The notes under the pieces were generated by a model. It saw nothing but the letters and a program-made list of their open reading frames with translations. It did not search any database and was not told the origin of the DNA. This document shows, piece by piece, positions 1-64,000 of a stretch of 64,000 nucleotides of DNA. A program made the position numbers and the translations under genes. Each line of letters starts with the position of its first letter. The stretch's first letter is position 1. The stretch is from Dielma fastidiosa (GTDB lineage Bacteria; Bacillota_I; Bacilli_A; Erysipelotrichales; Erysipelotrichaceae): NCBI RefSeq assembly GCF_000313565.1, contig NZ_HE578924.1, forward strand, positions 285,881 through 349,880. The letters are read 5' to 3'.

Positions 1-28
1 ATTTTTTTATATTTAATTGTGAATTAAA

Positions 29-295
29 TTAACCAACGATTTTTTGTGTACGAAGAACTTCTTCGATAGCTGCGATAGCAGCATCTTCATCTTCACCGTT
101 GCAAGAAATAGTGATTTCAGATTGTGTTGGAATTCCTAAAGACATAACACCCATGATTGATTTCATGTTTACTTCACGTCCTTTGAAAGACACATTCACT
201 TCACATTTGAATTTACTAGCTGCGTTAACTGCTACTGTTGCAGGGCGTGCATGTAATCCAACTGGATCGATTACTGATACTGTAATTTGTTTCAT
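29..295 (-). CDS. ptsH: Phosphocarrier protein HPr
   Basis: An 88-residue HPr, the usual family length. It relays phosphate from enzyme I to the sugar-specific EIIA domains of the PTS in the cytoplasm. The active-site motif GLHARPAT carries the phosphorylatable His15, and NMKSIMGVMSL holds the Ser46 context that HPr kinase targets in Firmicutes for CcpA-dependent catabolite control. A strong AGGAGG site lies 7 bases before the ATG. No ptsI follows inside the window, so the gene appears monocistronic or last in its transcript. The His15 context argues against the regulatory paralogue Crh. Confidence 0.97.
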   Translation of the reverse strand: MKQITVSVIDPVGLHARPATVAVNAASKFKCEVNVSFKGREVNMKSIMGVMSLGIPTQSEITISCNGEDEDAAIAAIEEVLRTQKIVG

Positions 296-450
296 TTTTA
301 TTCCTCCTAATATTCTTCTACTCCATTTTAAACCATTTCGGTAGCACTTACAATGCTAAAATCGCAAATATTTGATTATTTTAAAAATAAATCTGCGAGC
401 CTTGTTTTTCAATCAGAAATGTAGTGTTATTTCAATCTGACAAACGAGAT

Positions 451-918
451 TTATAAAGTTTTACAGAGCCGTTCTTCATCTATTTTTCCTGATTTAAGCT
501 GTTCAGTAAAAGCCTCACTGCTGATTACATTAAAGCCGTGATCCAGTAAATACTGCGCGGTTATACCGTTTCCTTCAATGATTCTGCCGCTGAAAGTTCC
601 ATCATAAATCCTGCCTGCGCCGCAGCTTGGCGAGCGTACTTGCAGGATACACAGCGTGCATTTATTCGCCTGTGCAACTGCCAGCGTTTGTTTTGCGCCT
701 TCTATGAAAGCTTCTGTCACATCTTCGCCAAGATTGTTGATAACCCGATCCTTTACCCGTTCACAACAGGCCCTTGGCGTCGGCAGACCACCCATCACTT
801 CAGGACAAACACTGATGTTTTCCTTATCCTTCAGATAATCTATAAGTAAAGCATTGGCATTATTACCGCCGCTGTATTTACAATTTTCACCTAGCAGGCA
901 AGCACTGACTAATATCAT
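451..918 (-). CDS. DUF523 family protein
   Basis: A 155-residue protein opening with VSACLLGENCKYSGGNN, the hallmark of the DUF523 (YbbK-like) family, with further conserved stretches CPEVMGGLPTPR and RSPSCG. The conserved cysteines suggest metal or cluster binding, but no function is established. Its ATG overlaps the stop of the upstream yaaA-type gene by 4 bases, so the two are translationally coupled. That coupling hints at a shared stress role, which is inference only. Confidence 0.9.
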   Translation of the reverse strand: MILVSACLLGENCKYSGGNNANALLIDYLKDKENISVCPEVMGGLPTPRACCERVKDRVINNLGEDVTEAFIEGAKQTLAVAQANKCTLCILQVRSPSCGAGRIYDGTFSGRIIEGNGITAQYLLDHGFNVISSEAFTEQLKSGKIDEERLCKTL

Positions 919-1631
919 AACTGCACCTCCTTGACAAATACTAAATGCTTAGCGTTGGAAAGCTGTTCATGAAAGTGATACCCATCTTCATTAAAAGCCT
1001 TTACCGCTTCTATATTATCTATCTTATGCTTAATGCAATAATAAATCAGCGAACCGCGGGCCATCTTAGCCGCCGTCGCCTCAATCTTCAGTTTACCCTG
1101 TTTTTCCACATAAAAGGATACACTGCATTTTGTTTCAGGCAATAAAGCACTATATTCCTTAGAACAGCAATCCAAAATGCATTCATCCTTTAAACCATCC
1201 GCAAGCTTTAACCGCCAAAATTCAGTAAGTGATTTGCCTTCAACCTGTAAGGGATTTTCAACATCCAAACGATATTCACTGATGCCGTCCTTTACCCTCA
1301 GCATCCCATACAAGCCGCTCATAATCCGCAAGTGTTCTTGAGCAAAATTCCAATCCTCCTGATTCCATGCATGTACCTGCATCCGTTTAAACTGCAGGCC
1401 GTCAAAGCACAGTCCGGCATTGTTCTGCGTCACTGGTTCAAAGGATTGAAAACGACTCACATTCTGCAGCGCTATCTTTTCATTGCACTTATAGAATTTC
1501 ATTAGTTCCTCTGTATTTTTATCTTTTAATAAGGAAGCTATATGGGCAGCTGTCTGTGCAAACATCGGCTGGCTCGCTTCCGCAATTGCCTCGCTTTTCA
1601 TCGTTTTAGTCGGTGAACAACATATGATCAT
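915..1631 (-). CDS. yaaA: Peroxide stress protein YaaA (DUF328)
   Basis: A 238-residue member of the YaaA/DUF328 family. It begins with the typical CCSPTKTM, and later shows AFNEDGYHFHEQLS near the C-terminus, both family signatures. In E. coli YaaA limits intracellular free iron during peroxide stress and binds DNA. The length matches Firmicute members. It heads a two-gene unit with the DUF523 gene (ATGA overlap). The neighbouring HdeD and Hsp20 genes are also stress-linked, but nothing in the sequence shows co-regulation. Confidence 0.92.
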   Translation of the reverse strand: MIICCSPTKTMKSEAIAEASQPMFAQTAAHIASLLKDKNTEELMKFYKCNEKIALQNVSRFQSFEPVTQNNAGLCFDGLQFKRMQVHAWNQEDWNFAQEHLRIMSGLYGMLRVKDGISEYRLDVENPLQVEGKSLTEFWRLKLADGLKDECILDCCSKEYSALLPETKCSVSFYVEKQGKLKIEATAAKMARGSLIYYCIKHKIDNIEAVKAFNEDGYHFHEQLSNAKHLVFVKEVQL

Positions 1632-1758
1632 TATCTTTCTCCTTAATACCTATACAAATTTAACCGCATGTAATAAAATAAGTCAAATAAATCTTTCTGT
1701 CTAATGGTTAATTGTTAAAAATAGGTTATGATAAGAATAGATAAAAGGAGTGATCGTA

Positions 1759-2286
1759 ATGAATAGAAAATGGAGTCAGGTTTTGTGGCTGCTGTCCGCG
1801 ATTTTATTAATTGGTGCCGGGGTGATCTGTATTATGAATCCGATGACTGCCCTCTCATCAATCGCCTGGATTATTGCCATTGCGATATTATTTGAAGGCT
1901 TTTCAGATATTGTTGGTTATTTCTTCTTCAGAGATACCTTTTTCAGTAACGCATGGATGCTGATCGACGGTATTTTAAGTGTTATCATGGCTTGCTTTTT
2001 AATCGGTTATAATGACATAACCGCTGCCTTTATACCTTATATATTCAGTGGCTGGCTTTTAGTTACAAGTCTTGCGAAATTCATCAATAGTTTTCAAATG
2101 CGCCGCTTTAACTTTGCCAGCTGGAATTGGATGTGCGCGCTTGGCATTGTCGGCATCGCATTTTCAATCTTTGCCTTTTTCAATCCGTCGCTGGCAATTC
2201 TGACAATCAGTGTATTGCTTGGCGCCCTGTTGATATTCCAAGGCTTAGTTACCTTGATTCGCTGGTATCTCTGCCTTAATTTTTAA
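1759..2286 (+). CDS. HdeD-like DUF308 membrane protein
   Basis: A 175-residue protein made almost entirely of hydrophobic helices, about six, arranged as two-helix repeats of the DUF308/HdeD type with MNPM and FNPSLAIL between helices. HdeD proteins are linked to acid resistance in enterobacteria; the role in Firmicutes is not settled. I chose the ATG at 1759 because AAGGAG sits 8 bases upstream. A GTG at 1750 is in frame but lies inside the ribosome site. An intrinsic terminator follows directly. Confidence 0.85.
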   Translation: MNRKWSQVLWLLSAILLIGAGVICIMNPMTALSSIAWIIAIAILFEGFSDIVGYFFFRDTFFSNAWMLIDGILSVIMACFLIGYNDITAAFIPYIFSGWLLVTSLAKFINSFQMRRFNFASWNWMCALGIVGIAFSIFAFFNPSLAILTISVLLGALLIFQGLVTLIRWYLCLNF

Positions 2287-2301
2287 AATTTTCCCTCTCT
2301 C

Positions 2302-2326
2302 GAACAGGTACGCCTGTTCTTTTTTT
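2302..2326 (+). terminator. Intrinsic terminator after the HdeD-like gene
   Basis: GAACAGG (2302-2308) pairs with CCTGTTC (2313-2319) around a 4-base loop and is followed by seven T. It separates the gene from the converging membrane-protein gene. Confidence 0.9.
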
Positions 2327-3179
2327 ATCCCGCATAGCCAAAGAACCAAGCAATCATCGCAAATAAAATAGTTAAAACGATAGAGACATAAAGCCAATCA
2401 TTTTTTTCTGTGAGGTCATCAACCGGTTCAGCCGCCACTGTTTCACTCTCCTGCTGTGCTTTTTCGCTAAGCTTCAGCCAGTATTTATTCCCTTCACTGA
2501 TCAGCTCAACCTGATGTGATGCATTTTCCATCTCTGCCGCCAAGGCTGCTTTTAAAGCGATATCAAACAATGCTGAATAATAGCCGCTGATCTGATCAAA
2601 AGCCTTTTGAGCCATCAGTACCAACAATTCATCCGGCACCTCACCCGCCTCTTGGTAAACAAGAATACCATTCAGGTTATCCGTTCTATATTGCGCAAGC
2701 CGCCGTCTCCGTATCAAATCTGCCTGTTGATCAAAATGTTCCTTATCGGTAAGTGTATCATCGCTGACCAGCTCTTCAAAATCTTTAAGAACATCAGATA
2801 CCACCGCATAAGCCAAGACATCACCTTGTATCAGATGGGTATATTCATTCAGCTGATCATTGTCAATCCTCACCCCAATCTGTGTATATTCATAAGTATC
2901 CTTTTGATCAAGATGCCAGCGTTCAGTCAATGAAACATGTCCCAAAGGTACATCATCAAAAAATGTCTGCCAGATCACACTGTCAAAGTTGTTCTTATAG
3001 CGTTTATAGGACGCACTGCTTTTAAGTGCATATAAAACATCATTACCCTGCCGGTACTGCATATAATCAAGTGGTTCACAGGATGTTTCTGCCGGGCATT
3101 GAGCTGGAAAAGGAATCTGTTCTACCTTTAATGCAGATGGCATGCTCAGCAGCAATATTAAAGAGAGTAAAATTTTCAT
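2325..3179 (-). CDS. Unknown exported protein with C-terminal membrane anchor
   Basis: A 284-residue protein that I do not recognise. It has an N-terminal signal-like hydrophobic stretch (about residues 1-17), a long soluble charged region (20-255) and one C-terminal transmembrane helix (about 262-282, ending WFFGYAG). The shape suggests an extracytoplasmic domain tethered by its C-terminal helix, as in TPM-type proteins, but I see no TPM motif to confirm this. AAGG lies about 6 bases before the start. It stands alone, converging on the HdeD-like gene. Confidence 0.75.
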   Translation of the reverse strand: MKILLSLILLLSMPSALKVEQIPFPAQCPAETSCEPLDYMQYRQGNDVLYALKSSASYKRYKNNFDSVIWQTFFDDVPLGHVSLTERWHLDQKDTYEYTQIGVRIDNDQLNEYTHLIQGDVLAYAVVSDVLKDFEELVSDDTLTDKEHFDQQADLIRRRRLAQYRTDNLNGILVYQEAGEVPDELLVLMAQKAFDQISGYYSALFDIALKAALAAEMENASHQVELISEGNKYWLKLSEKAQQESETVAAEPVDDLTEKNDWLYVSIVLTILFAMIAWFFGYAG

Positions 3180-3370
3180 CGGTAGCCTTCTTTCAAGATT
3201 ACTATGCCTAACCTTGTTTTAATTATGCGTAAACACTTTGCTTCTTTGAAAGAAATAAGTACCATTCCCGATATTGGTAAAGCTCATATAGAAGTGCAAG
3301 TAAAATCAAGTCTGATTCTTGATTCTGTTTTATAATAATCATTGTTATATAACAGAATGGCGGTGTGAAT

Positions 3371-4372
3371 ATGTTTGAATGGCAGCAGCAGATTCAAATC
3401 ATAACGAATGAAATTGATCAATGCATCAAAAATTACAATGATGAGGCTTTAACCTTGCGTATGCTTGCTAAGCGGCTTGGTTATTCTGAATTCTATACAA
3501 CCAGAAAATTCAAACAGATAACAGGTATGCAGTTTAAAGATTATTTACGATGCCGAAAATTAGCCTTTGCGCTGAAGGAGATCCGTGACAGTGATAAGCG
3601 TATTATGCAAATTGCTTTAGATTATGGCTTTTCATCACATGAAGCATTCACCAGAGCATTTAAGAATACCTATGGTGTTACACCAAGTCATTACCGCGCC
3701 AATCCCCAAGCAGTCATTCTCCGCACTAAAATACAGCCCTTTGACCGTTATTTTTTAGGCCTGCAGGAAATAGGCATGATGAAATCCTCTGCGTCAATTA
3801 AGATTTATTTTGTGACAATTCCCGCTCATAAATTTCTATATATCAGTAATTATGAAAGCAATGGCTATTGGGATTTCTGGCAGAAACAAAACTTAAAACA
3901 AGGTCAGGATCAAGATACTGTCTGCGGTTATCTGGACAGCATCAAGGGTAAGCTGGATGATGGCGGCGGCAGTGAAACCAACAGCAGCAGCGGTCAGATT
4001 ATGGCTTATATTATCGATCCCGACGGCAGGCTTTGTGATTGGGGGATTGAGCGCGTTGAATGCTATGGCGTCAGACTGCCAGCTAATTATCATGGTGTCA
4101 TTCCACCGCATTTTCAGCTGCGGGATGTCTTATCCGCAGAATATATAGTCTTTGAACATGGGCCCTTTGATTATGATCAGGAAAACCGCAGCGTAGAAGA
4201 GCAAATGGAAAAAGCGATGGCAGATTTTGATTATACTGAAACTGATTATGTACCGGATCTGACACCTGGCAGAATCATTTATTTCTATTTTGATCCAGTG
4301 AAGGGATGGAAATATATCAGACCTGTAAAGAGGCAGGCAGACAAGGAGCGATATAATGAAAAAATGGTATGA
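3371..4372 (+). CDS. AraC-family regulator with GyrI-like effector domain
   Basis: Residues 10-110 form an AraC/XylS double helix-turn-helix: LRMLAKRLGYSEFYTTRKFK is the first helix pair and IALDYGFSSHEAFTRAFK the second. From about residue 120 to the end is a GyrI-like small-molecule-binding domain. This architecture is typical of multidrug or toxic-compound sensors. The ATG at 3371 is preferred; a GTG two codons upstream is possible and neither has a strong ribosome site. The next gene overlaps by 17 bases, so the pair is coupled. Confidence 0.9.
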   Translation: MFEWQQQIQIITNEIDQCIKNYNDEALTLRMLAKRLGYSEFYTTRKFKQITGMQFKDYLRCRKLAFALKEIRDSDKRIMQIALDYGFSSHEAFTRAFKNTYGVTPSHYRANPQAVILRTKIQPFDRYFLGLQEIGMMKSSASIKIYFVTIPAHKFLYISNYESNGYWDFWQKQNLKQGQDQDTVCGYLDSIKGKLDDGGGSETNSSSGQIMAYIIDPDGRLCDWGIERVECYGVRLPANYHGVIPPHFQLRDVLSAEYIVFEHGPFDYDQENRSVEEQMEKAMADFDYTETDYVPDLTPGRIIYFYFDPVKGWKYIRPVKRQADKERYNEKMV

Positions 4373-4706
4373 CGAAGAATATGAATGGGAAATTGAAGTA
4401 GCCGGCTTTCTGCGCGGACAGCAGACAGAACACTATTGCCGCAATGGTGAAGAGATCGGGGATAAATACACCTGTACCTATGGCTGTCCAGTAAACGCGG
4501 ATGGCCAAGGTATCTGTTCAAAGGTAATGCTGATAATGTTTCCTATCATGGAAGCTGTCAGAAGCGGCGGTGATTTGGAGAATATCGGCGGTCATGAACG
4601 TTACAGTCAAAATGTCGTATGTCCAGATGGCTGTGTATTATTTAAAATGACCGCTAATAAAACTGGCAATGAAAATTTCCACAAGGGGCACTTTTACGAT
4701 TCATAG
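4356..4706 (+). CDS. TIGR04076 family protein
   Basis: A 116-residue cysteine-containing protein that fits the TIGR04076 family. The signatures are YGCPVNADGQGICSK in the middle and CPDGCVLFKM near the end. Family function is unknown. It overlaps the end of the AraC-type regulator gene by 17 bases and ends just before a bidirectional terminator. The regulator may control its own operon, which is inference. Confidence 0.85.
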   Translation: MKKWYDEEYEWEIEVAGFLRGQQTEHYCRNGEEIGDKYTCTYGCPVNADGQGICSKVMLIMFPIMEAVRSGGDLENIGGHERYSQNVVCPDGCVLFKMTANKTGNENFHKGHFYDS

Positions 4707-4727
4707 AAAAATTTTATAAAGCACAAA

Positions 4728-4783
4728 AAAAGCTGTAACGCTTTTTGACCTTCTCAATCTTGGGTCAAACCGTTACAGCTTTA
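4728..4783. terminator. Bidirectional intrinsic terminator
   Basis: AAAAGCTGTAACG (4728-4740) pairs with CGTTACAGCTTT (4771-4782), with an inner GACC/GGTC stem. A and T tracts lie at the two edges. It serves the converging TIGR04076 and Hsp20 genes. Confidence 0.85.
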
Positions 4784-4788
4784 TGCTT

Positions 4789-5208
4789 TTATTCAATTGC
4801 TATAAATTTCTTTTCTTCAACTTCTTTTGGTGCATCAACAGGTACTACGATTTTCAGTTCACCATTTTCAAATTTAGCTTTAATATCCGTTTCCTTAACA
4901 CCGTCACCAACATAGAAGCTGCGTGAACAGCTGCCGGTGTAACGCTCCTGACGGATCACATTACCCTTGTCATCTTTTTCTTCATTGCTTGTATTCTTGC
5001 TGGCACTGACATTCAGATATCCATCCTTCAATTCAATCTTGATGTCCTCCTTGCCATAACCAGGCAATTCCATATCAAGCAGGTAATTGCCATCCTTTTC
5101 CGTTACATCCGTTTTCATGATATTCGAGCTTTTCTTAGTGAAAATCGGATCAAAAAACATATCATCAAATGCATCATCAAATAAATTCAATCCAGGTAAG
5201 AATTTCAT
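4789..5208 (-). CDS. Hsp20/alpha-crystallin small heat-shock protein
   Basis: About 139 residues with an alpha-crystallin domain (about 35-135): LLDMELPGYGKEDIKIELKD, the RQERYTGSCSRSFYVG strand and the family motif FENGELKIVVP near the end. It is an ATP-independent holdase for unfolding cytoplasmic proteins. Two in-frame ATGs exist (5214 and 5208). GAGG lies 8 bases before the second, which I prefer. The promoter carries a CIRCE-like operator, so HrcA control is predicted. Confidence 0.93.
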   Translation of the reverse strand: MKFLPGLNLFDDAFDDMFFDPIFTKKSSNIMKTDVTEKDGNYLLDMELPGYGKEDIKIELKDGYLNVSASKNTSNEEKDDKGNVIRQERYTGSCSRSFYVGDGVKETDIKAKFENGELKIVVPVDAPKEVEEKKFIAIE

Positions 5209-5282
5209 AACCATCGCCTCTTTCGTAACAATATCATTTCATGAATTCAAACCTCATCAGGTCCTATCCTGATTACACTTAT

Positions 5283-5311
5283 AGTATAATCCAAAGTGTT
5301 GGCACTGTCAA
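5283..5311 (-). promoter_or_regulatory. Promoter of the hsp20 gene
   Basis: On the minus strand TTGACA (5306-5311) is separated by exactly 17 bases from TATACT (5283-5288), close to a consensus sigma-A promoter about 75 bases upstream of the gene. Confidence 0.85.
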
Positions 5312-5325
5312 TAGTTGAGTGCTAA
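5299..5325 (-). promoter_or_regulatory. CIRCE-like HrcA operator
   Basis: TTGGCACTG, nine bases, then GAGTGCTAA. The known CIRCE consensus is TTAGCACTC-N9-GAGTGCTAA, so one arm is perfect and the other has two mismatches. It overlaps the -35 hexamer, where a bound repressor would block RNA polymerase. Confidence 0.85.
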
Positions 5326-5371
5326 ATTTTTGACTTTTTTCAATTAATTTTTACTAATAAATACAAATCTG

Positions 5372-6217
5372 TTAAAAAATCAGTGTCGCTGCCAAATTTA
5401 CAAGCATACATAAGCCCAAGCCAATCAATGTCGGCAGTGCAAAGGCAATCAGCGTCCACCGCCAGCTTTGTGTCTCTTTCTTGATGGTCAGCAGGGTAGT
5501 TGCACAAGGCCAATGCAGCAAAGTAAAGAGCAGGGTGCAGATTGCGGTGATCCATGTCCAGCCATGATCTACCAGCAATGTTTTTAACTGCATTATATTA
5601 TCATAATCAACCATGGAACCGCTGGCTAAGTAGCTCATAATCAGAATCGGTATCACGATTTCATTGGCTGGGAAACCAAGGATAAAGGCCAACAGTATAT
5701 AACCATCTAATCCGCACAGCTTCGCAAAGGGATCAAGAAGTCCTGCGCAGTGAGTCAGCAGTGTGGCATCACCGATTGTAATATTCGCCATCAGCCAAAT
5801 TAAGAGACCGGCCGGGGCGGCCACTGCCATCGCTCTGCCTAACACAAACAGGGTACGGTCAAAGATTGAATGTACAAGCGTTTTGACAATCTGCGGTTTG
5901 CGATAAGGCGGCAGCTCCAAAATAAAGGTGGAGGGCACCCCCTTAAGAATCGTTTTATTCAGGAGCGACGACACCTTAAAGGTTGTGAATACGCCTAGCA
6001 GAATGACTCCCATTAACAACAGTGTGGATATCATTGACTGCATAAAAGGCAGGGACGCTCCGACAAAAAACATCGTTATAATAGCTATCATTGTAGGAAA
6101 GCGCCCGTTACATGGTACAAAGTTATTCGTACAGATAGCCATTAAACGCTCTCTTGGCGAATCGATGATCCGACAGCCGACGATGCCAGCCGCATTACAT
6201 CCAAACCCCATGCACAT
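5372..6217 (-). pseudogene. feoB: FeoB ferrous iron transporter, 3' half (split by insertion)
   Basis: This frame encodes the C-terminal half of FeoB. It opens with CMGFGCNAAGIVGCRI and DSPRERL, which in intact FeoB directly follow GACGKQALTM, and continues with about seven transmembrane helices and LELPPYRKPQ. No ribosome site or promoter precedes its ATG. The missing first half lies at 11811-13100 on the same strand. The two halves are separated by a serine-recombinase element, and joining them at the shared 10-bp core restores an unbroken reading frame. In the integrated state it is probably not translated as a working protein. Confidence 0.93.
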
Positions 6218-6222
6218 GGTTA
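6213..6222. repeat. Attachment-site core, left end of element
   Basis: CACATGGTTA here recurs exactly at 11809-11818; the flanking bases differ on both sides. A shared AAACCC just to the left extends the similarity imperfectly. This is the expected look of attL/attR after serine-recombinase integration into feoB. Confidence 0.8.
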
Positions 6223-6234
6223 GTGTTTTCGGCG

Positions 6235-7752
6235 CTATGGTTTGATTTTAAAACGCGGATGAAAAACGATTTGCTGCTGCTTTTCATGATTCTCATCACT
6301 TCCCTGACTGATTTCAATAGATTCAAAAAACGCAGATAACAGCTGCGGTGACAGCTCGTCAAAGCGAATAATATCCCGATATATTTTTTCAAAATCCACG
6401 GTGTCATCTACCGTTTGTCTAAGGCTGTCCAGCTGACTTTTCTCTGCTTCATAATGCTCTTTGAGCTGTTCAAAGCGCTGGGCGCTCAGCGTACCCGCAT
6501 AATAATCAAGATAGAGCGTATCAAGGATGTGATTCAATTCATCGATGCGTTCATTCTCATGCTTGGACGGCGACAGCTCCTCTTTGATCTCAGCAAATAC
6601 TTCCTGCTTCTCAGCCTCATCCAAGAGAGCATAGCGTTTAAGCACTTCCCTTGTACACTGCATCAGATCATTATAATCAATAAAATGATTGCTGCAGATC
6701 GATTTTCCATGGCTTTTGTATGAACCGCATGCCAGAATCACATGCGGCATACTGCCAATCGTCGACATGCCGTGATGACAGTCAGCACAAACCGCAATCT
6801 TTGAAAAGCTGTTAACAAAGCTGTCTTTTTTTACACACTGCCGCTGCTTTGCCCCTTCATTGGCTAAATCGAATAATTCCTGTTCCACAACTGCCTCATG
6901 TGTATTTTCTACAATGATCCATTCCTGCATCGGCAATGCACTGACATGTCGATTTTTAAAACTGCTCTTGACAGACTTCCCCTGTGCGCTGTGTCCGCGA
7001 TAAACCGGATTCTTCAATATCTTACGGATTGTTGAAGCTGACCACGCCTTTTTCTGGGTATAATTAGCAAGCTTGAGATGCGGGTATTTCTGACAGCGAT
7101 AAACGGCCGGTGAACTGATTTTCTGCTCATTTAAGCTTTTCGCAATATTGGCGGAGGAACAGCCAAATGCCGCCATTTCAAAAATTCGGTGTACGATTGG
7201 AGCCGTATTGGGATCAATCACTAAATGATTCTTATCATGCTTATCCTTTTGATACCCATAGGGTGCGAAATTGCCGATAAAGGCACCTTCACGCATCTTA
7301 GTCTGAAAAGAGGAACGGATTTTCCTAGAAGTGTCACGGGCCACCATTTCATTAACCACGTTGCGGAAGGGGGCCAGATCATTCAGCGGCTGATCCGAAT
7401 CCACCTCATCATTCACCGCGATAAAGCGCACATTCTTAGCGGGAAAATAGACTTCAGTATACTGACCGGTTTGAATATAATCACGGCCCAGCCGCGACAA
7501 ATCTTTTACCAATATCAAATTAATTAAACCATTTTCCACAGCCTGAATCAGCTGATTGAACCCCGGCCGGTCAAAGGTTGTTCCGGATACGCCGTCATCA
7601 CAGAATTCCGCCACGATATCAAAGCCGGCTTTTTCCGCATAATCCTGAAGCAGCTTACGCTGATTGGAGATACTAGAGCTTTCTTTTTGATTGTCATCAT
7701 CTTTTGAAAGACGCAGGTAAAAAGCACCGCGCAGCTTATGCTTTCTTTCCAT
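6235..7752 (-). CDS. Large serine recombinase (site-specific integrase)
   Basis: 505 residues. The N-terminal resolvase domain (about 8-150) has the nucleophile context YLRLSKDD, DGVSGTTFDRPGF and KDLSRLGRDY. It is followed by a recombinase domain (about 165-285, with PYGYQKD and ILKNPVYRGH), a zinc-ribbon region (CADC around residue 315, later CGSY and CSNHF) and a coiled-coil-like segment (about 375-440). These are the hallmarks of TndX/TnpX-like integrases. The stop lies only 13 bases from the attL core. It overlaps the upstream 37-codon ORF, so translation is probably coupled. It is the obvious candidate for moving the element in and out of feoB. Confidence 0.93.
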   Translation of the reverse strand: MERKHKLRGAFYLRLSKDDDNQKESSSISNQRKLLQDYAEKAGFDIVAEFCDDGVSGTTFDRPGFNQLIQAVENGLINLILVKDLSRLGRDYIQTGQYTEVYFPAKNVRFIAVNDEVDSDQPLNDLAPFRNVVNEMVARDTSRKIRSSFQTKMREGAFIGNFAPYGYQKDKHDKNHLVIDPNTAPIVHRIFEMAAFGCSSANIAKSLNEQKISSPAVYRCQKYPHLKLANYTQKKAWSASTIRKILKNPVYRGHSAQGKSVKSSFKNRHVSALPMQEWIIVENTHEAVVEQELFDLANEGAKQRQCVKKDSFVNSFSKIAVCADCHHGMSTIGSMPHVILACGSYKSHGKSICSNHFIDYNDLMQCTREVLKRYALLDEAEKQEVFAEIKEELSPSKHENERIDELNHILDTLYLDYYAGTLSAQRFEQLKEHYEAEKSQLDSLRQTVDDTVDFEKIYRDIIRFDELSPQLLSAFFESIEISQGSDENHEKQQQIVFHPRFKIKP

Positions 7753-7849
7753 AACGCACTTCCTTCAAAATCAGTAATTTGATTAACTGTTTAAGCTCCA
7801 TTTTACCGCTTGTTACTTGAACTGTATAATTTACTTTCTTCTTTTTCAT
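7736..7849 (-). CDS. Small 37-residue basic protein upstream of the recombinase
   Basis: This short ORF begins MKKKKVNYTVQV and ends VRYGKKA, overlapping the recombinase start by 17 bases. It is lysine-rich and starts after a GGTGAT-like site. The position and overlap suggest a translated coupling peptide or a small DNA-binding accessory such as a directionality factor. The latter is speculation from location and charge alone. Confidence 0.5.
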   Translation of the reverse strand: MKKKKVNYTVQVTSGKMELKQLIKLLILKEVRYGKKA

Positions 7850-7876
7850 AAGATCACCATTCTATCATATGAAAAA

Positions 7877-7902
7877 AGAACCACGCTTAGACAAGTGGTT
7901 CT
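7877..7902 (-). terminator. Intrinsic terminator of the ABC exporter operon
   Basis: AGAACCAC (7877-7884) pairs with GTGGTTCT (7895-7902); on the minus strand the hairpin is followed by six T. The stem overlaps the last codons of the second ABC gene and separates it from the recombinase gene. Confidence 0.85.
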
Positions 7903-9743
7903 GATTCTATTGATAATAATTGCTGCTGCTTCTCTAATAATGATTGTGATGTATACAATTCATAATATGCGCCCTTTTGTTTCATCAGCTCATCATGAGA
8001 TCCCATCTCTTTAATCAAACCATGATCAAGAACAATGATTTTATCCGCATTGACAATTGTCGATAAGCGATGCGCAACCACAAAGCTTGTGCGGCCGGCC
8101 AGCAGTTCCTTGATTGCCAGCTGAATCACCTTTTCACTCTCTGTATCGATAGAGCTTGTCGCTTCATCAAGAATCACGATGCTTGGATCAGAGAGGATAG
8201 CACGGGCAAATGAGAGCAGCTGTTTCTGGCCGGTAGACAGCATATCACCGCCTTCGCCAACCTCACTGTCATACCCCTTAGGCATATGCATAATAAAGTC
8301 ATGGGCATGAATCAAACGCGCTACATCTTCAACCTCTTGATCAGTAGCATCCGGCCGGCCATAGCGGATATTATCCCTGATTGTACCGCTGAATAAGTTG
8401 GGAGTCTGCAGCACATAACCGATATTGGAATGCAGCCAGCCGACACTGCGTTTTTGAATATCTTTGCCATCCATTAAAATCTGGCCCTGTTTTGGTTCAT
8501 AGAAACGGCAGAGCAGATTAACAATCGTACTCTTGCCAGATCCGGTTTCACCAACCAGCGCGATCATTTCACCTTGTTTTACTTGTAGGTTAAAATCGGA
8601 TAATACCTTTTCATTTTCATTATAGAAGAAATCAACATGCCTGAATTCCACATTGCCAAGCAATGGTTCATAATTCTCTTCCTTCGGTTCCAGTAAGGTT
8701 CCATAGACTGCTTTTACTTCATCACTGTCATCAATTTCTACCTCTTCATCTAAAAGACTCAGGATTCGCTCACCGCTTGCCTGGGCCATCTGCATTTCAC
8801 CTAAAACTCTGGCAATCTGCTTTAAGGGTTCAAAGAACAGCTCCGCGTAATTGATAAACATTGACAGCGTACCAAACTGTATTACTGAAAGCAGAACCTG
8901 ATTACCGCCGATATAAACTAATAAAGCCAGCACGATGCCTGATAATAAGAAAACAACCGGCTGAAACAGTGAATTAATTCGTGCCGCCCGCATTGAATAA
9001 GTTTTCATGTCATGCGTCTTAATTTTAAATTCCTCATAATTTTCCTGTTCCACACCCAATGTTTTTGTTGTCTTTGCGCCGCTGATGCTTTCTGAGAAAC
9101 CGGCAGTAATCTTAGAATTACTTTTTCTCGCCTTACGCTGTGCCGATAACAGACGCTTCTGGAAATACATCGTCACAAACCATAAAAAAGGAACCGCGAC
9201 TAAAATAGCCAATGCCATTTTCCAATTAACTGCCAGCATAACAGCCGTAATACCAACAATTAATACGGCACCCCAGATCAGATCCATTAAGCTCCAGGCT
9301 AGTATTTCAGCCAGTCTGCCGGTATCCGATGTAATTCTCGCCATTAGCCAGCCGTTTGCGGTACGGTCAAAATAAGGAAAAGACAGATTCTGAAGCTTCA
9401 CAAAGCATTTTTTCCGTAAGTTCTTACCAAAACTGCTCTCTACGCCGCCTGCATAACGGAAATAAAGATAGAGACAGATCGAGCGAATCACAATACCGCC
9501 GGCATATACAGCTATAAAAATCGGTAAAGATTCCTGACTTGCCTGACCAACTACATACATATCAATCGCATATCGGTTAAACAGCGGGAAAATAATATCG
9601 GTAAGTGCAAAGGCAAGATTGGCCGCTAATAAACAAATAACCACTTTTTTCTCTTCCCACAGAATTTTAAGCATCCGCATCCAGCATGAGCGGTCAAACG
9701 CCTTGCTTTGATATTCCTTTTCCTCAAGAATACTATTCGCCAT
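7887..9743 (-). CDS. ABC exporter half-transporter, catalytic subunit
   Basis: 618 residues: six transmembrane helices (about 25-310), then an ATPase domain with Walker A GETGSGKST, Walker B IVILDEATSSID (catalytic Glu present) and signature LSTGQKQ, in which the usual second Gly is Thr. I start it at 9743 because GGAGGTGAG lies 5 bases upstream; an in-frame ATG at 9800 has no such site. It overlaps the partner gene by 11 bases. With the partner's altered Walker B it matches heterodimeric multidrug or lipid exporters that have one degenerate ATP site. It is cargo of the feoB element. Confidence 0.92.
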   Translation of the reverse strand: MANSILEEKEYQSKAFDRSCWMRMLKILWEEKKVVICLLAANLAFALTDIIFPLFNRYAIDMYVVGQASQESLPIFIAVYAGGIVIRSICLYLYFRYAGGVESSFGKNLRKKCFVKLQNLSFPYFDRTANGWLMARITSDTGRLAEILAWSLMDLIWGAVLIVGITAVMLAVNWKMALAILVAVPFLWFVTMYFQKRLLSAQRKARKSNSKITAGFSESISGAKTTKTLGVEQENYEEFKIKTHDMKTYSMRAARINSLFQPVVFLLSGIVLALLVYIGGNQVLLSVIQFGTLSMFINYAELFFEPLKQIARVLGEMQMAQASGERILSLLDEEVEIDDSDEVKAVYGTLLEPKEENYEPLLGNVEFRHVDFFYNENEKVLSDFNLQVKQGEMIALVGETGSGKSTIVNLLCRFYEPKQGQILMDGKDIQKRSVGWLHSNIGYVLQTPNLFSGTIRDNIRYGRPDATDQEVEDVARLIHAHDFIMHMPKGYDSEVGEGGDMLSTGQKQLLSFARAILSDPSIVILDEATSSIDTESEKVIQLAIKELLAGRTSFVVAHRLSTIVNADKIIVLDHGLIKEMGSHDELMKQKGAYYELYTSQSLLEKQQQLLSIESEPLV

Positions 9744-11523
9744 GGCTCTCACCTCCTTCACTTTGTATTTCATAAATTCGTTTATATAAGCCTTCCTCAT
9801 GAATTAAAGTCTCATGAGTGCCGCTTTGTATCAGCTTGCCATGATCAAGCACCAATATTAAATCCGCGCTGCGCGCTGTATTGATCCGATGCGTAATCAT
9901 TAACGTAGTAACCGGATAATCCAGCTGATTTAAGGCATCCTGGATCATCGCATCAGTTTTAGAATCGAGAGCGCTTAGTGAATCATCAAAGATAACGATC
10001 GGTGATTTAAGCAGCAGTGAGCGTGCGATAGCCAGACGCTGTTTCTGACCGCCGGATAAGGTTACACCCTTTTCGCCGACTTCAGTATCATAGCCCTTTT
10101 CAAATTCCTCAATTACATTATGGATACTGGCCGTCTTAGCCGCTTTGATGATTTCATCGCGCTCACTCTTACTGGCAGCCAGATGAATATTTTCATAAAT
10201 CGTTTTACTGTATAGGAATGGCTCCTGAAGCACGATTTGTACCTTCTTGCGCAGCCAAGCTTTGCTGATGGTGCGCAGTTCATGGCCGTCTATGCGGATT
10301 GAACCGCCCTTATAATCATAGATGCCATTCAACAGATGAATCAATGAGCTTTTACCGCTGCCCGTAGGCCCCATGATTGCCACGCGGGTATTCGCTTCAA
10401 TATGGAAGCTGACATCATTCAGCGTGTGTTCTTCACTGTCTTCATAATTGAAGGATACATGATCAAACACGATATCACCGATGATTTCAGGCTTAATACC
10501 CGCTTCCAGATCTTCTGCCTCTTCATCAAGAATTTCCTTGATACGGGTAACAGATACGCTGACCTTCCCCATATCGGCAAGGATTCTGCCCAGCTGACGG
10601 ATTGGCCAGATAATCATGCTGATGTAAGTCAGAAAGACAAAGAAGGTACCTACACTCAGCTGCTGCGCCACTGCAAACTGAATGCCGAAGATAATCATGA
10701 TCAGAATCTGTATCATGCCGATTAAATCGGAGATGTTCCAGAAAATACCTAAGGCGTTAACTAAGCGGAACAGCTTGACACGATAATCTTCATTTTTCTC
10801 TTCAAATTTATCAATTTCAACCTTTTCCTGATGGAATGCTTTCACTACCCGCATCGCATTGAGATTTTCCTGCAAAACCGCCATCATTTTTGATTCCGCA
10901 ATATCGCAGTCCAAGAAGATTTTTTTAGACTTGGTATAGAAAATCAAGGATGCAATCAGAATCAGCGGCAGCAGTACGACTGAAATTGCCGCGAGCTTGG
11001 CATGCTTAGAGAATAAGATTGCCGCCGCAAAACAGACGATCAAGATCGAATAAAGCATTTCTGATATTTGTGAGGCGAGAAAACGCCGAATCTGATCGAT
11101 ATCTGAGGTACAGCGCTGCAGCAAATCACCGCTGTCCTTTTGTTTGTGATAGGCAAACGGCAGCTTCTGCATATGATCATAAACCGCGTTGCGGATATTT
11201 TCCGCAAAGGTTTCAGATACCAAACCGCAGTTAATGGTTCGCCGATGAACGCCAAAAGCAATTAATATATAAACAGCCAGCATCAGCAATGAACCAATCC
11301 ATAAATTATTACGCAAATGCGCATCACCGCCCAGCCGCTGCAGAATTGCGGTAATCATTTGATTATCAGCCGGAATCCCCTGAATAACATTATCCACCAT
11401 GATTGATAAGATCAATGGTGATATCAGCATTGCCAGCGCGTAGATTGCCACATCAAAGAAAATAGCGATAATTCGCTTATCATCTGGTTTCGCATAGTCC
11501 AATATAAACTTTAACTTTTTCAT
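9733..11523 (-). CDS. ABC exporter half-transporter, degenerate-site subunit
   Basis: 596 residues: six transmembrane helices (about 15-300) and an ATPase domain with Walker A GPTGSGKSS, a canonical signature LSGGQKQRLAIAR, and Walker B IVIFDDSLSALD, where Asp replaces the catalytic Glu. That pattern marks the non-hydrolysing half of a heterodimeric exporter (TM287/288 or BmrCD type). AAGGAGGG lies 8 bases before the ATG. It is the first full gene after a leader peptide and a terminator hairpin, so expression is probably controlled by attenuation. Substrates cannot be told from sequence. Confidence 0.92.
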   Translation of the reverse strand: MKKLKFILDYAKPDDKRIIAIFFDVAIYALAMLISPLILSIMVDNVIQGIPADNQMITAILQRLGGDAHLRNNLWIGSLLMLAVYILIAFGVHRRTINCGLVSETFAENIRNAVYDHMQKLPFAYHKQKDSGDLLQRCTSDIDQIRRFLASQISEMLYSILIVCFAAAILFSKHAKLAAISVVLLPLILIASLIFYTKSKKIFLDCDIAESKMMAVLQENLNAMRVVKAFHQEKVEIDKFEEKNEDYRVKLFRLVNALGIFWNISDLIGMIQILIMIIFGIQFAVAQQLSVGTFFVFLTYISMIIWPIRQLGRILADMGKVSVSVTRIKEILDEEAEDLEAGIKPEIIGDIVFDHVSFNYEDSEEHTLNDVSFHIEANTRVAIMGPTGSGKSSLIHLLNGIYDYKGGSIRIDGHELRTISKAWLRKKVQIVLQEPFLYSKTIYENIHLAASKSERDEIIKAAKTASIHNVIEEFEKGYDTEVGEKGVTLSGGQKQRLAIARSLLLKSPIVIFDDSLSALDSKTDAMIQDALNQLDYPVTTLMITHRINTARSADLILVLDHGKLIQSGTHETLIHEEGLYKRIYEIQSEGGESHGE

Positions 11524-11541
11524 ATTTTCCCTCCTTTATAG

Positions 11542-11569
11542 CATAAAAAAAATAGGCATCATGCCTATT
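11542..11569 (-). terminator. Intrinsic terminator in the ABC operon leader (putative attenuator)
   Basis: AATAGGC and GCCTATT (11551-11569) form a stem with a short loop, followed on the minus strand by a run of T. It lies between the leader ORF and the ABC genes, about 20 bases before the ribosome site. Unless bypassed it would stop transcription before the exporter. Confidence 0.8.
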
Positions 11570-11592
11570 AATGAATAAAATGAATGATCTGG

Positions 11593-11700
11593 CTAAATGA
11601 AAAAATCTTTAGACAGGCGGTTTTTATCATGAATAAAAGCATGGTTTTCAGCGTTATAGATGTTAGTATTACGGGTCTTGCAGCTATAAAATAATTTCAT
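11593..11700 (-). CDS. Putative leader peptide of the ABC exporter operon
   Basis: A 35-codon ORF starting MKLFYSCKTRNTNIYN, with a perfect AGGAGG 8 bases upstream of its ATG; a second ATG two codons earlier sits too close to the ribosome site. It is followed by an intrinsic terminator and then the exporter genes. This is the classic layout of ribosome-mediated attenuation at antibiotic-resistance and drug-exporter genes, such as bmrB before bmrCD in Bacillus. Translation stalled by a ribosome-binding drug would be expected to let transcription continue. The mechanism is inferred from the arrangement. Confidence 0.65.
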   Translation of the reverse strand: MKLFYSCKTRNTNIYNAENHAFIHDKNRLSKDFFI

Positions 11701-11745
11701 GATCATAACCTCCTCTCATTGTGTTTTCACACACTCACTGTTCAC

Positions 11746-11774
11746 ATTATATGCCAGGTTGAACTATATTGCAA
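11746..11774 (-). promoter_or_regulatory. Promoter of the ABC exporter operon
   Basis: On the minus strand TTGCAA (11769-11774), 17 bases, TATAAT (11746-11751). It lies inside the element just past the right attachment core, so it drives the cargo and not feoB. Confidence 0.85.
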
Positions 11775-11808
11775 ACTTTTTTTACAGGATATCCTAAAAA
11801 ACCCTACC

Positions 11809-11818
11809 CACATGGTTA
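11809..11818. repeat. Attachment-site core, right end of element
   Basis: Second copy of CACATGGTTA (see 6213-6222), at the point where the FeoB reading frame leaves the family consensus. Confidence 0.8.
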
Positions 11819-13096
11819 AGGCCTGCTTACCGCAAGCGCCGGCTTTTTTAAAGGCATGATCGAGATTAAAAGCCACTCTGGGCAGATAACCAAGGTCTTC
11901 CAAAAGTGAAAATAAAGGGAAAAAGATAGCCATTGGCGGCAGCATGACGGATACGACCCAAGCCAGCGTGCGATACATTCCCTCAGCAAAAAGACTTTGC
12001 GCCCATAAGGGAAAATGCATAAAGGCCAAGAAATTTTTTAAAGGTTCTTCAAAGCTGAAAAGTAAGCCGGACAAAAGCTCAGAAGGTACATTGGCACCGC
12101 TGATCGTAATCCAAAATACCAGACACAGAAGCAGGATCATGATGGGTATACCGGTAGCCTTTGAGGTTAAAATTTTATCGATTTTACGATCTCGGCTGTC
12201 ACTTTGATGATTTTGGGTCATGACACAATTCGCGGCAATTTGTTCACTTTTTTCAACTAATGAGGTCACAAGCAGTTCCCTGAACTGATCCTGGCCAATA
12301 TGCTGGAGCATAAGAACAGCATTTGCCTTTCTTACTTCATGCATTAATTCCTCATTCGCGCGCAGATCAAAGCCGAGATATTTCTGAATCGAATCAAGCA
12401 GTGAAACATTACCGTCCAATAGCTTAATCGCTGTCCAGCGCGCATTGATTTTCTCATCCAGCAGGCCTTCAAGCTGAGGCGTAATTGACGCGATTGCTTC
12501 TTCGATTGGCTGCGGGTAAGTGATTGCTAGCTTTTCCTCACTTGGCGCATAGGTATACAGCTCTTCCATTAAATTGTCCAGCCCCTGTTCGCTGACCGCA
12601 CTAGTGCCAATGACAGGCACATGCAGCGATTTAGCCAAGGCTTTCAGATTTACATTGATTTTCTTCCGTCTTGCCTCATCAAGCAGATTGACACAGACAA
12701 CAACCCGATCAGTAATTTCCAAGGTCTGCAGCACCAAATTTAAATTGCGCTCCAAGCATGTCGCATCTAAAACAATCACCGTCACATCCGGATCGCCAAA
12801 ACAGATAAAATCACGGGCAACCTCTTCTTCCTGTGAGTTAGCCATCAATGAATAAGTCCCCGGAATATCCACCAAGATGAAATTTTTACCCTTATACTGA
12901 TAGCTGCCGCGGGCGTTGACAACGGTTTTACCGGGCCAGTTGCCGGTGTGCTGATTCAACCCTGTCAATGAATTAAAGATCGTGCTTTTGCCGACATTGG
13001 GATTGCCGCCGATAGCGATAACCCGGTCTGCGGATGTTCTTTCAATTTTTAACTCATGGTCAAGGGCGAACGCACCTGTGGATTGATTTGTTAAGC

Positions 13097-13345
13097 TCAT
13101 AAGCTTTCCTCCTTTACAATGAATATCTGATCACTGACATCTTTTCTCAGGGCCAGCACACTGCCGCGGATTCGATAAGCAATTGGATCATTGGCTGGAC
13201 TTGCCTGCAAGTATGTGATCAGGGTGCCTTCTATACAGCCTAAATCAAGCAGACGGCGCCTGAGGTCAGAGCTGATATTCAGCTGCCGAACTTTTCCGCT
13301 CTCGCCTTTTTCAAGCTTACTGAGCGGTATTTGTAAACTCTGCAT
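13097..13345 (-). CDS. feoA: FeoA ferrous iron transport accessory protein
   Basis: An 82-residue SH3-like FeoA. LRRRLLDLGCIEGTLI and YRIRGSVLALRKD are the family signatures. FeoA binds the cytoplasmic part of FeoB and supports ferrous iron uptake. The 4-base overlap with feoB shows a feoAB operon. With feoB split, FeoA may have no functional partner unless the element excises. Confidence 0.93.
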   Translation of the reverse strand: MQSLQIPLSKLEKGESGKVRQLNISSDLRRRLLDLGCIEGTLITYLQASPANDPIAYRIRGSVLALRKDVSDQIFIVKEESL

Positions 13346-13486
13346 TTTCTTTCCTTCTTTCTGAATCTTCTCACACTTAACGTATGTCCCAAGTGCTTAA
13401 TGTTTCAAAATGCCCATAAATGCCTATGTTGTGATTTAAAACCTAAATACTTTGCGTTATAATATCAGCATTAAGGAGGATTTTTT

Positions 13487-14281
13487 ATGTTGCCTGATTT
13501 TCATGTTCATACCGAATTTTCAGGGGATTCACAGACACCCGTCACTGCGCAGATTGAAAGAGCCATCGAACTGGGCATGGAAACGATCTGCATTACCGAT
13601 CATCATGATATTGATGCGCCAGAGGGTGACTGCTGTTTTCTTTTAGATATCCCTGCCCAGCAAAAGCGGCTTGCAGAATTAAAGGAAATTTATGCGGATC
13701 GAATTGAAATATTGACTGGGATTGAGCTGGGACTGCAGAGCCATGTGAAAGATGAAATCGATGAAGTATTAAACACTTATGAATTTGATTTTGTTTTAGG
13801 CTCCTGTCATTACGCAAGAGGCATGGACCCTTATCAGCCAGCTTATTTTGATCAGTTGGGGCATGATGAAGGATATCGTGTATTCTTTGAAGCAACGCTG
13901 CAGCGAGTGAAGCAATTTGATGATTTTGACAGTCTTTCTCATCTTGATTATCTAGTGCGTTATGAAAAGACACAGCATTATGATTATACGCTGGTTCGTG
14001 ACCTCATTGATGAAATTCTACAAGTTTTAATTATGAAAAACAAAGCATTGGAAGTAAACAGCGGTGGTTTTAAATACGGACTCAACCAGCCAAATCCAAG
14101 ACTGGAAATCCTAAAAAGATATCGTGAATTAGGCGGTCATCGAATCACCCTTGGTTCTGACGCTCATAAGCCTGAACAATTAGGCATCGGCTTTGAAGAA
14201 ACCAAAAGGCTGCTGAAATCGTGCGGCTATGACACTCTTACAATATTTAAAAAGCGCACCCCCATTGAATTGCCGTTATAA
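13487..14281 (+). CDS. Histidinol-phosphatase-type PHP domain phosphoesterase
   Basis: 264 residues of the PHP superfamily in the HisK/HisJ style. The metal-binding motifs are DFHVHTEFSGD at the start, ITDHHD (about 39), GIELG (about 81), GSCHYARG, LSHLDYLVRY and GSDAHKP near the end. AAGGAGG lies 7 bases before the ATG. HisK-type enzymes dephosphorylate L-histidinol phosphate in histidine synthesis. No other his gene is nearby, so another phosphoester substrate is possible. It is divergent from feoAB and ends at its own terminator. Confidence 0.85.
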   Translation: MLPDFHVHTEFSGDSQTPVTAQIERAIELGMETICITDHHDIDAPEGDCCFLLDIPAQQKRLAELKEIYADRIEILTGIELGLQSHVKDEIDEVLNTYEFDFVLGSCHYARGMDPYQPAYFDQLGHDEGYRVFFEATLQRVKQFDDFDSLSHLDYLVRYEKTQHYDYTLVRDLIDEILQVLIMKNKALEVNSGGFKYGLNQPNPRLEILKRYRELGGHRITLGSDAHKPEQLGIGFEETKRLLKSCGYDTLTIFKKRTPIELPL

Positions 14282-14285
14282 TAAT

Positions 14286-14310
14286 AAAAATCCGAACAGA
14301 TCGGATTTTT
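14286..14310 (+). terminator. Intrinsic terminator after the PHP gene
   Basis: AAAAATCCGA (14286-14295) pairs with TCGGATTTTT (14301-14310); a T tract follows on the plus strand. Confidence 0.88.
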
Positions 14311-14560
14311 TATTTTTCAACTAGTAATGATGATATTTTATTCGCATCCCAATGATATTGATCCGCATCTAATTCATGCAGACCAAAGTGATGAAGTCCA
14401 TAAAGCCGTGTGTTTCCACGATCAGCAGTAGCGTCGCACCACAGCTATTCCTGATCCAGATATATAATATTCCACATATGATGCCCATTAAACCATGTTC
14501 CTGTCACATTAAGGCAAGGTATTCCTGCTTTTTCAAGCAAAAAATTGGAACTTTTATGCT
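14310..14560 (-). pseudogene. Remnant of a transglutaminase-like domain protein
   Basis: The minus-strand frame ending at 14310 reads FLLEKAGIPCLNVTGTWF, then GHHMWNIIYLDQE, a TAG stop, then LWCDATADRGNTRLYGLHHF. That is the Cys-proximal, His (GHHMWN) and Asp (CDATAD) parts of a bacterial transglutaminase-like fold. There is an internal stop and no start or upstream domain, and the frame is lost beyond about 14560. It is therefore a decayed 3' end of a larger, probably cell-surface or secreted, protein gene. Confidence 0.7.
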
Positions 14561-14616
14561 TAAAAATGTAATTTTCTATATGATAAAAAATAAATATTGT
14601 TTACCTATTTTTAATA

Positions 14617-14883
14617 TTACTCCTTCTCTTTATCTTCATTGAGAACGATAGGAATAGTCATCTTTCCACATCCAATTACTGTCCCTTTGCCGCCTTTAGA
14701 CTTGTAGATTTTATTTTCTTGTTCAACTATTTTTTTGTATAAGGCTCTTGTTTCATCAGACCATTCCTTATATGGTTTTAGAAACTCTGTATAATCTATA
14801 TCTTTAGACAAGGGCTCTTCTTGTAAAGAAACTTTATTTAAATTAATGTTTTTAACATCTGACTTTTTGAATGGTTTTTTCAT
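14617..14883 (-). CDS. Unknown small charged protein
   Basis: 88 residues, strongly charged, with no signal peptide or membrane helix. It begins MKKPFKKSDVKNINLNK and holds a glycine-rich KGGKGTVIGCG before the tail. I do not recognise it. AGGGAGC about 7 bases before the ATG supports translation. The region is AT-rich and sits beside a decayed gene, so it may be acquired DNA. Confidence 0.55.
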   Translation of the reverse strand: MKKPFKKSDVKNINLNKVSLQEEPLSKDIDYTEFLKPYKEWSDETRALYKKIVEQENKIYKSKGGKGTVIGCGKMTIPIVLNEDKEKE

Positions 14884-15161
14884 AATTTGCTCCCTATCGT
14901 TTTGTTCTCTCCATATAAGCGTTTTTTTATGCTAACTCAATTATAGGATTGATTAATTTTTATGTCAAAAAAAAGATATGGTCTTGATGAGCACTTTGAA
15001 AGATGGCGACTCACCGCATTAAAGATACAACGGTAATGATGAATAACTGTTAAGGAATACCGATAATTTTCCGTTGTCTATTTTTTAATATTGCTATAAC
15101 TAATATTTCTCATTTTGGCGATTTTTTCATTATAACGAAAACGCAATTTTTTTTATAATAA
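14884..15161. other. AT-rich intergenic region
   Basis: About 280 bases between the small unknown gene and the rlmH terminator, with poly-A and poly-T tracts. No convincing gene, RNA or repeat is visible. A 24-codon plus-strand ORF at 14962-15036 lacks a ribosome site. Confidence 0.5.
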
Positions 15162-15192
15162 TAAAAAAGATTGACACAAACAGATGTCAACC
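15162..15192 (-). terminator. Intrinsic terminator after rlmH
   Basis: On the minus strand GGTTGACA (from 15192) pairs with TGTCAATC (to 15169), followed by a run of six T. It ends the long operon that runs down to rlmH. Confidence 0.88.
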
Positions 15193-15209
15193 TTAATTTG
15201 AACTCAAGA

Positions 15210-15683
15210 TTACTTATGATAGGGCATATGACGATTAATCATTGTTGCCCGATAGAATTGTTCTAAAACTAATACTCGAACCATTTGATGCGTAAATGTG
15301 CAGTCACTCAGTTTCCACCTGAAATCCGCCCTTTTTACTAATTCAGGACTTAAGCCCAATGAACCGCCGATGACAAAGGTAAGATTGCTTGATTGATAAG
15401 TATAGATTTTTTCGATTTTGGCGGCCAGCTGTTCACTGGTGATACTTTCTCCCCAAAGATCAAGTAAAATTACATATTCATTCTCTTTGATTTTAGAAAG
15501 TACACGTTCGCCTTCAATTTTTTTAACCTGTTCATTTTGCGCATCGGAATTGCTTTCCGGTGCCATCATATCCGCAACCTCAAGTATTTCAACCTTTTCA
15601 TAAGGCTTCAGACGTTTCACATATTCATCAACTAAGGCAGTCAGTGCCTTATCCTTTAATTTGCCAACTGTTATCAGCTTCAT
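15210..15683 (-). CDS. rlmH: 23S rRNA pseudouridine-1915 N3-methyltransferase RlmH
   Basis: 157 residues, the normal SPOUT-class RlmH length. Family signatures are FVIGGSLGLSPE in the trefoil knot and the C-terminal LVLEQFYRATMINRHMPYHK, which includes residues that contact the ribosome. It methylates pseudouridine 1915 in helix 69 of 23S rRNA using S-adenosylmethionine. It overlaps htrA by 4 bases and is the last gene of the operon, an order (walJ-htrA-rlmH) also known from Bacillus. Confidence 0.97.
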   Translation of the reverse strand: MKLITVGKLKDKALTALVDEYVKRLKPYEKVEILEVADMMAPESNSDAQNEQVKKIEGERVLSKIKENEYVILLDLWGESITSEQLAAKIEKIYTYQSSNLTFVIGGSLGLSPELVKRADFRWKLSDCTFTHQMVRVLVLEQFYRATMINRHMPYHK

Positions 15684-16762
15684 CCCAGCACCACCTGTAT
15701 CGCTTTTTCCACATTGTCACGGATAATGTTGAGCGTGATTTCATCGCCTACCTGACGGCTGTAAAGCAAGGCTCTGAATTGTTTAAAGGATGTGATTTCA
15801 ACGCCATCAAACTGAACGAGAATATCACCAACTAATAGACCTGCTTTTTCGGCCGGTGAATTTTGAAGCACACGTGTAATATACAGGCCGCTTTGTTGTT
15901 CATCCTCATAGCTGATGCGATAAATATAACGTTCATAGGCTGATAGCTCACTCAGATCCGCAGCACTGATACCCAGATTAGGCCGCACCACCTTGCCGTA
16001 TTCTTCTAATTGACGAATGATTGGAACAACTTCATTGACCGGAATCGCAAAGCCAATTCCCTCTACGGAAGAAATTTTCATTGAATTGATACCGATCAAT
16101 TCACCAGCCATATTGACTAATGCCCCGCCTGAATTGCCCGGATTAATCGCGGCATTGGTTTGCAGGACAATCATTTGCCAATCGGCTGTACCATTGCCAT
16201 CTAAATCAATGTCAACTGAACGATTTACACCGGAAATAATGCCATCCGTTACGGTGCCTTGATAATTTAATGAAAGCGGCGAACCAATGGCAATGACCGG
16301 CTCTCCCTTTTTCACTAAATCTGAATCACCAAACGGCATCGCTTCGACTGTGAAATCAACAGTGGTTTTAAGTAAGGCAAGATCGCTGATCGCATCAGCC
16401 CCCATTACTTCCGCGACACTTGTCTGACCGTCACCATAGCTGATAACGATTTCCGAAGCATTCTCAATCACATGGTTATTTGTCACAATCTTGACAGTGC
16501 CATCCTGCGCATAGGTAATGACACCGCTGCCTGTTGATGTGCCATTGTAAAGACGAGCAGTAATACCGACAACCCGATTTTCAACCTTGGCTACCAGTTC
16601 GCTTAAATCCGTTGTCACTGAGGTTACCATCTGATTGACAGTGGTATTATTGGGTGTATTCACTACTGGTACCGGCTGATTTTTTAATTCAATCAGCTGA
16701 TAGGTCAATACCCCATTCCATGCGATCAACAAAACAAGAATCAAAGCGGTCAGTTTTTTCAT
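15680..16762 (-). CDS. htrA: HtrA/DegP-like membrane-anchored serine protease
   Basis: 360 residues. An N-terminal transmembrane segment (about 3-22) anchors it outside the membrane. The trypsin-like domain has His in VTNNHVIENA, Asp in DAISDLALLK and the nucleophile in NPGNSGGALV. A C-terminal PDZ domain (about 265-358) contains SPAEKAGLLVGDILVQFDG. It degrades or refolds damaged exported proteins. It starts one base from the walJ stop and sits in the position of Bacillus htrC (yycK). Confidence 0.95.
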   Translation of the reverse strand: MKKLTALILVLLIAWNGVLTYQLIELKNQPVPVVNTPNNTTVNQMVTSVTTDLSELVAKVENRVVGITARLYNGTSTGSGVITYAQDGTVKIVTNNHVIENASEIVISYGDGQTSVAEVMGADAISDLALLKTTVDFTVEAMPFGDSDLVKKGEPVIAIGSPLSLNYQGTVTDGIISGVNRSVDIDLDGNGTADWQMIVLQTNAAINPGNSGGALVNMAGELIGINSMKISSVEGIGFAIPVNEVVPIIRQLEEYGKVVRPNLGISAADLSELSAYERYIYRISYEDEQQSGLYITRVLQNSPAEKAGLLVGDILVQFDGVEITSFKQFRALLYSRQVGDEITLNIIRDNVEKAIQVVLG

Positions 16763-17502
16763 CAGCGTCTGCCTCCTGTAAGTACCTCATGTTGTTTAGC
16801 GGCACGCAGCTTCAGGTTTTCCTTCATTCGCTGTTCCCTTAAAAGTGTCTCTTCTAAGACGGTAAGCGCACGCTCATGTGAATTGCCTTCCTCACTGAGA
16901 TGTGCCAATACGATTTCCCTAGTGCGTTCACCAATCAGATTAGCCAGATGCTTGGCACTGTCTTCATTACAAAGATGGCCGTTATCCTGAATAATGCGCT
17001 GCTTGACATAGGCTGGACGCGATGTTTTCATCAGCATGCCGATATCATGATTGCTTTCAAAAATATAATCATCCGCGTTGCATAACAGCGGATAGTATTC
17101 TTCTTTAAAATATCCTGTGTCAGTTACATAAACTAATCTTGATTCTTCATCCTCTAAAAGATAACCCATGCACGCCGCATCATGGCTTAAACGGATACAG
17201 CGTACATGTATACTTGAAATAGTAAACTCATCATCAGGATGAATAATCTTTTGATTCATGATGCCTAAATCTTCTTCCGCATAGGTATCAATTCCCTCAA
17301 ACAGCTTTAAAGCCGCGATATGATCTTTATGTGTATGAGTAATCAATAAACCATCTACCGCATGCGGATCAATTCCGATTTCATTAAAACTGCTGTTTAA
17401 ATATTTCTTCGTTGTTCCGCAATCGATAACGATGCGTGAATCCTTATTCTCTACTACGCAGCAATTCCCTTTAGAACCACTGGCTAACATTGAAAATTTC
17501 AT
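16762..17502 (-). CDS. walJ: Metallo-beta-lactamase-fold hydrolase WalJ (YycJ)
   Basis: 246 residues with the metal motif LITHTHKDH (HxHxDH) and downstream ligands in LSHDAACMGY, VTDTGY and SNHD. WalJ is a nuclease-like member of the family, linked in Gram-positives to mismatch repair and to coordinating replication with wall synthesis. The ATG at 17502 opens MKFSMLASGSKGN, the family start, with GGGGTG upstream; a GTG eight codons earlier is possible. The walRKHI genes that usually precede it are absent here; instead it follows dnaB and an M23 peptidase. Confidence 0.93.
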   Translation of the reverse strand: MKFSMLASGSKGNCCVVENKDSRIVIDCGTTKKYLNSSFNEIGIDPHAVDGLLITHTHKDHIAALKLFEGIDTYAEEDLGIMNQKIIHPDDEFTISSIHVRCIRLSHDAACMGYLLEDEESRLVYVTDTGYFKEEYYPLLCNADDYIFESNHDIGMLMKTSRPAYVKQRIIQDNGHLCNEDSAKHLANLIGERTREIVLAHLSEEGNSHERALTVLEETLLREQRMKENLKLRAAKQHEVLTGGRR

Positions 17503-17504
17503 CG

Positions 17505-19028
17505 TCAGCACCCCAAGAATTGACACGTATATAAGCTTGTGCCATAACCGCCGGTTCGGACTTCAAAATGGACATGCGGACCAAACGCAAGACCTGTCTG
17601 ACCAATCTGACCGATTATCTCACCTTTATCCACAACCGTGCCCACCGGCCAGAAACCTGGTACATTCATATGACCATAATAAGTACGATAGCCATTGTTA
17701 TGGTTGATAACCATGTAGTTGCCATTGATGCCATTATATGAATTTTCTTCAACAACACCGCGGTCAGCCGCGTAGATGTTGCCATAATGGTCATACATAT
17801 TTTGAATATCAATCGCCGTGTGTCCATAGTAACAGTTCCAGCCGCAGGTAACTGTAGGATTATCCACCGGCCAACGGAAAGAGCCGCTGCCGATACTTGG
17901 AATAACCATTGTACCGATACGAACGATCGCATGATCCGGATATTCGGTAATCAATTCTGAAATTGTTTCTACCTCGGTTTCAATACCATTTACTTCTGTA
18001 ACTCGGCGCAAGACATTCTTCTTACCTTCTTTGTATTCTTGAACCGTCTGCGTAATTCCTTCACGCAGTGTAGGATCATAAATATATTCCGTTTCACCTG
18101 GGAACGCGATTTCTTCACGCATTACTTCCTTAACCACCTCAACATTGATCGGTGAGTTTACCTTAGAAACGTTAAGCTGCATCCCTGCCTGTAATATTTG
18201 TGTCTCTGATTTTAATAAATCAGGATTTAAAGCAATTAATGAACGTGATGATATTCCTGCTTTTAATGCAATATACTGTACAGTGTCATATTCATCAACC
18301 GTTGTATAACTCGGTTCATAATCATAGCCATAATAAAGCCATGTCAAATATTCATCATAGCTTTTTAAAAGCTTTTCAATCGGTACAAATTTTTCAGTGA
18401 TTTCAGCGGTTTCTTCAAAGCGATAGCTGATATCACGGGCATTTTTGGCTGAGTAAACTGTTTGCTTCTGGAAGTTATTCAGTTTCCAATATGTATCCGC
18501 AGGATCGACTCCCTCATTTTCCAAGAAGTTCAGTACAAATTCTTCACGCGCCTTAGAAAATTCCGTAGGATCTTGAACATAAACAACACTGCCATTTGAG
18601 AATTCTACCTTATATCCCATGATTGAGAATAAATCATTTTCATCAATATAAGCAATGATTTCATCATCCTTATCCTCAACCTTGCTGAGTGAATAAGATT
18701 CTGTTACATGAATATCTTCACCAAAGCCTACCTTTGAATCCGGGAACTCATCCTTATACCGTTCCTCATAAACCTGATTTAAAAAGCTGTCAAGCTTGCT
18801 TTGATCGGTAATAATCCCCAGCTGACGGTCTTTGTAATAGACTGTATAAACGCTCTGTTCCTCACTGAAAGTCTCAATTACTTTTTGAGGAATGATAGCA
18901 TCCTGAGCCAGCTGAGCCGCGGCATCTTCATCAGGAATGGCATTGATGATCCCAAATTTAGGATAAAAGAAGGCCAGCAGAATACTGACAAATGCTAGTG
19001 AAACTATCAAAATCAGTTGTTTTTTCAT
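17505..19028 (-). CDS. M23 peptidase with LysM-like and G5 domains
   Basis: 507 residues: an N-terminal transmembrane anchor (about 4-20), a long extracellular region, a LysM-like segment (about 240-290, [20 protein letters not shown]), a G5 domain (about 295-375, [13 protein letters not shown]) and a C-terminal M23 peptidase with GHTAIDI (zinc His and Asp) and HVHFEV. It should cut cross-links in peptidoglycan at the cell surface. Only 12 bases separate it from dnaB upstream, and walJ follows directly, which places wall remodelling and replication genes in one operon. Confidence 0.93.
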
Positions 19029-19040
19029 GCCGTTCCTCCT

Positions 19041-20387
19041 TTATTCGTTATAGTTATAAAATGCGTTATATGATTTATCAAAAGCTAACTCAACCTGTCC
19101 CGTAGCACCGTTACGATGCTTGGCAAGATTAATTTCAGTGCGGTCAGGTTCTGTATTATCCGGGTCTTTATCCCGGTTATAGTATTCGTCACGATACAAG
19201 AACATAACAATATCGGCATCCTGCTCGATGGCGCCGGATTCACGCAAATCGGATAACATCGGGCGTTTATCCTGACGCGATTCAACACTACGCGATAATT
19301 GTGACAGGGCGATAACCGGAACCTCTAGCTCACGGGCCAATGCCTTCAGGGCACGTGAGATATCGGATACTTCCTGCTGTCGGTTATCGGAACTGCCTCT
19401 TGAATTACCGCTGATTAATTGAAGGTAGTCAATGACAACAAGATCTAAACCATGTTCAGATTTTAATTTTCGGCATTTAGAGAAGATGTCACCCATCTTT
19501 ACCACAGCGCTGTCATCGATAAATAATTTACATGCCATGATTTCATTCGCCGCTTCTGAGAGCTTATTAAATTCATCATTATTTAAGAAACCGGTACGCA
19601 GCTTATTACCCTCTACCCTGCCTTTGGCAGACAGGATACGTTTCATCAGCTGTTCGGCGGGCATTTCCAGTGAGAAAATTGCGATTGCCCCTGGATTAAG
19701 CAAGGCCGCATTTAATGCAAGGTTAAGCGCGAACGCTGTCTTTCCCATTGAAGGACGGGCCGCTAAAATAATCAAATCACCCCGCTGGAAACCATTGGTG
19801 ATATTATCCAGCACATGATAGTTCGTTTTAATTCCTGTTACGCCGCCCTTAGCGTCACGCAGCTTAATAACCTCGTTGATAACTTCATTCACGACTTGTT
19901 TGCTGCTCTTAAAATCAGTAGTCCGCCGTGAACGAGTTACTTCCAGTATCTCTTTTTCGGCCTTATCCATGATTTCGTCAAGCTCACTCGCCGAGTCAAA
20001 CCCTTCTTCAGCAATCTGTTCCGCAGTTTCAATCAGCCGGCGCATATGCGCGCGGTTTTTAATCATTTCAATATAGTAAATACTATTGGCACTCGTTACC
20101 GCTGTATCACTTAACTTCAGGATATAATCGGCACCACCGACCAAATTCAGCTCACCGGTATCCTGCAGCCGGGTAATCAAACCCATCGCGTCAACTGGTT
20201 TGCCATTATCAACCAAATGCATCATCGCTGAAAAGATCCGCTGATGCAGATCTAAGAAAAAGTCTTCTTTTACAAGATCCTGGTCACCCACATCACGGAT
20301 GACTGAAGGATAAATCAGCATCGCACCCAATATTGCCTGTTCCGCTTCTAATGAGTGAGGCAGCTGACGAACCTGATTGTTATTCAT
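19041..20387 (-). CDS. dnaB: Replicative DNA helicase DnaB
   Basis: 448 residues, standard length. The N-terminal helical domain (from LPHSLEAEQAILGAML) joins via a linker to a RecA-like motor with Walker A RPSMGKTAF, Walker B VVIDYLQLI and the arginine-finger region. It unwinds DNA at the fork (called DnaC in Bacillus). It follows rplI by 9 bases, the order common in Firmicutes. Confidence 0.98.
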   Translation of the reverse strand: MNNNQVRQLPHSLEAEQAILGAMLIYPSVIRDVGDQDLVKEDFFLDLHQRIFSAMMHLVDNGKPVDAMGLITRLQDTGELNLVGGADYILKLSDTAVTSANSIYYIEMIKNRAHMRRLIETAEQIAEEGFDSASELDEIMDKAEKEILEVTRSRRTTDFKSSKQVVNEVINEVIKLRDAKGGVTGIKTNYHVLDNITNGFQRGDLIILAARPSMGKTAFALNLALNAALLNPGAIAIFSLEMPAEQLMKRILSAKGRVEGNKLRTGFLNNDEFNKLSEAANEIMACKLFIDDSAVVKMGDIFSKCRKLKSEHGLDLVVIDYLQLISGNSRGSSDNRQQEVSDISRALKALARELEVPVIALSQLSRSVESRQDKRPMLSDLRESGAIEQDADIVMFLYRDEYYNRDKDPDNTEPDRTEINLAKHRNGATGQVELAFDKSYNAFYNYNE

Positions 20388-20396
20388 ATCCCTGTC

Positions 20397-20846
20397 CTAT
20401 TGTTGTTCAGAAACATGAACTTTAATTGAGCCAATTACCTGATTGCGATATAAATCAACCTTCACATAAGTAATTCCCAGTGAAGAAATCGCATCCGTAT
20501 CAATAAATTTACGCTTATCTAAATTAATGTTCTTCTTACGCAGCTCTTCAACGATCTGCTTTGTGCTCACTGAACCAAACACTCTGCCGCCGGCACCGGT
20601 TTTCACCTTAAACTCAAGCGTTAAGCCTTCCAGTTCAGTTTTAATTTCCTTAGCCTTAGCTTCTAAAGCCGCTTCCTCCAGTGCCTGTTCATGCTGCTGG
20701 TTGGCAAGGATTTCCTTGCTGCGCTCGGTAGCTGCTACCGCTAAATGCTGACGAATCAGAAAGTTACGGCCATAACCGTCAGAGACTTCAACCATGTCTC
20801 CTTTTTTGCCAACCTTTTTAACATCACTCAGTAAGATTACTTTCAT
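20397..20846 (-). CDS. rplI: 50S ribosomal protein L9
   Basis: 149 residues with the signature start [17 protein letters not shown] and GYGRNFLI, then the long connecting helix and the C-terminal domain ([13 protein letters not shown]). It binds 23S rRNA near the L1 stalk. Its first 23 bases overlap the end of gdpP, so translation is coupled. Confidence 0.98.
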
Positions 20847-22803
20847 TTTCGTTTTCCTCCTCTGTACTCTTCTTAATTGTAGCCATCAATTCCTCATTGA
20901 TTGCCGCTACACTTGTGTCATCGCGTGACAAGGCCGCCGCTGTAAAATGACCGCCGCCATGCATCGCTTCCATAATCAGCTGCACATTGACTACACCACG
21001 TGAACGAGCCGATACAGCCACCACATTCTCTGCCGTCTTCGCTATGACAAAGCTTGCTTCAATACCCTTAATATTCAACAGATAATCAGCCACCTGACTC
21101 ATCATCGTGCGTGAAATAATTTCATTATTATCAACCGCCGCTACAATCATATTGCCAAACACAAGTTTACCATATTTCATGATATTTGTCTTAGCTTCAA
21201 AATCAATAAAGTCTTCTTTCAGAAGATTTTCAGCCTCGATTGGATCAACGCCCATTTTTCTAAGGGCTGCTGCCGCTTCAAAGGTCCGTGAACCCGTGCG
21301 CTGTTTAAACCGATTCGTATCAATCAGAATACCTAGATACATGATTGTCGCTTCCGCCTCACTGAGATCCAAACGGCTTGATGAATAAGGAATAAATTCC
21401 GTCACCAGCTCGCTGACTGAGGAAGCCGAGGTTTCGACATAGACCAATAATGGGTTATCAATAAAGGCTTCTGAACGTCGATGATGATCAATGACAATTA
21501 CCTTATCAACAAAATTCAAAATCTGAGGGGCATTGCAGTGATTCGGATTGTGGAAGTCCACAGCAATCACCAAATCATCCTTTGATGCGATATTCATTGC
21601 CTCTTCTTCAGTAATAAAATGATGCCGATCATTTAATACCGGCGCATACACATGCATCGCGTTATCCAGCTGCGGTTCAATACCGCCGCTTTCAGATACG
21701 ATATAGACTTCTTTGGCATTTGCCGCGCAGATACGGCTCATGCATAAACAAGAACCCATGCAGTCAAAATCCATATTCTTATGACCTACGATAAATACCC
21801 GCTTCACATCAAGAATCGCTTCCTTGATTGCCTGTGCCATTACCCGGACACGAACCCGGCTGCGCTTCTCCTGTGCCTCTGAATTACCGCCGTAATATTT
21901 TACGTCACCGCCATATACCTTGACTGCCACCTGATCGCCGCCGCGGCTTTGCGCCAGCTCCAGCAAATCATTGACCATCGTATCCAGCATTTGAAGATCA
22001 CTGCTGCCTCTGGCAAAGGCCATGGACAGCGTTACTGCCACACCGTTTGCCGTCGCGTTATTGCGCACTAAATTTAAGATACTAAACTTATCTTTTAATA
22101 TCTCCGCAAATATTTGTTCATCAAGAATCACTAAATAGCGATCAGAACGCAGACGGCGGGTTGCCATGCCGTATTTTTTCGCCCACTCAACAAGCGGCTG
22201 ACGCAGTGTTGAATTCATCAGCGATATTTTTGCTTCATCCTCATACTGTGAAATATCCATGTAATTATCAAGATGCATCAACCCTAAAACAAGCCGTTCC
22301 TCTTGATATTTAGAATTAATCGTATCAAATTCAGTAATATCCTTTACATATAAAACTTGGGCATCTTCCTTGCGGGTAATCTCATAGACACTGTCCTCAT
22401 CCTTGATTTTTACGACATCGACATCGCCGGTAAACAGATCATTTAAAATCGGATTCCAGTTAGAAAGCCGTTTCCCTATCAAATTGATGCCTTTTTCCTC
22501 AAGAAAATCATTGATCCAAGTCACATTATATTGTTCATCATAAATGATGATTCCCGTCTTACCAAAAATCAGCGCATCCTTGGCATCGCGTCCCAATACG
22601 CGTGAAATATCGATATCTCGATTCTTTTTATCTCTTTCATAACGAACTATCACCCATACGATCAGCATCGCATTAAATAACAGACATGCGGTAAAAACGA
22701 TACCCATGGATGAAAAGCCAAAGAAATATAAGAGTCCGTTCAGTACAGCTTCCGCTGCCAGAATGATGATAATTTGTATTTTAAAGTTTTCCAGACGGTC
22801 CAT
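20824..22803 (-). CDS. gdpP: Cyclic-di-AMP phosphodiesterase GdpP
   Basis: About 659 residues: two transmembrane helices (10-55), a PAS-like domain (about 75-150), a degenerate GGDEF domain (about 170-305) and a catalytic DHH/DHHA1 module with [28 protein letters not shown] and GGGHFTAAA. It hydrolyses c-di-AMP and so tunes potassium, osmotic and wall stress responses. GAGGTG lies 6 bases before the ATG at 22803. It overlaps both the yybS frame upstream and rplI downstream. Confidence 0.97.
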
Positions 22804-23706
22804 TAAATTCACCTCTTTTTAGTTTGGTTTTGATATCGGCAAAGCTATCCCAAAAACCTAAGCCGATCAAAAACGGATAACACAGCGGTATCATTACCGC
22901 TAAAACAAGCAAAACCATATATTTCTGTTTACCCAGCACATGCATGAAGCACATTGCCACACTGATGCCATAAGCAAGATAGATAACCATCGCCGTGATG
23001 CTCAGCGCCAATATAACGGTTGCAGCTGATTCATCTACCGGTACATATTCAACACCCTTGCTCATAATCATTAAAACAGCCGCTAAGACAGCCGCCCATG
23101 CCGGCAGACGCAAATCAAAATATGATTTTGGCGTATTCGTTTCGACTTTTAAACGCTTTAGAATTAAAATTGCAAGCAAATGAACACACAGACTTTGCAT
23201 GACAACCATGGCCGCAAACAGCACAAGTGACGCCAGCATTGCCAGATTTCCCAAAGGAATGATTTGATTGACATTCAGTAATTCCAGAAATTCAATGATT
23301 CCCTGCAATTCTTCTCCTATATTATAACCAAAAAGAGAAGCTAAAACAAATGTAGTGATAAGATAAGAAAAAAAGTAAAAAGTAACGTACCGCCTAACAG
23401 AATTCGATTTGACCATTTTTTTCTTACCCCGGCACCATAAAACAAACCGATGATTAATGATGAAAATAAATAAAAGATCGTCTGCGGAGTTGAAAGCATC
23501 AGGCTTAACAGCATCATAGCAGCTGAAGTAATCAATCCCCAGCGCAGTCCCTGTCTTGCCGTATACACAAGAATCGGCAGACTCAGCAGCCAATAAAATG
23601 TACTTTCTAAGATACCGGCACTTTGACGATTAAGAAAAAGAATCAGACCGATCATGCCAACCATCATTGCACCTTCTGTAATTTTACGTGTTTCACTCTG
23701 ATGCAT
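22781..23706 (-). pseudogene. yybS: DUF2232 membrane protein YybS, frameshifted
   Basis: Two overlapping frames together encode one DUF2232 protein of about 305 residues. The first runs from 23706 (MHQSETRKITEGAMMVG, about four helices) to a stop at 23341. The second covers the last helices and ends at 22781 inside gdpP. Going from the first to the second needs a -1 shift, best placed at a seven-T run (coding strand; 23368-23374) or a seven-A run (23416-23422). It could be an inactivating deletion, a slippage-decoded gene or a homopolymer base-call error. Its place before gdpP-rplI-dnaB matches other Firmicutes. Confidence 0.88.
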
Positions 23707-23726
23707 AAGACCCTCCTAAAGAATAA

Positions 23727-23752
23727 AACCTCCATCATTCATTGACGGAGGC
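23727..23752 (-). terminator. Intrinsic terminator after rpsR
   Basis: Arms 23727-23737 and 23742-23752 (ACCTCC/GGAGGC) pair on the minus strand, with one G-U pair, followed by T residues. It ends the rpsF-ssb-rpsR unit before yybS. Confidence 0.8.
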
Positions 23753-23760
23753 TGTTTGTA

Positions 23761-23991
23761 TTAGTCTGCTACGTAAGGCAGTAAAGCCATTTGGCGAGCG
23801 CGCTTGATAGCAGTAGCAAGCATACGCTGATATTTAGCACAAGTACCTGTTACACGTCTTGGAATAATTTTTCCGTTAGCGGAAATAAAACGTTTTAATA
23901 ATTCAGTATCCTTGTAGTCGATTGTTTCGATTTTGTTTTTAGTAAAGTAGCAAACTTTTTTGCGTCCCATACGTTGTTTCTTAAATGCCAT
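23761..23991 (-). CDS. rpsR: 30S ribosomal protein S18
   Basis: 76 residues with [22 protein letters not shown], the conserved rRNA- and S6-binding helix. It pairs with S6 in the platform of the small subunit. Third gene of rpsF-ssb-rpsR. Confidence 0.98.
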
Positions 23992-24015
23992 GGTAGAAAT
24001 CTCCTTTCTATTTAC

Positions 24016-24483
24016 CTAGAATGGTAAATCATCACTTGCAATATCTAATGTTTCAGTTGAAAAATCATTGTCATAGCTAGTAGGACTGTCCGGTGTATAA
24101 CCGCTGTTATCTGCCGGAGCAGAAGCCTGATATGACGGCTGATAATTGCTCTGTCCCTCAGTATTGCTTCTTACTAAAGTTTGAACACTGTCACAGACAA
24201 CTTCTGTCACATAGACGCGTTTACCTGTCTGATCTTCATAATTGCGTGTCTGAATTCTTCCTTCAACACCCAACAATGCACCTTTTTTCACATAGTTAGC
24301 CATATAGTCAGCCGTCTGCCGCCATGCGACACAGTTGATGAAATCAGCCTGCGGCTCCTGTCCTTGACTTGTGAAACGGCGGTTGCAGGCAACCGTAAAT
24401 GAAACAGTGGAAAGTCCTGACTGAGTCTTTCTTAATTCTGGGTCTTTAGTAATTCGACCCACTAATACAACACGATTGATCAT
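24016..24483 (-). CDS. ssb: Single-stranded DNA-binding protein
   Basis: 155 residues: an OB-fold (about 1-105, starting MINRVVLVGRITKDPELR), a Gln/Ser/Asn-rich flexible linker and the acidic tip SDDLPF that recruits partner proteins. It coats single-stranded DNA in replication and repair. It lies between rpsF and rpsR as in most Firmicutes. Confidence 0.98.
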   Translation of the reverse strand: MINRVVLVGRITKDPELRKTQSGLSTVSFTVACNRRFTSQGQEPQADFINCVAWRQTADYMANYVKKGALLGVEGRIQTRNYEDQTGKRVYVTEVVCDSVQTLVRSNTEGQSNYQPSYQASAPADNSGYTPDSPTSYDNDFSTETLDIASDDLPF

Positions 24484-24495
24484 TGTCTTAAATTA

Positions 24496-24783
24496 TTAAG
24501 CTTCCAGCTTAATAATCATGTGACGAACAACGTTGTTGTTGATGCGAGACAAACGATCAAATTCCTGAACACCTTCAGTTGTTGCAGTTACCTTTAACAC
24601 TGTATAGTATCCTTTCATGTCACCGTCGATTTCGTAGGCGAATTCTTTAATTCCCCAATCATCAACATTGTCGATTGTACCTTCGTGGCTTGTGATGATA
24701 GCGTGCAGTCCGTTAACAACTTCCTGACGAGCTGCTTCTTCAAGATTAGCTTTTAAAATGTACATAATTTCGTACTTTCTCAT
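24496..24783 (-). CDS. rpsF: 30S ribosomal protein S6
   Basis: About 95 residues starting MRKYEIMYIL, with VDDWGIKEFAYEI and YYTVLKV of the family. The ATG at 24783 is fixed by AAGGAGGTG upstream; a longer frame from 24822 would swallow this ribosome site. S6 binds S18 on 16S rRNA. The leader can fold over the ribosome site (see 24793-24836). Confidence 0.97.
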   Translation of the reverse strand: MRKYEIMYILKANLEEAARQEVVNGLHAIITSHEGTIDNVDDWGIKEFAYEIDGDMKGYYTVLKVTATTEGVQEFDRLSRINNNVVRHMIIKLEA

Positions 24784-24792
24784 GGTGTACAC

Positions 24793-24836
24793 CTCCTTGT
24801 GGTCTATTGGCTCACCACTCACTGATGAGCAAGGAG
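24793..24836 (-). promoter_or_regulatory. rpsF leader hairpin that can hide the ribosome site
   Basis: In the mRNA CTCCTTG pairs with CAAGGAG, which contains the Shine-Dalgarno sequence of rpsF, and a GCTCA/TGAGC helix lies inside. S6-S18 feedback on the rpsF leader is known in other bacteria. I do not see the typical CCG loop motif, so a link to that motif is unproven. Confidence 0.55.
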
Positions 24837-24867
24837 TAAATATTAGACATATCTACCCGTATTTAGT

Positions 24868-24896
24868 ATAATAACAAAACCTGAGCGCTTTGTAAA
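24868..24896 (-). promoter_or_regulatory. Promoter of rpsF-ssb-rpsR
   Basis: On the minus strand TTTACA (24891-24896), 17 bases, TATTAT (24868-24873), about 85 bases before rpsF. TATACT three bases further down is an alternative -10. Confidence 0.75.
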
Positions 24897-24947
24897 GAAA
24901 AAAATGAAGAAATTCCCTATTTTCAGGCATTTTTTCACTTTTATTAC

Positions 24948-25655
24948 TTATTTGCAGGTTTTTATTTTTTCATGCAGCGGCATGCTTTGATGTTTCAGCG
25001 CAAACAGCTCGGATACTGAGACGACACGGTAGTTTTGAGCGGTTAACAGGGCCAGCAATTCATCAGTGGCCTGTACGCTGGTTTCATAGCCGTCATGCAT
25101 GATAATGATGCCGCCGTCTTCAATTTCTGATAAGACGTTTGCTTTGATCCGCTCCACATCCTGTACCTCCCAATCACGGGAATCAGCGCTCCATAAGACG
25201 ATCGGCAAGTTAAACTGATCAAGAATGGTTTGATTAATATCACCATAGGGCGGTCTGAGCGGCATGATTCCCTCTTGACCGCTGAGAAAGCGCAGCAAAT
25301 GTTCATTGCCGATTACCTGCCGCAAAGCTTCAGCCTCATCAACCTTACTCAGCCATACATGATCCAGTGTATGATTGCCAATCTCACTGCCCTGTTCAAC
25401 AATTGCGCTGATCAATTCTTTATTTTCCAAGGCATGATTGCCATTCACAAAAAAAGTCGCAGTCGCGTCATGCTTCTTTAAAACTTCCAAAAGAGCAGCT
25501 GTGGAGACCTTGCTCGGACCATCATCATAAGTCAGGGCGACAATTTTCTCTGCCTCTTCGCTGACCGGTGTAACCTCCTGATTAAAAAGCACCGCCAAAA
25601 GACACGACAGCATAACGATGCCTACATTCATTAATTTGCGTTTTATCCATTTCAT
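24948..25655 (-). CDS. Polysaccharide deacetylase (NodB domain)
   Basis: 235 residues: an N-terminal membrane anchor or signal (about 8-25), then a NodB domain with all five motifs, namely TYDDGP, NHTLDH (metal His pair), RPPYG, DSRDW and IIIMHDG. It removes acetyl groups from extracellular N-acetylated sugars, most likely peptidoglycan in a cell of this type. It stands alone, between the ribosomal operon and ispD. Confidence 0.93.
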   Translation of the reverse strand: MKWIKRKLMNVGIVMLSCLLAVLFNQEVTPVSEEAEKIVALTYDDGPSKVSTAALLEVLKKHDATATFFVNGNHALENKELISAIVEQGSEIGNHTLDHVWLSKVDEAEALRQVIGNEHLLRFLSGQEGIMPLRPPYGDINQTILDQFNLPIVLWSADSRDWEVQDVERIKANVLSEIEDGGIIIMHDGYETSVQATDELLALLTAQNYRVVSVSELFALKHQSMPLHEKIKTCK

Positions 25656-25711
25656 ACTCTCACCACTATACTCTATGCGATGAAGGATGAAATCATGAAA
25701 ACGCTGAATGA

Positions 25712-26350
25712 CTACTTTAAATCATCGGGTGTAGTTATCTTAATATTAGCATAACTGCCGCACACAACCTCAACCGGTCTATCGCCATACATTTCGACAA
25801 TTGAAGCGTCATCAGTAACCACAGCGCCGTCACGTTTAGCCTTTTGTGTGCATTCTTTAATTAACGCTGTTTTAAAACATTGCGGAGTCAGCGCGATCAT
25901 CAATGATTCACGCTTAAGCGTTGACATCACCTGACCCTTTTCCACAACCTTGATCGTATCTTTGGCAGGCACCATTAAAAGACAGGCATCACACGTTTCT
26001 AAGCGTTTAGCACATGCCTGAATTTCCTCATCACTGACATAAGGGCGGGCGCCGTCATGAATCATCACATAATCATAACACACTGCCGCCAAGCCATTCA
26101 GCGAGCTGTCCTGACGCGAAGCACCGCCATACACATACTCAACACGATTGCCGAATAATGAACGAATAATTTCCTCATCACCTTCACTGATTACAAGTAC
26201 GATCTGCGCGCAGTCAGCTTGACGTTCAAAAGCTCTAACACTTTTTTCAAGAATTGTTTCACCGTCCTCAAAACGATAAAGCAGCTTATTATAACCAAGG
26301 CCGCAGCGCTGTCCGCTGCCAGCCGCTAAAATCATGGCTGAATATTTCAT
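25712..26350 (-). CDS. ispD: 2-C-methyl-D-erythritol 4-phosphate cytidylyltransferase
   Basis: 212 residues of the IspD/TarI family: LAAGSGQRCG (nucleotide loop, with Cys in an unusual place), GGASRQDSSLNGL, IHDGARPYVS and the C-terminal IKITTPDDLK. IspD makes CDP-methylerythritol in the MEP isoprenoid pathway. TarI (CDP-ribitol for teichoic acid) is the main alternative and cannot be excluded without partner genes. TAGGAGG lies 6 bases before the ATG. Confidence 0.85.
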   Translation of the reverse strand: MKYSAMILAAGSGQRCGLGYNKLLYRFEDGETILEKSVRAFERQADCAQIVLVISEGDEEIIRSLFGNRVEYVYGGASRQDSSLNGLAAVCYDYVMIHDGARPYVSDEEIQACAKRLETCDACLLMVPAKDTIKVVEKGQVMSTLKRESLMIALTPQCFKTALIKECTQKAKRDGAVVTDDASIVEMYGDRPVEVVCGSYANIKITTPDDLK

Positions 26351-26374
26351 AAAAACCTCCTAATCAAGCATTCC

Positions 26375-27049
26375 TTATTTTAAAGATGCTAACTGATAAC
26401 TCACCGCTATTCTTTGTTTTATCTCATCAAGATTAATTGAATCATCAAGAATAATCGTTAGCCAGTGCTTTTTATTCATGTGATAACCCGGAAAATAATA
26501 TTGATGATCCGCCAAGCTCTCTAATTCCTCCGGCTGAATTCTCAAATCAATGATTTCTATCAAATCATCACCATCCAGCCCCAGCTGACGCTTAGTGATA
26601 GAAAGCATAACCCCGTACCATTTATTATTATCCTTACGCCGCCATACAGCACTCTTAGACTTTTTCCACAAAAACTCTAATTCATCACCATAAGTATTAT
26701 GCACATGCTCAATCACTTCAAGCGCCTGGCTCATATGAAACACATCCGGTTCATAGCATTGCTCGGCAAGAGACAGCAGAATCTCTTCATATTGACTTTT
26801 AACATTTCCCACAAAACTGCCGGCCGCTCCCTCTGTTAAATGCAGGGTATACGGTTCCTCAGAATAATCATCCAAAACCTTTGCGGAAAGCTCGCCCGAC
26901 ATAGATATCCAAATGATTAATTTCAGCTCACAATCCTTTAAATTCTGATTAAACACATAGCCTGTTTCAGTCAACACAAAACCAAAGGGTTCAAGCTTGG
27001 ATAGATTTACCTTTTTATTTTTGAAGATACTATTAATTAGATTACTCAT
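26375..27049 (-). CDS. MmcQ/YjbR family protein
   Basis: 224 residues. The C-terminal third carries MmcQ/YjbR (DUF419) marks such as GYHMNKKHWLTIILDD; the N-terminal part is an extra domain I cannot name. The family adopts a CyaY-like fold and is often called DNA-binding, but its role is unclear. The ATG at 27049 is preferred because GGGAG lies 8 bases before it; the longer frame to 27103 has no such site. It lies 24 bases from ispD on the same strand. Confidence 0.8.
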   Translation of the reverse strand: MSNLINSIFKNKKVNLSKLEPFGFVLTETGYVFNQNLKDCELKLIIWISMSGELSAKVLDDYSEEPYTLHLTEGAAGSFVGNVKSQYEEILLSLAEQCYEPDVFHMSQALEVIEHVHNTYGDELEFLWKKSKSAVWRRKDNNKWYGVMLSITKRQLGLDGDDLIEIIDLRIQPEELESLADHQYYFPGYHMNKKHWLTIILDDSINLDEIKQRIAVSYQLASLK

Positions 27050-27322
27050 ACACTGCTCCCTACATATGATGTTATTTTTCTTCATTTTATCATAAGGAGA
27101 CAAACATTACTATGCTTTTAATGGCGTCATGCCTGTTCATTCTTTGCTTATGCAATTGATTCAATATGCTTTATTTTATCGATTATAGTCGGTAAAATAT
27201 TGATTTTCTGATATAAAGTTAAATGCAGTTATTCTGGAACTATTAGAAAAATAAATTCAAATTCTGTTTAATTTGTATAAGATATCTAAATCTTCGTGAC
27301 CGTTAATGAATGGCATTAAGTT
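27050..27322. other. Intergenic region without clear gene
   Basis: An AT-rich stretch between two minus-strand genes. It presumably holds the promoter of the MmcQ-like gene, though no clear pair of hexamers stands out. A 15-codon plus-strand ORF at 27112-27159 follows AAGGAG but is too short to call. Confidence 0.4.
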
Positions 27323-27356
27323 AAAACAACGCCAATCATAAGTCTGGCGTTGTTTT
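27323..27356 (-). terminator. Intrinsic terminator after the Clp ATPase gene
   Basis: A 12-bp stem (27323-27334 with 27345-27356, core ACAACGCCA/TGGCGTTGT) with a 10-base loop and T residues on both sides. Confidence 0.9.
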
Positions 27357-29261
27357 TTATGCTGTTTGATTAGAAGCAATCGCATGCAGCTGTTTGCGTA
27401 TTTTACGTTCAGCTTCATCGATGGTTGAGGTAGACTGCACGATGGTTAATAAGTTAACATCCTTCGCTTTCGTGCCTACCTTATCAGTAAGAATCTGCAT
27501 CTTGATTTCATCATTTAATTCTTCAAATTCAAAAAATTCATCAACCGCATTTTCAAGTTCATAACGCAGACCGCTGCGTTGTTTTTCTTTTAGAAAAGCA
27601 CTGCCTTCTTTTGGAAAATAGCCGACAATTAATAAATAAGCATGCTTCAGCTGTACATTTTCATGATTAAACAAAAGAATTCCCTTATCAAAAGCCGCAA
27701 ATAATTTTTCCTTTAAGGCTAGCGAAGCTTCCTGAATATTTTCAATCACCACACTAGAAAGCGGCTTCTGTTTTAGTTTTGAGGCTACAATTTCCATTGT
27801 CGCATCAAAATTCAGGCAGTCAATTTCAAGAATTTCCTTTTGATGAAAATAATGTTCATTCAACGCATGAATAAAGCTGCTCTTGCCAGTTCCCTTTTTG
27901 CCATTTAAAAACCAGACCGCCGGTTTATCCATCGAAGCCGAAGTCCGCAGGGCAAGCTGTTCAAGACATGCCTGAATCACATTTTCCTGACCATGCAGGG
28001 CTGAACGCAGACCTTCTTCCACAGCCTTCAGCTTCTGTTCACTGCTGAAAGGAATATTGGAGAGCTGCTCAATACTTTTCTCCACATCAGCCAGCGTTAC
28101 CGCTCTGCCCTCTCTTGACGCGCTGACACAGGAAAGATCCAAAACATCAAATACCTTGTCAGGCAGTTTCTTTTCCGGCAGATAAATCTGCGTTAACTCT
28201 GCCATTTGCCGGGCCAGCGAAGGTTCTACCTGCACATGGTGAAATTGTTCATAATCATGCAGCTTAGCTTCTACCATGCGGATACATTTATCCATATCCG
28301 GTTCATTGATCATTACCGTTTGGAAACGTCTTGCCAAGGCTCTGTCCTTTTCAATAAACCGCTCATATTCATGAATCGTTGTAGCGCCGATGCACTTGAT
28401 CCGCCCTCTTGCCAAATAGGGCTTCAAAACACTGGATACATCAATGGAACCCTCGGCTTTACCGGCACCAATAATCTGATGCACCTCATCAATAAATAGT
28501 ATCGTCTTGGGATTCTTTTCCACACCCTTGATAATATTTTCAAGCTTCTCTTCAAAATCACCGCGATACTTTGTCCCGGCAACTAATGAATTCAGATTTA
28601 ATTCATAGATCGTATACCCTTTTAATAAGGCAGGCACCTGATGTTCTTCAATCATTCCAGCGATTTTTTCAACGATTGCACTTTTACCGACACCCGCCTC
28701 ACCAATCAGCAGCGGATTAGCTTTTTCCTTACGGCATAGAATGTTTAAAATCAAATCGATTTCATTATCCCGGCCGACGACATGCGGATTTTTATTCGCT
28801 TTATTGATATTAACTAATTCAATAATATTACTTAATTCATCTGTATGATTTAAGGTATTCAATAAATCTTCAATGTCAATCTCATAACGAATCAATAATT
28901 CGATTGCGACACAGCGCGGAGTCTCCAACAAGGCACAGGATAAGGTATGCAGATTGATCTTATGCAGTCCCTCATCTCTTGAAAGCCTGAGCGCTTCACT
29001 TAATATTTCATCAACGATTTGTGTATTGCCGATTTCATGATCGCTATTATCCTGAAGTCCAAACAGGACTTTGCAGTCTTCATAAAGCATGTCATAATCC
29101 ACACAGCGATTTTCCAGATAGGATTTTAATTCACTCTCTTCTTCACTGAGTATCCCCATTAAAACATGTTCACTGCCTACATAATTATTCCCCATCTTTA
29201 ATGCGACATTTTTCGCATGTTCCAGAACTCGTTCTACTTGTTCATCGTAGTTTCTGTGCAT
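27357..29261 (-). CDS. ClpC/ClpA-like AAA+ ATPase with degenerate second module
   Basis: 634 residues, shorter than ClpC (about 810). A Clp N-domain (1-140) is followed by a full AAA module (about 165-400) with Walker A GEAGVGKSA, Walker B ILFIDEVH and sensor GATTIHEYE. The second module (about 430-630) keeps a P-loop, GKKGTGKSS, but its Walker B is SSVVIENIQ without the acidic pair, and no ClpP-binding loop is evident. A ClpP-independent or inactive-ring unfoldase is plausible. AGGAGG lies 8 bases before ATG 29261; the GTG at 29270 falls inside it. Confidence 0.85.
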   Translation of the reverse strand: MHRNYDEQVERVLEHAKNVALKMGNNYVGSEHVLMGILSEEESELKSYLENRCVDYDMLYEDCKVLFGLQDNSDHEIGNTQIVDEILSEALRLSRDEGLHKINLHTLSCALLETPRCVAIELLIRYEIDIEDLLNTLNHTDELSNIIELVNINKANKNPHVVGRDNEIDLILNILCRKEKANPLLIGEAGVGKSAIVEKIAGMIEEHQVPALLKGYTIYELNLNSLVAGTKYRGDFEEKLENIIKGVEKNPKTILFIDEVHQIIGAGKAEGSIDVSSVLKPYLARGRIKCIGATTIHEYERFIEKDRALARRFQTVMINEPDMDKCIRMVEAKLHDYEQFHHVQVEPSLARQMAELTQIYLPEKKLPDKVFDVLDLSCVSASREGRAVTLADVEKSIEQLSNIPFSSEQKLKAVEEGLRSALHGQENVIQACLEQLALRTSASMDKPAVWFLNGKKGTGKSSFIHALNEHYFHQKEILEIDCLNFDATMEIVASKLKQKPLSSVVIENIQEASLALKEKLFAAFDKGILLFNHENVQLKHAYLLIVGYFPKEGSAFLKEKQRSGLRYELENAVDEFFEFEELNDEIKMQILTDKVGTKAKDVNLLTIVQSTSTIDEAERKIRKQLHAIASNQTA

Positions 29262-29304
29262 CCATGCCACCTCCTACCAATGTATTCTATGTGAGAAGCA
29301 CTCA

Positions 29305-30804
29305 CTATTTGATAGTATTCCCAGAATCAGTGAATGTTTTCCAATGAATTTTCTCACAGGACAGTGATGAAACCGCCGGTGCTTTTATGATCGTGCCGTC
29401 AATATTAAAACGGGAGCCATGGCAAGGACAGTCCCAGGTTTTTTCAATATTATTAAAATGCAGAGTACAGCCCATATGCGGACAAATCAGATCAACTATA
29501 TAGATTTCATCATCTAAGCTGCGGTAGAGGCCATAGGGATGAGTGCCCAGTTTAGTAACACATGCCTCATCCTTTTCCGGCAGCAGCTGTTTTGTCTGCA
29601 TCAGTTTTGATGTTATAAATTCATTCGCTGTTTTCAGATTTTCATTAATGATTTTGGTGTTCATAAACAAGGTAGAACGGTTTGGATCAAATAAGTCAGC
29701 ATAAATACTTTTCTCTTTGAGAATCAACGCGGTAAGCAGCTTGCCTGCCGTTGTACCGTTAGTATTTCCCCATTTATTAAAAGCTGACGCGAAATAAACG
29801 CCGGCTGATAATTCACCGATCAGCGGCAGATAATCGGCAGATACATAATCCTGAGATGTCCACATACATAAAGGCTCCTGATGAAACTGAAGATCAAGGC
29901 AATGCATCAGCTCACGCATCATCTTCACTGTATCAATTCCACTGCGATGTTCAAAACCGCCGGCCAGCTGCAGCGTATCATTTTCAGTATTAAAGGTACG
30001 CAGGGTACGGGTAGGTTCATCAACAGAAATAAACTGATCCTTTAATGGTTCAGCCTTGTCATAGGCAGCTAATGCACTTTGGTAAGGTGACATGCAGACA
30101 GCGTATTTATGCATTGGATCAGTTAAAGGAAACTGAGTAGCCAGAATCATCTGCTTATAAGTGATTTTATGATTGTTTACAATGACACTGTGATCTTCAA
30201 ATGCCGCCGCGGGTGAATGTTCATAAATATGCACACCGCTGTCCTTTAATAACTTGGCCAATCCCTTACAATAACGATACGGATCAAAGGCAGCCTGATG
30301 CTTAAAGCGGATACCCAGCCTGACATTTGCTAATTCACCTTCACGGATTATTTCATAAGGAATCTTTAACTCATCCAATGCATTCATTTCATCCGTGATT
30401 TCTTTTGTTTTATCCACGCTCATACAATATACCACTGAATCTTTTTCACAGAGTCCGCAGTCAATTTCATGTTCCTCAACAATAGCGCGGATGGAAGTTA
30501 TCGCTTCTTCATTTGCATCATAATACGCCCGGGCTTTTTCTTTGCCGTGCTTTTTTAATAGCTTAGAATAAATACAGCCATGCTGAGAGGTGATTTTACC
30601 GGTACTGCGCCCGCTGGCCCCATAAGCAAGGGTATCCGCCTCGATAAGCGCTATATTTCTGATTTGATCACGCAGATAATAGGCACTTGTTAAGCCGCAG
30701 ATACCGCCCCCCACAATTAAAACATCGCAGCTGATGTCTTGATTTAATGTTTGATAATTTGTTTTCTTTCCCTGTTTGATCCAAATACTTTCCTGATTTA
30801 GCAT
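29305..30804 (-). CDS. FAD-dependent oxidoreductase with C-terminal Rieske domain
   Basis: 499 residues. The N-terminal DAO-type FAD domain (about 25-370) starts with the Rossmann motif VLIVGGGICGLTSAYYL. The C-terminal Rieske domain (about 410-495) has the 2Fe-2S ligands in CPHMGC and CPCHGS. No signal peptide is seen. Such fusions pass electrons between a flavin and a Rieske cluster; the substrate is unknown. It stands alone, downstream of a terminator that ends the adjacent membrane-protein gene. Confidence 0.9.
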   Translation of the reverse strand: MLNQESIWIKQGKKTNYQTLNQDISCDVLIVGGGICGLTSAYYLRDQIRNIALIEADTLAYGASGRSTGKITSQHGCIYSKLLKKHGKEKARAYYDANEEAITSIRAIVEEHEIDCGLCEKDSVVYCMSVDKTKEITDEMNALDELKIPYEIIREGELANVRLGIRFKHQAAFDPYRYCKGLAKLLKDSGVHIYEHSPAAAFEDHSVIVNNHKITYKQMILATQFPLTDPMHKYAVCMSPYQSALAAYDKAEPLKDQFISVDEPTRTLRTFNTENDTLQLAGGFEHRSGIDTVKMMRELMHCLDLQFHQEPLCMWTSQDYVSADYLPLIGELSAGVYFASAFNKWGNTNGTTAGKLLTALILKEKSIYADLFDPNRSTLFMNTKIINENLKTANEFITSKLMQTKQLLPEKDEACVTKLGTHPYGLYRSLDDEIYIVDLICPHMGCTLHFNNIEKTWDCPCHGSRFNIDGTIIKAPAVSSLSCEKIHWKTFTDSGNTIK

Positions 30805-30869
30805 ATTTTTTCAAATCCTTTCTGAACCTTCAGCTTTAGCATGGAACATTATCAAAAAAATATGAAAAA

Positions 30870-30886
30870 AAGCCGCAGAACGGCTT
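30870..30886 (-). terminator. Intrinsic terminator after the seven-helix protein gene
   Basis: AAGCCG (30870-30875) pairs with CGGCTT (30881-30886) over the stop codon; seven T follow on the minus strand. Confidence 0.82.
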
Positions 30887-31544
30887 ATGATTTCTTTAAT
30901 TCACTGTATCCCATCCATACGATCCAGACATAGGCACATGTCTTTGGGATCATCAGCATGCCTGCCAACGGATATGTCTTAGCAAAAAGCACAACCGGAA
31001 TATAGAAGCCAAAGCTTAATACGATAGCCAACCACATATATTTAAATTGCTGATCATTGTGCAGCTTCGCCTGCTTATAGAATAATACAATAATAATCAG
31101 ACCTAATAACGCGAATGGAATATTTCTCAACACACCCCAAAGTAAAGGCGCATCAGGACTCAGCCAGTCATTTTGCGGCATGAAGCATAGAATAACACGA
31201 ATGATAGCCAAGCCATAGATCACTGCCTTCATCTTTGCATCATTCTTAATATCATAGCGCTTCACATAGACATTGTATAAGATACAATAGAAAACAGTCA
31301 TCGTAATTGAGGTGATAAACTGACCAAAACCTAGCGGCGCGGCATTAGCCTCCATGCCCGTTGTCCACATTGCATAGACTCTTGGAACTAAGTGAAAGGC
31401 ATCACCGCAGCCTAATACAACAGCCATAATCCCAAATAATTTAAACTGCGCGTTGCCATTGGATTTTCTGATCATTGTAATACCTAGGGTAATAACGGTA
31501 ATCAGATAGAGAATATCAAATATTGATTCAAAAATTGCTTGCAT
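30885..31544 (-). CDS. Seven-helix membrane protein, TetR-controlled
   Basis: 219 residues forming about seven hydrophobic helices, with short charged loops. I do not recognise the family. AAGGAGG lies 8 bases before ATG 31544, so the longer frame to 31568 is rejected. A palindrome TGAACAATGTTCA at 31562-31574, identical to one upstream of the adjacent tetR-family gene, lies in its 5' region. Control by that TetR is therefore predicted. Transport or sensing of a membrane-active compound is inference. Confidence 0.8.
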   Translation of the reverse strand: MQAIFESIFDILYLITVITLGITMIRKSNGNAQFKLFGIMAVVLGCGDAFHLVPRVYAMWTTGMEANAAPLGFGQFITSITMTVFYCILYNVYVKRYDIKNDAKMKAVIYGLAIIRVILCFMPQNDWLSPDAPLLWGVLRNIPFALLGLIIIVLFYKQAKLHNDQQFKYMWLAIVLSFGFYIPVVLFAKTYPLAGMLMIPKTCAYVWIVWMGYSELKKS

Positions 31545-31561
31545 AGTGCTCCTCCTTAAAT

Positions 31562-31574
31562 TGAACAATGTTCA
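31562..31574. promoter_or_regulatory. Putative TetR operator, copy 1
   Basis: TGAACAATGTTCA, five-base perfect arms around three bases. It sits 18 bases before the membrane-protein start and recurs exactly at 32188-32200. Confidence 0.75.
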
Positions 31575-31609
31575 TTTTGACTTAAAATGAAATCTGCCTG
31601 ATGCAGATC

Positions 31610-32173
31610 TTATTTATAAAGCAAACGTTTTAAAACTTCCTGAAAAAAACTGCAGTCGGTAATACCACTTCTCAGCATCGTCATCATATTTATGAAAACG
31701 AATTGTGAAAAACGTTCTTTGGTAAAAGGTTCATGCCATATGGATGCGTCAATTTGATCATCCTGGTCTAAACAATGAACAAATCCTTCCTGCATATGCT
31801 GCCAATACTTCCCCTCAATATCACGGCCTTTGGCTTTATCGGCACTGCTTAATAAGGATAGCTGTTTAAGCAGACTGGCTTCAAATTCATTAAGGCTGAT
31901 ACTCAGCTTCTGATAAACCTCCGCAAAAAATTCCGGAAAGCTCATCGGCTGGCTCATGACATATAAATCATCATGAAACATATGCGTCCAAAAATCCTCA
32001 ATGACACCGAATATTAAATCTGATTTAGAAGGAAAATAGTTATAGACTGAGCCTAAGGCAATTCCGCATTCTTTGGCAAGACGGCGGATATTCAGCTGAT
32101 CTAAACCTTCCTGATATACAATATGCTTGGCAGCGGCTAATAATTCCGCTCTGGATGTCACTGTTTTATTCAT
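31610..32173 (-). CDS. TetR-family transcriptional regulator
   Basis: 187 residues with an N-terminal helix-turn-helix (about 10-55): LNIRRLAKECGIALGSVYNYFPSKSDLIF. The rest is a ligand-binding helical domain. The same palindrome lies just upstream of this gene and of the membrane-protein gene on its 3' side, so it probably represses both. The inducer is unknown. Confidence 0.92.
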   Translation of the reverse strand: MNKTVTSRAELLAAAKHIVYQEGLDQLNIRRLAKECGIALGSVYNYFPSKSDLIFGVIEDFWTHMFHDDLYVMSQPMSFPEFFAEVYQKLSISLNEFEASLLKQLSLLSSADKAKGRDIEGKYWQHMQEGFVHCLDQDDQIDASIWHEPFTKERFSQFVFINMMTMLRSGITDCSFFQEVLKRLLYK

Positions 32174-32187
32174 GTTTTACCTCAACT

Positions 32188-32200
32188 TGAACAATGTTCA
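32188..32200. promoter_or_regulatory. Putative TetR operator, copy 2
   Basis: Second exact TGAACAATGTTCA, 14 bases upstream of the tetR-family ATG, suggesting autoregulation. Confidence 0.75.
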
Positions 32201-32246
32201 TTTTACTCTTGTTTCTCCTAACTGTCAATCCATTTTATGTAAATAT

Positions 32247-33602
32247 TTAGAAAATAATTGATTCTAATTGAATCGGCCGCGGACAATGAAAGTTAAGCCA
32301 TAGCTCTGCCTTAACTTCTTCAGGTTTTAATGAACAGCTTATGGTTGGTTCACCCTTAATATTAAGCACCGCCATTAAACGCTCATTAATCATCACTTCT
32401 ACTGTTCCGCACTCTGATCCATCTGTCAGTAAATTTAAAGTTATCTGATCAGGTATAGCTTCAAAATAACGGAAACAGATATTGCTTTCCGTTATATTTA
32501 CAATGCTTGATCCTTCAATACGCGCCTTATCCATGCTGTCTGACCCAAAAGGAATGAACTCGCCTTGTAAGCCATCATAAACAAAGCATGCGGCGGCCGC
32601 GGGCAATAGGCGATGAATGCTCAGCGGCTGTTCACTCAATCCCTGTGATGTGACCTGGGCCGGTTCAAACAATCCCTGATCATTCATGTGAATGATTTCC
32701 GCGCATGCCTGACGGGAATATTGACGGCCATAGGTGTGACGATGATAGAAAATGGCATATTTCTCATTGATTTTAACAATTGAACCATGATTATTGGCAT
32801 AATTATTTTTATACAATGCCTCATCCTCTAGCTTGCCGGCATTGGAAATTAAAATACCTTGATAAGTAAAATCCCTGTCCGGGTAGCTGCTAACCGCGTA
32901 ACAAAGCTCATGCTGAGCCTGTGAGGAATAGATAAAATAGTAACGGTTATTAAATTTTCTCAGGCTGGCAGCCTCAAGAAATTCATGACCCTCAAAACTG
33001 GACCCTTTGCCTAAGGCATAACCGGGAATCACCAGCCGCGGTTCATGTTTCATCGTCAGCATATCCGCTGCCAATTCCACAACATAGCCGCCTTTGGTAT
33101 TCTCCGGCGTAAGATTCATTGTCGGCAATGTGCCGTTAAATGAAAAACCATAAGCTAAATAGTAACGCTCGCCGTCTTGCAGGATTGCTGGATCAAAGGC
33201 AATTGGCTTTTCATGACAGTGTTCTGGCAACTTAACTTCACCATAATATTCATAATGACCCGCTGGTGTATCACAAACCGCAACGCCAATCGCATCAATG
33301 CCTTCTAAAACATAATAGAGATAATAACGGTCGTCACTGCCGCGCACACAATCAGGCGCATATAATTCATGTGAACCATCCGCATTGCGGGGATCTTGAC
33401 TTTTATGATAAATAACACCTTCACAGCGCCATTCATCTAAATGGTCTACAGAAGCTGAATAGACAGTATAATCAAGCGGACAGTATTTGATGCCTGCCGC
33501 CTGATCATGCGAACCATACAGGTAAACACGGCCGTCAAATACATGCGGTTCACCATCAGGAATATATTCATTTAAGGGCAGCAGAGGATTTATGTATGTC
33601 AT
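32247..33602 (-). CDS. Glycoside hydrolase family 43 protein
   Basis: 451 residues, with no signal peptide, so intracellular. It has the five-bladed propeller pattern of GH43: EPHVFDGRVYLYGSHD, PIAFDPAILQDGERYYLAYGF and EGHEFLEAASLRKFNNRYYF, whose Glu fits the general acid. A C-terminal beta-sandwich-like part (about 360-450) follows. Likely substrates are arabino- or xylo-oligosaccharides, though sequence alone does not choose. AGAAGG lies 8 bases before ATG 33602, preferred over 33620. No sugar transporter is adjacent. Confidence 0.87.
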   Translation of the reverse strand: MTYINPLLPLNEYIPDGEPHVFDGRVYLYGSHDQAAGIKYCPLDYTVYSASVDHLDEWRCEGVIYHKSQDPRNADGSHELYAPDCVRGSDDRYYLYYVLEGIDAIGVAVCDTPAGHYEYYGEVKLPEHCHEKPIAFDPAILQDGERYYLAYGFSFNGTLPTMNLTPENTKGGYVVELAADMLTMKHEPRLVIPGYALGKGSSFEGHEFLEAASLRKFNNRYYFIYSSQAQHELCYAVSSYPDRDFTYQGILISNAGKLEDEALYKNNYANNHGSIVKINEKYAIFYHRHTYGRQYSRQACAEIIHMNDQGLFEPAQVTSQGLSEQPLSIHRLLPAAAACFVYDGLQGEFIPFGSDSMDKARIEGSSIVNITESNICFRYFEAIPDQITLNLLTDGSECGTVEVMINERLMAVLNIKGEPTISCSLKPEEVKAELWLNFHCPRPIQLESIIF

Positions 33603-33652
33603 AAGAAAACCTTCTTTCATCCTTATTGTATGATAATTAGAAGCATATGAAA

Positions 33653-33671
33653 AGCCCCAGATAATGAGGCT
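33653..33671 (-). terminator. Weak hairpin after gpmA
   Basis: AGCCCC and GAGGCT pair with one mismatch around a short loop, with four T following on the minus strand, between the gpmA-type and GH43 genes. Confidence 0.5.
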
Positions 33672-33688
33672 AAATAGAAATTTACTAA

Positions 33689-34456
33689 TTATGCATGAAT
33701 GAGTTCTGGTTTTATTTGTCCTTGTGTCGCCGTTGCCACCATTTTCGCAATTATTGCTTTTTGATCACCGAGATAGTAATGTTTTATCGCATTGAAATTT
33801 TCATCAAATTCATAAACCAGTGGAATTCCGGTTGGAATGTTTACATCGACGATATCATCATCAGCGATGCCGTCAAAATATTTAACTAATGAACGCAGTG
33901 AATTGCCATGAGCGGTGATCAGCACCCGCTTCCCTTCAAGCATCGCTGGTTTGATACAATTTTCAAAATAAGGAACTACCCGTTCAATAGTTGTTTTGAG
34001 ACTTTCTGATGATGGCAGGTCTTGAATATCAATACCGCGGTACATTGGCTGCTTAGATGGCTGGCGTTCATCATCGCTGGCCAGCGCCGGCGGCAGTATA
34101 TCATAAGAACGCCGCCATATTTTAACTTGTTCCTCACCATATTTTGCCGCTGTCTCTGCTTTATTCAGACCTTGAAGCGCACCATAATGACGCTCATTCA
34201 GCCGCCAGCTTTTGTTGACCGGCAGCCATGCGCGATCCATTTCATCAAGAATCAGATTCAGTGTATGAATCGCTCTTTTCAAATAGGAAGTGTAGCAAAC
34301 ATCGAAGTCAAAGCCGTTTTCCTTAAGCAGCCGGCCTGCTTCACTTGCTTCTGACATACCCGTCTCACTTAATTCTACATCTGTCCAGCCAGTAAATAAA
34401 TTAGCTTTATTCCAGACACTTTCACCATGTCTTACAAGTACCAGTTGATAATTCAT
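33689..34456 (-). CDS. gpmA: 2,3-bisphosphoglycerate-dependent phosphoglycerate mutase
   Basis: 255 residues, typical length. [18 protein letters not shown] holds the phosphohistidine, with [25 protein letters not shown] and the second His in [13 protein letters not shown]. It interconverts 3- and 2-phosphoglycerate in glycolysis. AAGGAG lies upstream of ATG 34456. Monocistronic by its surroundings. Confidence 0.97.
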
Positions 34457-34670
34457 CAAATGTCATCTCCTTATTAAGTTATCTTTATCTAACTTATATT
34501 ATCAGTATATGCCTGAAGAGGGGAAAAGGCAACTAAAGTGAATTGAAGCTTTGATGGATTTATTCTGTGATGACAGTCAGCCATAGCAATACTTATAATC
34601 AAAATCAGTGAATCAGCTTGCTGTTTAAATCTTTAAGCATCTAATGCTAATAATGAAATAAAACATAATT

Positions 34671-34714
34671 AAAGCTGTATTTTATGGTTTATGATGGCCA
34701 TATGATACAGCTTT
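34671..34714 (-). terminator. Hairpin after the MerR-family gene
   Basis: AAAGCTGTAT (34671-34680) pairs with ATACAGCTTT (34705-34714), with an inner partial stem. The T tract is weak, so termination is likely but not certain. Confidence 0.6.
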
Positions 34715-34733
34715 TGTTTAGTTTATAAAAATG

Positions 34734-35552
34734 TTACTTTTTCTTTCTGATTGGGATCTGAATTTCTGTCAGCCAGTCTTCAGAGCTGTCTTTGTTCCAG
34801 ATTCCATCAATATAATTCTCACGCGGCATCTGAATTGGTTCATAATCATTCTCTTCAATCCATTGTATCAGTGTTGCATAAGCCTTTGATAAGCCGGCAT
34901 AGTCACCTTTATGCATAATAGAAGCGGCAAGCACTGATGCCATCTTTTTGAAATGAATATCATCAAAATCCGGTTTCATTGTTTCAACAGCTTCGCAAAA
35001 TTCAACTCGGAAATTACTTTCCTTATATTCTCCGTCTAAAGAAATAACGAAGCAATATTCCGGCATCCGGCATTTAAGATCCGGATATTGCTGCTGGATC
35101 TGAGCGCCGATAGCGGGAATTAATTCAAAATAGGCATCATAGCTAGGCACATTCAACTGTTTTGTATATACGATACACTCAGGCAATTCTTTTAGTATTA
35201 CTGCATAATTCATAAAGCTTTCCTCCTCTTTCCCAGTTAGGATAAATTCAAGTCGGGAGAGCTGCTCGGCTTTATCATCGATTTCCTTTTGAAGCCGCAG
35301 GCGATGCTTTTCTAAAATCATTTCTATATTTTCGCCGCTCATAATCTGCCGTATGTCTTCAATAGAAACATCTGACTGACGCAGTGATTGAATTTGATGC
35401 AGCTTGAATAACTGTGCCGTTTCGTAATAACGATAGCCTGTCGCTTCATCAATATACGCCGGCTTCAGCAAACCAATCTCATCATAATAACGCAGCGTCT
35501 TGATTGTTGTTTTACTGAGTGTGGAAAACTCACCAATTTTAAACATGTTCAT
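34734..35552 (-). CDS. MerR-family regulator with GyrI-like effector domain
   Basis: 272 residues: MerR winged helix (1-75; FKIGEFSTLSKTTIKTLRYYD, then DEATGYRYYE), a dimerisation helix (about 80-110) and a GyrI-like ligand domain (about 120-270). It resembles BmrR-type regulators that bind bulky cationic compounds. GGAGAACG precedes ATG 35552; the longer frame to 35579 lacks a site. No obvious target transporter is adjacent. Confidence 0.92.
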   Translation of the reverse strand: MNMFKIGEFSTLSKTTIKTLRYYDEIGLLKPAYIDEATGYRYYETAQLFKLHQIQSLRQSDVSIEDIRQIMSGENIEMILEKHRLRLQKEIDDKAEQLSRLEFILTGKEEESFMNYAVILKELPECIVYTKQLNVPSYDAYFELIPAIGAQIQQQYPDLKCRMPEYCFVISLDGEYKESNFRVEFCEAVETMKPDFDDIHFKKMASVLAASIMHKGDYAGLSKAYATLIQWIEENDYEPIQMPRENYIDGIWNKDSSEDWLTEIQIPIRKKK

Positions 35553-35656
35553 CGTTCTCCTTCCTTGTGTTTTCATCATATTCCCTCCCTTAACCGGAGA
35601 GTCAAGAAGTGTTTGCTGCTTTTTTAATATTTTTGAATATATTAATTATTAAAGCT

Positions 35657-35962
35657 TTACTTAAGCTTCATTAATGTTTTAGCTTGTTTGAGTACAGCTT
35701 GCCCATTCATACAGCCATAATCATGCATATCAATAGCAGCAATCGGCTTATTAGGAAAGCGCCTTAGTAGTTTCTCTTGGTAATAGCGGATCTGAGGGCC
35801 TAGCAAAACAACATCAGCTGCTGGAATAACTGCATCAGCCGCTGCCATGCCATAGGCTTCAATTTCGCATTCAAAAGCCTCAGCCACTGCCGCAGCGTGC
35901 ATTTTCGATACTAAAAAGCTCGTTGACATACCGCCTGAACAGATTAAAATTATTCTTTTCAT
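35657..35962 (-). CDS. PTS lactose/cellobiose-type IIB component
   Basis: 101 residues, with the phosphocysteine loop LICSGGMSTS at residue 8 and LLGPQIRYY, as in the cellobiose EIIB (CelB/ChbB) family. It takes phosphate from EIIA and gives it to the sugar at EIIC. No EIIA or EIIC lies nearby, so it is an orphan that may serve a distant permease or regulate. Confidence 0.92.
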   Translation of the reverse strand: MKRIILICSGGMSTSFLVSKMHAAAVAEAFECEIEAYGMAAADAVIPAADVVLLGPQIRYYQEKLLRRFPNKPIAAIDMHDYGCMNGQAVLKQAKTLMKLK

Positions 35963-35995
35963 ATAAATTCCCCCTATTGCTTATGATTTTAAATA

Positions 35996-37801
35996 TTATT
36001 CATGGGATTTGAATGATGCGATAACCTTGATGAATGACTCCCCATATTGATTGTATTTTACCATACCTACACCGCTGATATCGAGCAGTTCCTCTTTTGT
36101 GGAAGGCAGACGCTGACACATTTCCTGCAAGGTCTTATCTGAAAACACCAGATAAGGCGGAATGTGATTTTTCTTTGCGAATTTCATCCGCAAAGCCTTA
36201 AGCTGATCATAAAGCTTGCTGTTGACAGGTTCTCTGCGTACTGTTTTGATTTCTGCTTCTTTTGGCAGTTTCATTGTCAGCTGACAATCCTCATCAAAAA
36301 GCTGATAAGCTTTCTCTGTTGTCTGCAGCAGCGGATAATCACCTGAGGTTATCTGCAAATATCCCTGTAAGATCAATTCCTGAACCATAATGTTAATGCG
36401 CTGCACTGAGCAATGCTTTAAAGCCGCATAATATTCATTTTGAGCAGCTGCATAGCGCTGCATGCTGGCATCTTTACTGCCGTTTAATATCTTAACAATG
36501 GTGGTTTTCCCATAGCGCTGATCAGCAGATAGGATGCAGTGAATGATAATTCTTGCTTCCTTAAGAATGCTGATTTCTTCAAAATTAGTTAAACAGTTTG
36601 AACAATTGCCGCAGTATTGAGGATGGCTTTCACCAAAATAAGCGAGAATGAAACCGCGCAGGCAATCCTTTGTGGTTGAGTAGAAAGTCATTTGTTTTAA
36701 TCTGGCTTTGTCTTTTTCTATCAGAGCTTGAGCTTCATCAGCATCCAGCAGTTCATTGTCACGATTTTGCTCAATGAGAAATTGGTTAGTAATCACATCA
36801 CGGCCGCTGTACAGCAATAGACATTCCGCCGGCATTCCATCTCTGCCTGCCCTGCCGGCTTCCTGATAATAGCTTTCAATATCCTTAGGCATATTGTAAT
36901 GAACAACAAAACGGACATTGGATTTATCGATTCCCATGCCAAACGCATTCGTTGCTACAATGATTTTTTTATTGTCATAAATAAAATCTTCTTGATTCTG
37001 ACGGCGTTCTTCATCCGGCAAGCCAGCATGATATCGGGTTGCTGAAAAACCATCCTGATTTAATTTATCACAGACTTCTTCAACCGCTTTGCGGGTAATG
37101 CAGTAGATAACACCGCTTTCGTCAGCATGATCTCTAAGATAGGAACGCAGTTCTTTATATTTATCTTTAGGGGCCTTGACTAAAAAACGTAAATTTTTGC
37201 GGTCGAAGCCCGTTTTAATCAGCAGCGGATCTTTAAGTCTGAGCTGGGCGATGACGTCCTCTTGTACCTTTTCTGTTGCCGTGGCAGTAAAAGCACCGAT
37301 AACCGGACGTTTAGGCAGACGGTCGATAAAGTCAGCAATGGCAGTATAGCTTGGACGGAAATCCTGACCCCAATGAGAAATGCAGTGTGCCTCATCGATG
37401 CTTACAAAGGATATATCGGAGCATAAGGCAAAATCCATGAAGTTATCCGTGGCAAGCCGCTCAGGGGCTACATATATGATTTTATACATACCGCTGCGGG
37501 CATTGTCAATGGCCTTTAAATATTGTCTGAAAGTGAGTGAGCTGTTGAGGAAGGCAGCCCGGACACCCGCTTGATTCAAAGCTGCTACTTGGTCTTTCAT
37601 TAACGAAATGAGCGGCGATATAACGAGTGTAATACCGGGAAACATCAAAGCCGGTACCTGATAGCAGATTGATTTACCAGCGCCAGTAGGCATGATACCA
37701 AACGCATCTCTGCCTGCCAGCAAAGCATCAACAAGCTGAGCTTGACCTTCGCGGAATTCATCATAGCCAAAGACATTTTTTAGGACTTCGTTTTTATCCA
37801 T
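35996..37801 (-). CDS. recQ: ATP-dependent DNA helicase RecQ
   Basis: 601 residues. The SF2 motor has MPTGAGKSICYQ, IDEAHCISHWGQDFRP and the end motif YYQEAGRAGRDG. The RecQ C-terminal zinc domain has CLRGF with CGNCSNC, and the HRDC domain is at about 525-598. It unwinds forked and recombination intermediates. EIIB lies 33 bases downstream, but there is no functional link. Confidence 0.97.
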   Translation of the reverse strand: MDKNEVLKNVFGYDEFREGQAQLVDALLAGRDAFGIMPTGAGKSICYQVPALMFPGITLVISPLISLMKDQVAALNQAGVRAAFLNSSLTFRQYLKAIDNARSGMYKIIYVAPERLATDNFMDFALCSDISFVSIDEAHCISHWGQDFRPSYTAIADFIDRLPKRPVIGAFTATATEKVQEDVIAQLRLKDPLLIKTGFDRKNLRFLVKAPKDKYKELRSYLRDHADESGVIYCITRKAVEEVCDKLNQDGFSATRYHAGLPDEERRQNQEDFIYDNKKIIVATNAFGMGIDKSNVRFVVHYNMPKDIESYYQEAGRAGRDGMPAECLLLYSGRDVITNQFLIEQNRDNELLDADEAQALIEKDKARLKQMTFYSTTKDCLRGFILAYFGESHPQYCGNCSNCLTNFEEISILKEARIIIHCILSADQRYGKTTIVKILNGSKDASMQRYAAAQNEYYAALKHCSVQRINIMVQELILQGYLQITSGDYPLLQTTEKAYQLFDEDCQLTMKLPKEAEIKTVRREPVNSKLYDQLKALRMKFAKKNHIPPYLVFSDKTLQEMCQRLPSTKEELLDISGVGMVKYNQYGESFIKVIASFKSHE

Positions 37802-37907
37802 TGCAGTACCGTCCTTTCATCAAACAAGTAAGAATATTATAACTTATTTCCACTGATGCTGGTTAATTAATCTTACAAAAATCTTTGACCTTTTAAAGCT
37901 AGAAAAA

Positions 37908-37933
37908 AGATATGCATACCAAGCTGCATATCT
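37908..37933 (-). terminator. Intrinsic terminator after the flavodoxin-fold lipoprotein
   Basis: AGATATGCA (37908-37916) pairs with TGCATATCT (37925-37933), followed by six T on the minus strand. Confidence 0.85.
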
Positions 37934-37946
37934 CTTATCGTATCAT

Positions 37947-38822
37947 TTATTTACTGAAATAAACTTTATCTAAATTTGCCTTCAGCGCATTCTCTAATTC
38001 AGTTAATTCTGATTCATAATTTTCTGAACTATTTGATGGTGTTCTGTCATTCATGAAACGGCCTACATTCTCTACTCCCCAGAATGCAGCTGTATCATCA
38101 TCAAATACTTCAAATGCTTTCATATAACGATCCCATTTTTCATCTTCGATACCAACGCCATCGCCGATCCAGCCACGGCCGCCGCCTAGATAACCGCAGT
38201 TCATGATTGTATACATCGTCTTGCCTGTTAATAAGCCTTCAAGACCAGCAGCACCATCCTGGTAAGCAAACTTCTTAGCGAATACTTCCTCTTTATAACC
38301 CTTTACAATGGCAATCTCTGAATCATGCCAGTTAGGATAAATAAAGATGATATGATCTGCCTGAGATACTAAATCCTGTTCTGCTTTAATTTTCTCAGAA
38401 GGTTCACCTTGTCCATCTTTAGCATAATAGAAATCCGCAGCACTCAGCACTGGATTAAAATTCATTGTATACAAGTCACGTTTTTCAACTTCCATACCTT
38501 TTTCTTCTAAATAACTCATAGTAGTATTAGCTAAATCCCATAAAACACTATTATGTCTTGGGTCACCAATAATAACTAAGGCTTTCTCTTTATCACTGTC
38601 AGTAAATCCAGAAGGTGTTACCGTCTTAACATATTCCTCTGGAACAATAGATGCAGATGTTACAGCATCCTGCGTAGGACCCGTGAATGAATCAACAACT
38701 GGTTTATCATTCTTTTCTTCTTCTTTTGGCTGATCCTCAACTTTTGGTTCATCCTGTTTAGGAGCTGATGTGCACCCTGCCAGCATTAAAACAGCCAGCA
38801 AACTTAAAGCTAACTTCTTCAT
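37947..38822 (-). CDS. Flavodoxin-fold (NAD(P)H:quinone reductase-like) lipoprotein
   Basis: 291 residues: signal peptide with lipobox LMLAGC (cut before Cys about 17), a charged Glu/Lys/Pro linker, then a flavodoxin-like fold of the NQO/KefF type (about 90-260; LVIIGDPRHNSVLWDLA, IIFIYPNWHDSEIAIVKGY). These enzymes bind FMN or FAD and reduce quinones. A membrane-tethered extracellular form suggests a surface redox role, perhaps electron export, which is inference. GGAGGG lies before ATG 38822. Two 19-bp direct repeats sit just upstream. Confidence 0.85.
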   Translation of the reverse strand: MKKLALSLLAVLMLAGCTSAPKQDEPKVEDQPKEEEKNDKPVVDSFTGPTQDAVTSASIVPEEYVKTVTPSGFTDSDKEKALVIIGDPRHNSVLWDLANTTMSYLEEKGMEVEKRDLYTMNFNPVLSAADFYYAKDGQGEPSEKIKAEQDLVSQADHIIFIYPNWHDSEIAIVKGYKEEVFAKKFAYQDGAAGLEGLLTGKTMYTIMNCGYLGGGRGWIGDGVGIEDEKWDRYMKAFEVFDDDTAAFWGVENVGRFMNDRTPSNSSENYESELTELENALKANLDKVYFSK

Positions 38823-38850
38823 ATTTCCCTCCAAATGCTTCGAGTTTAAA

Positions 38851-38904
38851 GAGCAAAAGCATAAGCTCATGCTTTAGTGTTTTACGAGCAAAAGCATAAG
38901 CTCA
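38851..38904. repeat. Two 19-bp direct repeats upstream of the lipoprotein gene
   Basis: GAGCAAAAGCATAAGCTCA occurs at 38851-38869 and 38886-38904, start to start 35 bases. Each copy can also form a small hairpin (GAGC/GCTC). Position and spacing suggest a regulator-binding or leader element. Confidence 0.65.
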
Positions 38905-39066
38905 AACTTTGAATTATCTGTTTGGAGTATTATAAATAAAACCTAAAAGACTTCGCTATCAATAATTATAACAAAAGTTATTTGTTTGTCAAACGCATTT
39001 CGTTGATATGATACATACTTCTATATTAAAGTGTATAAGATCAAAAAAAAACATATATTTAAGGCT

Positions 39067-39945
39067 TTAATTATTGCCGCATAATGCCTCTGCTTTTAAA
39101 ATTAACGACTGCATGGGCTTGGTTAGCTGTTTATATTTATTGAAAATTAAATAATTTACATTCCTTAATTCAAGATCTTTTACTATCAGTTTTTTTAATG
39201 CTCCTTGCTTTACTTTTTCAGCAATAATGTTTTCAGGAAGCAGGGCAATACCCATTCCCTGCATCGCTGCTTTCATTAGGACATTGGAATTAACACTAGT
39301 CCAGAGCGGCTGTATCTCTATATTGTGAAGCAGCAATGTGCTGTCAAAAACATCGCGAATGGCACTGCCCTTTTCTCTCAGCAGAAGCGGTTTGGAAATT
39401 AGTTCTTCAATCGTAATTGAAGCAGACGCGATATAGGCAGGGGCACAAACCGGTATGATTTGGTAAGAAGATAATGGAATTGAATTGAATTTCTCCTGAG
39501 GAAAGGCACCTTCGATAAATGCTATGTCAATTTCATTATTTTCTAGTTTCTCTAATATTGCAGAGGCGCTTGCGATTGTGACCGGCAGCATAATATCCGG
39601 AAATTCTTTTTTCATGCTGTCAATGAGATCAATAAGAAAAAGATGCGCAACCGTAATGCACGAGCCGATGCGCAGTGGTGATAATTCATCAAATTTCGCA
39701 ATTTCTTTTTCTAAGTCATCAAAAACTGCGAGAAGATGTTTTGCTTTTTCCATCAGCAATGAACCCGCGGAAGTTAATATGATATTTTTAGGTGTTCGTT
39801 CAAACAACGCGGTACCTACTTCATTTTCCAAATCATGTATAACATGTGAAATAGCAGGCTGGGTCATATATAAAGCTTTTGATGCTGCGGTAAAACTTTT
39901 GTGTTTGCATACCTCAACAAATATTCTTAGCTGTCTTAAGTTCAT
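39067..39945 (-). CDS. LysR-family transcriptional regulator
   Basis: 292 residues. The N-terminal helix-turn-helix (MNLRQLRIFVEVCKHKSFTA, then ALYMTQPAISHVIHDLE) precedes a periplasmic-binding-like effector domain (about 90-290). GGAGGTG lies 4 bases before ATG 39945. It is divergent from the chromate transporter pair and shares a 95-base promoter region containing an inverted repeat, so it probably activates or represses chrA. Confidence 0.93.
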   Translation of the reverse strand: MNLRQLRIFVEVCKHKSFTAASKALYMTQPAISHVIHDLENEVGTALFERTPKNIILTSAGSLLMEKAKHLLAVFDDLEKEIAKFDELSPLRIGSCITVAHLFLIDLIDSMKKEFPDIMLPVTIASASAILEKLENNEIDIAFIEGAFPQEKFNSIPLSSYQIIPVCAPAYIASASITIEELISKPLLLREKGSAIRDVFDSTLLLHNIEIQPLWTSVNSNVLMKAAMQGMGIALLPENIIAEKVKQGALKKLIVKDLELRNVNYLIFNKYKQLTKPMQSLILKAEALCGNN

Positions 39946-39975
39946 AAACACCTCCATAACTATTTAGTAATAGAT

Positions 39976-40005
39976 ATGATAAAATAATAGCATTTTATTT
40001 ATCAT
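39976..40005. promoter_or_regulatory. Inverted repeat in the lysR-chrA intergenic region
   Basis: ATGATAAA (39976-39983) mirrors TTTATCAT (39998-40005) with 14 bases between. LysR regulators often bind such interrupted dyads between divergent genes. Confidence 0.55.
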
Positions 40006-40040
40006 AAGTCGAATGTTATAGTAGCAATGAGGTGTTGTTT

Positions 40041-40598
40041 ATGAATAAAGTTAAAACTTATTGTTGGTTGTTTGGCATTAATCTATTTATCAGTGCGTTC
40101 ACTTTTGGCGGCGGTTATGTAGTGATTCCAATGATTAAGAAATATTATGTAGAAGAAAAGCAGTTATTTGATGAAGAGGAATTAATGGATATTGCTGCTA
40201 TTGCACAGTCTTCACCTGGGGCGATCGCGATTAATATGAGCGCGTTAGCTGGATATCGGGTAGCTGGCTGGCAGGGGTTGTTGATTAGCTGCTTTGCGGC
40301 CATTTTACCGCCGCTAGTAATTTTGTCTGTTGTTTCAGCGGTATATTCGTTGATTCGGGATAATCGCATCATATCGGCTGTTTTAAAAGGAATGGAAGCT
40401 GGTGTAGCTGCTTTGATCGTCGATTTAATTATTGATATGTATGCTTTAATCATCAAAGAAAAGCAGCTGTTTTATACTTGCATGGTGCCAGCTGCGTTTA
40501 TTCTTAATTATATTTTTCATGTAAATGTTGCCATAATCATAATTGGCACGCTGTTTGTGTGTATTTTTAAATACCAATTCTTTAAAGTGAGGGCTTGA
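40041..40598 (+). CDS. chrA: Chromate transporter, first half-protein
   Basis: 185 residues, a single CHR domain with about six helices. FTFGGGYVVIPMIKKYYV and the loop DIAAIAQSSPGAIAINMSA are family signatures. Short-chain CHR proteins work as pairs and export chromate or related anions; the true substrate is unknown. GAGGTG precedes ATG 40041. The next gene starts 2 bases after it, so they form a unit. Confidence 0.92.
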   Translation: MNKVKTYCWLFGINLFISAFTFGGGYVVIPMIKKYYVEEKQLFDEEELMDIAAIAQSSPGAIAINMSALAGYRVAGWQGLLISCFAAILPPLVILSVVSAVYSLIRDNRIISAVLKGMEAGVAALIVDLIIDMYALIIKEKQLFYTCMVPAAFILNYIFHVNVAIIIIGTLFVCIFKYQFFKVRA

Positions 40599-40600
40599 TA

Positions 40601-41155
40601 ATGAATCTTTTATTTCAATTATTTTTTGATTTTTTTAAGATAGGTCTATTCAGTATCGGCGGTGGTTATGCGATCATTCCAGCAATAAGAGATCAGGTTG
40701 TCATTTTAAGACAGTGGATCACTTATCAAGAATTTACAGATATCATCACTATATCACAGATGACACCAGGGCCTTTAGCCGTTAATACCTCTACCTTTGT
40801 TGGTATGCGAGTCGGCGGACTAGCTGGAGCATTGCTGGCTACGGTTGGATGTATTTTTATGGGTGTTGTGATTACGGTGGGGCTCTATAAGCTATTCAGT
40901 AAATATTCTTACTCAGCGTATTTTAAAGAGATGCTGAAGGGGCTGAAATCGGCCTCGCTGGGTCTAATTGCATCGGCGGCAGCGATTATTCTCGCATTGG
41001 CTTTTTTTGGTTCTGAGAATATAAAATTATCGGCACTTAATATGAGCTCAGTGATTATCTGCATGACTGCACTTATTCTAGTGAGAAAGACGAAGCTGAA
41101 TCCTATTGTGATTATGATTCTGTGTGGGATGATGAATCTTATTTCACTGATTTGA
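40601..41155 (+). CDS. chrA: Chromate transporter, second half-protein
   Basis: 184 residues with the matching CHR signatures, GLFSIGGGYAIIPAIRD and TISQMTPGPLAVNTSTFVG. The two half proteins are expected to have opposite membrane topology and act together. GAGG lies upstream of ATG 40601. It converges on the Nudix gene with only 8 bases between stops. Confidence 0.92.
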   Translation: MNLLFQLFFDFFKIGLFSIGGGYAIIPAIRDQVVILRQWITYQEFTDIITISQMTPGPLAVNTSTFVGMRVGGLAGALLATVGCIFMGVVITVGLYKLFSKYSYSAYFKEMLKGLKSASLGLIASAAAIILALAFFGSENIKLSALNMSSVIICMTALILVRKTKLNPIVIMILCGMMNLISLI

Positions 41156-41163
41156 ATAATATG

Positions 41164-41547
41164 TTAACTATTCATTAATTTTTCTATAAGTCCCTGATCG
41201 GCTGGTAACCAATCTACAGTATCTAACTCATACTTCATTAGCCATTTTGAGGCTTCGTGTTCTTTTAAAACAAGATCACCTTTTAGTATTTTACAAAAAA
41301 AGCAATGCATTGTTAAATGAAAGTTAGGATAGTCAAACTCTACTATATCAACTAATTGCCCAACTGATATTTCAGTATCTAATTCTTCTTTTATTTCTCT
41401 TTTTAATGCTTCTTGTGGAGTTTCCCCTGATTCTATTTTTCCTCCAGGAAATTCCCATCCATCTTTAAATTCACCATATCCTCTTTGCGTAGCAAATATT
41501 TTATCCTCTTCACATATAATAGCTGCAACTACTTCAACTGTTTTCAT
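41164..41547 (-). CDS. Nudix hydrolase, (deoxy)nucleoside triphosphate pyrophosphatase type
   Basis: 127 residues with a full Nudix box, GGKIESGETPQEALKREIKEEL, spread over about residues 37-58 (spaced GX5EX7REUXEEXGU pattern). It probably hydrolyses a modified or free nucleoside triphosphate, as in MutT. It is the last gene of a four-gene minus-strand cassette, 12 bases after the PLD-helicase gene, so its job is likely tied to that system. Confidence 0.92.
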   Translation of the reverse strand: MKTVEVVAAIICEEDKIFATQRGYGEFKDGWEFPGGKIESGETPQEALKREIKEELDTEISVGQLVDIVEFDYPNFHLTMHCFFCKILKGDLVLKEHEASKWLMKYELDTVDWLPADQGLIEKLMNS

Positions 41548-41559
41548 AAAATATCCTTT

Positions 41560-44454
41560 CTAATTAATTAAATAATCATAAATGTCTTCCCTTACCGCAT
41601 CTTTTAATTCTAATTCAAAATTCATTATAGGTAAAACCCTTCCTGCATCATTTTTTATAGTAGTTTCATGCCAATCAATTGGCTTAACTTCTCCTAAATA
41701 ATAAAAGTCTGTGCCTTCTCCATCACTTTTCTTTACAAATAAATAAATTTTCAATTGATTTTCTCTCCAATTGATGAGTTGTAAAGATTCTTTAGAACTA
41801 AGGGAAACTGAACTGCGTGTCATCCAACTAAACACACGATCATTAACAAATCGATCTTCATATTTTGTACTATTTGTAATATCATCTTTTTTTTCGTAAG
41901 TAACAAAAATAGGACATGTTGAATTTTTAATTTTATATCCATATAATGTAGAACTTTCATCAAGATCATAGTTTAGAATTCTACATACATCCTTACGAGA
42001 ATATTTTGCATATAAAACAAGACCATTTAAATCAGTTTTTCCTTGATATAAATCACGATATCTAATTAATCCTAATTCAATTAAATTAAACATCTGCTCT
42101 CTAAAAGCAAGATCCTTTAAATCATCAAAAAATTCATTTCCTATTTTATATATTGATTTATCTATAGATTCAATAAAATTAACTGATTCATATTTTTTCT
42201 TTTCTGATTGTGTGTTAATGAATTTTTTAAACAATAAGTTAACAGACGATGTCATTGATTTATCTGTTACATAAACATCATATTCATCAACTAATTCTTT
42301 ACTCACATTTGTCAAATCTACCCTTTGATAATTCATTAAATTAGATAATATCAAAAGTTCATGAGGTCGTTTACCATTTACTAATAAAGACGATACAAAA
42401 GTTAAGGCGCTAATTTTTCTAACAGTAAATTGATATGTATATTCATCTTCAACAGATTGCAGAAATTGATGATATGTTTGCGAATAATTTAAAAGAATTA
42501 AAGGATCTATATCACCATATAAATAAAAGTCAAGAATACTAGGAATTCTTCCTAATTTATTTTTTAAATTAATATATTTTTCAACTAATAATTTCTTTTT
42601 AGTAGACATATTGTCGATTGCTTTTAGTATTTGTTTCTTTGATATTTCATCAAAATGTATGGTCGAATTACCTGGTAATGTTCTTGACCCTTCTAGCACA
42701 TATCGTCTTATAGTATCTTTGCTATAGCTCCTATCGCCTGATAATGCCATAGGAATCATAAAATTATTTTTATAATTACCTATAAAATCTAAAATAACAA
42801 CATATTCCTTACCTTCACATTTTCTTAACCCTCTACCTAACTGTTGCACAAAAACAATGGGTGATTCAGTTGGTCTGAGCATAATGACTTGATTTATTTC
42901 TGGAATATCTACACCTTCATTGAATATATCAACTGTTAATAAATAATCTAACTTATCCTGTCCATCATCTAAAACTAAACGATCGATTGCAAGCTCTCGT
43001 TCTTCTTGACTATCTTCACCTGTAAGTGCTTTTGTTTTAAAACCTCTCAAATTGAATTGTTCTGATAATAATTTTGCTTCTTTTTTTGTACTACAAAATA
43101 TTAGACCTTTTAAACTTTCCCCACTATAACCAAAATAATTTGCTTTTTCAATTATATAATCGACTCGATGATCACACACTAAGAAATTAAAATTTCTCAA
43201 TCCAATAGAGTCATCAATTATTTCATTACCTATCTGTATATCTGTAATACCAAAATAATGAAATGGACAAAGTATATCTTCTTCAAGTGCTTTTTGAAGT
43301 CGTATTTCATAAGCAATATTATGATTAAAAAGTTTATAAATATCAAATCCATCAGGACGATCTGGACTTGCCGTCATACCAAGCCAAAATTGAGGTTTGA
43401 AATAGTCCATAATTACTTGATAACTAGCGGCTCCTGCATGGTGTACTTCATCTATCACAATGGTATCAAAAGCATTAGGTTTGAAATTAAAATAAATTTC
43501 TGGTTTGGATAAAGTTTGCATTGTAGCAAAAACAAAATCTGAATCATAACATTTTTCATTTCCTGTCAATAAGCCAAAGCTTTTTGAAGATCCGAATACT
43601 TTTTTATAACTATTAAAAGCCTGTTTGGCTATTTGTTCACGATGTACAACAAATAATGCACGTTTCAAATTTTGTTTTTTTAAAGCAAAAGCTGAAGCAT
43701 ATGTTTTACCCGTTCCGGTTGCAGATATTAATAATGCTTTATCTTCCCCCTTTTCTAGTAATTTTTGTAAATTGATAATTATCTTTTCTTGTAATGGCTT
43801 AGGCTTTAATATTTCATTTTTGTTATTGAAAGTTTTTTCTTGATTCAATAATGCAATTCTTTCTTTATAAATAACTTCATAACGACTTATATATTGATTT
43901 AACGGTTTAGATGATTCCCACATCTTATTAAATTCACTTAGTGTTTCACTAGTAATTTCACCTTTATTCGTTGATACAAATTTTGTATTCCACTCCTTAT
44001 TTTTAGTTAAAGCAGCAGCCGTAAGGTTTGAGCTTCCAATTATAATTTTATATATTTCTTTTTCCCTAAATATATAGCCTTTTGTATGAAAGCCAACTTT
44101 ATGTTCATCAACATTAAAAATTCTTAATTCTAAATTATTTAATTCACCTAACTTTTTTAAAGCTTCAGGTTCACTAAAAGAAAGATAATCAGTTGTCATT
44201 ATTCTACCTGGTACATTTCTCTTTTCCAGTTCTTTTAGCGTTTGTAACAATGGTGTAATTCCACTTTGCGTAATAAAAGCAACACTAATAAAAAATTCAT
44301 CACAGCGTTTTAACTCTTCTTCTATAGAAACAAGCATTTTTCTTCCAGCTTTATAATCGTTGAAAATAAATTGTGGTCTATATAAAAGGCTTGAGGTATG
44401 ATTATAATCTAAAAAAGCTGTCTTTAATCCATTTTCAATATCTGCTTGACACAT
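41560..44454 (-). CDS. PLD-nuclease/SF2 helicase/DUF3427 fusion protein
   Basis: 964 residues in three parts. Residues 30-190 are a phospholipase-D-like nuclease (HTKGYIF, IIIGSSNLTAAAL). Residues 220-560 form an SF2 helicase with Walker A SATGTGKTYAS, DEVHHAG in place of DEAH, GMTASPDRPDG and VQQLGRGLRKCEGK. Residues 600-960 are DUF3427. It could cut and translocate DNA or RNA. It sits between a GIY-YIG/DUF2075 gene (29 bases upstream) and a Nudix gene. Such PLD-helicases turn up in defence islands. The gene is AT-richer than its core-genome neighbours. Confidence 0.9.
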   Translation of the reverse strand: MCQADIENGLKTAFLDYNHTSSLLYRPQFIFNDYKAGRKMLVSIEEELKRCDEFFISVAFITQSGITPLLQTLKELEKRNVPGRIMTTDYLSFSEPEALKKLGELNNLELRIFNVDEHKVGFHTKGYIFREKEIYKIIIGSSNLTAAALTKNKEWNTKFVSTNKGEITSETLSEFNKMWESSKPLNQYISRYEVIYKERIALLNQEKTFNNKNEILKPKPLQEKIIINLQKLLEKGEDKALLISATGTGKTYASAFALKKQNLKRALFVVHREQIAKQAFNSYKKVFGSSKSFGLLTGNEKCYDSDFVFATMQTLSKPEIYFNFKPNAFDTIVIDEVHHAGAASYQVIMDYFKPQFWLGMTASPDRPDGFDIYKLFNHNIAYEIRLQKALEEDILCPFHYFGITDIQIGNEIIDDSIGLRNFNFLVCDHRVDYIIEKANYFGYSGESLKGLIFCSTKKEAKLLSEQFNLRGFKTKALTGEDSQEERELAIDRLVLDDGQDKLDYLLTVDIFNEGVDIPEINQVIMLRPTESPIVFVQQLGRGLRKCEGKEYVVILDFIGNYKNNFMIPMALSGDRSYSKDTIRRYVLEGSRTLPGNSTIHFDEISKKQILKAIDNMSTKKKLLVEKYINLKNKLGRIPSILDFYLYGDIDPLILLNYSQTYHQFLQSVEDEYTYQFTVRKISALTFVSSLLVNGKRPHELLILSNLMNYQRVDLTNVSKELVDEYDVYVTDKSMTSSVNLLFKKFINTQSEKKKYESVNFIESIDKSIYKIGNEFFDDLKDLAFREQMFNLIELGLIRYRDLYQGKTDLNGLVLYAKYSRKDVCRILNYDLDESSTLYGYKIKNSTCPIFVTYEKKDDITNSTKYEDRFVNDRVFSWMTRSSVSLSSKESLQLINWRENQLKIYLFVKKSDGEGTDFYYLGEVKPIDWHETTIKNDAGRVLPIMNFELELKDAVREDIYDYLIN

Positions 44455-44483
44455 AGAATCTTGCTCCTTTAAAAATCATAATT

Positions 44484-46187
44484 TTAAATATATTTCTTAA
44501 AATAACTTTTTAATTTCTCATCGCACGCATATACATAAGTGCCTTTAATTCCTCTAGTCATTAATACCTTATAGATATTAATTATATACTCATGCAATTC
44601 CTTCTCATCATGAATACCTCGGCTCCCATTCATATCATGATAATTTTCTTTTTTTATTTGAATCCTTTGCGCCTTTTCATCATAAGTAATCTCTGGGCCA
44701 AAAATCACACCAGCATAATTTAGATCATATCCCTGAACCGTATGAATACAGCCTATTTCATCAATAGCATGAGGAGAGTTAACCCAATCTTGTCCAACTG
44801 TATTCCATATTAACTTCACGTTATTAATTTCAATATCAAATAGTTTATTTGAAATAATTTCTTTATAAGATAACCCCTTTGTACGCCATTTCCATGCGTA
44901 TCCAGCTACATTTCGACACAAGCCAAACTCGTTATCCTTTTGTTTAATGGCGTTTATCATAGAATCTAGATCATCATAAAGTTGAAAATCATAATTACTA
45001 AATTTTTTTACTTGAATATTCTCTGCATCACCAAGCAATTGCTCAATGTATTCAATATACTCAACGCCACCTTCTACACGTAATTGTGAAATCAAATTAT
45101 ATTGAAATGATTCCTCTTGTTCATTGATACGTTCAAAACATTCTCTGCGTATATCCGTAGGTTTAACACTTTGCGTTTTATCATAAAACAGGATCTGATA
45201 TTTGCTGCATTTCATTAGCCAATCCAATTCTGTTCCATCATTACTTAAACCTAAGCTTTTGTTATTTTTGTCAAATTGAGCATAGCCAGACAGATTTATG
45301 CGTCGCTTAAGTCTATGCGCTTCATCAACAATAACTAAATCATAATTATCTTTCAAAACTTCACTTGGCCCAATAACCATTGAGGGTTTTAATCCATTTA
45401 TGTTTCTGAATACCATTTTTAAGGTTTTGCGTAATGATGTCATTGGTATAACTAAAGCTATTTTTAACTTTTGTTTATTTTTCAAATTCAGTAAAGCATC
45501 AATAAAACCTTCCTCATACAATTCATTATCTTCAAGATAATCTAAATAACTCTGTTTTAATTCTTTAGACATTACATCATTAATTAATTTCATTAAAAAA
45601 ATAGCTAATACAGTTTTCCCTGTGCCAGCACCACCGTTTACTATAAATGCGGCTGGTTCGTTCGTCTGAATTTTTTTGAACAAATCATTCATAATTTTAT
45701 ATACGGTGTTATATTGATCCTCTGTTAAGCTTTTATAAGGAGAGAATTTAAATAAATTCGAATTTTTAATAATTGCTAAATCATGCTTAACCAAACCTTT
45801 ACGTCTTAAATCATGCCAAATCTCATTAAACTTATCTAAATAATATTTCCTTTGATAATATTCATGATCTCTACTTTGCCCTAAATTTCCATTTTGCAAT
45901 TTATATATACCGTCTGCTGACATATAAGAAATTAATAAAGATTCTACATCTAAACAAGCAGATTTATTAAATTCTTCATCATAAATAACGCTGACTTCTT
46001 TTAACTTTACTCTTTCTTTATTTGACAAATGCTGCTTGAAACGTATAATAGCATTCCCTGTTTCGCCAATATATGCTTCTGAATTATTGTTAATAATATA
46101 GACAACCGGCCAGTTCATACAGTAAGGAACAGCTTTTATATTATCTAGTTCAGTCGCTTTAAATTTGAAGGTTTTGATGTTTCCCAT
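44484..46187 (-). CDS. GIY-YIG nuclease fused to DUF2075 NTPase/helicase
   Basis: 567 residues. The N-terminal GIY-YIG-like nuclease (about 28-95) shows VVYIINNNSEAYIGETGN, RFKQHL and a later Glu in LDVESLLISY. A DUF2075 motor (about 150-565) has Walker A NGGAGTGKTV, Walker B LVIVDEAHRLKRR, IHTVQGYDLNYAGV and LMTRGIKGTYVYACD, which mark an SF1-like core related to the Schlafen group. GGGGTAAC before the ATG overlaps the stop of the MazG-like frame, so it is coupled to it. Likely acts on nucleic acid together with the PLD-helicase. Confidence 0.9.
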   Translation of the reverse strand: MGNIKTFKFKATELDNIKAVPYCMNWPVVYIINNNSEAYIGETGNAIIRFKQHLSNKERVKLKEVSVIYDEEFNKSACLDVESLLISYMSADGIYKLQNGNLGQSRDHEYYQRKYYLDKFNEIWHDLRRKGLVKHDLAIIKNSNLFKFSPYKSLTEDQYNTVYKIMNDLFKKIQTNEPAAFIVNGGAGTGKTVLAIFLMKLINDVMSKELKQSYLDYLEDNELYEEGFIDALLNLKNKQKLKIALVIPMTSLRKTLKMVFRNINGLKPSMVIGPSEVLKDNYDLVIVDEAHRLKRRINLSGYAQFDKNNKSLGLSNDGTELDWLMKCSKYQILFYDKTQSVKPTDIRRECFERINEQEESFQYNLISQLRVEGGVEYIEYIEQLLGDAENIQVKKFSNYDFQLYDDLDSMINAIKQKDNEFGLCRNVAGYAWKWRTKGLSYKEIISNKLFDIEINNVKLIWNTVGQDWVNSPHAIDEIGCIHTVQGYDLNYAGVIFGPEITYDEKAQRIQIKKENYHDMNGSRGIHDEKELHEYIINIYKVLMTRGIKGTYVYACDEKLKSYFKKYI

Positions 46188-46196
46188 ATGTTACCC

Positions 46197-46510
46197 CTAT
46201 ATTTCTGTATATTTTTTACTACTTCCTTTACATTTATCGACAGGATATTTTTCCTCATTTTTCTTGATTTTATCTAATATAATTTCTTCGATGTCTACCT
46301 CAAGTTTATCAGCTAACAGCATACAATAAATCATAACATCAGCTAATTCTTCACAAACCGCATTTTTACTAAATGCTGAATTCCATTGAAAACATTCTAA
46401 TAATTCTCCTGCTTCTATAGCAATAGATTTGGCTAAATTTTCAGGACTATGAAATTGGTCCCAATCGCGTTCTTCATTAAATCTTATTATTCTTTTTTTA
46501 TTTTATCCAT
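46197..46510 (-). pseudogene. MazG-like nucleotide pyrophosphohydrolase, frameshifted at a slippery A7
   Basis: From ATG 46510 (preceded by GAAAGGTG) the frame reads MDKIKKE and stops. In the -1 frame it continues RIIRFNEERDWDQF, then IEAGELLECFQW and CEELADVMIYCML, the two metal-binding helices of MazG-like enzymes, to a stop at 46197. The shift point is seven A on the coding strand (46493-46499), read A AAA AAA G in the starting frame, a classic -1 slippery heptamer. Loss of one A, programmed or transcriptional slippage, or a sequencing undercall would all fit. It heads the cassette and would lower NTP levels or clean up nucleotides. Confidence 0.87.
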
Positions 46511-46617
46511 ATAATCACCTTTCTCCAATTATAATTCTTTTGTATTAATTAATCTAGTAATACTCTTATCTAATCAAACAATTATGTATGTTTTTTTATG
46601 ATATTTTAAAAAATAAA

Positions 46618-46664
46618 AAGAATTAATAACTGTTAATAACAGTGATCAATCCTTATTAATTCTT
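46618..46664 (-). terminator. Intrinsic terminator after the GGDEF gene
   Basis: An AT-rich stem, AAGAATTAATAA (46618-46629) with TTATTAATTCTT (46653-46664), with an inner CTGTTA/TAACAG hairpin and a long T tract on the minus strand. It isolates the MazG cassette from the cyclase gene. Confidence 0.85.
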
Positions 46665-46688
46665 ACATTATATAACAACTGTTTATCT

Positions 46689-48245
46689 TTATTCATCCAA
46701 CATCTTCAGACAGTAACGATTGCCGCCATTATTTTTCGCCTCATACATCGCCTCATCTGCTGTCTTAAACAAGCTTTCAAAATCACATTTCTGTGATATC
46801 ACACTGAGACCCACACTGGCACTGACCTGACATTCACCGGCAATACTCTGAATACTTTTCATAATATTCTCTGTCTTCTCATTCAGGTAGTCCATTGACA
46901 AAATATTCTTCATAAAAATACTGAATTCATCGCCGCCAATTCTACCTAAATAATCATTATCACGCAAATTCTTTTTGATAGCCTCAACAATTTGTATCAA
47001 TACCTGATCACCATAATAATGCCCCAATGTATCATTAATATTTTTAAATTTATCAATATCAACGATAAACAATGCCATATATTGATCCTGATGCATCATC
47101 TCCAGCTCTGCTTTTACATAATTAGTAAAAGCATTTTTATTAAGCACTCGAGTAAACTCTTCTAACTCCATATTTTTTCTTAATTCTTCATTGGTTTTTA
47201 GAATAATTTTCTGCTCATAGACAATCTTTTCCATATTGATATTAGTTATTAATGTAGACTTCATTTCACGCTTCCAAGCCTCATCTTCCTTTTTCTTAGA
47301 AACATAATAATTAAAGAGCACTTCCTTTAACTGTTCCTTTCGGAATTTTATACTGTACTCAACGTAATACTCCATAAGTCTTGATGTACGTTTATACTCA
47401 GGATACTGCTTCATATAAATATTCAGCTGTTCCAGCAAGACATTACTTAATTCTTCAAAACCTGCCTCCACACACAATTTGAATATTTGTACCATATCCT
47501 TATAAGTGTGCAGCTGATCCAGGTCCTTACTGCATAGGTTCAAAAACTGATATATTCTTTCAATCATCAACTGATAATCTGTAGCATAATACGCCTCATA
47601 AACTTGATATAATAGATAATCATCTTCTACGGTAAATTCAGTATATTTCTCTCTATACACTTCCAAATAAGACATCCATTGTCTATAATCATCCATTTTG
47701 TGTAAATGCAGACTGCACCCAACTAGATTAATAATATTAAAACCATCATTAATCTTCAATAAGCTGCTGTCAGTAATGCCTCTTTCCTTGAAACTTTCAA
47801 GGAAATATTCGTAAGCAATATCATAATACTGTAAATCATAAAAAAGCACGCCCAAATTATTAGTGAGTATATAAACCGAACGATTTACATTATTCATTTT
47901 CGCAATATAATATGCCTTTAATGTATATTGTACAGAATTAACCTCATCACCCAAGGTTCCATAAATCATTCCAACTAAGTTATTTAATTGTATAAGATAA
48001 AAATTAGCAGATATAATTTCTCCATAAGTAATCCCATCAAGAGCAAAATCAAGCGCCTCCTGATAATTACCTTTATTTAAATTATAATTAGCTATATAGT
48101 AACAAGCAACCGCCATGTAATAATCATCACGCTCATTTTCAGCTAAATCCTTCAGCTTTTTAGCCAGTACGAAAATAGCATCCATATTCTTAGATAGCCG
48201 TTCTATATCTATTTGTTGTTCTATATTGCGCATTTCTTCTAACAT
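46689..48245 (-). CDS. TPR-repeat diguanylate cyclase (GGDEF)
   Basis: 518 residues. TPR-like helical repeats fill about residues 25-310, then a coiled linker, then a GGDEF domain (about 350-515) with the intact active loop RIGGDEFSIF and an RDND inhibitory site five residues before it. It should make c-di-GMP, with the TPR part sensing a protein or ligand; no membrane helix is seen. Start is uncertain: ATG 48245 has no ribosome site and TATACT directly precedes it, so ATG 48233 (MRNIEQQ) may be used. Confidence 0.93.
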   Translation of the reverse strand: MLEEMRNIEQQIDIERLSKNMDAIFVLAKKLKDLAENERDDYYMAVACYYIANYNLNKGNYQEALDFALDGITYGEIISANFYLIQLNNLVGMIYGTLGDEVNSVQYTLKAYYIAKMNNVNRSVYILTNNLGVLFYDLQYYDIAYEYFLESFKERGITDSSLLKINDGFNIINLVGCSLHLHKMDDYRQWMSYLEVYREKYTEFTVEDDYLLYQVYEAYYATDYQLMIERIYQFLNLCSKDLDQLHTYKDMVQIFKLCVEAGFEELSNVLLEQLNIYMKQYPEYKRTSRLMEYYVEYSIKFRKEQLKEVLFNYYVSKKKEDEAWKREMKSTLITNINMEKIVYEQKIILKTNEELRKNMELEEFTRVLNKNAFTNYVKAELEMMHQDQYMALFIVDIDKFKNINDTLGHYYGDQVLIQIVEAIKKNLRDNDYLGRIGGDEFSIFMKNILSMDYLNEKTENIMKSIQSIAGECQVSASVGLSVISQKCDFESLFKTADEAMYEAKNNGGNRYCLKMLDE

Positions 48246-48694
48246 AGTATAATCATAGCATAATTTGTATGAATTTTGTCTGGTAAAAATTTAAGATTTA
48301 TTTTAATCTTAGGATCTTTGCAAGCTTTTTTGAATAAATAGAAAAAATACTTTTCAAGAACACATAAATTCTGAAAAGTATTTTTATTTTTAATTTCTCA
48401 AACTGTTACTTTATGAATTGCAATCTATATACAACATACATTGAAATTATATTAATTAGTGTTATGATATAAATGTCAGGGCATATAACCTGCGGATTGA
48501 AAAAATGTTTATTGTATATTCAACTAGTAAAAGAATTGCTTCATAATAAACCAAATTCAATTTTGGTTGTAATGAAAGAATTTTTTTATTAATTTAATGA
48601 AAGCTTTTATATTTAATTATTCTAATTACAGTGTTTTCTATCACAAAAAGCGTTATCCAAAAGCCTGTATCTTTCACATAAAAGGAGGGTTTTT
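48246..48694. other. Divergent intergenic region before the cas3 remnant
   Basis: About 450 AT-rich bases without a visible gene. It holds a 14-bp inverted repeat with T tracts at 48343-48385 (AAAAATACTTTTCA/TGAAAAGTATTTTT), which looks like a bidirectional terminator with no gene to end, possibly left from a deletion. It also holds a candidate cas3 promoter (48441-48468). Confidence 0.5.
48441..48468 (+). promoter_or_regulatory. Candidate promoter of the cas3 remnant
   Basis: TTGAAA (48441-48446), 16 bases, TATGAT (48463-48468), leaving a leader of about 220 bases before the gene. Confidence 0.45.
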
Positions 48695-49584
48695 ATGATT
48701 GCACATATCACGAAAACGGAAAGCAACCATATAAAAGAGCAAACTGTATTAGAACATTTAAAAGGAACTGCACATGTTGCAAGAATTTTGGGAGAACCAT
48801 TAGGAATAAGTTCTCTTACATACATTTCTGCACTTTTTCATGACTTAGGAAAATGGCGGATAGCTTTCAAACATTATATATATACTGTTCAAGACGGCAA
48901 TAAAGCAAATAAAATCAATCACAGTTCAGCCGGTGCCATCTTCATTTATCGTCGATACTATAAAAACGATGATTATCAAAAACTTACAGTCCAATTAATC
49001 GCATATGCCATATTATCTCATCATGGTTTAAATGACTGCCTCTCACCAGATGGCATTGATGTATTTAACAGCAGGATTGATAATTCAGAAAATTTAGATT
49101 TTGAAGAAGTAGTTAAAAATTTATATAATAGCAATATTTCTATGACAGAAATCGATACAGAGTTCGAAAAAGCAATTCAAGAGGTAAAAGTATTACGACA
49201 ACAATTTGAAGCAAATAAATTAAGTCCTTCTTTTTCATTAGGTCTGCTAGCACGTATGCTTTTGTCAATCTTAATTGATGCTGATCGTATTGATACAGCA
49301 ATTTTCTGTGGCAAAAGAGAAACTAAATCAACATTGCAAGATTTTACTCTTCCTTGGCACCAATTATGTAACAATCTCGAAGATTCTCTTAAGCAATTTA
49401 ATAGCATCTCAAATCTCAGAGAAAAAATTTCCTTGGAATGTAAAGCATTTGCTAAAAACCCATCAGCTATTTATCGGTTATCTGTACCAACCGGTGGAGC
49501 AAAACCCTAAGCAGTATGCGTTATGCATTAAATCATGCCAATATTTATAAGAAAAAAAACATCATTTTATCCTCTAAATTATGA
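48695..49584 (+). pseudogene. cas3: Cas3 remnant: HD domain and start of helicase only
   Basis: About 270 intact codons encode a Cas3 HD nuclease: EHLKGTAHVA, SALFHDLGKW (HD), KINHSSAGA, YAILSHHGLND and LIDADRID. It then reaches the helicase entry YRLSVPTGGAKP, where the normal GGGKT(L) loop is lost. A base is missing and Gly became Ala; the frame stops, while the next frame reads TLSSMRYALNHANIYKKKNII to a stop at 49584. The remaining two thirds of Cas3 are gone. AAAGGAGGG precedes the ATG. The CRISPR array begins 62 bases later, so the rest of the cas operon has been deleted. Confidence 0.88.
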
Positions 49585-49645
49585 TGAACTCTATAAAATA
49601 TCCGAAAAATTAGGCTTTTTTTATCATATTATGTATATTTTTGCT

Positions 49646-49937
49646 GTCGAGAGTCGTATGGCTCTCGTGGATTGAAATCATAAAATACTCAATCGGAACA
49701 TTAAAATAATCAGGTCGAGAGTCGTTGGATTGAAATAAAGTATCCATAATATAATTTTCTCATCAAAATTGTCGAGAGTCGTATGGCTCTCGTGGATTGA
49801 AATAATTTCTTTTAAGCTATCGTACAAATAATTCAGCGTCGAGAGTCGTATGGCTCTCGTGGATTGAAATTATTGTACCCTCATTATACTAAATTTTGAA
49901 ATTTGTCGAGAGTCATATGGCTCTTGTGGATTGAAAC
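49646..49937 (+). CRISPR. Short type I-C-like CRISPR array, five repeats
   Basis: Full 33-base repeats lie at 49646-49678, 49771-49803, 49838-49870 and 49905-49937. They begin GTCGAGAGTCGTATGG and end CTCTCGTGGATTGAAAT, with CGAGAG/CTCTCG as the stem and the ATTGAAAY end typical of I-C and I-B repeats. The second repeat (49714-49736) lacks the 10 bases ATGGCTCTCG. The four spacers are 34-35 bases: 49679-49713, 49737-49770, 49804-49837 and 49871-49904. The last repeat has three changes, marking the distal end, so the leader side faces the cas3 remnant. Confidence 0.95.
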
Positions 49938-50312
49938 ATTCTTCTGGTTTACCATGAACTAAAACTAGAGCTTTTGCGATCCATGAAAATTGAAGGAACA
50001 AAGTATCATTAAAGAGTACAAAAGCTTAATTTTGCAATCTACAAGCAAGTATGGCTATAAAGACGGAAAACTTCACATCTACTAACGAATAAAAGAGCAA
50101 AAACATTAACATTATCAGAAAATCCTAAATATTGTTAAGTAAGAAAATATCAAATGGTTTTTATTTTCCCAACCGAGCATAAACTGAATGAAGAGTTAAT
50201 TATTATATAAATTCATATGATCAATAAATATCACAGTTAAACACCATTCACTCTCTTAATTAAGAGCGAACGCTTTTTCATTTAGTAACTTCCTTCTTCT
50301 ACAGCCACAAAA
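49938..50312. other. Intergenic region after the CRISPR array
   Basis: About 375 AT-rich bases with no convincing gene. The plus strand has broken coding-like fragments, for example around 50050-50085, that may be remains of lost accessory genes; I cannot assign them. Confidence 0.4.
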
Positions 50313-50354
50313 AAAGCCCGCAAAATTGCAAAACATGCGATTATAACGGGCTTT
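50313..50354 (-). terminator. Intrinsic terminator after lysS
   Basis: AAAGCCCG (50313-50320) pairs with CGGGCTTT (50347-50354); on the minus strand seven T follow. Confidence 0.9.
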
Positions 50355-50382
50355 CTTCATCCTTTAATGATTTATAAACTCC

Positions 50383-51894
<1,512 letters not shown>

Positions 51895-52893
51895 CTACCT
51901 ATCTAACCATTTCCACTCATCATTTATGAGCGACTGTTTATAATTCTCTAATATTATAACAAATTCTTCGTAAGTAGTCATTTGTGAAATGCAATCTTTT
52001 ACACGATGACTGTATTTTAAGCCCTTCATATACCAAGAAGCATGGCCGCGCATCTCTTTCATGCCCACATTTTCACCTTTTAACGCAATTAATGACTGCG
52101 CATGCTGTCTTGCTAATTCAAACTTTTCATCAATATCAGAATCACCTAGCAGTTCTCCTGTCTGAAGATAATGAGCCGTCTGCCGGATCAACCATGGATC
52201 ACCAAGTATACCTCTGCCGATCATTACCGCATCCACACCTGTTTCATTCAACATCTGTTTCGCAAGCTGCGGTGAAGTCACATCACCATTTCCCATCACG
52301 GGTATTGATACCGCATCCTTAACCGCTTTAATGATATGCCAATCCGCTTTGCCTTCATACATCTGTTTGCGGGTACGCCCATGAACCGCTAAAGCACTGG
52401 CACCGGCATCCTGCATCATCAGCGCGAATTCAACAGCATTCACTGAATCCTTATCCCAGCCCGCGCGCATTTTTACCGTAACAGGTTTTTGCACATGCTT
52501 AACGATCTCGCGCACAATTTCAGCGGCATGTTCAGGATCTTTCATCAATGCGCTGCCCGCATCACTTTTCACAATTTTATTAACCGGACAGCCCATATTA
52601 ATATCTAAAATATCACAATCCGTCTGCGTATCAATAAATACCGCCGCCTGCACCATACTTTCAATATCATGGCCAAACAGCTGCATCGTTAAAGGATGTT
52701 CATCCTCATTCACCTGTGTCATATCGATTGTCTTCGTATTTGAATAGCAGATTGCTTTATCAGATACCATTTCAGTATAAATCAAACCAGCGCCAAACTT
52801 CTTGCAGATACTGCGGAATGCCGGATTACTGATGCCTGCCATAGGTGCAATAACAATTTGATTATCAATGGATATGTTTCTGATCTTCCACAT
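51895..52893 (-). CDS. dusB: tRNA-dihydrouridine synthase DusB-type
   Basis: 332 residues, a flavin TIM barrel: VIAPMAGISNPAFR, the catalytic-Cys loop INMGCPVNKIVK, VKMRAGWD and VHGRTRKQMYEG. It reduces uridines in tRNA D-loops using FMN. Its start overlaps the end of hslO by 29 bases. Confidence 0.96.
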   Translation of the reverse strand: MWKIRNISIDNQIVIAPMAGISNPAFRSICKKFGAGLIYTEMVSDKAICYSNTKTIDMTQVNEDEHPLTMQLFGHDIESMVQAAVFIDTQTDCDILDINMGCPVNKIVKSDAGSALMKDPEHAAEIVREIVKHVQKPVTVKMRAGWDKDSVNAVEFALMMQDAGASALAVHGRTRKQMYEGKADWHIIKAVKDAVSIPVMGNGDVTSPQLAKQMLNETGVDAVMIGRGILGDPWLIRQTAHYLQTGELLGDSDIDEKFELARQHAQSLIALKGENVGMKEMRGHASWYMKGLKYSHRVKDCISQMTTYEEFVIILENYKQSLINDEWKWLDR

Positions 52894-53782
52894 GTTTTGT
52901 TCCTACTGATTCATAAAAATTTTCTAAATCTATCAGTTCATCCTCACTGAATGTATAATGCTCATTGCACCAGTGACAAGTGATTTCACAGCCATGATCC
53001 TCTTCGATGAGTTTACGGCGTTCTTCCTTACTTAACGTCAGCAAGGCCCGCTTCATTGTTGTTTTTGAACAGCTGCATGTGAAACGGATCGGCTGCTTCT
53101 CAAGAATTTCAATATCATCAAAATATTGATGAAGGATATCCTCAGGACTATTTCCCTCATGGATCAAGGCAGACATTGGTTTCAGCTGTTTGACAATCGC
53201 TTCTACCTTCTCAATATCCTCTTCAATCGCATCCGGCAGCATCTGAATCAACAGACCGCCAGCCGCAATCACGGAATTATCCGTATCTACCAATACGCCG
53301 AGACTGACTGCTGAAGGTGTCTGTTCGCTGACGGTGAAATAGTATGCGAAATCATCACCGATTTCTCCAGTCTGCAGATTCACAGTGCCAGCAAAATCAT
53401 CTTTCATTCCTAAATCACGAATCACCTTCAGCGTTCCTTCTTTACCAACCGCAATACCTACCGCCAGCTTACCCGTGTCATTATAGGTCATATGCACATG
53501 CGGATCAGAGACGAAGCCGCGCACATTGCCATCTGGAAAACAATCTACCAAAATAGTTCCGATTGGGCCGCCGCCATTGATCTGAATTGTCAGCTTTTCA
53601 TCTTGATTTTTCTGCATACTGCCCATGATTGAACCAATTGTCAGCACACGGCCTAAAGCCGCTGCCGCTGTCGGCCAGCAGTCATGACGCTTTCTCGCTT
53701 CCTCACACAGATTAGTTGAAGCGGCAATGATTACACGCACACGGCCCTCACAAGCCAGTGCTTTTATTAAAGTATCTTCCAT
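52865..53782 (-). CDS. hslO: Redox-regulated chaperone Hsp33
   Basis: 305 residues. The N-terminal substrate domain includes INGGGPIGTILVDC and RGFVSDP. The C-terminal zinc centre has CSCS and CEITCHWC, whose four Cys form disulfides on oxidation to switch the chaperone on. It guards proteins under oxidative stress. A terminator lies between it and ftsH, so it may have its own promoter. Confidence 0.97.
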   Translation of the reverse strand: MEDTLIKALACEGRVRVIIAASTNLCEEARKRHDCWPTAAAALGRVLTIGSIMGSMQKNQDEKLTIQINGGGPIGTILVDCFPDGNVRGFVSDPHVHMTYNDTGKLAVGIAVGKEGTLKVIRDLGMKDDFAGTVNLQTGEIGDDFAYYFTVSEQTPSAVSLGVLVDTDNSVIAAGGLLIQMLPDAIEEDIEKVEAIVKQLKPMSALIHEGNSPEDILHQYFDDIEILEKQPIRFTCSCSKTTMKRALLTLSKEERRKLIEEDHGCEITCHWCNEHYTFSEDELIDLENFYESVGTKHVEDQKHIH

Positions 53783-53819
53783 ATATTCACTTCCTTTTCC
53801 TTTATCTCAATTACAGACA

Positions 53820-53839
53820 AAAGGTGCCTGCGCACCTTT
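53820..53839 (-). terminator. Intrinsic terminator after ftsH
   Basis: AAAGGTGC (53820-53827) pairs with GCACCTTT (53832-53839) around a four-base loop. Four T follow on the minus strand. Confidence 0.85.
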
Positions 53840-53844
53840 ATGAT

Positions 53845-55899
53845 TTATTCTTCTGTGTCTTTAGGAGCAACAGGATCCTTATCTACACCCTCTTCAACCT
53901 TAACCGGTCCTTCCGGCTCATCAGTCGGTGTAGTAATCATCGTCTCTTCATCGATTTCGATGTTTTCAACATTTGGTACATGATCCAGACTGTCAACAAC
54001 CTCACTCTGTTCACTTACCTCAGTAGACGGTTTCTCATCAAGATTTTCTTTCACAGGAGCACTAACCTTTCCGTAGTTAACCAGATTCATGATTTGCTCA
54101 TTCGTCAGTGTTTCCTCTTCAAGCAGCGTATTAGCAATCAAATCAAGCAGAGCGCGGTTTTCCTGAATAATCAGTTTAGCGCGTTCATAGCACTCATTGA
54201 TGATATTGCGTACTTCCTTATCGATTTCATAAGCGATTTCACCTGAATAGTTACTGCCGCTTGTGTAATCACGGCCAAGGAATACATTGCCGCTGCCATC
54301 ATCATACTGAATCGGCCCCAGCTTGCTCATACCATAAGAACGTACCATCATCTTAGCAATCTTCGTTGCTTCCTGAATATCATTGCTGGCACCGGCGCTG
54401 ATTTCATTAAATACTAACTCTTCAGCAACACGGCCGCCTAAATAACCAGTGATTTTGGCCAAGAAGTCTGTCTTTGTCGGCATCATCTTCTCTTCTTTTG
54501 GTGTCATCAAGTTATAGCCGCCGGCATTGCCGCGAGGAATAATCGTAACTTTTTGAACAATATTTGCATTCTCCAGTTTTAACCCGATAATAGCATGCCC
54601 AGTTTCATGATAGGCAACCAATTTCTTTTCACTTGGTGTATAAGTTTTTGATTTCTTTGCTGGTCCCATCATTACACGGTCGATGGCTTCATCAAGATCA
54701 TCCATTGTAATCATCTTGCGATCATCTCTAACCGCCAGAATAGCACCCTCATTTAATACATTCTCAAGATCTGCACCTGAGAAGCCAGGGCAGCGCTTCG
54801 CAAGATTTTCAAGACTGACATCCGGTGCCAGTTTTTTATTTCTCGCATGAACTTCAAGAATCTCTGTACGGCCTTTTTTATCAGGCAGGCTGACCGTAAT
54901 CTGTCGGTCAAAACGGCCAGAACGCAGCAGTGCCGGGTCAAGAACATCCGGACGGTTGGTAGCAGCGATAATTACAATACCCTTATTTTCACCAATACCA
55001 TCCATTTCAACAAGCAGCTGATTCAGTGTCTGTTCACGTTCATCATTGCCGCCGCCCATACCAGCTCCACGCTGACGGCCTACCGCGTCAATTTCATCGA
55101 TAAACACGATACAAGGCGCTGTCTGCTGGGCCTTTTTAAACATATCACGGACACGGCTCGCACCAGTACCGACAAACATCTCAACGAAATCAGAACCTGA
55201 AATCGAGAAGAACGGCACATCAGCTTCACCGGCAACCGCCTTTGCCAATAATGTTTTACCAGTTCCCGGAGGACCTACCATCAGTACACCCTTTGGAATA
55301 CGGGCGCCCATATCAGCAAATTTCTTAGGACTCTTCAAATAATCAATAATTTCTTTAACTTCTTCTTTTTCTTCATCACAGCCGGCAACGTCCTTAAAAC
55401 GAACCTTGATGTTCCCTTCAATTTTAGCTTTCGACTTCGTGAACTCAAACGCCTGCTTATTACCGCCGGCATTCATTTTAGAAAATAAAAATACAGTGGC
55501 GCCGATCAGAATTACCAACGGCACAATATTCAGCAGCGCATCTAACCAATAATTACTTTCGTTAGGGTCAGTAATCGTAATCTTGTTTGCCTGCTGGCCA
55601 TCAGCGCCGGTACCCTCATCAAGCACCTGCTTTGCCCATGCTAAATTCTCATCAGTATTAGGAATACTTGCTGAGAACGCAACCTTTTGTTCGCCATCAT
55701 AATAATAACCGCTGATATCCAATTTAGCTCGGCCAATTGAGATATTCGTATCACCGAAATTCATTTTCTCAGCGCGGGCTACAAACTCATTATAAGCAAA
55801 ACGCGTCGTATTGCTTGTTGAGGAATAGCTCAGCAAACTAGAGAAAACCAGCAATATTAATAAATACGGTATTATATTAATAAAACGCTTTTTCTTCAT
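53845..55899 (-). CDS. ftsH: ATP-dependent zinc metalloprotease FtsH
   Basis: 684 residues: two N-terminal helices (about 9-27 and 118-138) flank an outside domain. The AAA module has [26 protein letters not shown] and the second region of homology; the M41 peptidase has HETGHA. The tail (about 625-684) is acidic and Pro/Thr/Glu-rich. It removes damaged membrane proteins and short-lived regulators. Third in tilS-hpt-ftsH. Confidence 0.98.
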
Positions 55900-55926
55900 T
55901 GTTAACCTCCTTTACTACTTTCTTTT

Positions 55927-56466
55927 TTATTGATAAACTTCATCCTTTAATACACCAACATATGGTAAAGTACGATATTTCTGATCATAATCCAAACCAA
56001 AACCAACAACAAACTCATTCGGTACCACAAAGCCGACATAATCAGCTTCAATTTCAACCGTACGGCGGTCAGGTTTATCAAGCAGGGATACTACCTTAAC
56101 ATCACTGGCGCCCTTATTTTTCAACAGGCGTGTCACTTCTTTTAAAGTTCTTCCTGTATCAATAATATCTTCAACAAGTAAAACCGGGATGCCTTTCACT
56201 GAACTGCTTAAATCCATGTTCACTTTCACATCACCGATTGACTCGGTTCCTTCGTAGCTAGATACATCCATAAAATCGATGCAGACATCTAAATCGATGT
56301 GTTTGATCAGTTCTGCCAGAAAAGGCACAGAACCTTTTAATAAACCTACTACCAGCGGTAATTCCTTAGCACAAGTATAGTCCTCAGAAATCTGTTTGCC
56401 AAGCTCTTTGCTTCTGGCAATGATTTGGTCTTCACTCACTAGTATTTTCTTCATATCCTGATGCAT
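55927..56466 (-). CDS. hpt: Hypoxanthine phosphoribosyltransferase
   Basis: 179 residues with the PRPP motif VLLVEDIIDTGRTL and VVGLLKGSVPFLAEL. It salvages hypoxanthine and guanine to IMP and GMP. AGGAGG lies 10 bases before ATG 56466. It lies between tilS and ftsH, the common Firmicute order. Confidence 0.97.
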   Translation of the reverse strand: MHQDMKKILVSEDQIIARSKELGKQISEDYTCAKELPLVVGLLKGSVPFLAELIKHIDLDVCIDFMDVSSYEGTESIGDVKVNMDLSSSVKGIPVLLVEDIIDTGRTLKEVTRLLKNKGASDVKVVSLLDKPDRRTVEIEADYVGFVVPNEFVVGFGLDYDQKYRTLPYVGVLKDEVYQ

Positions 56467-56495
56467 ACCAAAAACTCCTCCTAAAAGTATATGTT

Positions 56496-57695
56496 CTATT
56501 TTATCACAAATACATTCGGTTTGTTAGTAAAATGTGCAACTTCACAGCCGATTTCAGGCACTAAAATCACTTTTCCCACACGATTCACAACAACCGGCCA
56601 GCATTTACGTTCTTTATGTGATTTTTTGCGGTCAATAAACCATCGGTTCAGCTTTTTAGTCCCTAGCCGCAGCACAATTTCATCGCCCGGCAGCGGTGAG
56701 CGGATCGTCAGCGGCCAATCATTTTCAGCAACACTTACCGCCTGCAAAGAAGTTCCCTGCGCAGATACTTTAAACCATGGCGTATCTAAAGGTTCAAATT
56801 TTTCAAGGGTGTAGCTGTATGTGAGCTGCTCATCGACTACATTCAAAAAGCCATAGTCACAATATAACCGCTTGTTGTCCGGCAGATCAGCACACCAGTT
56901 GCCATTTTTGCTCATCCGCTGAAACAAACTTTCTATAAATGCCTGACTATGATTTTTTCCGCCATTATTCAGCAGCAGCCATTGCCGCAAAACATTATCA
57001 CCATCAGTCCTCGCCAGCAGATCATCGACTGCCAGATACTCGCCCGCCTGCTGCGCTGCCTGTTTTGCCGTTTGATCCAGCTGCCGCTTTTCTTCATTCA
57101 TCATCTGGATTTGCTTAGCCAGCGACTGCTTTTCCTCAAGGCTCATTTTTTCCACAATCTGATGACGGATGCGATTGCGCGTATAATCATCAGTGAAATT
57201 ACTCTCATCATCACCATAGGATATGTGATGCATAACACAATAATCACGGCATGCCTGTTTGCTCATTGAAAGCAGCGGCCTGACAATCCGTAAGCCATCA
57301 ATCACTGTTTCATAAGCCAAACCATAGCACATCGGAATCTGCCGGCGTTCCTTTTGAATCAGATATGTTTCAATCACATCATCCAGCTGATGGGCCACCA
57401 ATACACCCGCACATTCGTATTTCATTACTAATTCTTTAAAGAAAGCATAACGAAAATCACGGGCATATGCCTGAAAATTACCCTTCCCTTCATAATGTGA
57501 AAGTTTAACATAACAGGGAATACCATGCTGTTCACAATAATCCTCAACAAGCTTCATATCACGCCAGGCGCTGTCTCGTTTCTGATAATTAACATGCGCG
57601 GCAATCAGATCCATTTTAGCCTTAACACATTGATCCAATAAAGTCATAGAATCACTGCCGCCGCTTACTGCCACAACCCATTTACCCTTCAGCAT
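56496..57695 (-). CDS. tilS: tRNA(Ile)-lysidine synthase TilS
   Basis: 399 residues. The N-type ATP pyrophosphatase loop is VAVSGGSDSMTLL, followed by VLVAHQLDDVIET, DYTRNRIRH and a C-terminal domain (LRLGTKKLNRWFIDRK). It converts C34 of tRNA-Ile2 to lysidine so that AUA is read as isoleucine. Confidence 0.96.
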   Translation of the reverse strand: MLKGKWVVAVSGGSDSMTLLDQCVKAKMDLIAAHVNYQKRDSAWRDMKLVEDYCEQHGIPCYVKLSHYEGKGNFQAYARDFRYAFFKELVMKYECAGVLVAHQLDDVIETYLIQKERRQIPMCYGLAYETVIDGLRIVRPLLSMSKQACRDYCVMHHISYGDDESNFTDDYTRNRIRHQIVEKMSLEEKQSLAKQIQMMNEEKRQLDQTAKQAAQQAGEYLAVDDLLARTDGDNVLRQWLLLNNGGKNHSQAFIESLFQRMSKNGNWCADLPDNKRLYCDYGFLNVVDEQLTYSYTLEKFEPLDTPWFKVSAQGTSLQAVSVAENDWPLTIRSPLPGDEIVLRLGTKKLNRWFIDRKKSHKERKCWPVVVNRVGKVILVPEIGCEVAHFTNKPNVFVIK

Positions 57696-57815
57696 AACAT
57701 CACCGCAAATATTATAGCATGTAAAATCAGCGCTGCCAGCAAAAGAAACCTTTCCGTCAATTAATTTAACATTTAATCAAAATAAAATCAGAAGCTTATC
57801 GCCCCTGATCATACA

Positions 57816-59675
57816 TTATTTAATTTGTGCCAACAAAATGGTGGAATCATCATTTCTTTCCTTTTCCCTCAGTATTTCCATCATTGCGTCTACTTCCTCT
57901 TTAGCGCTGCCTAATCGTCTTTGGTGAATCCAACGATATATTTCATCAACATAAATGCCGTCACTGCTCATTAAGAACCAGTCACCCTTTTCTACTTCCA
58001 CATGGATTGAGTCTACCTCAATCGATGCCACGATACCTACCGGCAACGATGAACCATTGATTTCATATACCTCATCCGCTCGAATCAAATAAGTAGGGCA
58101 TGCCGCTGATTTAGAAACCGTCACTGTCTTTTTAAACCGATCAAAATTCAATACATCAAAGGTGGCGTAATTATCCGATAAAATTAATTTATTGATACAG
58201 CGTATAGCCTCAACCTGCGGGATATTACTGGCAATCATCCGCTGAAAGATAGCAGTAATGCTCCTTGAGATTCTTGAAGCCGCTTCGCCGCTGCCCATGC
58301 CGTCTGATATCATACAGAGAACAAAACGAGAATAGCGAAAAATCGAAAAGCTGTCGCCGCATGCCTGGCTGTCATGACGGATACTGTCGGCATAGGCATC
58401 AATCATAATTGGTGCTGATGAGATAAATGAATAATGAAAAAGCCCTGAATAATTGCGGTTATTCTTCTTTTCAACCAATTCCATACGGGTTGGCAGCACA
58501 TGATTTAATAAAGGCATCAGGGTAGCTTCTACCTCACTTCTCGGCAGCTCCTTTAATTCCAATTCTAAATAGATACAGCCCTCTTCATTTTCTTCAAGCA
58601 GGCATGATACGACATCAATCTTATAACCGTCAAGAAAATCCAGCAGCTGATCCTTCCGCTTTTCCACATCAATCTGGTGTCTTGTGCAATTGTTAGCGGT
58701 ATAACTTAAAGCCTTAGCCATCGTCTCCAGCATCTCTGATTCAACTTCTGACAGACTCGCATAATAATCCGCCAGATTCTCAAATATCACAGAGAAATTA
58801 TTCAGCTGCCGATTCATTACCGCAATCCGGTTCATATCACTCAATGCCACACGTTCCATCATGCCCTTAAACGGCAATTCAGAAGTACGCAGCAAATCAA
58901 ATAGCAGCAACAGCACCAAGCCTTGCACAATAGCGATAAAATCAAAGCCTTGAGCCGCAATACCTACCAGCATCAATCCATTCATTGCCAATGGCTGATC
59001 CTGAAGCAGACTTACCAATAATAAAAAGCCAAAGGCAACTGGCGTTATTAAACCCGGCATTAACATTTCTAAGTATAAATAAAACAAGATTGACACTGCT
59101 GGCTTAACACTCATCAGCATAAACACAAAAATTAATAATGCGAAATATTCCTGATTCAGTATTTGCATCAACAGAAGTCCAGCGATAAAAATCAAACTGC
59201 CATAGACTGCATCAGGCAGCTGCAGTTCCTTTCTGATCCAGCCGCAATCCCTGTATGTATCTAAAGCCAGAATAAATTGTCCCAGCATCAGCACAATGAT
59301 TTTTGATACAGGCTCACTCACCGCATAAGCCACGCCGCCGCTCATCAGCATCAAAAACCATGGCAGTGTTTTATAACTTGGCCGTTTTAAAAGCTGCATC
59401 ACTAACATCCATGCGCAGACACAGCCGCTTAATAAAACAATCTCAATTAACTGATCCGGATAGAAAAGCATGGTGCCGCCGATACATGCAATACTTAAAA
59501 GAATCATTTCCTTGCGCTTGCGCACATAAAAGAAGCTGAACAACAAAAGCAGCAGCCACCAGCTTGTTTCAATTGGCAGCGCTGAAAGCAGCAGTCCGCT
59601 GATAAAAGCACAGCCGTCCCCAGCTGTCAGCAGACGCTCCCTTGTCTTCTTCTGCATCAGTACTTTTTCACTCAT
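57816..59675 (-). CDS. spoIIE: SpoIIE-like PP2C-type serine phosphatase
   Basis: 619 residues: about eight to ten transmembrane helices (20-265), a linker with oligomerisation helices, and a C-terminal PPM/PP2C phosphatase (about 420-618) with ISDGMGSGEAASRIS, MSSDGIYVDE and RNDDSTILLAQ metal motifs. SpoIIE dephosphorylates SpoIIAA to release sigma-F in the forespore. Its position before tilS-hpt-ftsH matches Bacillus, which supports orthology and suggests a spore-forming ancestry. GAGGTG lies upstream of the ATG. Confidence 0.93.
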   Translation of the reverse strand: MSEKVLMQKKTRERLLTAGDGCAFISGLLLSALPIETSWWLLLLLFSFFYVRKRKEMILLSIACIGGTMLFYPDQLIEIVLLSGCVCAWMLVMQLLKRPSYKTLPWFLMLMSGGVAYAVSEPVSKIIVLMLGQFILALDTYRDCGWIRKELQLPDAVYGSLIFIAGLLLMQILNQEYFALLIFVFMLMSVKPAVSILFYLYLEMLMPGLITPVAFGFLLLVSLLQDQPLAMNGLMLVGIAAQGFDFIAIVQGLVLLLLFDLLRTSELPFKGMMERVALSDMNRIAVMNRQLNNFSVIFENLADYYASLSEVESEMLETMAKALSYTANNCTRHQIDVEKRKDQLLDFLDGYKIDVVSCLLEENEEGCIYLELELKELPRSEVEATLMPLLNHVLPTRMELVEKKNNRNYSGLFHYSFISSAPIMIDAYADSIRHDSQACGDSFSIFRYSRFVLCMISDGMGSGEAASRISRSITAIFQRMIASNIPQVEAIRCINKLILSDNYATFDVLNFDRFKKTVTVSKSAACPTYLIRADEVYEINGSSLPVGIVASIEVDSIHVEVEKGDWFLMSSDGIYVDEIYRWIHQRRLGSAKEEVDAMMEILREKERNDDSTILLAQIK

Positions 59676-59732
59676 ATAGACACCTCACTTGCCCTTATTC
59701 TAACGGTTGCAGGACAAGTGTTTTGTCGAATT

Positions 59733-60293
59733 TCAGTCCAGCATAGAAGTTTTAAATTTTTCCTTTATCTCCTTAAATTTCCAGCCTGCCACATCTAAAT
59801 GTGCCTTTACATCGATAATTCTCGCAGTATTAATAAATTTCGCGTCATTTAAAAAGAGTACCGACTCACGATTCATGCCTTCAATTTTACCTAACGGATA
59901 TAAATATGTACCATCCTTGCCAAACGCTTTCTGATACGTCTGCGGATTACTGGTCATGGGAATTACCAGTGCTTTATAATGAACGATTGATAAGACTAAG
60001 CCAAAATGCTGATAACCGGCTTCATAAAGATAAGCCTGACCAAAATCAATATAACAGATATCACCAGGATAAACCTGAAGTCCCATCGCTTTGCTGCTTT
60101 GGATATTTCGGCGGACATTATAATTCTTCTCACTGATCAGCCGCTGAACACTTTCCCGATAGCTGATTGATGAATATTCCTGACGTTTCTCTTTAATAAA
60201 CCAATTCCAAAGCTTATTCCACTCCTGTTTGATTAACGATTGATCCGAGGTTGTACAGACATCATAAAATGCTTCAATTTCTTTTACTTGCAT
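59733..60293 (-). CDS. PemK/MazF-like domain protein
   Basis: 186 residues. The C-terminal part (about 75-160) resembles the PemK/MazF fold: VYPGDICYIDFGQAYLYEAGYQHFG, then LVLSIVHYKALVIPMTSN. The N-terminal 70 residues form a helical extension. No antitoxin ORF precedes it, which is unusual for a toxin. It could be a stand-alone regulator or an inactive relative. I rate it as likely but unproven from the motif alone. Confidence 0.65.
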   Translation of the reverse strand: MQVKEIEAFYDVCTTSDQSLIKQEWNKLWNWFIKEKRQEYSSISYRESVQRLISEKNYNVRRNIQSSKAMGLQVYPGDICYIDFGQAYLYEAGYQHFGLVLSIVHYKALVIPMTSNPQTYQKAFGKDGTYLYPLGKIEGMNRESVLFLNDAKFINTARIIDVKAHLDVAGWKFKEIKEKFKTSMLD

Positions 60294-60395
60294 TCAAATC
60301 TCCTCCTACCTCTTAATATGCTCAAAATTTGCAGTTTCCTAACAATAAAATCAGATTTATCTTCAAGAAAATGATTTTAATTCCTTCAAGCTGAA

Positions 60396-60421
60396 AAAAA
60401 CGAAGATTGCTCCTCGTTTTT
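60396..60421 (-). terminator. Intrinsic terminator after the thioredoxin lipoprotein gene
   Basis: AAAAACGA (about 60396-60403) pairs with TCGTTTTT (60414-60421) through the middle bases; a T tract lies on the minus strand. Confidence 0.7.
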
Positions 60422-60427
60422 AAATAT

Positions 60428-61672
60428 TTAATTATTAGAAATCGAATCCAGCTTATCATGCAGGATTTCAATTGACTGATTGCCGATCAGAGTTTCCCTA
60501 ACCTTTCCGTTACGAATAATAAAGATACTTGGCGTTCCTACAAAATCAATATTATATTGTTTCTTGAACGCCTCAAAATCAGCATATTCATAATGGATGA
60601 CATCCTCGCCATTCACATTTTGCGTAATTACTTCGGTCTGTGGTTCAAGATCCAGTACAATTTCACGCACAATCAAATCATCACGTTCAGCAAGATAACT
60701 GTCTAAAGTCTTCACAAATGCCTGACAGTGGGAACACCATGTCTGTGATACATAAATTACCTCATTTTTGCGTGAGCTATCCAGCAGATTCAGCACATCC
60801 TTTGCAGTCATTGTTACCCGGCGAAGGATCTCAGGCGTATCGTCTTCACTGTCTGTATCAGTGGCATCAGATGGCGTTGCATCACTTTCCGTCGCGTCAG
60901 ACGGCGTTGCGTCACTTGGCGTCGCGTCGCTTTCCGTGGCATCAGATGGGGTTGCATCGGTTCCGCTTGCATCGTTTGGTGTCGCATCAGATGGCGTTGC
61001 ATCATTTGGTGTCGCATCGCTGCCTGTTGCATCACTGCCTGTCGCATCGTTTGGTGTCGCATCACTTGGCGTAGTTATTTCAGGTTCCTTTGGCGGCACG
61101 ACAACTGGCGGTGTCGGTTTAACAACCACCACTGGTTTCGGCTCGACAGTAACCGTTACACTGATTGATGTTTCATTGCGGCTCGCGTCCTTTAGTGTGA
61201 AAGTCACCAGCTGTTCACCGGCAATCGATGGATCAAGCCCCTCTACCTTAATGGAATTGTACAATGTATTCTCATCTGTTGCATTATCGCTGACAGTCAG
61301 CTGGATACGGTTATACATTTCACGGTCCCAGATAATATTTTCATACTGTTCAATCGTAAATGGTTCAACATGAATCGTCGGATTTTCAACGTCGATGACT
61401 TTTACCTTCAGCGGATAGCCGCTGCCATTGTATAATACATCAATCGTATATTCACCAACCTTATCAAGATTCAATTCATCTCTGCGGATATCAAGTTCAA
61501 TATCTTCTGAACAGACCATGTTGTTGCAGTTCACATATTGCAGAATCTTTGCATCCGGCAATTCATCATGAACATTCACCGTAATCATATCCGTAGTCAG
61601 TGAAATTGTAATCTCTTTACTGCAGCCCGCAGCCAACAGCAAGGTTAAACATAAACAGCAGATTTTCTTCAT
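60428..61672 (-). CDS. Thioredoxin-domain lipoprotein with pentapeptide repeat linker
   Basis: 414 residues: lipobox LLAAGC (Cys 17), Ig-like beta domains (about 20-180), a Pro/Val linker, a low-complexity tract of some 14 SDATP-like pentapeptides (about 200-272), then a thioredoxin-like domain (about 285-410) with active site WCSHC (CxxC) and a later GTPSIFII cis-Pro motif. It is an extracellular, membrane-tethered thiol-disulfide oxidoreductase on a long flexible stalk. AAAGGAGGAGG precedes the ATG. Confidence 0.88.
   Translation of the reverse strand: MKKICCLCLTLLLAAGCSKEITISLTTDMITVNVHDELPDAKILQYVNCNNMVCSEDIELDIRRDELNLDKVGEYTIDVLYNGSGYPLKVKVIDVENPTIHVEPFTIEQYENIIWDREMYNRIQLTVSDNATDENTLYNSIKVEGLDPSIAGEQLVTFTLKDASRNETSISVTVTVEPKPVVVVKPTPPVVVPPKEPEITTPSDATPNDATGSDATGSDATPNDATPSDATPNDASGTDATPSDATESDATPSDATPSDATESDATPSDATDTDSEDDTPEILRRVTMTAKDVLNLLDSSRKNEVIYVSQTWCSHCQAFVKTLDSYLAERDDLIVREIVLDLEPQTEVITQNVNGEDVIHYEYADFEAFKKQYNIDFVGTPSIFIIRNGKVRETLIGNQSIEILHDKLDSISNN
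60861..61070. repeat. 15-bp tandem coding repeats (SDAT pentads)
   Basis: About 14 imperfect 15-bp units encode S/N-D-A-T-P/G/E pentapeptides in the lipoprotein. Synonymous changes between units (GCATCAGATGGCGTT versus GCGTCAGACGGCGTT) show the array is not a recent expansion. It gives rise to long shadow frames on the other strand. Confidence 0.85.
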
Positions 61673-61694
61673 TGTCCTCCTCCTTTCAGAAAAA

Positions 61695-61710
61695 GGGCTG
61701 ATGTCAGCCC
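61695..61710 (-). terminator. Intrinsic terminator after the tagO-type gene
   Basis: GGGCTGA (61695-61701) pairs with TCAGCCC (61704-61710), followed on the minus strand by four T before the lipoprotein gene. Confidence 0.8.
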
Positions 61711-61719
61711 CTGAAGTTT

Positions 61720-62799
61720 TTATTCTTTATCTTTTGTTTCTTCAGCAACCGGTGCTTTTTTCTTAAATATCATATCAACCAAGGAAGTTAATGGATGATA
61801 AGACGCAGAAATCATATGTGACTTTTCAAGGAAAACCTCTACAACGATTGCCATGATAAATAAACACAGCAGACCTAACGCCCGATTCAATATGTAGAGA
61901 TAAGCAGCGACGCCAAAGCTCGCGGTAACCGCATATAGGATTAATACTGTATTGCGGTGTCCGAAACGGCGCATCAGCACATGATGCAGATGATTCTTAT
62001 CCGCCTCATCGAAACGTTTGCCGCTCAATTTACGCCTTACGATTGCACTCAGCGTATCAACGATTGGTACTGCGCAAAGCAAAATCGGCAGTCCCAGCGT
62101 AATAAAGGTTGAACTCTTAAAGCCCATTAACCCAATCGCGGAAACCATGAAGCCTAAAAAGAGAGCCCCGCAGTCGCCCATAAATATGGAAGCCGGGTAA
62201 GAGTTAAACAACAGAAAGCCAAGTATCGAACCTGCCAGAATCAGCGCCATCGTACAAATATCCGTTCTGCCGTCAATGGTTGACAGAGAAGCGACAACGA
62301 TCATAATGATCACACAGATACCGCCGGCCAAACCATCAAGACCATCAATCAGATTGATCGCATTGGTAATGCCGGTAATCCAGAAAAAAGTAACGATAAA
62401 AGATACAATACCCATATCAATGACAATGCCTAACGGCAGATAAATCTTATCCAGCATCACATTGCCATAAAACATCAGCAGCATCGCTGCGACGATTTGA
62501 AACGCAAACTTCTTCTTCGGTGACAGATTAACCAGATCATCAATCAATCCACCGATAAACATTACCGTTCCGCCAAGCAGAACCCCGCGGATCTGAACAT
62601 CCGCTTTCATAAAAATCGCCATGGAGATAATAAAAGCTACATAAATAGCCACACCGCCAATACGCGCAATGATTTTCGTGTGAATTGTCCGCTCATTCAT
62701 TTCTGCGTACGCCTTAAGATCTTTCGCGATCCACTTAACGATCGGCGTCGCAATGGTTGCTATAACAAAAGGAACAAGCAAGTACAAGATCCATTGCAT
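61720..62799 (-). CDS. tagO: Undecaprenyl-phosphate sugar-1-phosphate transferase (TagO/WecA type)
   Basis: 359 residues, about ten helices. The family motifs are GGLIDDLVNLSPKKKF (Mg-binding Asp pair), NLIDGLDGLAGG, FMGDCGALFLGF and NHLHHVLMRRFGHRN. It puts GlcNAc-1-phosphate on undecaprenyl phosphate, the first step of wall teichoic acid or other surface glycan assembly. It starts 19 bases after mreB. Confidence 0.92.
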   Translation of the reverse strand: MQWILYLLVPFVIATIATPIVKWIAKDLKAYAEMNERTIHTKIIARIGGVAIYVAFIISMAIFMKADVQIRGVLLGGTVMFIGGLIDDLVNLSPKKKFAFQIVAAMLLMFYGNVMLDKIYLPLGIVIDMGIVSFIVTFFWITGITNAINLIDGLDGLAGGICVIIMIVVASLSTIDGRTDICTMALILAGSILGFLLFNSYPASIFMGDCGALFLGFMVSAIGLMGFKSSTFITLGLPILLCAVPIVDTLSAIVRRKLSGKRFDEADKNHLHHVLMRRFGHRNTVLILYAVTASFGVAAYLYILNRALGLLCLFIMAIVVEVFLEKSHMISASYHPLTSLVDMIFKKKAPVAEETKDKE

Positions 62800-62818
62800 A
62801 CTGCCACCTCAATTCTCT

Positions 62819-63808
62819 TTAACGAACCAAATGCAAGTTTTCCAATAGAATTCCTGTACCTTCGGCAACACAGCGCAGAGCATTTTCAGCTACATAAACC
62901 GGAATATGTAATTCATTACGTAATAATTCATCAATGCCATGAAGCAGGGCACCGCCGCCGGTTAAAACAATACCGCGGGTAACGATGTCACTGGATAATT
63001 CAGGCGGCGTCTGTTCTAAGACAGTACGGCACGCGCGCACGACATTCTGAAGATTCTCACGCATAGCAGATTCAATTTCCTCAGATACAAGGGTAATTGA
63101 AGTAGGCAGACCTGTCACTAAGTCACGGCCGCTGACTTCCATCGTCTCAGAACGTGAACCCTTCCAAGCGGTACCAATCTGCTTTTTGATTTCTTCAGCT
63201 GTACGATCACCAATCAGCAGCTTCTTTTCATCTTTAACATACTTGATAATATCACGGTCAAAGGTATCACCGGCAACCTTTAAAGAGGTTGAGCTTACAA
63301 TTTCACCTAAGGAGAGAACTGCTACGTCAGTAGTACCGCCGCCGATATCCAATACCATATTGCCGCTAGGTTTAGAAATATCCAAACCGGCACCTACGGC
63401 CGCAACCTTAGGCTCTTCTTCAATATATACTTTCTTCGCACCGGCACGGTAAGCACAGTCACGAATCGCATTTCTTTCTACTGAGGTAATATTACTTGGA
63501 CAGCAAATCAAAATCGTTGGACGCTGAAACATACCTTTCAGCGATAATTTCTTCAAGAAAAAATTCAGCATGATTTCAGTTACTTCGAAATCAGCAATAA
63601 CACCATCCTTTAACGGACGGATTGCCAATACACGGCCTGGGGTTCTGCCCAGCATATCCTTGGCGTCCTGGCCAGCTGCCAGACATTTCTTTGTTTCAGC
63701 ATCTATAGCAACAACGGAAGGTTCATCAATGACAATACCTTCACCTTTTACGTAGATTAATAAATTGGCCGTACCTAAGTCGATACCAACCTCTTTTGTG
63801 AATAACAT
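62819..63808 (-). CDS. mreB: MreB/Mbl actin-like rod-shape protein
   Basis: 329 residues with the actin-fold motifs GIDLGTANLLIYVKG, LDIGGGTTDVAVLSLG and VLTGGGALLHGIDE. It forms filaments under the membrane that guide side-wall synthesis. With tagO downstream and an M23 peptidase of SpoIIQ-like placement upstream, Mbl is the closer match by order; sequence alone does not separate MreB from Mbl. Confidence 0.93.
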   Translation of the reverse strand: MLFTKEVGIDLGTANLLIYVKGEGIVIDEPSVVAIDAETKKCLAAGQDAKDMLGRTPGRVLAIRPLKDGVIADFEVTEIMLNFFLKKLSLKGMFQRPTILICCPSNITSVERNAIRDCAYRAGAKKVYIEEEPKVAAVGAGLDISKPSGNMVLDIGGGTTDVAVLSLGEIVSSTSLKVAGDTFDRDIIKYVKDEKKLLIGDRTAEEIKKQIGTAWKGSRSETMEVSGRDLVTGLPTSITLVSEEIESAMRENLQNVVRACRTVLEQTPPELSSDIVTRGIVLTGGGALLHGIDELLRNELHIPVYVAENALRCVAEGTGILLENLHLVR

Positions 63809-63903
63809 AACAGGTCTCCTCCATTCATAAAATTTTTACAATTAGCATTACCATTATAACACATTTCGTTGATTTATAAAGTGAATTTCATTATCAAATT
63901 AAA

Positions 63904-63924
63904 ATAGTACCCGGCAGGTACTAT
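63904..63924 (-). terminator. Intrinsic terminator after the M23 peptidase gene
   Basis: ATAGTACC (63904-63911) pairs with GGTACTAT (63917-63924) over the stop codon, followed on the minus strand by TTTTAATT. Confidence 0.8.
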
Positions 63925-64000
63925 TGAAGTTTAAAAACACTTTTTGGGTCGACAATTTTCCCATCTTTTTCCACAATTAAGTGTAAATGATTTCCCAACT
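63921..64000 (-). CDS. M23 peptidase, C-terminal end (partial)
   Basis: Only the last 25 or so codons are in the window: GNHLHLIVEKDGKIVDP then SVFKLQ. The HLH motif followed by a VDP turn is the end of a LytM/M23 domain. The usual PHLHFE reads NHLHLIV here. The position beside an mreB/mbl gene is that of spoIIQ in Bacillus, so a SpoIIQ-like protein is possible. Confidence 0.7.
   Translation of the reverse strand, partial: LGNHLHLIVEKDGKIVDPKSVFKLQ

Follow-up and report, generated by a model that had tools for sequence, protein, structure and literature searches.

When a CRISPR array stands directly behind a broken cas3 gene, is it the dead record of a lost system, or can it still be reached by one encoded elsewhere in the genome? 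The question is raised by a locus at positions 48,695 to 49,937 of a 64,000-nucleotide stretch of Dielma fastidiosa DNA (hereafter the window), which lies in contig C2 of a 3.6-Mb draft assembly (95 contigs, 98.5% complete). We find that the apparent fossil is the collapsed member of an array family for which an interference module is still present. On the evidence below it is likely that the window holds the remains of the genome's canonical type I-C locus, lost by a deletion from cas3 to the leader, and that a module in contig C3 is the probable remaining user of the arrays. No account of this genome's arrays was found in the literature, which does not prove that none exists.

The 5' part of a canonical I-C cas3 gene occupies 48695..49510 (+ strand, 271 aa), as judged from its open reading frame, its family matches and its comparison with the Cas3 of relatives. 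It amounts to the 5' third of the gene, with the HD domain whole: the open reading frame scores 95.1 bits against cas3_HD (NCBIfam TIGR01596, cut-off 43.45), matches the Cas3c models of PADLOC, is 29-38% identical to the intact I-C Cas3 of relatives and aligns with intact Cas3 at the HD motifs EH, HD, NHSSAG, SHH and ADR. The original prediction, made from the letters of the window, that Cas3 is intact through this domain is thereby borne out. A ribosome site, AAAAGGAGGG, stands immediately 5' of the ATG at 48695, and a Shine-Dalgarno-like site, AAGGAGGG, is read directly at 48682..48689 (+). Close relatives of the window Cas3 and of the variant Cas8c described below were sought among genome contigs, and none was confirmed.

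The frame of the fragment stops right after VPTGGAK, at the Walker A loop. When the intact Cas3 of a relative (G006) is compared with the window DNA, one match covers residues 22-288 in the fragment's own frame, and a second (tblastn E 2e-6) continues in another frame for 21 residues (KTLSSMRYALNHANIYKKKNI) at 49501..49563 (+); beyond about 49563 this comparison finds no Cas3 similarity. Because the homology resumes out of frame, the break at Walker A is a one-base slip in the loop, and cas3 carries two lesions, this slip and a deletion further 3'. The earlier claim that cas3 is cut at the Walker A loop is thus right about where the gene breaks and wrong about how, the deletion junction lying further on; nor does the array begin 62 bases after the last Cas3 codon, since the last codon recognisable by BLAST ends some 82 bases before repeat 1.

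The array itself (49646-49937, + strand) consists of five repeats and four spacers, so that the four retained spacers of the prediction are all there. Repeats 1, 3 and 4 (49646..49678, 49771..49803 and 49838..49870) are identical 33-mers which fold as well as the repeats of the other arrays of this genome. Repeat 2 (49714..49736; repeat scan and folding) has lost 10 bases, leaving 23 nt, and with them its hairpin (-1.9 versus -12.0 kcal/mol), while repeat 5 (49905..49937) carries three changes. The repeat scan places the spacers, of 35, 34, 34 and 34 nt, at 49679..49713, 49737..49770, 49804..49837 and 49871..49904, and the locus has the equal-length repeats and near-constant, unique spacers of a CRISPR array, save for the one short repeat. 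Changes are usual in the leader-distal repeat; since the changed repeat 5 stands opposite to cas3, the cas3 side is the leader side. At up to three mismatches the window repeat has 29 matches in its own genome, with 0 for a reversed control, and across the 315 genomes of the order examined it is confined to its own, the 314 others having no match; among 97 relatives examined the one match was again the genome itself. The 29 matches against 0, together with their absence from 314 other genomes, indicate that the repeat family is not a product of chance. Rfam at its gathering threshold reports nothing in the window or in three further loci. A combined promoter and terminator scan was uninformative: promoter-like sites numbered 18, where 11.7 (sd 3.4) were expected, no terminator appeared and, among the sites listed, no plus-strand promoter-like site lay just 5' of repeat 1.

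What lies between the two remnants bears on how the locus collapsed. The 17 nt before repeat 1 (49629..49645, +) agree with the leader of array C1 at 16 of 17 positions, the next best place within 2.6 kb of the window reaching 13, and we read them as a remnant of an I-C leader; the match is short, and weaker against the three other leaders (14, 12 and 12 of 17 in C3a, C3b and C3c). A palindromic element, GTGCGAA...TTCGCAC, stands 126-170 nt 5' of repeat 1 in four of the genome's five arrays and is absent only at the window array. In six relatives (G006, G011, G042, G244, G245, G246) the order is cas3-cas5-cas8c-cas7-cas4-cas1-cas2-leader-array, and the canonical I-C loci of these genomes have the palindrome 2-16 nt past the stop codon of cas2, in altered form in G006. 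With this order and the 17-nt match, the window has the beginning of cas3 joined to the end of a leader; as only about the last 17 nt of that leader are kept, a deletion from cas3 to leader is the best reading, and the original prediction of such an internal deletion finds support. The deletion would run from about 20 codons past Walker A of cas3, through cas2, into the leader, with its putative junction in an AT-rich stretch at 49564..49628 (no strand assigned) that matches neither Cas3 nor leader, and the surviving 5' part of cas3 also bears the frame slip. In G006 the coordinates put about 7.1 kb between Walker A and repeat 1, which suggests a lost segment of about 7 kb. That it was lost in a single event is our inference.

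The genomes examined, which included no other of the same genus, yielded no undeleted allele, and the flanking genes do not show the window and the operon of a relative to share one site. No flank synteny was found between the window or the C1 and C3 arrays and the CRISPR loci of relatives, save for a few single-gene matches. The helicase gene at 44484-46187 of the window (GIY-YIG/Schlafen group 3) has a 52% identical homologue in G244 (L083:9000-10715), directly before a stand-alone CRISPR leader whose palindrome starts at 10704, within the last codons of that homologue; weaker matches concern the window's restriction-helicase gene in G011, a MarR-type gene in G042 and the GGDEF gene in G245. 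The window's PLD-helicase gene of type IV restriction-like character (PADLOC mREase_IV, 735.5 bits) lies, like the GIY-YIG helicase gene, within 41560-46187. G+C is 30-31% at 40001-48000 and 35% at 48001-52000, and 39-43% over most of the window; the AT-rich stretch adjoining the CRISPR remnant is a defence island.

Could the two remnants never have been one locus? A dispersed leader-array might have come to rest beside an unrelated cas3 remnant, and stand-alone leader-arrays are indeed common in the clade, with three in this genome and seven in three genomes of the sister genus g35. The orientation, order and spacing at the window are nevertheless those expected of a single locus collapsed internally, and a simple neighbour should have kept the leader palindrome, which is gone; we regard this account as unlikely. 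A still smaller chance attaches to an artefact, in which assembly or sequencing errors over repeated arrays produced the slip in frame, the shortened repeat or the junction. Such errors are conceivable in a 95-contig draft with five arrays of one repeat family and internal duplications in other arrays (in C1, for example, the first two spacers occur again at the end), but the disputed join lies outside the repeats, and a wrong join between arrays would show, because each array has a repeat type of its own, distinct from those of the others. Least credible of all is that the HD fragment works as a stand-alone Cas3'' nuclease or bound regulator: its HD motifs are intact and its ribosome site is good, yet it is terminated by a lesion instead of by a stop of its own at the edge of a domain, and the Cas3 of the C3 module has HD motifs of its own. 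The cas3-to-leader deletion remains our preferred account of the junction, and the next matter is what the rest of the genome offers the array.

A laxer scan of the fetched loci gives five arrays: that of the window (contig C2), C1 (9 repeats), C3a (11), C3b (7, the last one degenerate) and C3c (8), with 35 spacers in all, 32 of them distinct. Three of the arrays with leader stand alone, and C3b lies directly behind an interference operon. Their repeats are of the I-C hairpin type ending in GATTGAAA followed by T or C, and each array has its own repeat type, uniform but for scattered changes that fall mostly at the far end; between arrays the types differ in the stem-loop. The C3b repeat differs from that of the window at four positions, all in the stem-loop, and within the genome the stem differences are G-U or A-U exchanges. 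When 13 repeat types of 33 nt were aligned, leaving out repeats of 32, 34 and 35 nt (G006, G244 L083, G246 L086 and the main arrays of G244 and G246), all 104 of 104 stem cells were paired; the covariation score was 0.870, whereas shuffles gave 0.259 and sliding gave 0.255 at most. Changes on both sides were seen in 6 of 8 pairs, a count that 88 of 500 shuffles also attained, as against 0 to 12 of 500 for the other measures. Among details of the individual arrays, the recurrence of the first two spacers of C1 (L045:12402-12971) at its far end is a partial duplication, and the likeness of C1 and C3a (L045, L046) extends about 95 nt further upstream of the leader, at 84.7% over 275 nt, and takes in a promoter-like stretch of TATAAT type. 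The leaders of C3b and C3c (L047:18374, L048:3939) point towards each other across about 4.5 kb and show 95% identity over 179 nt; the two arrays have no spacer in common despite these near-identical leaders.

The operon before C3b, to all appearances intact, consists of four genes on one strand, cas5-cas8c-cas7-cas3 (L047:12548-18356; C3:88548-94356). Its Cas5 matches PADLOC Cas5c (E 1.8e-20), its Cas7 PF05107 (E 1.8e-54) and its Cas3 a Cas3c model (E 2.4e-96), with the helicase motifs GTGKT, DEYH, SSAT and QLLGRICR intact; the 719-residue Cas8c is recognised by PADLOC model PDLC01562 (E 2.5e-193) and has no NCBIfam or Pfam match at the thresholds used. The module Cas3 shares only 23% identity with the window fragment, which places them in separate I-C lineages. 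The module has no cas4, cas1 or cas2 at its side; what comes next is the C3b leader, 17 nt beyond the end of cas3. Family searches of the genome covered Cas1, Cas7, Cas8c (TIGR01863) and Cas3 (PF18019). Cas7 gave one match, in the C3 module. The search for Cas1 found none of type I-C, the sole Cas1 adjoining Cas9 and Cas2 of a type II system (TIGR03639, 285.6 bits, cut-off 120); this type II locus (L049:8273-14010) encodes a Cas9 of 1196 aa, Cas1, Cas2 and a 302-aa protein named by no library. TIGR01863 had no match and PF18019 matched the window fragment only, negatives of limited weight, since both models also miss the C3 proteins. As the draft has 95 contigs, absent cas genes could lie in its gaps.

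At the window itself, only the 5' part of cas3 represents the complete cas3-5-8c-7-4-1-2 operon. The original prediction that the other cas genes are gone accordingly holds for the locus, where none of them is left, and fails for the genome, which has Cas5, Cas8c, Cas7 and Cas3 of an I-C variant at C3:88548-94356. It had been staked on there being no I-C cas genes elsewhere with the same repeat; what we find is partly that very thing, variant Cas5, Cas8c and Cas7 with nearly the same repeat, but no I-C Cas1.

These observations suggest a mechanism in which the collapsed locus would have been one of a set, of which four other arrays, with the same repeat family and full I-C leaders, remain. Loss of the canonical operon would then have removed the only I-C adaptation genes, so that all five arrays should be frozen, and the C3 interference module would be the likely user of the arrays in trans, that of the window included. 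A module with a matching repeat is indeed present in the same genome, the C3b array lying beside a cas operon, and we infer such use in trans. With the second interference set and the four related arrays persisting, the leftover may be frozen memory and not a dead fossil. Of the five, the window array is nonetheless in the poorest position, since its leader and one repeat hairpin are gone. The Tyr and Lys-His columns of all six canonical Cas5 proteins are not kept in either of the two variant Cas5 proteins (aligned columns). A putative catalytic triad of Cas5d, Tyr46, Lys116 and His117, is given in the portion of PMC3652601 drawn on here, and by our own mapping these columns would correspond to it; lacking them, the variant Cas5 may not cut these repeats as Cas5 normally does. 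Both this Cas5 and the loss of the leader speak against the window array being used in trans.

The serious contender is a pure fossil, a dead remnant with an array that goes untranscribed and unused, and we put its chances somewhat below even. It would account for a leader almost entirely absent, a second repeat without hairpin, the want of any listed plus-strand promoter-like site just 5' of repeat 1 and a variant Cas5 without the usual catalytic residues at the aligned columns. It sits less well with repeats 1, 3 and 4, still identical and well folded, and with the presence in the same genome of an interference module whose array matches in repeat. The claim that only a fossil is left is not sustained for the genome, where that module and three stand-alone leader-arrays persist.

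The contents of the array give some information about what it once recorded. In IMG/VR, exact patterns of 22 or 23 bases were sought for the four window spacers and one spacer from each other array, and one of these eight, window spacer 4, was placed in a mobile element (one of four for the window): 33 of its 34 bases are found in the provirus contig IMGVR_UViG_2585427810_000001, where the gene of a tyrosine integrase (PF00589, E 1.5e-21) follows 20 nt downstream. The three bases before the match are TTT, near to the canonical PAM but distinct from it, since the I-C PAM is TTC. The provirus piece has no near match among phages, and a comparison of the whole region with phages gave no match inside the array among the best 20 of 65 records. 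In a wider comparison 31 of the 32 distinct spacers were joined end to end as one query. Its matches in phages (2 records) and plasmids (3 records) were rejected, as all five cross artificial spacer joins; against 309 genomes it matched in 149 at E up to 0.1, the best match outside arrays (E 4.5e-5, G284) being discarded because it also spans a join and the others looking like AT-rich chance. The proposed check of the spacers against phage, plasmid and chromosomal sequences has thus succeeded for spacer 4 and its provirus, and given no convincing phage or plasmid match.

Compared with known systems, the window resembles type I-C CRISPR-Cas (cas3-cas5c-cas8c-cas7c-cas4-cas1-cas2) in that its cas3 fits Cas3c models and its repeat form, spacer length, position and order are as in the I-C loci of relatives, and differs in lacking six of the seven cas genes and in its broken cas3. 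In the portion of PMC12814883 drawn on here, 25.0% of arrays share a genome with an array of identical consensus repeat. The genome, with its several arrays of one family, is similar to the orphan and distant arrays served in trans that are described there (PMC12814883); unlike those, as far as that portion describes them, its own repeats are related and not identical, uniform per array, and their stem changes are compensated across the clade. Adaptation-less Flavobacterium VI-B and II-C systems that borrow Cas1-Cas2 (PMC8092290, as represented by the part cited) likewise combine an interference module without adaptation genes with another system alongside; in the present case it is the I-C adaptation genes that are missing, and only type II Cas1-Cas2 was found. 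An apparently isolated CRISPR fossil thereby becomes a natural test of adaptation lost and interference kept, for which the sister genus provides an intact control. Five arrays of one leader family, one module and no I-C Cas1 lead to the predictions that no new spacers are acquired and that the crRNAs of distant arrays are found in one complex. The private, compensated repeat stems of co-resident arrays bear, in addition, on the stringency with which Cas5 and Cas1-Cas2 recognise repeat sequence.

The wider clade puts these losses in context. A scan of 309 genomes of the order finds the leader pattern in 7, namely the present one (4 copies), G244 (5), G245 (2), G246 (3), and G011, G042 and G062 (1 each), and its reversed control matches in none of the rows listed. 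G244, G245 and G246 belong to the sister genus g35, whose fourth genome examined, G034, lacks the pattern. In the pieces fetched, each of the three has one canonical I-C operon and one to four extra leader-arrays, the seven remaining leaders heading arrays without cas genes of their own; three of these seven lie within about 7 kb of the operon, one of them separated by about 1 kb from the cas3 gene of that operon. In G062 there is a leader with 13 repeats, and no cas match within the 20 kb read. Complete I-C operons, which the original prediction proposed to seek in relatives, are thus present in six of them; the window repeat itself (up to three mismatches) is absent from the other genomes of the order that were examined.

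The interference-only module is found in 2 of the 309 genomes, the present one and G245. The module of G245 shares the gene content cas5-cas8c-cas7-cas3 (Cas7 75% and Cas5 67.5% identical) and is unlike ours in having decayed, its cas8c being split by a frame slip and its Cas3 lacking helicase motifs, and in having no array within the 19 kb read; the canonical Cas3 of G245 is intact. The two genomes show opposite losses, one genome against one. A tentative and rather doubtful generalisation is that in this clade two I-C interference modules of different lineage share dispersed leader-arrays, for all of which the canonical operon adapts, and that modules have been lost in opposite directions, leaving the present genome on a frozen five-locus memory and G245 with the canonical operon. 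Repeat types vary between the arrays of one genome, and some are common to G244 and G246; in one array of G244 (L080, after 7607) the repeat type shifts along the length, with hybrid repeats between, as after recombination of two arrays.
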